This document shows, piece by piece, positions 1 to 33,080 of a stretch of 33,080 nucleotides of DNA (its first letter is position 1; every line of letters starts with the position of its first letter). The stretch comes from Candidatus Aminicenantota bacterium (GTDB lineage Bacteria; Acidobacteriota; Aminicenantia; UBA2199). The notes under the pieces are model-generated. The model worked only from the letters and a program-made list of their open reading frames with translations. It had not been told where the DNA came from and did no database searches. Both the position numbers and the translations under genes were made by a program. The stretch is taken from contig JALHTJ010000016.1 in assembly GCA_022865785.1 (NCBI GenBank), positions 1-33,080 of the forward strand. The letters are read 5' to 3'.

Positions 1-2
1 TA

Positions 3-710
3 CTGGCGAATGCCCAGCGCAACAACCCCGGCGCCTACACCCACCCGGAAATCGTCCGTGCCGTAATCCGTATGTGTCGGGAAGCGGGCGCAGCCAAAAT
101 ACACTTTTTATCCTCTCTGCCCGAAGCCAATTGGCAGAGCACGGGATTAAAAAAAACCATCAGCGAGGAACAAGCCGAATTGATCATATTGGGAAAGGAA
201 GAGAATTTATATCGCCCGGTTGCGGTGGAAAAAGGTGTCGCGTTAAAGGAAGCACGCATCATGCAGGCTTTCTATGACTATGATGTCTTCATCAATATGC
301 CCATCACCAAAGACCATGCGGGAAATAAATTTACAGGCACATTGAAAAACCTGATGGGAATCAACTGGCCAACTAATAACCGTACCTTTCATAAAGCGAA
401 CTGGGCGACGGACCCGGATGCGATTCAATATTTGGATCAATGCATCGCCGATCTTAATACCGTGATACGACCCGACCTTTGTATCGTGGACGCTACAGAA
501 ATTATAATCACCAACGGTCCTTTTGGACCCGGTGAGATTCTTACTCCCCGCAAAGTCATTGCCGGAACCGATCGCGTGGCTATCGACGCCTATTGCTGCA
601 CTCTATGGGGGCTCGATCCCAAGCAGATCCATACCATCGTTCTTGCCCATAAGCACCGTATCGGTGAGATTGACCCGAAAAAGGTCAAAATTAAAGAATT
701 CAAAGCCTGA
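3..710 (+). CDS. DUF362 domain-containing protein (5' end outside window)
   Basis: The reading frame is open from base 3 to a TGA at 708-710, so 235 residues of the C-terminal part are visible and the start lies upstream. The segment around bases 290-400 has the family's conserved central block (NMPITKDHAG, then a TGTLKNLMG stretch). It is followed by LCIVDATE and by a VIAGTDRVAIDAYC block that matches the usual DUF362 C-terminal region. DUF362 proteins are of unsettled biochemical function; many carry ferredoxin-like clusters or a Tat signal, but neither can be judged here because the N-terminus is missing. The gene is 24 bp upstream of the next one on the same strand, so the two are probably co-transcribed. 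Family call is solid; function is unknown. Confidence 0.85.
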   Translation: MANAQRNNPGAYTHPEIVRAVIRMCREAGAAKIHFLSSLPEANWQSTGLKKTISEEQAELIILGKEENLYRPVAVEKGVALKEARIMQAFYDYDVFINMPITKDHAGNKFTGTLKNLMGINWPTNNRTFHKANWATDPDAIQYLDQCIADLNTVIRPDLCIVDATEIIITNGPFGPGEILTPRKVIAGTDRVAIDAYCCTLWGLDPKQIHTIVLAHKHRIGEIDPKKVKIKEFKA

Positions 711-734
711 TCCGGCGAATTAGGGAATGGCTGA

Positions 735-1631
735 ATGATGAAGTATTTTCCATGCCTGCTGATTTTATTTTTTTTATGCATTCCCGGCCCAGCCGCTGCG
801 GAAATTTCCGACATCCTTCCCGCTCCGATCGCCGTAATGCCCTGGAAATTGTCGGGACAACCCCAAACCGCGCCAGGGGATGATCTGTATCTCTTGATCA
901 ACGGCGGAGCCGAACTGGTCATTGAATACGGTTTCCGCCAGGCCATCCTGGCGGAGTATTGTCATCCCGAAGGAGGTCGGCTGAATATTGAAATATATGA
1001 AATGGAGGATAGCGAGAGTGCCTATGGCCTTTATTCATTGAAAAAGGGCAGATTGTCCACACCATTTCCCGTAGGGCAGGAAGGGGCGCTGGACGATTAT
1101 TACCTGAATGTCTGGAAAGGTTCCTATTTGATCACTCTGACCGGTCTGGATCAACGCCAGGAAACCCGGATCGGGCTGAAGCTTTTGGCACAAGCCGTGA
1201 GCGCAAAGATTCCATTGACGGGCAAGCCTCCGTGGTTGTTGGCAAAACTGGCCCCGCTATTCGTGGAAAAACCTTTGCTTACATTGATCAAAGGCCCATT
1301 GGGACTAAGCAACCGATCCTCTTTCCCGGTTCATCCGTTTTTTGCTGCGGCCACGGGATTGATCTTGAAATTTCCAGATAGCGAAATCATGGTTGTGGAG
1401 TATTCAGCAGCGAAAAGTGAAGGGGAAATTTATAAAAACCTGCAAGAAATGATTGTCAGGAAAAAAGATCTTTCCTGGCAAACAGCCCAGGATGGCTCAA
1501 TACTCGTTCATGATCGCCATGGCAAGCTTTTTCATATGATCTTCTGCAGCCCCTTTCTCTATTTCATTGGAGGTAAAATGGACGCGCATAAACTTGAAAT
1601 AATCCGTCGAGCCCTGGAGGGATCATTATAA
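735..1631 (+). CDS. Secreted protein, DUF6599-like
   Basis: This is a 298-residue protein with a clear Sec signal peptide: a short basic start, a hydrophobic run over residues 5-17, and an APAAA-type cleavage region near residue 22 (PGPAAAE). The following domain includes a block of the type INGGAELVIEYGF, then LNIEIYEMEDSESAYGLYS, which I associate with the DUF6599 family seen in Acidobacteriota-like genomes. That assignment is from memory and was not searched. No catalytic motif, lipobox or membrane helix is visible after the signal peptide, so a periplasmic soluble protein is likely. An adjacent second ATG at 738 cannot be excluded as the start; only a weak purine-rich site precedes either. 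It probably forms an operon with the DUF362 gene upstream. It ends convergently 51 bp from the relA/spoT stop, with no obvious terminator between them. Confidence 0.7.
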   Translation: MMKYFPCLLILFFLCIPGPAAAEISDILPAPIAVMPWKLSGQPQTAPGDDLYLLINGGAELVIEYGFRQAILAEYCHPEGGRLNIEIYEMEDSESAYGLYSLKKGRLSTPFPVGQEGALDDYYLNVWKGSYLITLTGLDQRQETRIGLKLLAQAVSAKIPLTGKPPWLLAKLAPLFVEKPLLTLIKGPLGLSNRSSFPVHPFFAAATGLILKFPDSEIMVVEYSAAKSEGEIYKNLQEMIVRKKDLSWQTAQDGSILVHDRHGKLFHMIFCSPFLYFIGGKMDAHKLEIIRRALEGSL

Positions 1632-1682
1632 CTTTTCAAACGCATTCTGAAATATTTCACTAACAAGAAGTAAGTGCCCGGC

Positions 1683-3830
1683 TTATTTGTCGGCTATTTT
1701 CCTGCGGTTGAGCGAATAGATCCCGGGCAGGGTCTTGAAGCGGCTGAGGATCTCGTTCAACTGGAACATGTCCTTGACCTCGAAAACCAGGGTGATCTTG
1801 ACCATGGACTGGCCGGACTGCACCTGTTCGATTTTTTTGATGCTGGAGTTGCTGGCCGCGGTGATGCCGGTGATGGTGCTGAGCATGCCCGGCTTGTCGG
1901 CTGCCAGCAGCTGCAGCTTGACCTGATAGGAGTGGTCGGACACTTCGTTCCAGCTGACCCGTTTCAGCCGCGAGGGGATCTCCAGGTTGACGTTGGGGCA
2001 GTTTTTTTTGTGAACGACCAGGCCGCGGTTCTTGGTGATATAGGCGATAATCTCTTCGCCCTTGATAGGGTTGCAGCATTTGGCAAAAATGCAGTCGATG
2101 TCCGTTTGGCCTTCGACGCGGATCAATTTGTACAGTCCGGCTCTGCGGGAGGCCACGGGCTTTTTGACCGGTTTGATCTCCACGGCGGTCATTTCGGGGA
2201 ACAGGCTTTTCAGGGCCTGCCTGTCCAGCGTTTTTCTGCCGCTGCCCAAGTCCTGGAGAAATGTCTCCAGGTCGGTGTAATGGATCGCTTGCAGCCTTTT
2301 TTCTATGTCCTGTTCGTTCAACTTGAGGCGGGATTTTTTAGCGTATTCGCGCAGGACCTTTTGCCAGATACGGCGGCCTTTTTCCCTGGCAAAGGCGAAT
2401 TCTTCCTTCTGCATGAAGGCCATGATCTTTCTTTTGGCGCGGGTGCTGACCACAAATTTAAGCCAGTCGGCGCTGGGCGAGCTGTTTTTCTGGGTGATGA
2501 TCTCGACCACGTCGCCCGAGTTCAGCTTGGTGCGCAGCGGCACCAGCTTCTCGTTGACGATAGCGTTCTTGCAGTGATCGCCGACCTCCGAATGGATGGC
2601 ATAGGCGAAGTCGATCGGCCCGGATCCGGCCTTGAGGTTGATGACCTTGCCCTTGGGAGTGAAGACAAAAATTTCATTGGGGGTCAGATCGCGCTTGACC
2701 AGGGTGAGGAATTCCTTGGGATCGGGATTGGTCTTGTGATAGTCGATCATTTCCCGGAACCACTCCAGGCGGTGGTCGTTTTCGAGGAAAGCCAGTCCCT
2801 CCTTGTATTTCCAGTGGGCGGCGATGCCCTCCTCGGCGTTGCGGTGCATCTCACGGGTGCGGATCTGGACCTCGAATTTGACCCCTTCGCGGGTAATGAT
2901 GGTGGTGTGGATCGACTGGTAGAAATTGATCTTGGGATTGGTTATGAAATCGCGCCAGCGGGAGGGGATGTGGATCCACTGCTGGTGGATGGCGCCCATG
3001 ATGACGTAACAGTTGGCCACGGTGTTGGTGATGATGCGCAGGGCCAGCAGGTCGTACACATTCTCCAGGTCAATGTTCTGCTTCAGCAGTTTGCGGTAGA
3101 TGGAAATTTCGCGCTTTATGCGATATTGGATTTCAGCTTTGATTTTCAGTTCATGCAGCAGCCCCTGGATTTGCTTTTTTAAAGATTCCACCTGCTTCAT
3201 GGCCCAGCCGTATTTGTCGCTGACTTCGGCCTTGATGCGCTGGTATTCTTCGGGATGCATATAGGTGAAGGCGATGTCTTCCAGTTCGTCGCGGATCTTG
3301 CCCATGCCCAGGCGGTAGGCGATGGGAGCGTAGATTTCCAGGGTTTCGCGGGCGATCTTGACCCGCTTTTCATCGCTCAATGGCGCCAGGGTGCGGATGT
3401 TGTGCAAGCGGTCGGCCAGCTTGATCAGGATGACCCGCACGTCGGCGGTCATGGCGATGATCATTTTTTTCAGGGTTTCGGCCTGGGCGTCCTCGACATC
3501 CACTTCGGATATCTTGGATATTTTTGTCACCCCCCAGACGATATCGCTGATCTCCTGGCCGAAAAGTTTGGCCAGGTCTTCCCGGGAGTATTGCGAGTCC
3601 TCGATCACGTCGTGCAGCAGGCCGGCGGCAATGGATATCTCGTCCAGCTTCATGTCGGCCAGGATGCCGGCCACGGTCAAGGGGTGGGTGATATAGGGCT
3701 CATTGGAGGCCCGTTTCTGGTTCAGATGGGCGTTGGTGGAAACCATATAGGCTTTTTTCAGCAGTTCGATGTTGGCTTCCGGGTAATAGCTTACTATTTT
3801 TTCCCGCAGTTCGTGAAAGCGTTTGATCAT
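1683..3830 (-). CDS. rel: Bifunctional (p)ppGpp synthetase/hydrolase (Rel/SpoT type)
   Basis: This 715-residue protein makes and degrades the stringent-response alarmone (p)ppGpp. The N-terminal HD hydrolase domain keeps its metal and catalytic residues: H35, H49, the HDxxED motif at 73-78, and the KLADRLHN stretch around 137-144. The synthetase domain follows with YDLLALR (D260), RWRD at 291-294, NFYQSIHTT, and EVQIRT around E320. A TGS domain covers about 385-450, a cysteine-containing zinc-finger-like segment (AKCCNP) follows, and an ACT domain covers roughly the last 75 residues. Both activities should be present, so it is the long Rel/SpoT form and not a hydrolase-dead RelA. The basic RxKD loop that marks bifunctional enzymes reads RxRD here. 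It is monocistronic and divergent from rsmD. The ATG lacks a Shine-Dalgarno but has a -10 box 8 nt upstream. Confidence 0.96.
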   Translation of the reverse strand: MIKRFHELREKIVSYYPEANIELLKKAYMVSTNAHLNQKRASNEPYITHPLTVAGILADMKLDEISIAAGLLHDVIEDSQYSREDLAKLFGQEISDIVWGVTKISKISEVDVEDAQAETLKKMIIAMTADVRVILIKLADRLHNIRTLAPLSDEKRVKIARETLEIYAPIAYRLGMGKIRDELEDIAFTYMHPEEYQRIKAEVSDKYGWAMKQVESLKKQIQGLLHELKIKAEIQYRIKREISIYRKLLKQNIDLENVYDLLALRIITNTVANCYVIMGAIHQQWIHIPSRWRDFITNPKINFYQSIHTTIITREGVKFEVQIRTREMHRNAEEGIAAHWKYKEGLAFLENDHRLEWFREMIDYHKTNPDPKEFLTLVKRDLTPNEIFVFTPKGKVINLKAGSGPIDFAYAIHSEVGDHCKNAIVNEKLVPLRTKLNSGDVVEIITQKNSSPSADWLKFVVSTRAKRKIMAFMQKEEFAFAREKGRRIWQKVLREYAKKSRLKLNEQDIEKRLQAIHYTDLETFLQDLGSGRKTLDRQALKSLFPEMTAVEIKPVKKPVASRRAGLYKLIRVEGQTDIDCIFAKCCNPIKGEEIIAYITKNRGLVVHKKNCPNVNLEIPSRLKRVSWNEVSDHSYQVKLQLLAADKPGMLSTITGITAASNSSIKKIEQVQSGQSMVKITLVFEVKDMFQLNEILSRFKTLPGIYSLNRRKIADK

Positions 3831-3838
3831 TTTTATAT

Positions 3839-3866
3839 ATTATATATCAATTTGCGCCGATAGCAA
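3839..3866 (-). promoter_or_regulatory. Promoter of rel, probably leaderless
   Basis: On the minus strand TTGCTA (3866-3861) and TATAAT (3844-3839) are separated by 16 nt. The -10 box ends 8 nt before the ATG at 3830, so transcription should start within about two bases of the start codon. No Shine-Dalgarno-like sequence is present. Confidence 0.6.
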
Positions 3867-3885
3867 CCGTTTGACCGCAATGCTC

Positions 3886-3914
3886 TTGACCGGCCCGGCA
3901 AAACCATGTATCCT
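3886..3914 (+). promoter_or_regulatory. Promoter of rsmD, probably leaderless
   Basis: TTGACC (3886-3891) and TATCCT (3909-3914) are 17 nt apart. The expected start site, 7 nt downstream, is the A of the ATG at 3921. The upstream in-frame ATG at 3906 falls inside the promoter and so is unlikely to be the start. The -10 match is only 4 of 6. Confidence 0.5.
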
Positions 3915-3920
3915 CATTTC

Positions 3921-4469
3921 ATGATCAGGATCAGCAGCGGGCTTTATAAGGGACGGGTGCTGCGCGGCGGCAAAAGTCCGCTTATCCGTCCGACCATGTC
4001 CAAGATCAAGCTCACTTATTTTGATATCCTGCAGAACGACATCAAGGAAAAAATATTTCTCGACGGTTTCGCCGGCAGCGGCAACATCGGCATCGAAGCC
4101 CTTTCCCGCGGAGCCGAATACGTGGTGTTCATCGACGACCTGCCGGAAGCCGCGCGCGCCATCCGGCATAATGCCGAAAAAATCGGCATCGCTTCCGATT
4201 TCTTCCGGGTGATTCGCGGTGATTTCAACCGTTCGATCATCGCCTTGGGCAAGGACGGCTTTCAATTCGACCTGATCTACCTTGATCCGCCCTATGCCAT
4301 GCTCGAATACGCCAACCCCCTGAAGGTCATCCATAAGCGCAATGTGCTGAAAGCCGACGGGCTGATCGTGCTGGAAAGACCCACGCATATCCGCTTCAGC
4401 ACTCCTTATTTTACCCTGAAGCGCAGCCAGCGCATCGGCCGCGAAAGCCTCGATTTTTTCGGCTACTGA
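3921..4469 (+). CDS. rsmD: 16S rRNA (guanine966-N2)-methyltransferase RsmD
   Basis: This 182-residue protein is predicted to methylate N2 of G966 in 16S rRNA of the 30S subunit, using S-adenosylmethionine. It opens with the family's typical MIRISSGLYKGR start followed by RPTMSKIK. The SAM-binding motif FLDGFAGSGNIG lies near residues 47-57, with GIEALSRGA after it, and the catalytic DPPY motif is at 122-125. I chose ATG 3921 over the in-frame ATG at 3906 for two reasons. RsmD proteins normally begin right at the M-R-I-x-x-G block, and a -10-like box sits immediately before 3921. Neither ATG has a Shine-Dalgarno. In many bacteria rsmD precedes coaD, but here the next gene is an unrelated metallopeptidase. 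Confidence 0.93.
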   Translation: MIRISSGLYKGRVLRGGKSPLIRPTMSKIKLTYFDILQNDIKEKIFLDGFAGSGNIGIEALSRGAEYVVFIDDLPEAARAIRHNAEKIGIASDFFRVIRGDFNRSIIALGKDGFQFDLIYLDPPYAMLEYANPLKVIHKRNVLKADGLIVLERPTHIRFSTPYFTLKRSQRIGRESLDFFGY

Positions 4470-4514
4470 CACGTCCCGCCGGCGCTGAGCGGATTCAGGC
4501 CGGGAGGAGAAAAA

Positions 4515-6014
4515 ATGGAGAAATATTTTTGCTGGCGGCAAGGAAGATCGGTGTGGCGATTGGCAGGAATGCTCATCTTGGTCATGATTGCGCTTTCCTG
4601 TTCGCAGGAACCTGAATTCCCGGCCCGGATCGAAACTTGGGATAGCGATTATCCCGCCTATGCCGATGAACAAAAATTGCTCGATGAAACGTTTCGTATC
4701 GACATCTCGGACATTGACGTCGTGTTGACCTATCATCCGCAGGATGCGGCCGTGGATGGACGGGCGCGGGTGCGTTTCCGCATGCGGCCCGGCCAACTGC
4801 GGCCGCGCATCCATTTCGACCCGGCCTGCCGCGGCAATGTCATTTCCGGGTGGCAGCTCGACGGCAAAAGCTGGATAGTGCCGAGCGCCGCTTTCCGGAT
4901 AGTTGATGTTGCCGGGACAACCCAAAAAGCCCTGGAATTCGTCGACGAGGTCGATGCCCGGACTGAACACGAGCTCATCGTGACCTATCGCCTGGCCCTG
5001 GGCGGCGGCTATCCCCGCTTCACCACCAATGTTCACGATATAAAAGGCAGCGGCAACGAAGAGTTGTTCCCCACCCTGAACACGCCGCACGAGCTGGCCC
5101 ACCACCGCATCACCCTGCGCGTTGGCGGTGCGGATCCCTACCGCTGCCTGGGCTCGGGCCGGGTCGAGCGGACGGTGAACGCCAGTTTCCAGGAATGGAT
5201 TCTCGATTCAGAGCGGGATGTGGCCTCCTATACCATGATGTTCGTCCTGCTCCCCGAGGCCGACACGCTGTTGAGGGAGGGAGCGATCTCCGGAATCCCG
5301 GTCCGCATAGCAGCTTTCAACGGCGGCGCCGCCATTGACGGTGCCTGGACGGAACTGGAAGCCTGGCTGCCGCAGCTGGTCGCCGATATCGGCCCCTTCC
5401 CCATGCCCCGGGGCTTAAGCGTGTTTCTGACCAGCGGCGGGGGCGGCATGGAGTATTTCGGAGGCACTATTTCCTCGCCCTGGGCCTTGAGCCACGAGAT
5501 CTTTCACATGTATTTCGCCTGCAGCACCGTGGCCCGCACCTACCGCGATTCCTGGTTGGACGAGGCCATCACCTCCTGGTATGACCGGAGTTATCCCGAT
5601 TATCTCATCCCTATTGAGCCCGGATATCGTTCGAACATGGTGAGCGGCCGTTCTCCGGTTGCCGTGGGATTTGATTCGCGCGCCTATTACCAGGGCACCC
5701 AGATCATCGAGACCATGGCGCAGCATTTGGGCGGCAGAACCGCCATGGTCGCTTTCCTCAGCGACGTATATCGCCGCCATGCGTTTTCGCCCTTCTCTTC
5801 CATGGATCTGGCCGAGTATTTCCGGCAGTATTCGGGGATAGACCTGCGTCAGGATTTTCAAGACTGGCTCTTCAACAAAGCGGCCGCTCTCGAAACCACC
5901 ATACCCATAAACAACCAATTCGCGTCCTTGCCCGATCTGACCCCGCCCGATGAGATCCTGCGCAAGTACGGATTGGAGCCGCCGCGCCAGGGGATTGATC
6001 GAGGTGGAGAATGA
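4515..6014 (+). CDS. M1-like (gluzincin) metallopeptidase lipoprotein
   Basis: This 499-residue protein has an N-terminal hydrophobic segment (residues 15-28) ending in an ALSC lipobox with the lipidated cysteine at residue 29. A zinc-binding HEIFH motif lies at 327-331, and the third ligand E350 (in WLDEA) follows after exactly 18 residues, the canonical M1 aminopeptidase spacing. A GGMEY segment at 310-314 occupies the place of the M1 exopeptidase motif GAMEN, with Asn replaced by Tyr. The N-terminal region (about 55-230) is beta-rich, as in M1 proteins. It is shorter than classical M1 aminopeptidases (about 600-900 residues), so it may act on peptides in the periplasm or be a specialised relative. 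A strong GGGAGGAG site precedes the ATG. Its stop overlaps the next start by 4 bp (ATGA), indicating translational coupling to a predicted barrel protein. Confidence 0.8.
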   Translation: MEKYFCWRQGRSVWRLAGMLILVMIALSCSQEPEFPARIETWDSDYPAYADEQKLLDETFRIDISDIDVVLTYHPQDAAVDGRARVRFRMRPGQLRPRIHFDPACRGNVISGWQLDGKSWIVPSAAFRIVDVAGTTQKALEFVDEVDARTEHELIVTYRLALGGGYPRFTTNVHDIKGSGNEELFPTLNTPHELAHHRITLRVGGADPYRCLGSGRVERTVNASFQEWILDSERDVASYTMMFVLLPEADTLLREGAISGIPVRIAAFNGGAAIDGAWTELEAWLPQLVADIGPFPMPRGLSVFLTSGGGGMEYFGGTISSPWALSHEIFHMYFACSTVARTYRDSWLDEAITSWYDRSYPDYLIPIEPGYRSNMVSGRSPVAVGFDSRAYYQGTQIIETMAQHLGGRTAMVAFLSDVYRRHAFSPFSSMDLAEYFRQYSGIDLRQDFQDWLFNKAAALETTIPINNQFASLPDLTPPDEILRKYGLEPPRQGIDRGGE

Positions 6015-7015
6015 AGCGGATGCTGGTTGTTTTCTTCCTGTCTCTGGTTTTGCTGGGAGCCATGCCCGCCCGGAACAGGGAGAAGCGGCCCGGTTTTTTC
6101 ATTGAAGCTTCAGCCGCTTTCGCCCTGTTGAATCCGCGCGACCTGAACGCTGCGGCCGCCGCCCAGCAAAATTTGACCGTTTTCAATTATAACGAAAATT
6201 ACGAGTGGGCGCGGCGCAATTCGGGCGGAAGCTTTTCGTATGCGCTGGAGGAGCCGAACGGATCGCGATTGCAGCAGATCCGCAGCGGCTTGCCCATCGA
6301 TCTGCGCTGCGGCTACGCCTTCAATTCCCGCATCGCCGTTTTTCTGGGGCTGCAGTACCTTGACAGCAGGCGGTCCTCTTCAATGCAGCAGACCTACCGG
6401 GTCAACGACCTCCGCCCCGACCAGGTGACTCCCGGCATTTATATGACAGAGATCGTTTACCCCGATTTCTTCCTGGCGGCCCGGGCCTGGATCCCCCAAG
6501 CTGGTCTGCAATTCGACATTTTTAATAAGCGCTCCTGGAGCGGCGGCATCCGCCTTGCTGCCGGACCCATGTTTGCCCGGTTGCGGACCATCGAGGAGCG
6601 ACGCTACAAAAAAACCGACGCCGATGGTTATTGGATTGAAAGAAGATATATCACAGACATGAAAGGGCAGGGGACGGGATTTGCCTGGGAAGCGGTTGTC
6701 CGCCTGGCGCGGCCTGTTTCTTCGCGGCTGAGCCTGATCATGGAAGGCGGTTACGCCGGGCGTGTCGGTTCGAGCTTTTCCGGGCCCGGATACTATGAAT
6801 CCCAGGAAAGGGACGCCAATGCGGTCAAAGACCTGATTCGCAACCAATGGGAAAAAGGAGAGTGGCGCACGCTCCGGGAAAAAATCCATCAACTTTGGGG
6901 CGACCTGGAGTACACCCGGTCCGGAAACTATTTTACCAATTATGCGAACACGGGAGAATTCCGCCTCGATCTTTCAGGCTGGCAGCTTGCCATCGGCCTC
7001 ACTCTGGCTTTTTAA
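6011..7015 (+). CDS. Predicted outer-membrane beta-barrel protein
   Basis: This 334-residue protein starts with a signal peptide: MKRM, then a hydrophobic run over residues 5-17, with the processing site near PARN. The body is rich in alternating aromatic and polar strands, with repeats of the type IAVFLGLQYLD, WSGGIRLAAGPMF and LSLIMEGGYAGRVG. It ends in a strand finishing with phenylalanine (WQLAIGLTLAF), the usual C-terminal signature recognised by the BAM machinery. No catalytic motif is apparent and I do not recognise a named family. A GAGGTGGAG Shine-Dalgarno lies within the 3' end of the preceding gene, and the ATGA overlap couples the two. A barrel partnered with a lipoprotein peptidase at the cell envelope is the simplest reading. 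It ends 84 bp from the convergent thiI stop, with no clear terminator between. Confidence 0.65.
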   Translation: MKRMLVVFFLSLVLLGAMPARNREKRPGFFIEASAAFALLNPRDLNAAAAAQQNLTVFNYNENYEWARRNSGGSFSYALEEPNGSRLQQIRSGLPIDLRCGYAFNSRIAVFLGLQYLDSRRSSSMQQTYRVNDLRPDQVTPGIYMTEIVYPDFFLAARAWIPQAGLQFDIFNKRSWSGGIRLAAGPMFARLRTIEERRYKKTDADGYWIERRYITDMKGQGTGFAWEAVVRLARPVSSRLSLIMEGGYAGRVGSSFSGPGYYESQERDANAVKDLIRNQWEKGEWRTLREKIHQLWGDLEYTRSGNYFTNYANTGEFRLDLSGWQLAIGLTLAF

Positions 7016-7099
7016 CCTGTCCCGACCCAAAGACGTTGCGGATAGCGCTCGGACACTGGCCGCTGTCTTTTCTGCAAGGGGCGGGGTCTGCCGGCGAAC

Positions 7100-8200
7100 T
7101 TATTTCAATCCGGTCTCTTCCAGAATCTTGCGCAGGCGCTCGAAATCAACGCCGGTCTTGGGAGCTCGCGGCGGCGTGCAACCTTCGCTTGCGGCGATGG
7201 AGAGTTCATAGGTTCCGATCTCTTTGGCCAGGTCTATTGTTTCGCTTTTTTCGTTGGCGATCAGCGGGCTGTAGACGGGCATGGTTGCGGCGGCACGCGA
7301 AGCGTAGAGGTTTTTGAGCGTCTGCGACGCCACCTGGGCCAGGTTGTCGCCGCTGATGACGCCCAGGGCTCCCTCGCTTTGGGCGATGGCGCCGGCTTTC
7401 TTGTGCATCAGGTACTTGCAGATCACGCAGACGTACGGTTCGTGGCGGGTTCCGAACAAGCCGGCGAACTTTCCCTGGAACAAGTCCTCCCTGGGGATGA
7501 CGATCAGTTTAATGGGCTGGCCGGCGGCGAATTCCTCGAGCCGGTCGCGCAGGCGGAACACCTTGGCCGTTTCGTTTTCGGAAATCCCGAAATGGAGCAG
7601 GACGGGCATAACGCCGCGCTTCATCATCAGGAAAGTAGCCACCGGTGAATCGATGCCTCCGGAGATCAGTGAGACGAGCTTGCCGGCACTGCCCACCGGG
7701 AAGCCGCCGAAGCCCCGGATCTTTTCGCTGAACAGATAGAGGTGGCGGTGGCCGATCTCGATGTGCAGTTCGAAGTCCGGGTCTTTCAGCCTGACCGGCG
7801 TGCCGGTCTGCTCACCGATGATGGCGCCGATCTCTCTCTCTACGCCCATGGAGTCGGGAGAGAAGTCCTTGGCGATGCGCTGGCAGCTGACCCGGAAATT
7901 GCTGCTGCTTTTGATCTCCGGGAAAAAACGGGCGATCTCGTTTTTCAATGCGTCGTAGTCCCTGTCCAATTCAAAAGCCGGGCTGTAGGAATAGACGCCC
8001 AGGACCTTTTTCAGGTCGGGGAGATCATTGATGCCGCGGATATAGATCCGGCCGCGCTCGGCGCTGATTTTGGCAAAGGCGTGCCCCTGTTTTTTCAGGA
8101 AGCAGGACAAATCATTTTTGAGTTTCTGTTCGAATTGGCCGCGGTTCCGGCCCTTGAGGCTTATCTCGCCATAGCGGACGATGACGGCCCGGTCGTTCAT
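7100..8200 (-). CDS. thiI: tRNA 4-thiouridine synthase ThiI (short form)
   Basis: This 366-residue protein adenylates U8 of tRNA for sulfur insertion (s4U); longer homologues also feed thiazole synthesis. The N-terminal ferredoxin-like and THUMP domains span about 1-165 (YGEISLKGRNR, then THUMP). The PP-loop SGGIDS is at 180-185, followed by PVATFLMMKRG. The cysteine region YVCVICK (C258, C261) and a second conserved site ASEGCTPP (C341) are present. The protein stops right after the adenylation domain and lacks the C-terminal rhodanese of the enterobacterial enzyme. This resembles Bacillus-type and archaeal ThiI, so a separate cysteine desulfurase or persulfide carrier must supply sulfur. 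The frame is open further upstream, but ATG 8200 gives the normal N-terminus and overlaps the upstream glycosyltransferase stop by 4 bp (ATGA). It is the last gene of a three-gene operon. Confidence 0.93.
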   Translation of the reverse strand: MNDRAVIVRYGEISLKGRNRGQFEQKLKNDLSCFLKKQGHAFAKISAERGRIYIRGINDLPDLKKVLGVYSYSPAFELDRDYDALKNEIARFFPEIKSSSNFRVSCQRIAKDFSPDSMGVEREIGAIIGEQTGTPVRLKDPDFELHIEIGHRHLYLFSEKIRGFGGFPVGSAGKLVSLISGGIDSPVATFLMMKRGVMPVLLHFGISENETAKVFRLRDRLEEFAAGQPIKLIVIPREDLFQGKFAGLFGTRHEPYVCVICKYLMHKKAGAIAQSEGALGVISGDNLAQVASQTLKNLYASRAAATMPVYSPLIANEKSETIDLAKEIGTYELSIAASEGCTPPRAPKTGVDFERLRKILEETGLK

Positions 8201-9261
8201 GGCTGCAGGCCGCGCAGGTAGTCGAGCAGGATCTTGCCGGTGCGCGGCCTGAGGTATTTTCCAAGAGCCCGCCGCTGTCCGGCCAAGAGCGCTGCTTTCA
8301 GATCCCGGCGGGTCAGGATCTCGTGGCACAGGGCCGCGATCTTGACAAAGTTTTTTTCGCGCACCAGCACACCCCCGCCGTTCATGGTCTCAGCGACAGC
8401 GCCGGCGTCGTAGGCCACGACCGGAATATCCAGGTGGAAGCATTCCACGACCGGAGCGCAGAAACCCTCGTGCTCGCTCAGGTGCAGATACAGGTGCGAC
8501 AGTTTCGCGTAGGAAACCACTTCGGCCAGGGGGACATGGCCGCTGAAATGGATATTTTTTACCTGCAGCTTATCGATCAGGTTCTGCAGGGCCGAAAAAT
8601 AGCGCTCGAAGCCGCGGTATTCGCCAACGATGAACAGGCGGGAATCGGGGTTGAAATGTTTTTGATACAGGTGAAATGCCATGATCACGTCTTCGACTTT
8701 CTTGTTGGGGATGATGCGTCCGATAAAGAGAAAGTTGCTTTTGCCGTCGGCAAAGATTTCACTCAGGACCGGCAGCAGCGGCAGGTCGAATTTTGAAAAA
8801 TCCATGACCAGGGGCAGTACGCCGGTCTGCTTGAACCCGGCCGCGACCAGTTCGCTGCGATTGTATTCGGAATCGCCCAGGGCCAGGTCGACTTTGTCGG
8901 CGAGGCTTTTCAGCTCCACCCGGCCTTTGAAGCAGTCCTTGGCCAGAATGCGGTGAAAATCAAGAAAAAAATGGTGCGGGGTAATGTTGTGATAGATGAT
9001 AACTTTTTTATCCGCGAGACGCAGGAATTTTTTGGTCACCGGCGAGCCGATGGAAAAGTGAAAGATAACCACGTTTTCGGGAGCTGAAAAACGGTCGTAT
9101 TCGAGATAATTGCGAACCTGATGGGCGTAACGCGGATGAAAGTGCAGGGTGAAGATCTCGGATTCAATGCCGTGGGTTCGCAAAAAATCCCTGATCTCCA
9201 GGGCTTCGTTGCCGATGGCATCGCCGTAGGAATAGGAAGTTAAAAATTGATGGACTTGCAT
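8197..9261 (-). CDS. GT4-family glycosyltransferase
   Basis: This 354-residue protein has two Rossmann-like halves. In the C-terminal half, FLFIGRIIPNKKVEDVI marks the start of the nucleotide-sugar domain and RLFIVGEYRG follows. EHEGFCAPVVE then supplies the EX7E motif of retaining group 1 (GT4) transferases, followed by PVVAYDAGAVAE. Sugar donor and acceptor cannot be read from the sequence. No membrane helix is visible, so it is probably a cytosolic enzyme building a polysaccharide, glycolipid or glycoprotein. The stop of the upstream coiled-coil gene directly abuts the ATG, and the gene overlaps thiI by 4 bp. The operon arrangement links surface glycan synthesis to thiI, probably by genome packing and not by pathway. 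Confidence 0.9.
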   Translation of the reverse strand: MQVHQFLTSYSYGDAIGNEALEIRDFLRTHGIESEIFTLHFHPRYAHQVRNYLEYDRFSAPENVVIFHFSIGSPVTKKFLRLADKKVIIYHNITPHHFFLDFHRILAKDCFKGRVELKSLADKVDLALGDSEYNRSELVAAGFKQTGVLPLVMDFSKFDLPLLPVLSEIFADGKSNFLFIGRIIPNKKVEDVIMAFHLYQKHFNPDSRLFIVGEYRGFERYFSALQNLIDKLQVKNIHFSGHVPLAEVVSYAKLSHLYLHLSEHEGFCAPVVECFHLDIPVVAYDAGAVAETMNGGGVLVREKNFVKIAALCHEILTRRDLKAALLAGQRRALGKYLRPRTGKILLDYLRGLQP

Positions 9262-9819
9262 TCAGGACGGCAGTTTCTTTTCCAGGGCCCGCTCCCGGTT
9301 TTCCAGAAATTCGATCTTGTCCTCCAGAATCCTGATCTTGGTTTTCAGAAGTTCTTCCTCGGTTTTAAGCTTCGATGCTTCGACGATCATATTGTGCATG
9401 GCGTTGTGCAGCAGGCGGATGTATTCACTGCTCTGCAGAACGATCGGGACTTTTTTCTGCAGGTCCAGGATGCCGGTTTTCAATTCAATATACATGGGAC
9501 GGGTCATGAAGCGGATCCAGGGGGAAAGGAGGCTTCTGATTTTTTTTAAAACCCCCTTGGCCAGGCCGGTTTCCTTTAAGCTCTCTTCCAGTGGCACGGG
9601 CGGAGCCATGTGTTCGCTGAAGCCCGGATACAAAACAGGGTCATAGATATTAGGGATTTCCAGAAAATCGGGCAGGGGCTGCAATTCCATTTCGTCGATC
9701 TCGTCGATCTCGCTCTGTTTCAACAGGCCGGAATCCTTTTTGTCCTGGATCTTTTTACGGATCGCGTCCATGATCTCTTCTACGTCGATCTCAGGGGAAG
9801 CATGAATAAATGGTTCCAT
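9262..9819 (-). CDS. Coiled-coil protein of a glycosyltransferase operon
   Basis: This is a 185-residue acidic protein without signal peptide. Near the N-terminus it has the segment IDVEEIMDAIRKKIQ (residues 11-25). I recall similar short segments at the start of many proteins in polysaccharide-synthesis clusters; this was not searched. A proline-rich linker (about 45-80) follows. The C-terminal third (about 145-185) is strongly heptad-like and should form a coiled coil (ASKLKTEEELLKTK, then EDKIEFLENRERALEKK). ATG 9819 was chosen because a strong AAGGAGG lies 8 nt upstream, although the frame stays open to 9885. Its stop directly abuts the glycosyltransferase start. A role as scaffold or partner of the glycosyltransferase is an inference; the function is unknown. 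Confidence 0.75.
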   Translation of the reverse strand: MEPFIHASPEIDVEEIMDAIRKKIQDKKDSGLLKQSEIDEIDEMELQPLPDFLEIPNIYDPVLYPGFSEHMAPPVPLEESLKETGLAKGVLKKIRSLLSPWIRFMTRPMYIELKTGILDLQKKVPIVLQSSEYIRLLHNAMHNMIVEASKLKTEEELLKTKIRILEDKIEFLENRERALEKKLPS

Positions 9820-9844
9820 GGATGCACCTCCTTTTCTGAAAATG

Positions 9845-9873
9845 ATTATACAGCAAGCGGGCGCGCCCTTCAA
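9845..9873 (-). promoter_or_regulatory. Promoter of the coiled-coil/GT4/thiI operon
   Basis: On the minus strand TTGAAG (9873-9868) and TATAAT (9850-9845) are 17 nt apart. The expected start is near 9838, giving a leader of roughly 18 nt that holds the AAGGAGG ribosome site. Confidence 0.6.
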
Positions 9874-10004
9874 GCATTTAGCCAAAAAAGCCGATAATAA
9901 AGAATAATTTAACGACTCATTTCTGGCCCTCGGGCACGAATCCCCGAATAGCCTGTCCTGTAAACGGTTTCAAAAAAATAAATTAATTAAATGCAGGATA
10001 TGCC

Positions 10005-10033
10005 TTGACTTTTCAGTTTTGTTACTCTAGAAT
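10005..10033 (+). promoter_or_regulatory. Promoter of the HU gene
   Basis: TTGACT (10005-10010) and TAGAAT (10028-10033) are separated by exactly 17 nt, each matching 5 of 6 sigma70 consensus bases. The expected start is near 10040, immediately before AGGAGG (10041-10046). An A/T-rich stretch at 9971-9991 could act as an UP element. Confidence 0.7.
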
Positions 10034-10051
10034 CCGGTGCAGGAGGTAATG

Positions 10052-10324
10052 ATGAACAAAACCGAATTGGTGAAAGCCATTGCCGAAAATGCAAACTTGA
10101 AAGTGTCTGAAACTGAAAAAATGGTCAATGCTTTCCTGGATTCCGTGTCCACTTGTCTGAAAAAGAAAAGCAAAGTGACCCTGGTTGGTTTTGGCACCTT
10201 TGCCGTGGCCCACAGAAAGGCCAAGATCGGCATCAATCCCAAGACCGGTCAGAAAATTTCCATCAAAGCCAAGAACGTACCTGTCTTCAGAGCCGGCAAG
10301 GCCTTGAAAGAAAGAGTCAAATAG
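10052..10324 (+). CDS. hup: HU-family DNA-binding protein
   Basis: This 90-residue nucleoid protein bends and compacts DNA as a dimer. The sequence shows the HU start MNKTELVKAIAE, a helical dimerisation region (about 1-40), and VTLVGFGTFAVAHRKA. The arm follows, with GINPKTGQ and PVFRAGKALKERV, which insert into the DNA minor groove. The ATG at 10052 is preceded by AGGAGG with 5 nt spacing. An ATG directly before it (10049) and one at 10037 are in frame but poorly placed with respect to the ribosome site. The gene stands alone between two divergent or convergent minus-strand operons and has a good promoter. Confidence 0.96.
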   Translation: MNKTELVKAIAENANLKVSETEKMVNAFLDSVSTCLKKKSKVTLVGFGTFAVAHRKAKIGINPKTGQKISIKAKNVPVFRAGKALKERVK

Positions 10325-10461
10325 TCAAGTCGCAACTGGTTTTGATCGGGAGGGGGTCGGGAGTTCATTTCCGTAATCTGAATATCCGGAAAAACTGATT
10401 CCCGATTTGCTGATTAAAATTCTATATACCTACCAAGCGGGGATAGGTTTGTCCCAAATAA

Positions 10462-12573
10462 TCAATAGACGTCTATTGGGCAGGATGCCCCGGCGATTTC
10501 CACTTTGTTTCGTTTGTTATCGTAGGCGTTGATGTCGCCGATGTTCAGGATATATTTGCCTTTACTCATGAATTTGATTTTCAGTTGAATAAATGCGGCC
10601 GCCAGCGTTTGGACGCTGTTTGTTGTGAAAGACAACCCCATGTCAAAACTGTTGCCCGAGATATTCTTTAAAATCTTCACTTCTTTTTCATTCAGGGAAT
10701 CGGTTTTTACTTCAACGATCTCGCAGTTGCCGCCGCTCAGGGCGCCGCTGAGGGAAAGGCTGGCCAGCTGTGTGTCCGAGTGGATGCGCAGGGAGAAAAG
10801 GGTGTCGGAATTGATTGGGATGCTGGCCTGGGATGGGGAAATACTCACCATATCGTTGGCCGGCTGTTGGTTTTCGGGAGCCGTCTCTTCTTCTGCCTCG
10901 CTCCCTCCTTCTTCCGGTATGATCGCGCCGCCTGTTGCCGACGGCAGATCGTCCCCGCCCCAAATGACTTCATTGTCCTGGCTGCTGATGGGGGTGCGGC
11001 GGATGATCTTGGGCGTGATGGAAAAGATCAGGTCGGTCTGACTGATATTCTTTTCCGAATTGCCGAACAATTTGCCCAGCAGGGGGATCCTGGCCAGGGC
11101 TGGGATCCCGTTCAGGGAACCGCGGACGTCGTCGCGCAGCAGGCCGCCGATGATATTGGTTTCGCCTTCCTTCAGGCGGATCTTGTTTTCAATCTCGCGT
11201 TTGCCGAAGGTCGGGAAAGATGATGAGGCACCCGATGAAATGAAATTGATGGTCAGCTTGGTTTTCAGGGTGACTTCATTGTTCTGATGGATGAAGGGAG
11301 TGATCTTGATCTCGACGCCGACATTGCGGTAGCGGTAGGTGGTCACCGGCGAGGAATTGATGCCCCCGGCGGCAATGGCCTGGAACTGGGTTTCGGGGAC
11401 AGGCACTTCGTCGCCGACCATGAAGGTGATTTCCTCGCCGTCAATGCCGCGCAGGTTGGGCTTGGCGAGGATCTTGTTGTTGCTGTTTCCTTCCAGGAAA
11501 TTCATGGCCACGCTGGGGATGGTCAGGAAGAAGTTGGCGCTGTTCAGGTCATTGAAATTAATGGTTGAGGATATCTTGCCGTCGCTGTCCAGGCCGCCGG
11601 CGGCGACGCCGAAAACACCGCTGCCGAAATCGGCGCCGAGCTTGTTGATCAGGCTGCGGTTGATCTCAAGAATTTCAATGTTGAGCTCCACTTCGCTTTT
11701 TTCCTTGTCGATCTTGGTCAGGAAGCGTTCGATGTCGACCAGCGAATTATAATCGGCGCGTATGACCAGAACGTTGAGGTTCACATCTTCCTGGATCAGC
11801 AGTTGTTCGTCGCGAAACACGGTCTGGATCATTTTGCGTGCATCCTCGGCCTTGATATTGGAAAGGTAAAATGCCTTGATGCCGCGCAGGTCAAAGGCTT
11901 TTTTCTTGGCGAAAATATCGGGAAAGACGATCACGGTAGCGGGGTCCAGCACCCGGTATTTTGAACCGGAGACCATGCACAGGACTTTAAGGATTTCAAA
12001 AAAAGTCGTGTTCTCAATTTCAATGCTGTACAGAAAATCACGGAAATCCTTGTCGAAAATAAAATTGACATTGTAACTTTTGCCCAGGCTTTTGAAAATA
12101 TTGCTGATCGGGGTGTTTCTCAGGCTCAGGCTGACTTTCTCGTCCTTTTTGACGTTCAATTGCACGGGCGGGACCACTGTCGGCTTGAATTTCTCCTCTT
12201 TGACGGCTGTGGCGGGGGTGACATAGTCAGCAAACTCTTTCTGCAGCTGGGTGTTGCCGGGGAAAATGGCCAGGGCCTTCCGGTATTCCACAACGGCAGC
12301 CGGGCGGTCGCCGCTCTTGCGCTTGGCGCGGGCCAGGAACAGGTGGGTTTGATAACTGTTCAGTTGGGCGCGGAAGAGCAGGGTCTTGATTTCCGCGTTT
12401 TTGGGGTTTTCAGCCGCGGCCCGGCTCAGGACTTCCCGGGCCTGGTCGTAATCGCCGACCTTAAACAGTTCCCGCGCCTGGCGCACACTGGAAATAGTGG
12501 TCAGGCAACCCTGCAAAACGAAAAGGGCAACCGGCAAAAAAAACAGGTAACCCCTATTTTTTGGCTTAGCCAT
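10462..12573 (-). CDS. pilQ: PilQ/GspD-type secretin lipoprotein with C-terminal cohesin-like domain
   Basis: This 703-residue outer-membrane secretin forms the pore of the type IV pilus or type II-like machine. It has a lipobox LQGC with the lipid cysteine at residue 23 and TPR-like helices over about 25-118. A secretin/TonB short N-terminal domain covers about 140-220, and an N1-type domain (IKAFYLSNIKAEDARKM) covers about 230-292. The secretin core covers about 295-525, including LKEGETNIIGGLL and the signature IPLLGKLFG at 496-504. An acidic linker (545-572) leads to a final beta domain (577-703) whose pattern of short strands and SPSQASIPINSD start resembles a cohesin fold. ATG 12573 has AAGGAG upstream and gives the lipoprotein signal directly. 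It overlaps the preceding gene by 8 bp and is the last gene of the operon. Confidence 0.9.
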   Translation of the reverse strand: MAKPKNRGYLFFLPVALFVLQGCLTTISSVRQARELFKVGDYDQAREVLSRAAAENPKNAEIKTLLFRAQLNSYQTHLFLARAKRKSGDRPAAVVEYRKALAIFPGNTQLQKEFADYVTPATAVKEEKFKPTVVPPVQLNVKKDEKVSLSLRNTPISNIFKSLGKSYNVNFIFDKDFRDFLYSIEIENTTFFEILKVLCMVSGSKYRVLDPATVIVFPDIFAKKKAFDLRGIKAFYLSNIKAEDARKMIQTVFRDEQLLIQEDVNLNVLVIRADYNSLVDIERFLTKIDKEKSEVELNIEILEINRSLINKLGADFGSGVFGVAAGGLDSDGKISSTINFNDLNSANFFLTIPSVAMNFLEGNSNNKILAKPNLRGIDGEEITFMVGDEVPVPETQFQAIAAGGINSSPVTTYRYRNVGVEIKITPFIHQNNEVTLKTKLTINFISSGASSSFPTFGKREIENKIRLKEGETNIIGGLLRDDVRGSLNGIPALARIPLLGKLFGNSEKNISQTDLIFSITPKIIRRTPISSQDNEVIWGGDDLPSATGGAIIPEEGGSEAEEETAPENQQPANDMVSISPSQASIPINSDTLFSLRIHSDTQLASLSLSGALSGGNCEIVEVKTDSLNEKEVKILKNISGNSFDMGLSFTTNSVQTLAAAFIQLKIKFMSKGKYILNIGDINAYDNKRNKVEIAGASCPIDVY

Positions 12574-12994
12574 TCTGGTCTCCTTTGATCCTGATGTCGT
12601 AAGGCTGGTTGTCATACTCAATGGTCACCACGTCTTTGCTTATCTTCAGGATCTTGATCTTGCCGAGGACTTGATCGTGCTCGTTGACCATGATAAATTC
12701 TCCGCTGACGTTGAGCAGCGCGGATCTTTTTAGGTTTTTTACAATGAATCCTTCGTAAGTGATCGATTGGGAAATTTCTTCGGCAATGGTTTTTTGCAGG
12801 GTGTCGGCCCGGGCCACCGGCATCTGGCCCTGGGTGGTTTGCCCGCGGTCGGTTCCGCTGCTGCCGTTGAAGATATCGAATTTCAACGTAAAACTGGCAG
12901 CTGGTTTTTGCAATAGGCTCAATTTGAGCAGTTCGGCCCGGAGCGGCAGGCACAGCATCCAGATCAGCAGCAAGGTTAGTATCCTATTCGCCAA
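12566..12994 (-). CDS. PilP-position protein with signal peptide, TTG start
   Basis: This protein has 142 residues if translation begins at TTG 12994. That codon has GGAGG 6 nt upstream (13001-13005, complement) and gives a normal signal peptide or anchor (ANRILTLLLIWMLCLPLRA). The in-frame ATG at 13036 would add 14 residues before the hydrophobic run, would overlap pilO by 53 bp and has no ribosome site, so I reject it. The C-terminal region (about 90-142) carries beta-strand patterns, LLNVSGEFIMVNEHDQVLG followed by KDVVTIEYDNQPYDIRI, like the small HR domain of PilP and GspC that links the inner-membrane complex to the secretin. Position between pilO and pilQ supports this role. Sequence similarity to classical PilP is weak, so no symbol is given. 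Confidence 0.72.
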   Translation of the reverse strand: MANRILTLLLIWMLCLPLRAELLKLSLLQKPAASFTLKFDIFNGSSGTDRGQTTQGQMPVARADTLQKTIAEEISQSITYEGFIVKNLKRSALLNVSGEFIMVNEHDQVLGKIKILKISKDVVTIEYDNQPYDIRIKGDQNG

Positions 12995-13502
12995 TGTAGG
13001 CCTCCATTTTGCAATTGCCTTTGACCATTTCGGCACTGCCGTTCAGCTGCATACGTTCAAAAAAAATCATTTTGGGCTTTTTTTCCATATCGAAGATGAA
13101 TTTTTTTACATCGCGGTATGTTCCTTCCAGGGCGAAGCTTAGGATCACTTTGCGGATTTTTCCCTGGCGGCGACTGGATTGGGAACTGATGTTCGCGGCC
13201 TTGAGCCGGTTGGCGGCCAGGCAGGAATTCAAGTCGCGGCGGAAAACGGCGAAATCTTCAATGCCGATGATATAGTCGCGGTGGAATGCCTGCAATTTTT
13301 CCGGGAGATTTTTCCATTCTTTGTGTTCCGCGCTCAGTTTTTGAAATTCTTTTTCCTGAAGCTGGAAGGAAGCCTGCCTGTCCAGGCGGCTCTGTCGCGA
13401 CAGGTCGCGAATGGACATGTAGGCAAAAGATAGTAGACAGCCGCTGGCGCTCATGGCGAACAAAGCCAGCAGGGTAGCTACCGCGACCTTATATTTTTTC
13501 AT
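12984..13502 (-). CDS. pilO: PilO-like inner-membrane alignment protein
   Basis: This 172-residue bitopic protein has a short cytoplasmic tail, one membrane helix (about 8-30), a periplasmic coiled coil (about 33-75, LSRQSRLDRQ onward) and a ferredoxin-like C-terminal domain. The segment VILSFALEGTYRDVKKFIFDME is the typical PilO/GspM beta-alpha element. PilO pairs with PilN and contacts PilP to form the inner-membrane scaffold of the pilus machine. It starts inside pilN (14-bp overlap), and its end carries the ribosome site of the following PilP-like gene. Individual PilO proteins diverge strongly, so the call rests on topology and gene order as well as sequence. Confidence 0.8.
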   Translation of the reverse strand: MKKYKVAVATLLALFAMSASGCLLSFAYMSIRDLSRQSRLDRQASFQLQEKEFQKLSAEHKEWKNLPEKLQAFHRDYIIGIEDFAVFRRDLNSCLAANRLKAANISSQSSRRQGKIRKVILSFALEGTYRDVKKFIFDMEKKPKMIFFERMQLNGSAEMVKGNCKMEAYIGE

Positions 13503-14034
13503 TGCTCATCTTGAAATTCAGATTGGCCTGGTATTCATCATCATTGGTTTGGTTTTCGTTGGCGATGACCAGTTCGTAGGGAGCCAATTCTTTATACAGG
13601 GCGAACAGTTCCTTCAGCGACCTGGCGCTGACGCTCATGCTGATGCGGCCGGCGCTTTCGTTGGCCAGGGTGATATTGCGGATGCGGATGCCTGGGTTTG
13701 ATATTTTTTCCAGGAAATCCAGGCGGGCGACAAAAGAAAAAACCTTGCGCCCGATCAGGGCATTGGCCGCCGCCAGTTCCTTGCTGCGGCTTTTTTTCCA
13801 GGCGGCGATCTCTCTGGTTTGCAGCAGGCCGCGGTTTTGCATTTCGCTGACCTGCCGTCCAAGCAACCCGCTTTCATTTTTCTCGGCGTGGTTCCTTTGC
13901 AGTTGCCGGCCCAGGTTGGCAATGGTCAGGGCGCTGAGCGCTGCGATTGCCAGGACAAGGAGCGCTGCCCTGAAAGCGAAAGACCAGCCTTTGATCTTGC
14001 GGGTCGCGGCCAGGTTGTAGGTGATCTTTATCAT
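13489..14034 (-). CDS. pilN: PilN-like inner-membrane protein
   Basis: This 181-residue bitopic protein starts with a short cytoplasmic segment, MIKITYNLA, corresponding to the PilN tail that docks on PilM (INLLP in classical PilN). A membrane helix (about 20-43) follows, then a periplasmic coiled coil (about 45-85) and a small alpha/beta domain (about 105-175, RIRNITLANESAGRISMSV). It overlaps pilM by 4 bp and pilO by 14 bp. Its predicted partners are PilM on the cytoplasmic side and PilO in the periplasm. The family is poorly conserved, so the name depends partly on gene order. Confidence 0.8.
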   Translation of the reverse strand: MIKITYNLAATRKIKGWSFAFRAALLVLAIAALSALTIANLGRQLQRNHAEKNESGLLGRQVSEMQNRGLLQTREIAAWKKSRSKELAAANALIGRKVFSFVARLDFLEKISNPGIRIRNITLANESAGRISMSVSARSLKELFALYKELAPYELVIANENQTNDDEYQANLNFKMSNEKI

Positions 14035-14825
14035 TGGCAGCCGGGGATGAACGGCACTCCCTGCAAATTGGTGCTCAGGCGGGAAAAATTTCCGGCGGCC
14101 AGTTTTTCCTGCATGGCCGCGTCCGCCACTTCGTCGCGATGTTCGATGAGCCAGTAGCGGCTGGGCTCGATGCCGTAGTTATTGCTGACGAAAAGCACGG
14201 TCTTGCTTATTTCTTCGACCGTGTCGGCAATGGAACCGCTCTTGAATTTGCGAATGTAAATGGGCGAGCGTTTTTTTTGAAAAACCAGCGTGCAGCCGGT
14301 GACATCGCTTTCGATGAAAAAATCCGGCGGAGCTTTTGCCCGCAGCAGACGGCTCAATATCACCATGGTGGAGTTGCCGACATAGATCAGGGGGATCTGT
14401 TTGTCCTCAAAGAACTGTCCCATTTTTTCCGGCAGAGATTTTTTGACCAGGACGGAAAGCACCCTTTTTTTATCCAATTGGAAAAAACGGTGGTCGTAGG
14501 CTTCGATGCTCTCGGGGAATACTTTTTGCAGCCGCCAGGCCACCAATTCCCGCAACGCTTTTTTCTGCCAGGGCAGTTTGTCGAATTCAAAAAAATTGTA
14601 CATGAATGGGGCGGCATTGAATACGATCCCGGTGTTTTCAGCTTGCAGATGCCCGGCGATTTCCGTCAGGCGCCCGGCGGCGATTTCGGCCAGGGTTGTA
14701 CCTTCCACGCGCCTGCGGCTGATGATTTTTTTGTTCTGCAGGACAAACACTTCGGCATGGCGGTCGCCGATGTAGATAACCTGACGCGGCAGGCGTTCGG
14801 GCAGGAAAAAATCGCTTATACCCAT
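14031..14825 (-). CDS. pilM: PilM-like actin-fold protein
   Basis: This 264-residue protein has no signal peptide. The start (FLPERLPRQVIYIGDRHAEVFVLQNKKI) and the middle (TGIVFNAAPFMYNFFEFDKLPW) fit the PilM/GspL cytoplasmic ASKHA fold. PilM is normally about 350 residues, so this one is compact and probably lacks a subdomain. No clean nucleotide-binding phosphate motif of the DxG type is obvious, so ATP binding is uncertain. It overlaps pilB upstream by 10 bp and pilN downstream by 4 bp. Its expected job is a cytoplasmic ring linking the PilB ATPase to the PilN tail. Confidence 0.75.
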   Translation of the reverse strand: MGISDFFLPERLPRQVIYIGDRHAEVFVLQNKKIISRRRVEGTTLAEIAAGRLTEIAGHLQAENTGIVFNAAPFMYNFFEFDKLPWQKKALRELVAWRLQKVFPESIEAYDHRFFQLDKKRVLSVLVKKSLPEKMGQFFEDKQIPLIYVGNSTMVILSRLLRAKAPPDFFIESDVTGCTLVFQKKRSPIYIRKFKSGSIADTVEEISKTVLFVSNNYGIEPSRYWLIEHRDEVADAAMQEKLAAGNFSRLSTNLQGVPFIPGCQ

Positions 14826-16351
14826 TCTTTGACGGTTACCCGGTTCAGTTCTTCAATGGAGGTGACGCCCGCTTTTACGCAGTTCAGGCCGTTTTTCCTG
14901 ATGGGAATCATGCCCTGCTCCATGGCAATTTTCTTGATCTCTGAAGTCGGTTTCTTGGCCAGGATCATCTCCTTGATCTCGTCGGTCAGCTCCAAAATTT
15001 CACCGATGGCCGTGCGTCCGGAAAAGCCAAGCCCGCCGCATTCCTCGCAGCCATGGGCCTGAAAAACCGGCTGGTTGAACAGGCTTTTATCGGTGCGGTT
15101 GTAATCCAGCTCGGCCTTGCTTAAGGTGACGGATTTCTTGCAAAGAGGACAAAGGACACGGACCAGGCGCTGGGCGGCGATGCAGTTCAGTGCCGAGATT
15201 AAGCTATAGGTGTCGATGCCCATGTGGATGAAGCGTCCCAGAACGTCAAAAACATTGTTGGCGTGCACGGTGGTGAATACCAGGTGCCCGGTCAGGGCGG
15301 ATTGGATGGCGATCTGGGCGGTTTCCGGATCGCGGATCTCGCCGACCATGATCTTGTCCGGATCGTGGCGCAGGATGGAGCGCAAGCCGCGAGCGAAAGT
15401 CAGCCCCTTTTTTTCGTTTACCGGGATCTGCATGATGCCTTCCACCTGGTACTCAACCGGGTCTTCGATGGTGATGATCTTGTCGGCCGGGTCCTTGATC
15501 TCGTTCAGGGCTGCGTAAAGGGTGGTGGTCTTGCCGCTGCCGGTCGGGCCGGTGACCAGGAACATGCCGTAGGGCTGGCGGATATAGTAATTGATTTTTT
15601 CCAGGATATAGGGAGCGAAACCCAATTGCTTCAATTCCAGTTCGCCGATGTTTTCGGTGATCATCTCGCGGTCCAGGATGCGGATGACGGCGTTCTCACC
15701 GTAGATGCCGGGCATGATCGAAACGCGGAAGTCGATGGTCTTCTGCTTGAACTTCATGCGGAAGCGCCCGTCCTGGGGGACGCGCTTCTCGGCGATGTCA
15801 AGTTCGGAAATGACCTTGAGCCGGGTCAGCAGGAACGAATGGAAAGCGTTGTCCAACGGTTCCATGATCTGGTGCAGGATGCCGTCGATGCGGTATTTGA
15901 TGAGCAGGGCGTCGCTGCTGATCTCGATGTGGATGTCGGACGCCTTTTTGTTGACGGCGGTCAAGATGATGTTGTTGAGCAGCTTGATGACCGAATCGTC
16001 CTCATCGGTAATGCTTTCGATGGTCACCATTTCCTCATCAACGACTTCGGCTGTTTTTTTAAGGGTGAAGGTTTCGGTTTTGTCCCGCAGGACCTTGGTG
16101 TAGGTGTCGCTTTTTTTAAGAAATTTTTCCAGTTCATCGCGGTGGGCGAAAAAAGGCATGACTTTTTTCTGGGTGAAATTTTCGATCATGCCGATCTTGT
16201 CGAGGTTTTCCGGATCAGGCATGGCCACGGATATGCCGCCGTCATTCTCGTCCAGGGGGAAGAACAGGTTCTTGATCAGGAATTCGGCCGGAAATTTAGC
16301 CAGCAGCTGATAATTTATCTTTACTTCGGAAATCTTGACGCTTTTTTTCAC
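14816..16351 (-). CDS. pilB: PilB/GspE-type assembly ATPase
   Basis: This 511-residue hexameric ATPase powers pilus or pseudopilus extension. It has an N-terminal MshEN/GspE-N-like domain (about 10-90), and then KASDIHIE begins the N2 domain. Walker A GPTGSGKT is at 268-275 and the Asp box IITIEDPVEYQ is around 292-302. Walker B KIMVGEIRD is at 333-341, and the His box TGHLVFTTVHANN is at 354-366. Four cysteines, C401/C404 and C435/C438, form the zinc module typical of PilB and GspE and absent from the retraction ATPase PilT. This points to assembly and not retraction. It overlaps pilC by 4 bp and pilM by 10 bp. No pilT is visible in the window. Confidence 0.95.
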   Translation of the reverse strand: MKKSVKISEVKINYQLLAKFPAEFLIKNLFFPLDENDGGISVAMPDPENLDKIGMIENFTQKKVMPFFAHRDELEKFLKKSDTYTKVLRDKTETFTLKKTAEVVDEEMVTIESITDEDDSVIKLLNNIILTAVNKKASDIHIEISSDALLIKYRIDGILHQIMEPLDNAFHSFLLTRLKVISELDIAEKRVPQDGRFRMKFKQKTIDFRVSIMPGIYGENAVIRILDREMITENIGELELKQLGFAPYILEKINYYIRQPYGMFLVTGPTGSGKTTTLYAALNEIKDPADKIITIEDPVEYQVEGIMQIPVNEKKGLTFARGLRSILRHDPDKIMVGEIRDPETAQIAIQSALTGHLVFTTVHANNVFDVLGRFIHMGIDTYSLISALNCIAAQRLVRVLCPLCKKSVTLSKAELDYNRTDKSLFNQPVFQAHGCEECGGLGFSGRTAIGEILELTDEIKEMILAKKPTSEIKKIAMEQGMIPIRKNGLNCVKAGVTSIEELNRVTVKEWV

Positions 16352-17556
16352 TGAATCACCCTTATGGAAGTAAATATCGGCAAATAAACGGAAATAAGCA
16401 TCACGGCGATCACCATCCCCAAGAGAATTATTATAACAGGTTCGATCAGTGAAATCAACGCGTTGATCTTGCTGTCAATGGAGCGCTCGTAGTACTCGGC
16501 GCTTTCATCGAGCACGGCCGTCAGGTTGCCCGAGGTCTCGCCCACGCGGATCATTTCAACCAGGATGCGCGGTATGATGGCGATCTCCTCCAGCACTCCC
16601 GACAGCAGGTTGCCCTGGCGGATCTTTTCCGGGATGTCGCGCACCTGGCTGTAATAAAATTTGTTGGCGAAGGTTTCGACCGCGATCTCGGCCGATTCGG
16701 GGACCGGGATGCCGCCCGAGATCAGGATGGCCAGGGTGCGGGCGAAAACAGCGATGGCGTTTTCGTGGATGATCCGGCCGAGAAAGGGGATCTTGATCTT
16801 GGCCTGGTCGATGATGATCACGCGCGGGTTGAAATGCTCGATGGCGCGGACGGCGCCGTAGATCAGGGCGGCCGCCGCCAGGAACAGCACGATGTTTTCC
16901 TTCAGGTACTGGGTGGTGGTGATAAAAAACAGGGTTATGGCCGGCAGTTGAGCGTCCATGTTGTCAAAAAACGCCGAGAATTTGGGAATGACGAAAATGG
17001 CGATCACCAGCACCATGGAGATCATGAACAGCAGCAGGATGATCGGGTAGGTCAGGCTGCTGACCATTTTGCGGCGCAGGTTGCTGATCTTGCCCAGATA
17101 GATGTTGAATTTTTCCAGGATCTGTTCCAGGTGGCCGCTCTTCTCGCCCGCCATCAGCGAAGCCTTGTAGATCTTGTGGAAGGGGATCTGGGCCGAATTG
17201 AAGGCTTCGGAGATCTGCATGCCGTTGCGGATGTTGCCGGCCGCTTTGGCGATGATCTCGCGCAAGATGCCGCTGCGGGTGTTTTGGGTGATGATCTCCA
17301 GGGCGCGGATCACGGGGATCCCGGCTTTAAGCAGGGCGATCATCTCCTGGTTGAACAGCAGGAATTCGGTGTAGCCGATCTTCCTTTTGAATATTTTTTT
17401 CAGGGAAAAATCCCTGAACCACAAACGCTGGACGCGCATAAGCTTCTCTTCCAGGTTGCCCAGGGATGCCTCGATCTCCTTTTTGTTCTCGGCGTAGTAT
17501 TCGCTGGTCCGGTAGCGGCCCTTTTCGTTGACCAGCGTGCATTTAAAATAGGGCAT
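16348..17556 (-). CDS. pilC: PilC/GspF-type inner-membrane platform protein
   Basis: This 402-residue protein has the usual two repeated T2SSF cytoplasmic domains (about 65-190 and 270-385). Three membrane helices are visible: around 195-220 (YPIILLLFMISMVLVIAIF), at 235-255 (VLFLAAAALIYGAV), and at the C-terminus (IIILLGMVIAVMLISVYLP). It is the membrane platform rotated by the PilB ATPase. The frame continues upstream inside serS, but ATG 17556 (MPYFKCTLVNEKG) gives the normal PilC N-terminus. It overlaps the serS stop by one base (TAATG), so translation probably re-initiates from serS. The next gene, pilB, overlaps by 4 bp. Confidence 0.93.
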   Translation of the reverse strand: MPYFKCTLVNEKGRYRTSEYYAENKKEIEASLGNLEEKLMRVQRLWFRDFSLKKIFKRKIGYTEFLLFNQEMIALLKAGIPVIRALEIITQNTRSGILREIIAKAAGNIRNGMQISEAFNSAQIPFHKIYKASLMAGEKSGHLEQILEKFNIYLGKISNLRRKMVSSLTYPIILLLFMISMVLVIAIFVIPKFSAFFDNMDAQLPAITLFFITTTQYLKENIVLFLAAAALIYGAVRAIEHFNPRVIIIDQAKIKIPFLGRIIHENAIAVFARTLAILISGGIPVPESAEIAVETFANKFYYSQVRDIPEKIRQGNLLSGVLEEIAIIPRILVEMIRVGETSGNLTAVLDESAEYYERSIDSKINALISLIEPVIIILLGMVIAVMLISVYLPIFTSIRVIQ

Positions 17557-18821
17557 TACAGTGTTTCGCGCCCCGGGAAGTAGGGGCGCAGGACTTCGGG
17601 GACGCGGATCTTGCCTTCGGCGGTCTGGTAGTTTTCCATGATGGCGGCCACGGTGCGGCCCACGGCCAGGCCCGAGCCGTTCAGGGTGTGGACAAAATCT
17701 TTCCTGCCGTCCTTGCCCTTGAACTTGATGCGTGCCCGCCGGGCCTGGAAATTTTCGAAATTCGAGCAGGAGGATATCTCCAGGTAGCCGGCGCGGGCCG
17801 GCATCCAGACCTCGATGTCGTAGGTCTTGGCCGAGGCAAACGACAGGTCGCCGCTGCACAGGGCCATGGTGCGGTAAGGCAGGTTAAGCTTGCGCAGGAT
17901 GGATTCGGCAGCGGCGGTCAATTTCTCCAGCTCGTCGTAGGAATGCGTCGGGGCGGTGAATTTCAACAGCTCGACCTTGTTGAACTGGTGCTGGCGTACC
18001 AGGCCGCGGATGTCTTTCCCGTGCGATCCGGCTTCGCTACGGAAGCAGGGAGTGTAGGCGACATAATTGATAGGCAGCTTGCTTTCGTCCAGAGTTTCGT
18101 CGCGGTGGATGTTGGTCAGCGGCACTTCGGCGGTGGGGATGAGGTAGAGGTTGTAGCCTTCGATCTTGAACAGGGCGTCCTTGAACTTGGGCAGGTTGCC
18201 GGTGCCGATCAGGCTGGCGTCGTTTACCAGGAAAGGCGGCAGCACCTCCCGGTAGCCGTTTTCTCCGCTGTGCACGTCCAGCATGAATTGGACCAGGACC
18301 CTTTCCAGTTTGGCCAGGGCGTCAAAATACAAAGAGAAGCGCGAGCCCGATATTTTTGCGGCCCTGGTAAAATCGAGTGTGCCTCCAGCTTCTCCCAATT
18401 CCCAGTGCGGGCGCGGCGTGAAGGCGAAAACCGGTTTTTCCCCCCAGGCGCGCACCATCTCGTTGCAGGAAGCGTCATGGCCGACCGGGACCGAATCGTG
18501 GAACAGGTTGGGTATGTTCAGCAAAAAATCATGAAAATCCGCTTCGACTGTAGCCAATTCGTGTTCCTGGGCGGCGATCATTTTGGAAAGTTCGATTGAC
18601 TGCAGCTCGAGTTCGCTGCTAGAGGCACCGCTTTTTTTTAAAAACCCGGTTTCTTTGGCCAGCCGGTTTTTTCTGCTTTTCAACTCCTCATCTTCGGCCA
18701 GGAGCTGGCGGCGGCGCTGGTCGAGGGCGCTGAAGCGCTCTTCGGCGAACGGCACCCCCTTGGCTTCGACTTTTTTTTTGACTAATTCCAGGTTGTTGCG
18801 TATATAATTGGTGTCCAGCAT
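17556..18821 (-). CDS. serS: Seryl-tRNA synthetase
   Basis: This 421-residue class II synthetase charges tRNA-Ser. The start MLDTNYIRNNLELVK is typical. A long alpha-helical hairpin arm that binds the tRNA long variable loop covers about 30-105. Motif 2 is visible as CFRSEAGSHGKDIRGL followed by RQHQFNKVEL. Serine-binding and motif 3 residues appear in EISSCSNFENFQARR and in LNGSGLAVGRTVAAIMENY. Length and domain order are normal. The ATG has no Shine-Dalgarno but a TATAAT lies 6 nt upstream, so the mRNA is predicted to be leaderless. It is the first gene of the pilus operon, joined to pilC by a TAATG overlap. Confidence 0.97.
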   Translation of the reverse strand: MLDTNYIRNNLELVKKKVEAKGVPFAEERFSALDQRRRQLLAEDEELKSRKNRLAKETGFLKKSGASSSELELQSIELSKMIAAQEHELATVEADFHDFLLNIPNLFHDSVPVGHDASCNEMVRAWGEKPVFAFTPRPHWELGEAGGTLDFTRAAKISGSRFSLYFDALAKLERVLVQFMLDVHSGENGYREVLPPFLVNDASLIGTGNLPKFKDALFKIEGYNLYLIPTAEVPLTNIHRDETLDESKLPINYVAYTPCFRSEAGSHGKDIRGLVRQHQFNKVELLKFTAPTHSYDELEKLTAAAESILRKLNLPYRTMALCSGDLSFASAKTYDIEVWMPARAGYLEISSCSNFENFQARRARIKFKGKDGRKDFVHTLNGSGLAVGRTVAAIMENYQTAEGKIRVPEVLRPYFPGRETL

Positions 18822-18827
18822 TAAAAA

Positions 18828-18856
18828 ATTATAGCATAGCGTCTATTTTTGCGCAA
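18828..18856 (-). promoter_or_regulatory. Promoter of the serS-pil operon, probably leaderless
   Basis: On the minus strand TTGCGC (18856-18851) and TATAAT (18833-18828) are 17 nt apart. The base 7 nt after the -10 box is the A of the serS ATG (18821). The -35 match is weak (3 of 6). Confidence 0.55.
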
Positions 18857-18902
18857 AAAATTTTTTGCGTGACAAACGTAAACAAAGTAGCTGTTTTTTC
18901 GG

Positions 18903-18908
18903 TATAAT
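18903..18908 (+). promoter_or_regulatory. -10 box of the M19 dipeptidase gene
   Basis: A perfect TATAAT is followed by a GGGGGT ribosome site (18914-18920 area) and ATG at 18925. The expected start near 18915 leaves only a short leader. No convincing -35 box is seen at the right distance. Confidence 0.45.
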
Positions 18909-18924
18909 CAGGCTGGGGGTCACC

Positions 18925-20160
18925 ATGAAAGCCAAATATTTCTTCCTCTCTATCCTTGCCGCGGTGCTGCTGTCCGGCGCGTCCGCTGACCGCTTGCTCA
19001 AAAAAGCATTGCTCTGGCACGGCCAGGTCCTCACCGTAGACACGCACTGCGATACGCCCTTCATGCTTTTGGAAGAGGACTGGGACATCGGCAAAGCCCA
19101 TCCTACCGGCCTGACGGGCAGCGGCTGCCAGGATTTGCCGCGCATGAAAGCCGGTGGTCTGGACGCCTCCTTTTTCGCGGTGTTCGTTGGCCAGGGGGCG
19201 CGCACCGATGAAGGGCACGCCCGGGCCCGGGACAAGGCCATCGCCGTCCTGGACGCCATGGACGCGATGTTTGCCAAATATCCCGACCTGTGCGGCCTGG
19301 CCCTGACGCCGGCAGATGCCCGGCGCCTGGAGAAACAGGGCAAGCGCGCCATTTTTATCGGCATGGAGAACGGCTATCCCCTGGGGCACGATCCGGCCCT
19401 GATCGATTATTTCTTTCAGCGCGGCGTGCGCTATGTCACTTTGGCCCATACCGCCGACAACGACATTTGCGATTCCTCGACCGACCGCAAGGATCCCGAA
19501 GACCGGGGCCTGAGCGACTGGGGCAAACAGGTCGTGCGGCGCCTGAACGACTTGGGCGTCATGATCGATGTCTCTCATATCTCGGATCGCTCCTTTTTTG
19601 ACGTGCTGGCGCTCAGCCGCGGCCCGGTCATGGCCTCGCACTCCTGCGCCCGGGCCCTGTCCGACAGCCCGCGCAACCTGAGCGACGAGATGCTGCTGGC
19701 CCTGAAGAAGAACGGTGGAGTCATCCAGCTCTGCATCCTCAACGATTACATCAAGCAGCCCCCGGCCAATCCGGAGCGCGACCAGGCCTTCGCCGCCTTG
19801 CGCAAGAAGATCAATGACAACTACGGCGGCTGGGGAAACATCAAGGACAAGGCCGTACGTGACCAGGTGGAAAAGGAATACGATGCCCTGGAGGCGCGCT
19901 ATCCCTCGCCGCCGGTTTTTGTCAAGGACGCCGTGAACCACATCGACCATATCGTGCGCCTGATCGGCATCGACCACGTGGGCATCGGCACCGATTTCGA
20001 CGGCGGCGGCGGTCTGGCCGATTGCCGGGATGTCAGCGAATTGAAAAACATCACCATCGAGCTGGTGCGCCGCGGTTACGCTAAAAAGGAGATCGCCAAG
20101 ATCTGGGGCGAAAATGCCATGCGGGTCATGCAGAAGGTGATAGATCTAGCCAGGAAATAG
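18925..20160 (+). CDS. Membrane dipeptidase (peptidase M19) with signal peptide
   Basis: This 411-residue protein begins with a signal peptide (MKAKYFF, hydrophobic to about residue 18, SGASA cleavage region). The M19 metal site is intact: DTHCDTP with H41 and D43, GMENGYPL supplying the bridging Glu, MIDVSHISD, and MASHSCAR. The domain closes with IDHVGIGTDFDGGGGL. The family hydrolyses dipeptides, including some D-containing ones, in the periplasm or at the membrane. It is monocistronic and diverges from serS across a 103-bp gap. ATG 18925 was chosen because it follows a GGGGGT site and starts the signal peptide directly; the frame stays open to 18865. The 3' side enters a repeat-filled gap. 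Confidence 0.92.
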   Translation: MKAKYFFLSILAAVLLSGASADRLLKKALLWHGQVLTVDTHCDTPFMLLEEDWDIGKAHPTGLTGSGCQDLPRMKAGGLDASFFAVFVGQGARTDEGHARARDKAIAVLDAMDAMFAKYPDLCGLALTPADARRLEKQGKRAIFIGMENGYPLGHDPALIDYFFQRGVRYVTLAHTADNDICDSSTDRKDPEDRGLSDWGKQVVRRLNDLGVMIDVSHISDRSFFDVLALSRGPVMASHSCARALSDSPRNLSDEMLLALKKNGGVIQLCILNDYIKQPPANPERDQAFAALRKKINDNYGGWGNIKDKAVRDQVEKEYDALEARYPSPPVFVKDAVNHIDHIVRLIGIDHVGIGTDFDGGGGLADCRDVSELKNITIELVRRGYAKKEIAKIWGENAMRVMQKVIDLARK

Positions 20161-20452
20161 ATGAACTATCGTGACGCGTAACGCGTGACGCGTGACGAGG
20201 GAAGAAAAAGACAAAGGCGAGGGACTATGGGCGATGGGCTTTGGGAAGACAGAGAATAGAAAACAAGGGAAATTCGGGTGTAGGGGCAGGCCCCCGTGCC
20301 TGCCCAAGGCCAGTCCGAATGTAGGGGCGCGTTTAAAACCCGCCCGGGATTTCGGCTGAAAAGTGTTTTTATTTAATACAATTGAATATCATTGATCTTT
20401 TTTCTCGTCACGCGTCACGCGTCACGAAAGATCATTCATTTATCGTTTTCTT
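20161..20452. repeat. Gene-free gap with terminal inverted heptad arrays and palindromes
   Basis: This 292-bp gap lies between convergent genes. A 7-nt array of GTGACGC type (20170-20199) is mirrored by an inverted array at 20404-20426; the two arms would pair over about 23 bp and enclose a 257-bp unit. Inside, from left to right, come a GGGAAGAAAAAG tail after the left arm and a second heptad-like tract of GGCGATG type (20216-20250). A hairpin follows with 8-bp stem GGGCAGGC/GCCTGCCC (20284-20305), then a near-perfect palindrome GGGCGCGTTT/AAACCCGCCC (20325-20345). An A/T-rich stretch completes the unit. GTAGGGGC occurs twice (20280 and 20321). No clear target-site duplication or coding potential is seen. 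Confidence 0.85.
20284..20305. repeat. Hairpin within GTAGGGGCAGG-type repeat
   Basis: GGGCAGGC and GCCTGCCC form a perfect 8-bp stem with the 6-nt loop CCCCGT. It may help end transcription of either convergent neighbour, but no T-run follows on either strand, so it is not called a terminator. Confidence 0.75.
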
Positions 20453-21157
20453 CTAGTTCTTGATATCGATTCCGCCCAGCAGGGCCGAGGCCTTGATGAC
20501 CAGCTTGCCGCCGCCCGCCTGCGGGGTTTGCCGGGTGTGGTCGTCGATTCCGCCCAGCAGGTTGGTCGGATGCACTTCGATTTGCCAGTCGCGGGGCACC
20601 ATGATATCGACACCGCCCAGGACCGTGGAAACGGTGAGCAGCCAATCGCCGGGGGCCAGCTTGGCTTCCAGCAGGTCCAGCTTGGTGCCGCCCAGGATGT
20701 TGCTGATGTCGCCGCCCTTGAATTCCTGGCTGTTGATCCTGCGCTCGCTGCCGCTCAGGATGTTATTGATGCTCACGCTGGTCTCGCTGCTGGGGGTGCC
20801 GCCGCGGCCGAAACCGGGCAAGGCCACCGGGTGCCTTTTGAAGATGATGGAAATGCCCAGCAGGATAAGCACCGCCGGCCAGTAGCGCCAGATATCGCTC
20901 CAGCAGATAGTACCGAGGGTGGCCATGAGGAAAACCACACCGAGCAGGATGAGGAACAGGCCGGAAAAATCGAAAATGTTGCGGTTGTTCCAGAGATGGA
21001 CCACGCCGAGCACGACCAGGATCAAAGGCCACCAATGGCCCAGGTCAAGGTCAAAGGGCAGGATGTTCATGTTGGCCAGCAAGACCAGGCCGCCTATGGC
21101 GATCAGGATGAGGCCGAACAGAATGGCGCCTCCGGGCAGTTGTTTTTTTTCACTCAT
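20453..21157 (-). CDS. LiaF-like membrane protein (LiaI/LiaF-TM plus LiaF C-terminal domain)
   Basis: This 234-residue protein has four predicted membrane helices in the first 110 residues: AILFGLILIAIGGLVLLA, WWPLILVVLGVV, GLFLILLGVVFLMA and WPAVLILLGISIIF. A linker leads to a beta-helical C-terminal domain built on LGG repeats: ISNILGGTKLDL, STVLGGVDIMV, TNLLGGIDD and SALLGGIDI. This matches the LiaI-LiaF-like membrane domain joined to the LiaF/DUF2154 domain, known in Gram-positive cell-envelope stress sensing and widespread in other bacteria with unknown roles. No LiaRS-like sensor kinase or regulator lies nearby. A GAGGAGG site sits 6 nt upstream of ATG 21157. The promoter has a perfect TTGACA and lies next to a repeat-hairpin array. 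Confidence 0.85.
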   Translation of the reverse strand: MSEKKQLPGGAILFGLILIAIGGLVLLANMNILPFDLDLGHWWPLILVVLGVVHLWNNRNIFDFSGLFLILLGVVFLMATLGTICWSDIWRYWPAVLILLGISIIFKRHPVALPGFGRGGTPSSETSVSINNILSGSERRINSQEFKGGDISNILGGTKLDLLEAKLAPGDWLLTVSTVLGGVDIMVPRDWQIEVHPTNLLGGIDDHTRQTPQAGGGKLVIKASALLGGIDIKN

Positions 21158-21181
21158 GGTTTCCTCCTCAAGATCGGAGTT

Positions 21182-21210
21182 AGTATAAAAACATCGCAGG
21201 AATTTGTCAA
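21182..21210 (-). promoter_or_regulatory. Promoter of the LiaF-like gene
   Basis: On the minus strand a perfect TTGACA (21210-21205) and TATACT (21187-21182) are separated by 17 nt. The start is expected near 21175, leaving a short leader with GAGGAGG. The arm of the adjacent repeat ends 11 nt before the -35 box. Confidence 0.75.
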
Positions 21211-21221
21211 ATCAAAGAACT

Positions 21222-21420
21222 AGTGTCAGTGTCAGTGCCAGTGTCAGCAAATCCATAATCGATATATTGAAGTCATATTTTCTTGCTGTCACTGACACTG
21301 ACACTGTCACTCATATAGCGCTCAAGATTCTTACTGTCACTGACACTGACACTGTCACTCATATAGCGCTCAAGATTCTTACTGTCACTGACACTGACAC
21401 TGACACTGTCACTTATTCGC
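21222..21420. repeat. Hexamer repeat array with 48-bp tandem units and inverted arm
   Basis: On the plus strand a single array of AGTGTC hexamers (21222-21246) is followed by about 36 nt of unique sequence. Three arrays in the opposite orientation then begin at 21283, 21331 and 21379, exactly 48 nt apart. Each unit has hexamers of CTGACA type and the first two end in the same ATATAGCGCTCAAGATTC tail. The third array carries one extra hexamer, and its tail diverges. The forward array can pair with the nearest inverted array to form a long hairpin. Read on the minus strand, the order is three units, AAGAAAA tail, unique loop, inverted arm, promoter of the LiaF-like gene. The whole lies between two co-directional genes. 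Confidence 0.9.
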
Positions 21421-21427
21421 GTAATTT

Positions 21428-22849
21428 CTAACTGCCGATCTGGGTTTCGTCCTCGCGGCGGCGCCGGGCCATGGTAAAGCCGGTGCAGCCGTAGAGAACC
21501 AGCAGCAGCACCGAGAAGTAATTCATGAATGCGAAGGGCAGGAAGGCGGTCACCGGCACGCCCAGGATGCCGGAGATGTACACGCCGGCCATGCTCCAGG
21601 GGATCAACGGCACCATGATCGCCCCGGCTTCCTCGACGATGCGCGACAGGTTCTTGGCCGCCAGGTCCATTTTGCGGAAGGCCGGCGCCAGCAGCTCTCC
21701 CGGGATGAGCATGGCCAGGTAGGAACTGCCGGTGATCAGGGCCGTGGTCAGGGCCGTGACCACGGTGGTCAGGGTCAGGCTCCACACCCGGCGCGCCAGG
21801 CGCGTCACCCGCTCCAGCACCACGGCCAGCATGCCGGTTCGCTGCATGATGCCGCCGAAACTGAAGGCGGCCAGGGCGATGAGCAGCGTCTCCATCATGC
21901 TCATGATGCCGCCGCGCGAGATCAGGCGGTCGATGTCGGCCAGGCCGGTGTCGGCCGTGTAGCCTGTGCTCAGGAATCGCGCCAGCGAGACCAGCGTTGC
22001 CCGCTGCAGCCAGGCGGCCAATATGCCCGCGGTCGCGATCGAAAGCATCATGCCGGGGATGACCGGCTTCTTGGCCACGGCGAACCAGAACACGATCGCC
22101 AGCGGCAGCAGCAGCACGATGTGGAAAGTGAAATGGCCGCTCAGGCCGGCCCTGATCATGCCGATCTGCGGGGAGCTGATGCCGGCGCGGCCGTAGCCCA
22201 GGCCCATGAAAAAATAGACGGCCAGGCCCGCCGTCCAGGCCGGCACGGCCGACCAGAGCATGTGGCGGATGTTGTCGAAGAGGTTCGACCCGGCCGCGAT
22301 CGGGGCCAGGTTGGTGATGTCGGAAAAGGGCGAGAGCTTGTCGCCGAAGTAGGCTCCGGCCACGATCGCCCCGGCCGCCGGTCCCAGCGGCACCTGCAGC
22401 GCCTGGGCGATGCCGATGAAAGCCACACCGATGGTGCCGATTGTACCCCATGAGGTGCCGGTGGCCAGCGATGTCAGGCTGCACACCGCGCAGGCGGTGA
22501 CCAGGAAGAACCGCGGCGAGACGAGTTTGAGGCCGTAATACAGGAGCATGGGGATCGTGCCGCTGGCCATCCAGGCGGCGATGAGCATGCCGACGCAGAG
22601 CATGATCAGGATCGCCGGCACGGCCTTGCGCACGCTTTCGACGATTCCCTGCTGCATCTCCTCCCAGGTATAGCCCAGGCGCCAGCCGACCAGGCCGGCG
22701 CTCACGGCGGCGGCAATGAGCAGCACCTGGGCCTGAAGGTGGAAAATGCCATAGCCGATGCCCAGCAGCAGTGCCATTGCAGCCAGGGGCAGGCAGGCCT
22801 GCAGCAGCCCGGGCTTGCGGTGCTTGTTCGTTGCGTTCGTTTCGGTCAT
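21428..22849 (-). CDS. nhaC: NhaC-family Na+/H+ antiporter
   Basis: This 473-residue polytopic membrane protein has about eleven or twelve hydrophobic helices. It carries the family block SLATGTSWGTIGTIGVAFIG, and then GAYFGDKLSPFSDITNLAP, both diagnostic of NhaC-type antiporters. A second conserved region, MMETLLIALAAFSFGGIMQR, precedes ITGSSYLAMLIPGELL. The expected role is sodium extrusion coupled to proton uptake at the inner membrane; some relatives exchange malate and lactate or other solutes, so substrate is not certain. A GAGGAG site lies 6 nt before ATG 22849. A weak promoter (TTGCAA at 22894-22889 with TAAATG, 17-nt spacer) may serve it, though it would leave too short a leader. Repeat arrays lie on both sides of the gene. 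Confidence 0.9.
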   Translation of the reverse strand: MTETNATNKHRKPGLLQACLPLAAMALLLGIGYGIFHLQAQVLLIAAAVSAGLVGWRLGYTWEEMQQGIVESVRKAVPAILIMLCVGMLIAAWMASGTIPMLLYYGLKLVSPRFFLVTACAVCSLTSLATGTSWGTIGTIGVAFIGIAQALQVPLGPAAGAIVAGAYFGDKLSPFSDITNLAPIAAGSNLFDNIRHMLWSAVPAWTAGLAVYFFMGLGYGRAGISSPQIGMIRAGLSGHFTFHIVLLLPLAIVFWFAVAKKPVIPGMMLSIATAGILAAWLQRATLVSLARFLSTGYTADTGLADIDRLISRGGIMSMMETLLIALAAFSFGGIMQRTGMLAVVLERVTRLARRVWSLTLTTVVTALTTALITGSSYLAMLIPGELLAPAFRKMDLAAKNLSRIVEEAGAIMVPLIPWSMAGVYISGILGVPVTAFLPFAFMNYFSVLLLVLYGCTGFTMARRRREDETQIGS

Positions 22850-22900
22850 GAGAACTCCTCGGATTCATTTACACTATTGTTCAATGTATTGCAACACTTG

Positions 22901-23011
22901 AACTTGGTGTGAGGTGCAAGGTGTAAGGTGTAAGGCAAGAAAAAGCCAATTGCTATTTTCTTAATGCCTTCTCTCACCTTAAACCCTATACCCTGCGCCT
23001 TACACCGAGTT
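22901..23011. repeat. Inverted heptad-repeat pair between nhaC and rmuC
   Basis: The left arm is a heptad array with units GGTGTGA, GGTGCAA, GGTGTAA, GGTGTAA (22906-22933), followed by GGCAAGAAAA. After about 29 nt of unique sequence, the complement of the same pattern runs from 22973 to 23011, more degenerate. The arms would pair imperfectly over roughly 38 bp. The right arm ends 8 nt before the rmuC -35 box. Confidence 0.85.
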
Positions 23012-23019
23012 CCTCATGG

Positions 23020-23048
23020 TTGCTATTTAATTTTCCCTCTGCTATGGT
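23020..23048 (+). promoter_or_regulatory. Promoter of rmuC
   Basis: TTGCTA (23020-23025) and TATGGT (23043-23048) are 17 nt apart. The start would be near 23055, giving a leader of about 27 nt with a weak GGGA site. Confidence 0.5.
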
Positions 23049-23081
23049 AAATATGAATCCGGAGAAATAAAGGGAATCTCT

Positions 23082-24200
23082 ATGGAAACTGTATTCTTAA
23101 TAGTTCTGCTGGCGGTGGCCCTGGTGCTGTTGCTGGCGGTGCTTGTCCTGCAGTTGCGTCCACGGGACCCGGGACTGAACCAGCAGATCATGGACCTGAA
23201 GAACCAGCTGCAGGAAATGAAGAGCGGACAGATGCAGGCCCAGAACCAGGCGCTGCTGCAGCAGACCGAGCTGCTGCGCCAGACGCAGCAGGGAATGTCG
23301 GGGCAGCTGAACGACATCATGCGCACGGTCAACGAGACCCTGAGCAAGGGCCAGGGCAACATCAGCAGCCAACTGCGCGTGGTGGGCGAGATCCAGCAGA
23401 AGCTGGGGGTGCTTGAGGAATCGACCAACCAGATGAAGGCCATCGGCAGGGACATCTCCTCGCTGCAGGACATCCTGCGGGCGCCCAAGCTGCGCGGCAA
23501 CCTGGGCGAGTACCTGCTGGAGGACCTGCTGCGCCAGGTCCTGCCGGCCGGCAATTTTACCCTGCAGTATGCCTTTCCCGACGGGGTCAAGGTCGATGCT
23601 GTCATCACCCTGGGTGAGCGCCTGATCCCGGTCGACGCCAAGTTCCCGCTGGAAAGCTTCGTGCGCCTCTTTGAAGCCGGCGACGACGAGGGCCGGAAAA
23701 AGCACAAGAAGGAATTCGTCAAGAGCTTCAAGCTGCGCGTCGACGAGATCGCTGAAAAATACATCCGCCCCGACTGCGGCACCTATGACTTCGCCCTGAT
23801 CTACATCCCGGCCGAGAATGTCTTTTACGAGGCCGTGATCAGCGACGGTCTGGACGGCAGGAACTACGGCATCTTCAATTACGCCGTGGAAAAGCACGTC
23901 ATCCCGGTCTCGCCCAACAGCTTCTACGCCTACCTGATGGCCATCGCCTTCGGCCTCAAGGGCCTGAAGATCGAGCAGCGCACCAAGGAGATCCTCAAGG
24001 ACCTGGTCAAGGTCCAGGAAGGCTTCGCCCAGTTCCACGCCGACTTCCTGCTGCTGGGCAAGCACCTGGGTTACGCCAGCGGCAAGTACGACGACACGGC
24101 CAAAAAGGCCGAGAAGTTCCAGGACCGCCTGGCCGACTTCACCGGCGCCCGCGGCGAGCTGCCCGTTCCGGGAGACAAGCTCCCCGGCCTGGACGAATAA
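23082..24200 (+). CDS. rmuC: RmuC-family DNA recombination protein
   Basis: This 372-residue protein has an N-terminal membrane helix (about 3-25) and a Gln-rich coiled coil (about 35-115: LNQQIMDLKNQLQEM onward). The RmuC nuclease-like domain (about 140-330) includes LRGNLGEYLLEDLLRQVLP, GVKVDAVITLG and IPVDAKFPLESF, with the D and DAK of a PD-(D/E)xK fold. RmuC limits inversions at short inverted repeats in E. coli; the biochemical activity is not fully settled. That link is notable because three inverted-repeat arrays flank this gene within 7 kb, although the proximity may be chance. It is monocistronic with a predicted TTGCTA/TATGGT promoter. Confidence 0.93.
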   Translation: METVFLIVLLAVALVLLLAVLVLQLRPRDPGLNQQIMDLKNQLQEMKSGQMQAQNQALLQQTELLRQTQQGMSGQLNDIMRTVNETLSKGQGNISSQLRVVGEIQQKLGVLEESTNQMKAIGRDISSLQDILRAPKLRGNLGEYLLEDLLRQVLPAGNFTLQYAFPDGVKVDAVITLGERLIPVDAKFPLESFVRLFEAGDDEGRKKHKKEFVKSFKLRVDEIAEKYIRPDCGTYDFALIYIPAENVFYEAVISDGLDGRNYGIFNYAVEKHVIPVSPNSFYAYLMAIAFGLKGLKIEQRTKEILKDLVKVQEGFAQFHADFLLLGKHLGYASGKYDDTAKKAEKFQDRLADFTGARGELPVPGDKLPGLDE

Positions 24201-24294
24201 GCGCCATACAATCTTCGTTGTATAAGATCGGGAATCCATTGACGGTACTGTTTGTCTTTAAACTGACGGGGCATTGAAATGTCAACAATAAATA

Positions 24295-24323
24295 TTGAAT
24301 TTTCAATGTAGCTGTGTTATGGT
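24295..24323 (+). promoter_or_regulatory. Promoter of the DUF4143 ATPase gene
   Basis: TTGAAT (24295-24300) and TATGGT (24318-24323) have a 17-nt spacer, the same -10 form as rmuC. The start is expected near 24330. The -35 lies in a small palindrome ATTGAA/TTCAAT (24294-24307). Confidence 0.45.
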
Positions 24324-24344
24324 GGATTCCACTATGGGGGTTAG

Positions 24345-25481
24345 ATGATCGATCGCGTTGTAGACAAGCAGGAGATAAAAAAGTTGTTGCGCCAGTTCCC
24401 GGTGACTGCTCTCATCGGTCCGCGCCAGTGCGGCAAGACGACCCTGGCCCGGGAGTTCGCCGCCAAACATTATTTTGATCTGGAAAATCCGAGAGACCTT
24501 GCCGCGCTGCAGAATCCGCAATTGGCTTTGGAGGACTTGAGCGGATTGATCGTGATCGATGAAGTCCAGCGCCGCCCTGAGATTTTCCCATTGATCCGCT
24601 ACTTGGTCGATAGCCGGCCCAATCAGAAATACTTGATACTGGGGAGCGCCTCGGGACATCTCCTCAGGCAAAGCAGCGAATCGCTGGCCGGACGCATCGC
24701 GTTTCACATCCTCGGCGGACTGCGTCTCCAGGATGTCGGCGGTGGCCATTTTAAGAAGCTATGGCTGTGCGGCGGTTTCCCCCGTTCCTTTATAGCCGCG
24801 AGCGAAGCGCAAAGCCGGTCTTGGCGCAGCCACTACTTGACAGCCTTCCTGGAAAGAGACCTGCCGCAGCTGGGGATCAGTATTCCGGCCCAGACCTGGC
24901 GCCGCTTCTTGGCCATGCTGGCTCATTATCATGGTCAAGTGCTCAATTACAGTGAGTTGTCCAGGTCATTTGGTGTCAGCGACATGACGGCGCGGAGGCA
25001 TATTGAGATTCTTGAGTCGACGTTCATGGTCCGTTTGCTGCCGCCCTGGCATGTCAACCTGGGGAAACGACTTGTAAAACGGCCCAAATTGTATCTGTCC
25101 GATTCCGGCTTGCTGCACTCCCTGCTGGGCATTGAAGGAAATGATACGCTGATCGGTCATCCAAAGATCGGGGCGTCCTGGGAGGGCTTTGCGCTGGAAT
25201 GCGTGTTGCGGAGCATCAACAAGAGCACGCGGGAAACTTATTTCTGGGCAACCCATGCGGGGGCCGAGCTCGACCTTTTCTGGCAGCATGGGGGAAAAAA
25301 TTGGGGCATGGAATTCAAATATGGCGATGCCCCGGGCCTAACCGCATCGATGAAGGTCGCGCTGAGCGATCTTTCCCTTGAGCGGCTGTGGGTAATTTAT
25401 CCGGGCAATAAATCATACAGCTTGGGCAACAATATCCATGTCATACCTATCGGCGAGATCCCGGCAATCTGGCAATACTGA
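24345..25481 (+). CDS. AAA+ ATPase with DUF4143 domain
   Basis: This 378-residue protein has Walker A GPRQCGKT at 25-32 and Walker B LIVIDE at 68-73 followed by VQRRPEIFPLIRYLVD. The N-terminal AAA_14 ATPase is joined to a C-terminal DUF4143 domain (about 200-375). The latter starts with a winged-helix-like segment (YSELSRSFGVSDMTARRHIEILE) and ends in a PD-(D/E)xK-like region containing GAELDLFWQHGGKNWGMEFKY. The glutamate and lysine pattern suggests an archaeo-eukaryotic-like nuclease fold, but activity in this family is unknown. These genes are common as solitary, often horizontally moved units. It has its own weak promoter and a GGGGG-type ribosome site. Its stop overlaps an upstream in-frame ATG of the pepF frame by TGATG, but I place the pepF start further downstream. 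Confidence 0.9.
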   Translation: MIDRVVDKQEIKKLLRQFPVTALIGPRQCGKTTLAREFAAKHYFDLENPRDLAALQNPQLALEDLSGLIVIDEVQRRPEIFPLIRYLVDSRPNQKYLILGSASGHLLRQSSESLAGRIAFHILGGLRLQDVGGGHFKKLWLCGGFPRSFIAASEAQSRSWRSHYLTAFLERDLPQLGISIPAQTWRRFLAMLAHYHGQVLNYSELSRSFGVSDMTARRHIEILESTFMVRLLPPWHVNLGKRLVKRPKLYLSDSGLLHSLLGIEGNDTLIGHPKIGASWEGFALECVLRSINKSTRETYFWATHAGAELDLFWQHGGKNWGMEFKYGDAPGLTASMKVALSDLSLERLWVIYPGNKSYSLGNNIHVIPIGEIPAIWQY

Positions 25482-25576
25482 TGCGTGGAGGCGACCGGCC
25501 AGCAAGAAAGGTCAGAATTGACCTTGTCAAAATAACAAGAACCATTGGCTGCAAATCTCACCCAAGGATCTCGCTG

Positions 25577-27508
25577 ATGATCAAAAACGCTGCCAACAAT
25601 TTGAAAATTGTCCTGATACTGGCGATGGCCATTTTTTTAGTCGGTCAGCAGGATATGTTGGCCTCCAGGCAGGGGAACAGGGAAATTCCCGATTTTTCCA
25701 ACCGGCCCCGCAGCGAAGTGCCAGTCGAATTCACCTGGAATGCGGAGGACCTATTCCCGAGCCTGAACGAATGGAAGGCCGAGATGAAGTCATTTTCCAG
25801 GGACATGGAGGCGATCGATGCCGCAAGGGTTGGCTGGACCGCCTTGGCCGGAAAGATGCTCGAGTTCATCACGTTGACCGAGAAGCTCGGGCTCAGATCA
25901 GAGCGCTTGAACGCCTACATCCATTTATTCACCGCCACCGATGACGATCCCAAATATTCCGCCCTGAGCGGCGAGCTTCACTCCGTCAATGTGCGCTTTA
26001 ACCAAAAACTTTCCTTCTACAATAAGGATATTTTGGATTTGGGAGGAGAACGTTTTGCCTCCTATGTCAATGAAGAGCCGCGCCTAGCCAGCTTCCGCAT
26101 GCAAGTGGATGGTATACTCCGGTTGAAAAACCATGTCCTGCCAGAGGAGCAGCAGCGAATCTTCTCTCTGGCCTCGCTCTTTAGCGGCGTGCCGGCCCGG
26201 GCAGCAAACAAGCTCAACGACGAGATGCCCCCGGCCGAGATTATCCTCAAGGACGGCAGCAAGGTGACCTTGAACGCCGAGAATTATCGGCGTCTGCGAC
26301 GCAGCAATGATCCTGAAGAACGCAGTCAGGTCATGGCCCAATACTGGCGGAATAAGAAGCGCTTCGAGAATACCTTTGCCGTTCTTTTCGATGGGGCCAT
26401 CAAGCGGCACCTCTTCTCGGCTCAGGTTGGTAAATTCTCCGACTGCCTGGAGGCCCAACTCTTTCCCAATGCCATCGGCAGCGGCATCTATCATAACCTC
26501 ATCTCATCGGTGCATGAAAACCTGCCGGTGCTGCATCGCTTTCTTACGATCAAGAAGTGGCTGCTGGGGCTCGAAACCCTCCGCTATGAAGACATTCATG
26601 CTCCCGCCTTTAAATCTATGGATAAAAAATTCAGCTTCAGCGAAGCGGAAAAACTGATAAAGGCTTCCATGAGGTCCTTAGGGAAATCATATTCCAACGC
26701 CCTGAACAAAGCCTTTGCCGGCCGCTGGATGGACATCTACCTCAATAAGGGCAAGGCCAGCAACGCATATATGATCAACGTCCATGAGATTCCCCCCTTC
26801 GTTTACCTTGATTATAACGGCAGTTTTGGCTCTGTCGCCACCGTAGCCCATGAGCTGGGGCATGGCTTGCATTCCTATTTTTCCGACAAAAAGCAGCCCT
26901 GGGCGATGTCCCAATACCCGATTTTCCTTGCCGAAATCGCCTCAACCTTCAACGAAAACCTGCTCATGGAATACATGCTTAAAATCGGGAAAGATGATCA
27001 ATGGAGGCTTTATCTCCTTGATCGGCACTTGGATATGACCATGAGCTCCATTTTCCACGAAACAATGTTGGCCGAGTTCGAACTGGCCATGCACCGGCGT
27101 GTCGAGGCCGGCCAGGCGCTCACCGCCGACTGGCTCAACCAGACCTATCTGGACCTGGTCCGGCAATACTATGGCCAGGGCCAGCATGTCTGTGAAGTGG
27201 ATGACTACATCCAGAGCGAGTGGATAGGCGTTCCCCACCTCCTATTCAATTACTATGTCTATCAATACAGTATCGGCAGGATTGCTTCTTTGGCCCTATC
27301 CGACATGGTTCTAAGAGAAGGCCCCGTTGGGGCCGAACGTTATATGGATTTTCTCTCAGCCGGAGGCAGCGATTATCCGCTTGAAACCCTCAAAAAAGCC
27401 GGTGTCGACATGAGTCGTCCTGATACCACGAAGGCAGCCTTCCGTCGCATAAACACTATGCTCGATGAAATGGAAATGATCATCGCCCGGTTGAATAAAT
27501 CCGGATGA
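25577..27508 (+). CDS. pepF: Oligoendopeptidase F-like peptidase (M3) with signal peptide
   Basis: This 643-residue protein carries an M3 zinc site HELGH at 425-429 (context VATVAHELGHGLHSYF). The third ligand region PIFLAEIASTFNENLL follows about 25 residues later. Upstream blocks match PepF, such as ARAANKLNDEMPPAEIILKDG and NYRRLRRSNDPEERSQVM. ATG 25577 was chosen because it has AAGGA about 8 nt upstream and directly starts a signal-peptide-like run (NLKIVLILAMAIFLVG). The frame opens earlier, at 25481. PepF is usually cytosolic, so an exported form is unusual and suggests degradation of oligopeptides in the periplasm. It follows the DUF4143 gene by 95 bp. Confidence 0.9.
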   Translation: MIKNAANNLKIVLILAMAIFLVGQQDMLASRQGNREIPDFSNRPRSEVPVEFTWNAEDLFPSLNEWKAEMKSFSRDMEAIDAARVGWTALAGKMLEFITLTEKLGLRSERLNAYIHLFTATDDDPKYSALSGELHSVNVRFNQKLSFYNKDILDLGGERFASYVNEEPRLASFRMQVDGILRLKNHVLPEEQQRIFSLASLFSGVPARAANKLNDEMPPAEIILKDGSKVTLNAENYRRLRRSNDPEERSQVMAQYWRNKKRFENTFAVLFDGAIKRHLFSAQVGKFSDCLEAQLFPNAIGSGIYHNLISSVHENLPVLHRFLTIKKWLLGLETLRYEDIHAPAFKSMDKKFSFSEAEKLIKASMRSLGKSYSNALNKAFAGRWMDIYLNKGKASNAYMINVHEIPPFVYLDYNGSFGSVATVAHELGHGLHSYFSDKKQPWAMSQYPIFLAEIASTFNENLLMEYMLKIGKDDQWRLYLLDRHLDMTMSSIFHETMLAEFELAMHRRVEAGQALTADWLNQTYLDLVRQYYGQGQHVCEVDDYIQSEWIGVPHLLFNYYVYQYSIGRIASLALSDMVLREGPVGAERYMDFLSAGGSDYPLETLKKAGVDMSRPDTTKAAFRRINTMLDEMEMIIARLNKSG

Positions 27509-27561
27509 AAGCGGGATGATGAAATTACAAGCGGAAGTACTTGTGGAAGTACATTGGTCGA

Positions 27562-27590
27562 TTTGCAAAAAAAAATCCTGTACTTATAAT
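27562..27590 (+). promoter_or_regulatory. Promoter of the P-loop/MFS pair
   Basis: A perfect TATAAT (27585-27590) is preceded by TTTGCA or TTGCAA (starting at 27562 or 27563) with a 17- or 16-nt spacer. The start is expected near 27597, leaving a leader of about 30 nt with GGGAGGA. Confidence 0.6.
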
Positions 27591-27628
27591 ATGTGATTCA
27601 AATCCTTTGTTCACGGGAGGAACCAGGC

Positions 27629-28384
27629 ATGGAAAAAAAGACTTTTGACGTCATTATCCTGATCGGCCGCCCGGCCGCCGGCAAATCCGAGGTCATCGAC
27701 TACCTGAAAAAGGTGCCGTTGGAGGAGCGCATCGAGCGTTTCCACATCGGCGAGTTCCAGGAGATCGACGATTTCCCCATCCTCTGGGAGCGCTTCGAGG
27801 ACGACGACCTGATGGAGGAGATGGGGCAGCCGCGGCTGCTTTCCGACAGGGAGTTCACCTACGAGGGCAAGACCATGCCCGGCCACGTTTTTAAGGGCAA
27901 GTGGTTCTGGAACTTTTTGATCAAGAAGCTTAACCTGGCCTATGCCAAGATATTGCGCGACGACCCCGCCTTCCACGAGCGCAGGACCCTGTTCATCGAG
28001 TTTGCCCGCGGCAAGGAGCACGGCGGCTTCCGCGAGGCCTTCTCCTTCCTCTCGCCCCAGGTCCTGGACCATGCCGCCGCCCTCTACATCAAGGTTGACT
28101 GGCCCGAGTCGCTGCGCAAGAACCGCCGGCGCTACAACCCCGACCGTCCCGATTCCATCCTGCAGCACGCCCTGGAGGACAAGAAGATCGAGATGCTCTA
28201 CAAGGAGTCGGACTGGGAGGAATTCGCCTCGGACCAGAAATATCTGCCGGCCGGTGAGCGAAAAGTTCCCTACGCCGTTTTCGAGAACATGCCCGAAAAG
28301 ACCGACAAGCCGGATGTGTTGGGCGCCCACCTCCAGGAAGTGCTCGGCGGCTTGTGGAGCGTCTGGAAGGAAGTGCGGCCATGA
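27629..28384 (+). CDS. P-loop NTPase of kinase-like fold, function unknown
   Basis: This 251-residue protein starts with a Walker A loop GRPAAGKS at 13-20 after an FDVIILI strand, as in nucleotide and adenylylsulfate kinases. A Walker B-like strand TLFIEFARG lies at about 130-138 with the acidic residue in place. Arginine-rich segments (LRKNRRRYNPDRPDS) could act as a lid. I do not recognise a named family and no substrate can be inferred. ATG 27629 has GGGAGGA 8 nt upstream. It overlaps the following MFS transporter by 4 bp (ATGA), so they are translationally coupled. A kinase acting on a compound imported by that transporter is possible but is only an inference. Confidence 0.75.
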   Translation: MEKKTFDVIILIGRPAAGKSEVIDYLKKVPLEERIERFHIGEFQEIDDFPILWERFEDDDLMEEMGQPRLLSDREFTYEGKTMPGHVFKGKWFWNFLIKKLNLAYAKILRDDPAFHERRTLFIEFARGKEHGGFREAFSFLSPQVLDHAAALYIKVDWPESLRKNRRRYNPDRPDSILQHALEDKKIEMLYKESDWEEFASDQKYLPAGERKVPYAVFENMPEKTDKPDVLGAHLQEVLGGLWSVWKEVRP

Positions 28385-29706
28385 GTTTCTTTTCGCGCAA
28401 CCCGCTCAACCATTCGCCCGAGTTCCGGCGCCGGCGCTTCCAGAACTGGTTCCCGCTGGGGCTGACCTACGCCACTTTCTACATGGGCCGCTACAACCTG
28501 AACGTGGCCTCGAGCGACATCATGAAGACGTTCGACCTGTCCAAGGCCGAGTTCGGCACCATCGCCACCGCCGGCTTCTGGACCTATGCCCTGAGCGTGA
28601 TCCTCAACGGGCCGCTGGCCGACCGCTACGGCGGCAAGAAAGCCATCATATTCGGCGGCATCGGCACTGCCATCTTCAACCTGGTCATCGGCGCCCTGTT
28701 CCTGGCCGGCTGGCAGACCAAGATCGTGGTCGGCATGTCGCTGCTTTACGCGGTCAACCAGTATTTCCAGAGCTTCGGCGCCCTGTCGGTGGTCAAGGTC
28801 AACGCCCCCTGGTTCCATGTCAAGGAGCGCGGCGTGTTTGGCGGCATCTTCGGCATCATGATCTCCTGCGGCTATTTCCTGGCCATGGGCTTCGGCGGCT
28901 GGATCCTGGCCCACTTCGGCTGGATATGGGTCTTCATCGTGCCCTCGGGCCTGATCCTGCTGATGGTCCTGGTAGATTACTTCCTGGTCAAGGACAAGCC
29001 CGAGCAGGCCGGGTTCGCCAAGATCGACACTGACGACGCCACTTCGCACCTGAGCGACGACTTCAAGGTGAATTTCACCTATGTGTTGAAACGGGCTTTT
29101 TCCAACCCGGTGATCCTGACCCTGATGGTCGCCGAATTCTGCACCGGCTTCGTGCGCCAGGGGCTGATGCTCTGGTTCACGCCGTTTTTAAAGGAGATCC
29201 ACCATATCGCTCCCGGCGGCAGTCTGCACCAGCTGGCCTCGCTGGGCATCACCGTGGGCGGCATCGTCGGCGGGCTGCTCTGCGGCTACATGTCCGACCG
29301 CCTGTTCCAGTCGCGGCGGCCGCCGGTGGCATTCATTTTTTATATCGGCCAGATCATTTCGCTGCTGATCCTGGGCAACGTGCGCGTCCCGGGACTGGCG
29401 GCGTTCATGATCGGCTTTTGCTGCATGTGGATCTTCGGTGTGCATGGCATGCTTTCGGGCACGGCTTCCATGGATTTCGGGGGTACGAAAGGGGCGGCGA
29501 CGGTCACCGGCCTGCTGGACGGGGTCCAGTACCTGGCCAGCGGCCTGACCGGATTCGGCATGGGCTATTTCCTGGACCGCTTCGGCTGGGGGATATGGGT
29601 CTACCTGATCATTCCCTTTTCGGTGATCGGGGCGGTGCTGATGCTGACGCTGTGGAACCAGACGCCGCGGAAAAACCGCGAAATGATGCAGCGCAAGGGG
29701 CTTTAA
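28381..29706 (+). CDS. MFS transporter, organophosphate:phosphate antiporter type
   Basis: This 441-residue protein has twelve likely membrane helices. The first loop and helix (TYATFYMGRYNLNVASSDIMKTF) resemble GlpT/UhpT, where the arginine of the R-Y-N segment binds phosphate. The MFS signature between helices 2 and 3 reads NGPLADRYGGKKA. The central loop is charged (DKPEQAGFAKIDTDD). Sugar-phosphate or glycerol-phosphate uptake in exchange for phosphate is the family expectation; the specific substrate is not known. ATG 28381 is set by the 4-bp overlap with the P-loop gene. Its stop codon overlaps the stop of the convergent deaminase gene within a shared TTAA. Confidence 0.88.
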   Translation: MSFFSRNPLNHSPEFRRRRFQNWFPLGLTYATFYMGRYNLNVASSDIMKTFDLSKAEFGTIATAGFWTYALSVILNGPLADRYGGKKAIIFGGIGTAIFNLVIGALFLAGWQTKIVVGMSLLYAVNQYFQSFGALSVVKVNAPWFHVKERGVFGGIFGIMISCGYFLAMGFGGWILAHFGWIWVFIVPSGLILLMVLVDYFLVKDKPEQAGFAKIDTDDATSHLSDDFKVNFTYVLKRAFSNPVILTLMVAEFCTGFVRQGLMLWFTPFLKEIHHIAPGGSLHQLASLGITVGGIVGGLLCGYMSDRLFQSRRPPVAFIFYIGQIISLLILGNVRVPGLAAFMIGFCCMWIFGVHGMLSGTASMDFGGTKGAATVTGLLDGVQYLASGLTGFGMGYFLDRFGWGIWVYLIIPFSVIGAVLMLTLWNQTPRKNREMMQRKGL

Positions 29707-30305
29707 AATCCTTTGCGGCTGTTGTAGATCGTTCCCTGCTTTTTGGTGTATAAGCCCAGGACGGCGACAGCCTCGGCCCGCAGCAATCCCGCTTCGACCG
29801 CAATGCCGCGTTTTTGCAGTTCCTGAATCCAGGCTGCCGGCAGCGGGCCTTCGTCGAAGCCCAGGATGGCGGTGACATCGGCGGCGGTCGCCCCGAAAAC
29901 CAGCCGCGTGACCCCCGACCACAGCGTGGCGCCCAAACACATCAGGCAGGGTTGGGAACTGCTCAGCAGTTCCGCAGGATTTCCGGAATCCTTTCCCAGG
30001 TCCCAGGCCTGCAGGTCTTGCTGGGCGAAGGCGATGGCCATCACTTCGGCGTGGGCCGGCGAACAGTTCAGCGGCTCGACGCGATTGACGCCGGCGGCCA
30101 GCAGTTTGCCGCTGCCACTGTTAAATATTGCGGCGGCAAAAGGACCGCCGCTGCCGTGTTCCACGTTCTGCCGCGATAGTCCGATGACCCAGCGCATGCG
30201 CTCTGAGGGGTCGGGGAAAACCAGGTCTTTGCCGGCCAATATCTCCTCAAGCCAGGAAGGCAGAGTCAGAAGGACGCCTGAGTTCGGATTTTTTTCATGT
30301 TTCAT
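29703..30305 (-). CDS. Nucleoside/nucleobase deaminase (CDA fold)
   Basis: This 200-residue zinc deaminase has the catalytic HAE at 85-87 (SPAHAEVMAIA) and the zinc-binding PCLMC at 119-123. Its second substrate-pocket segment is LVFGATAADV. The order and spacing match the guanine/cytosine/tRNA-adenosine deaminase group. The wider gap before PCxxC and the GVNRVEPLNCSP entry look closer to guanine deaminase-like or nucleoside deaminases than to TadA, but the substrate is uncertain. No Shine-Dalgarno precedes ATG 30305; an extended -10 box ends 8 nt upstream, so a leaderless message is expected. The 3' end overlaps the convergent MFS gene by 4 bp. Confidence 0.88.
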   Translation of the reverse strand: MKHEKNPNSGVLLTLPSWLEEILAGKDLVFPDPSERMRWVIGLSRQNVEHGSGGPFAAAIFNSGSGKLLAAGVNRVEPLNCSPAHAEVMAIAFAQQDLQAWDLGKDSGNPAELLSSSQPCLMCLGATLWSGVTRLVFGATAADVTAILGFDEGPLPAAWIQELQKRGIAVEAGLLRAEAVAVLGLYTKKQGTIYNSRKGF

Positions 30306-30313
30306 TGGGTTTC

Positions 30314-30322
30314 ATTATAACA
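30314..30322 (-). promoter_or_regulatory. Extended -10 promoter of the deaminase gene
   Basis: On the minus strand TGTTATAAT is a complete TGn-TATAAT extended -10 element. It ends 8 nt before ATG 30305, which fits leaderless transcription. The -35 region falls inside the neighbouring hexamer repeat array and has no consensus match. Confidence 0.6.
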
Positions 30323-30330
30323 TAGTAAAG

Positions 30331-30542
30331 TGACAGTGACAGTGTCAGTGACAGCAAGAAAACAAATCGAAATCCAGTGACAGTGTCAGTGACAGCAAGA
30401 AAACAAATCGAAATCCAATGGCCGTGTCAGTGACAGCAAGAAAACAAATCGAAATCCAGTGACAGTGTCAGTGACAGAAATAAAATGGAACGGCAATATT
30501 TCGCTTTTGGTCCAGCTAACACTGACACTGACACTTACACTT
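30331..30542. repeat. Hexamer repeat array with 41-bp tandem units and inverted arm
   Basis: Units begin at 30335, 30376, 30417 and 30458, exactly 41 nt apart. The first three each consist of hexamers of AGTGAC/AGTGTC type, then CAGCAAGAAAA and an ACAAATCGAAATCC tail; the third has three substitutions near its start. The fourth is cut after its array. After about 38 nt of unique sequence an inverted arm (30515-30542, TAACACTGACACTGAC type) could pair with a forward array over about 20 bp with three mismatches. The array abuts the deaminase promoter on the left, and the inverted arm ends 5 nt before the -35 box of the small beta-grasp gene on the right. Not CRISPR: the intervening segments are identical. 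Confidence 0.9.
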
Positions 30543-30547
30543 ATTTC

Positions 30548-30576
30548 TTGACTTTGTTTTTGCACTTCACTAAAAT
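30548..30576 (+). promoter_or_regulatory. Promoter of the small beta-grasp/nucleotidase pair
   Basis: TTGACT (30548-30553) and TAAAAT (30571-30576) have a 17-nt spacer and each matches 5 of 6 consensus bases. The start is expected near 30583, just ahead of AAAGGAG (30588-30594). Confidence 0.7.
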
Positions 30577-30603
30577 AGTTTTTCAGCAAAGGAGTACAAG
30601 GTC

Positions 30604-30822
30604 ATGCAGATAAAAATGAACGATCAGCCAATCGAGATTTTTTCCGGCGCCTGCGTCAAGGACGTGCTGCGCAAGTATTCGCGCGCTGAGTGGAGGTTGG
30701 TGAAAAATGACCGGAAAGCGGTCTTCGACCGCCACGGCCACCAGGTCGCTTTGGACGGCGAATTGAACGGCGGCGAGGAAATTTTCACCAAGAGCATCGA
30801 ACTGGTGAAACCCCAACCATGA
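30604..30822 (+). CDS. Small ThiS/MoaD-like beta-grasp protein (putative)
   Basis: This 72-residue protein has no signal peptide. Its pattern is MQIKMNDQPIEIFSG, a helix VKDVLRKYS, then FDRHGHQVALDGELNGGEEI. It resembles the strand-strand-helix-strand plan and the GxxVALDGEL turn of ThiS/MoaD ubiquitin-fold proteins. It lacks the C-terminal Gly-Gly needed for sulfur transfer and ends in KPQP, so if the fold is right it is not a standard sulfur carrier. AAAGGAG precedes ATG 30604, although a second in-frame ATG at 30616 is possible. The stop overlaps the next ATG by 4 bp, coupling it to a periplasmic nucleotidase-like lipoprotein. Fold assignment is by eye and tentative. Confidence 0.65.
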   Translation: MQIKMNDQPIEIFSGACVKDVLRKYSRAEWRLVKNDRKAVFDRHGHQVALDGELNGGEEIFTKSIELVKPQP

Positions 30823-32306
30823 AACACGCCATACGGACCATGATAAAAGCGCGCTTGTTGCCGCTGGTGCTATTGGCCGTCTTCGGGTTTTTGTCATGTG
30901 CCTCGCTGCCCCCGGCGCCGGCCGACACCCGCATTGTCATCTTCCACTCCAACGACGTCCACGGCAAGATCGATAATTACGCCAAGGTGGCCGCTATCAT
31001 TGCTGCCGAGAGGAAAAGTGGCGTTGAGGTCTTTTACTTCTGCGCCGGCGACAACTTCACCGGCAACCCGGTCATCGACCAGTACGTCCCGCCCGGCGAA
31101 CCGATGCTTGAGCTGCTCAACCGTCTGGGCCTCGACCTGCTCTGCCCCGGCAACCACGAGTTCGATTTTGGCCTGGAGAACCTGAAGAAGTTCGCGGTCC
31201 GGGCCCGCTTCCCCTTTGTCTGCGCCAACATCCAGGCCGGGGACCTTCTGCCCCTGCTGCGTCCCAGCGTGGTGCTGAAAACCGCAAGCGGCATCCGCAT
31301 CGCCGTTTTCGGACTGATCCAGATCGAAGCCGGAAACGGTCTGCCTTCGACCCATCCCGACAAGGTCAAAGGGCTGGTTTTCAGCGAACCGTTGACCAAA
31401 GCCCGGGAATTCAAATCCCTGCGGGCCGGGAACCATGTCCTGATCGGCCTGACCCACATCGGTTACGAGGACGACCTGCGCCTGGCCCGGCAAATGCCCG
31501 AATTAGACCTGATCATCGGCGCCCACTCCCATACCCGTGTCGATCCCGCGGAAAATGTCAACGGCGTGCTGGTCGCCCAGGCCGGCAGCGACAACAAGTT
31601 TTTGGGCCGGATTGAATTGCTGGTCCGCGGCGGCAGGGTGGTTGAGAAAAAAGGCGGGCTGATCGAACTGAACGGCCCCATGGCCGAGGACGCCGAGGTC
31701 AAGGATATGATCGCTCGCTTCAACAGCAACCCGGCCTTTGCCAAGGTCATTGTCACCGCCCCGCTGGCGATTGCCGGCAAGGAGGCGCTGGGCAGCCTGA
31801 TGACCGATGCCATGTGCCATGTGCACGGCCTGGACATCGCTTTCCAGAACGGCGGCGGCATCCGCCTCAACCGCCTGCCGCAGCAGATCACCATCAAGGA
31901 TATCTACACCCTCGACCCCTTCGGCAACCAGGTAGTTGAGATCGCCATGACTCCGGCAGAGATACGCGGCCTGATCAAAAATTCATTCGAGAAAGGCGGC
32001 AATATCGATCTCCAGGTCTCGGGCATTACCTACGTGGTGCGTACCGACGACGCCCGCCAGATCAAGGAGATCCGCCTGAGCGCTGCCGATGGCATGCCGC
32101 TCGATGAAAACCGGCAGTTCAAGGTCGGAATTTCCAGTTACGTGGCCAGCGCCTATGATTTTTCCCGCCAGGATCCCGGTCATTCGCTGCAATCAACCAC
32201 CGCCGAGGCCCTGATCCGCTACCTGCAGAGCGGCGTCGATCTGAACGTCTACCGGGATGTGCGGCGGGCTTTTTGGGAAAAAACAACCGAATATCCCCGG
32301 CCCTGA
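30819..32306 (+). CDS. 5'-nucleotidase/UshA-like metallophosphoesterase lipoprotein
   Basis: This 495-residue protein has a lipoprotein signal ending FLSC, with the lipid cysteine at residue 27. The N-terminal calcineurin-like phosphoesterase domain (about 37-290) keeps the dimetal residues: SNDVHG with D46 and H48, CAGDNFTGN, CPGNHEFDFG, GLTHIGYE, and GAHSHTRVD. The C-terminal 5'-nucleotidase domain (about 310-480) shows NGGGIRLNRLPQQITIKD and the substrate-binding region DPFGNQVVEI. The enzyme should hydrolyse nucleotides, or related phosphate esters, at the outer face of a membrane. It is translationally coupled to the small beta-grasp gene, and thymidine kinase follows 20 bp later. The cluster thus suggests nucleotide scavenging: dephosphorylation outside, nucleoside rephosphorylation inside. 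Confidence 0.93.
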   Translation: MKHAIRTMIKARLLPLVLLAVFGFLSCASLPPAPADTRIVIFHSNDVHGKIDNYAKVAAIIAAERKSGVEVFYFCAGDNFTGNPVIDQYVPPGEPMLELLNRLGLDLLCPGNHEFDFGLENLKKFAVRARFPFVCANIQAGDLLPLLRPSVVLKTASGIRIAVFGLIQIEAGNGLPSTHPDKVKGLVFSEPLTKAREFKSLRAGNHVLIGLTHIGYEDDLRLARQMPELDLIIGAHSHTRVDPAENVNGVLVAQAGSDNKFLGRIELLVRGGRVVEKKGGLIELNGPMAEDAEVKDMIARFNSNPAFAKVIVTAPLAIAGKEALGSLMTDAMCHVHGLDIAFQNGGGIRLNRLPQQITIKDIYTLDPFGNQVVEIAMTPAEIRGLIKNSFEKGGNIDLQVSGITYVVRTDDARQIKEIRLSAADGMPLDENRQFKVGISSYVASAYDFSRQDPGHSLQSTTAEALIRYLQSGVDLNVYRDVRRAFWEKTTEYPRP

Positions 32307-32326
32307 AGATCGCAGGAGATTGAAAC

Positions 32327-32896
32327 ATGGCCCAACTCTATTTCCGCTATTCGACCATGAACGCCGGCAAATCCACCGAGATATTGAAGATCGCCCACAA
32401 TTACGAGGAACAGAACAAGCACGCCCTGCTGTTCACCCCGGCCATTGATGACCGCTTCGGCCGCGGCAAGATCACCTCGCGCATGGGCTTCCAGCGTGAT
32501 GCGCAGATCATCAGCAGCGCCATCGACATGATGACCTTGGTCAGTGAGGCCAAGCCCGACTGCGTGCTGGTCGACGAGGGACAGTTCCTGACCCGTGAAC
32601 AGGTGGTCACCCTGACCCGCATCGTTGATCAGCTGCATATCCCGGTAATCGTTTACGGACTGAAGAATGACTACCGCAACCATTTCTTCAGCGGCAGCGA
32701 AGCGCTGCTGCTCTTCGCCGACAAGGTGGAGGAAGTAAAGGCCGTGTGCTGGTACTGCACCAAGAAAGCGACCATGCTCCTCAAGTACAAGGACGGCCAG
32801 CCGGTGGGCGAGGGGCCGCAGATCGAGATAGGCGGCAACGACAAGTACGTCTCGGTCTGCCGCAGGTGCTACGGGCAGCGGTTAGAGATCAAGTAG
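32327..32896 (+). CDS. tdk: Thymidine kinase
   Basis: This 189-residue type II (TK1-like) enzyme phosphorylates thymidine with ATP in the salvage pathway. The P-loop STMNAGKST lies at about 9-17 and the catalytic region VDEGQFL contains the expected glutamate. The lasso and zinc site has CWYC and, near the C-terminus, CRRC. An AGGAG site lies about 10 nt before ATG 32327. The gene follows the nucleotidase by 20 bp and probably shares its transcript. Its TAG stop overlaps a GTAGGGGC repeat element that begins the downstream gap. Length and motif order are normal. Confidence 0.96.
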   Translation: MAQLYFRYSTMNAGKSTEILKIAHNYEEQNKHALLFTPAIDDRFGRGKITSRMGFQRDAQIISSAIDMMTLVSEAKPDCVLVDEGQFLTREQVVTLTRIVDQLHIPVIVYGLKNDYRNHFFSGSEALLLFADKVEEVKAVCWYCTKKATMLLKYKDGQPVGEGPQIEIGGNDKYVSVCRRCYGQRLEIK

Positions 32897-32964
32897 GGGC
32901 GGCCCTTGGTGTACGCCAATATCGTCTAGCCCCTAGCCCCTCGCCTCTCACCCCTGGCCTTTCC
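32893..32964. repeat. GTAGGGGC element and degenerate heptad array
   Basis: The gap between convergent tdk and yjbQ begins with GTAGGGGC (32893-32900), the same octamer found twice at 20280-20328. It then holds a 7-nt array: TAGCCCC, TAGCCCC, TCGCCTC, TCACCCC, TGGCCTT (32927-32961). The complement resembles the internal heptad tract at 20216-20250 (both contain GGCGAGGG followed by CTA and GGGC). Confidence 0.75.
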
Positions 32965-33080
32965 CTATTCGCCGATGATCTTGACCAGCACCCGCTTCTT
33001 CCTGCGGCCGTCGAATTCGCCGTAGAAGATCTGCTCCCAGGGCCCGAAGTCGAGGCGGCCTTTGCTGACCGCCACCACCA
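32965..33080 (-). CDS. yjbQ: YjbQ/UPF0047 family protein (3' end only)
   Basis: On the minus strand a frame reads in from the window edge to TAG at 32967-32965, giving 37 residues. The segments [13 protein letters not shown] and [13 protein letters not shown] match the C-terminus of the UPF0047/YjbQ family, where the usual form is a G-x-W-Q-G-I/E-F stretch followed by a basic run and a closing beta strand. Members have been linked to secondary thiamine phosphate synthase activity. The start, the conserved histidines and any context lie beyond the window. It is convergent with tdk. Confidence 0.88.

Follow-up and report, generated by a model that had tools for sequence, protein, structure and literature searches.

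The window, i.e. the whole stretch of DNA analysed here, comprises 33,080 nucleotides of a 3.05-Mb draft MAG of a Candidatus Aminicenantota bacterium, in the following called the host genome. It contains two repeat loci (Table 1), of which locus 1 is neighboured by a LiaF-like gene and a Na+/H+ antiporter gene, and locus 2 by a deaminase-domain gene, a 5'-nucleotidase gene and an ORF of 72 aa for which Pfam gave no match. In an initial annotation both loci had been described as tandem arrays, with units of 48 and 41 bp and an exact core of 23 nt in common. The arrays are real (TRF: 21280-21407, 2.7 copies, 97 % matches; 30334-30485, 3.7 copies), the core consists of the 22-mer AGTGTCAGTGACAGCAAGAAAA and one further identical base at each site, and the hexamer described as added in the third unit of locus 1 is present. 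An arm on the opposite strand had been missed at both places. Because this arm stands across each array, both loci are inverted pairs.

The element is an inverted pair of the form (AGTGNY)~4-AG-CAAG... loop ...CTTG-CT-(RNCACT)~4, and the core is one arm together with the arm/loop junction (CAAGAAA). Core plus private tail, the make-up proposed before, has therefore to be replaced by two hexamer arms that face each other across a loop. Units of 48 and 41 bp are secondary, namely locus-private tandem duplications of one arm and its tail, and such private duplications of 35, 41 or 48 bp are found at several loci of the host genome. Single-stranded folding of the nearest arm pair gives a hairpin with a dG of -22.7 and a z of -6.4 at locus 1 (21222-21311) and with a z of -4.1 at locus 2 (30458-30543).

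Table 1 Features of the two repeat loci and of related elements in the window
Feature	Position	Strand	Remark
Promoter-like TTGACA-17-TATACT of the LiaF-like gene, 11 bp outside the left arm of locus 1	21182..21210	-	11/12 matches
Locus 1, left arm: AGTGTC AGTGTC AGTGCC AGTGTC AG	21222..21247	+	4 hexamers
Locus 1, loop of 38 bp with the junction TTTTCTTG at its end (other strand: CAAGAAAA)	21248..21285		
Locus 1, right arm copy 1	21286..21311	-	4 hexamers
Locus 1, tandem duplication with a unit of 48 bp: 22-bp tail, right arm copy 2 (21334-21359), 22-bp tail	21312..21381	-	TRF
Locus 1, right arm copy 3	21382..21413	-	5 hexamers (one added)
Locus 2, left arm copy 1	30329..30354	+	4 hexamers
Locus 2, tandem duplication of arm and CAAGAAAACAAATCGAAATCC tail with a unit of 41 bp: arms 30376-30395 and 30458-30477, degenerate arm between	30355..30477	+	TRF
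Locus 2, loop of 38 bp	30478..30515		
Locus 2, right arm CTAACACTGACACTGACACTTACACT	30516..30541	-	4 hexamers; absent from the initial annotation
Promoter-like TTGACT-17-TAAAAT just outside the right arm of locus 2	30548..30576	+	
Core 22-mer AGTGTCAGTGACAGCAAGAAAA	21278-21299	-	exact match
Core 22-mer	30341-30362	+	exact match
Core 22-mer	30382-30403	+	exact match
Core 22-mer	30423-30444		1 mismatch
Related element, 7-mer word: (CGTRACG)x4 at 20170-20197 facing (CGTYACG)x3 at 20406-20426	20170..20426		
Related element, 7-mer word: GGTGTAA array facing TTAAACCCTATACCC	22906..22993		hairpin z -4.1

In total, the window contains at least four inverted pairs built from three words. The inverted pair of the third word, GGTGTAA, is flanked by the antiporter gene and an rmuC gene; RmuC of E. 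coli has been linked to limiting inversions at short inverted repeats. In the loop of the CGTRACG pair there is a hairpin-like sequence, GTAGGGGC...GCCCGCCC (about 20273-20343), that resembles REP-type palindromes. The antiporter gene itself (21428-22849) is missing at the same place in a 94%-identical sister (G007, L206), in which the flanking LiaF-like and rmuC genes are adjacent and free of repeats. At locus 2, the -35-like hexamer CTGTCA of a promoter candidate of the deaminase gene (30314-30342, minus strand) lies inside the hexamer array and, therefore, the element may supply part of the promoter there.

The initial annotation had also suggested a dispersed element that re-amplifies locally, and had proposed a search for the core in the whole genome and in sister genomes. 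In the host genome the pattern AGTGNCAGTGNCAGTGNCAG has 43 matches, which represent 16 loci, versus one match for the reversed control pattern, and the 22-mer has 14 matches at up to two mismatches versus none for the control; the core is thus beyond chance or low complexity. It was also found in 12 of 15 congeneric genomes, with up to 118 matches per genome, and in one of 44 genomes of other genera covered by the same search; all of these genomes are draft MAGs, in which repeats break assemblies and binning may be impure. Since 16 loci and most congeners carry the core, it is neither confined to the two places in the window nor absent from sister genomes, and dispersal with local amplification holds as the interpretation.

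This dispersal runs through one genus. Three consecutive AGTGWC units were found in five of 396 sampled Acidobacteriota genomes, all five in the host genus, and carriers of the core are nearly all Candidatus Aminicenantes or Acidobacteriota MAGs. Isolated matches exist in Pelobacter (one arm with a CAAGAA junction and an apparent fragment of the other side) as well as in Thermodesulfovibrio and an Actinoplanes record (single arrays), and there was no match in plasmids or phages. Most of the word matches are intergenic (206 of 223).

Nearly every locus of the host genome consists of left arm, loop and right arm, and the minimal element measures about 85-110 bp. Among all loci examined, arms at most 350 bp apart stand in left-right order in 25 cases and in right-left order in none, and across eight word families the facing order is 86:0. 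Beyond 350 bp the orientation is random (left-right 9, right-left 10), which speaks against composite or autonomous elements between distant arms of the loci examined. The distance between the facing arms is variable, with loops of 33-245 bp which are mostly private to each copy. Four hexamers were counted in 193 of 362 arms and three in 88. The AG-CAAG junction is common to unlinked copies; its commonest inner forms are CAAGA (150), CAGGA (35) and CAAGG (19), and several loci have unlike ends with CAAGAAA on one side and CAAGGC on the other. The arms are the outer ends of the element, since in several unlinked copies of genome G015 the homology stops at the outermost AGTGTC. Thus, as in MITEs, terminal inverted repeats end a dispersed element.

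The letters of the word AGTGNY differ strongly in their variability. The first four columns are fixed (A 209/209, G 209/209, T 196/197, G 184/184; one exception in about 800 letters), column 5 contains T97/A50/G29/C1 and column 6 T87/C84/A9/G1. In 7-mer arrays, which were detected by self-similarity alone, substitutions also gather in one or two columns (449 versus 201+-10 expected). Column 5 of AGTGNY pairs between the arms in 24 of 108 cases (22 %), below the 36-39 % expected (p 0.0004; 29 pairs, some of which may share descent), column 6 matches between the arms, and the fixed columns pair in 108 of 108 cases by construction of the search. Because column 5 pairs less than by chance, the hairpin has a mismatch at about every sixth base pair. 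A second word with such anti-pairing is TTCGANG (0/17, p 0.006). No significant anti-pairing was detected in arms of GTRACGC (p 0.08), ACGGTNN, GTTCCAN, AGACGTN and TAGTGR or in the AGTGN-Y test with both columns merged, so that among the words tested it is limited to column 5 of AGTGNY and to TTCGANG. In an element retained in two sister species (L061/L343) the left arm is unchanged and the 79-bp loop has two changes; the right arm has five substitutions, all in variable columns, versus 13 in 405 positions elsewhere.

The same geometry exists with many other words, among them GTRACGC, ACGGTNN, TTCGANG, GTTCCAN, AAGTGAC, AGACGTN and CCAAATTCCAA. In 813 kb of the genus the facing order of these other-word families is 45:0. 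As the word patterns were picked after examples had been seen, it was decided post hoc which arm of a family is called left or right, but the consistency within a family is not post hoc. With the same patterns a single array was found in other families of the class (547 kb), and strict 7-mer arrays number 127 in 764 kb of the genus versus two in those 547 kb. The CCAAATTCC word extends to one other genus of the family and to one further family of the class. It is common for elements to be nested in the manner of shells. When inverted pairs were sought over all arrays by strict matching of words, the result carried little information (12 inverted versus 5.6 expected, G015), because the words vary too much, and family-wise patterns were therefore used. 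In another genus of the same family (L064 in G032) one AGTGAC-type arm lies beside long ATCTACCC/ATCTACTC and TTATTCG arrays, which suggests the same kind of element with other words.

Replacement by other words in the same geometry is rapid between sister species. The flanks of host elements were located in two of them (G009 and G007) at an identity of roughly 87-98 % mostly and 78-86 % at a few flanks. In 19 bridged comparisons the sister site had a different word in 11 cases, the same family in six and no element in two, the calls of same family or other word being made by eye on aligned stretches. The six sites with the same family include one collapsed remnant and one element retained at its right end only; one of the two sites without an element is near-empty and the other has a REP-like hairpin. 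The number of units changes as well (L057, seven units versus three in G009). In congeners, the places of both window loci just outside the promoter are occupied by (CGTGACG)n, (GGGAAGA)n, (AAAGGA)n, (GGCGTAA)n, (AAGTGAC)n or nothing, and G012 and G006 have an AGTG-type array at the same place as locus 2. In the locus 2 orthologue of G008 (L229) the DNA upstream of the deaminase gene carries an AAAGGC-type array and, after it, an inserted ORF that was seen in no other congener.

The repeats are probably small, non-autonomous mobile elements, dispersed in intergenic DNA, recognised in trans via their fixed letters and subject to fast turnover. A putative trans-acting enzyme or protein would read the fixed columns of the tandem words, and such an enzyme might copy or insert the element into tolerant intergenic DNA. 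Tolerant sites would be those outside a promoter or inside the loop of an older element, and insertion into loops would give rise to nested shells. A perfect palindrome would be unstable, and mismatches in the variable column may prevent the hairpin from becoming one. Slippage or unequal recombination between hexamers would later produce the units of 48 and 41 bp. Against mobility counts that a clean empty site was encountered just once (L060 in G007), that 36 pairs had no target-site duplication (direct repeats of 2-9 bp did not exceed those in shuffled flanks), and that no autonomous relative was enclosed by arms among the loci examined, arms more than 350 bp apart being randomly oriented.

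Alternatively, a nucleoid protein or a global regulator could bind the elements as paired sites, with the word as recognition site, four sites per arm and the arms looped together. The fixed columns imply sequence recognition, elements lie near promoter-like sites in the window, and there is a precedent in Geobacter with a suggestion of IHF/HU (PMC2700814). However, regulatory sites predict no fast replacement by other words, and the word is retained at just six of 19 sister sites; many different words reside in one genome, and divergent, convergent and co-directional gene gaps are used without significant preference (p 0.16). Regulator sites are thus an unlikely explanation. Ordinary simple-sequence repeats, formed by slippage and foldback (hairpin-primed) copying without an enzyme of their own, would agree with the visible gains and losses of units and hexamers (21382-21413; L057) and with the locus-private 35-, 41- and 48-bp duplications. 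The mobile element is favoured because neutral slippage predicts neither anti-pairing nor arms of four units nor variation limited to certain columns: under slippage every column would become homogeneous, yet variation is confined to one or two, and arm length peaks at four units. Foldback copying would match the arms at the variable column, where they anti-match instead, and the AG-CAAG junction common to unlinked copies argues against both processes. The arrays do not consist of homogeneous units varying by slippage as in phase-variable simple-sequence repeats, although unit number does change, and this origin appears quite improbable.

A function as RNA hairpin, i.e. as transcription terminator, attenuator or small RNA, would fit the good folding of both window loci but is very improbable: locus 1 has no terminator-like site and locus 2 one weak one, no Rfam match above the gathering score was obtained, and the elements are located upstream of promoter-like sites with no excess between convergent genes. 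A terminator or promoter-element role, judged by gene orientation, was rejected as no bias was found. Finally, a RAYT (Y1 tyrosine) transposase could move the arms as REPs or REPINs; their arrangement in inverted pairs and their spread between genes are REPIN-like, and Y1 transposases occur in the genus. This explanation is largely refuted, since the arms have no GTAG motif, AGTG arms are found at none of 14 Y1-transposase loci, and the Y1 copy number (0-8) does not track the number of elements and is similar in genera without them. A Y1/RAYT transposase as mover was rejected for lack of association with the arms. Genome G015 contains two 97%-identical copies of a 0.94-kb Y1-transposase element (L235:8598-9530 and L236:2395-3332), whose own inverted ends (GGTCTTACATTATTA) are unrelated to the hexamer arms.

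So far reports on tandem heptamer-like repeats have been piecemeal; in several phyla such repeats were described as microsatellites, as quadruplexes or as sites for regulators, and no mechanism was given. In the genus studied here many words occur together, and its sister species are sufficiently close for a site-by-site comparison. The constant feature is the geometry, i.e. facing four-unit arms with fixed and variable letters, whereas turnover is very fast and arm pairing is regularly imperfect. Together these properties make mobility versus regulation testable, and they point to a putative enzyme or binding protein. In addition, such arrays break assemblies and create spurious ORFs (e.g. 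21204-21431 in the window).

Units of 6-8 nt, about four per site, and facing pairs on opposite strands place the element among the paired degenerate tandem-oligomer sites of the Xanthomonas/Geobacter type. In Xanthomonas, (GGGANTN)n/GGGAATC heptamers are intergenic, consist mostly of four units and are conserved at positions 1-4 and 6 (Rehm et al. 2015, PMC4692102); there are about 70-75 'convergent' plus/minus-strand pairs per genome, and 83 % of the repeats are in the same gene context between two species (PMC4692102). The Aminicenantes arms resemble them in that they are intergenic facing pairs of tandem degenerate words, with some positions fixed and others variable and typically with four units. 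In contrast to the G-quadruplex heptamer, AGTGNY is a hexamer without a G-tract and does not qualify as a quadruplex, and in contrast to the 83 % positional conservation the family is retained at six of 19 sister sites, with many words per genome. Paired tandem octa- and heptanucleotide sites of Geobacter metallireducens, classes 1-3, with the units GTTGCTYN, TCTCCGTS[Y] and MTYCTGA and 4-5 tandem degenerate units per site, were read as regulator-binding sites (Aklujkar et al. 2009, PMC2700814). They share the opposite-strand pairs, the variable distance and the tandem degenerate units, but differ in their words and in the interpretation as regulator sites; replacement at orthologous sites and arm anti-pairing were not found reported in this account (PMC2700814).

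The TAACTGA heptamers of Beggiatoaceae and the cyanobacterial STRR heptamers are likewise short, intergenic, lineage-restricted and patchy tandem words (MacGregor 2015, PMC4679880), but they form direct arrays of one word, whereas the Aminicenantes arms are inverted pairs. In the open-access accounts PMC4692102, PMC2700814 and PMC4679880 no report was found of the hexamer word, of the many co-resident words, of replacement between species or of arm anti-pairing. Compared with REPINs and MITEs as portrayed in two further accounts (PMC3116915, PMC2229807), the element is also small, dispersed, intergenic and non-coding with inverted ends, but has no GTAG/RAYT link, no target-site duplication and arms made of tandem words; unlike in a classical MITE, the loops of different copies are mostly private. 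The architecture is common to the Xanthomonas and Geobacter precedents, and the Aminicenantes element is read as a new, fast-turnover variant which is probably non-autonomous and mobile. More tentatively, the Xanthomonas, Geobacter and Aminicenantes repeats might all be members of one broad class of bacterial mobile DNA, defined by geometry instead of sequence, in which two arms face each other and each has about four degenerate words of 6-8 letters. Its putative machinery would read the fixed letters, need regularly mismatched hairpins and, over no more than the divergence between sister species, exchange one word family for another at a given intergenic site.
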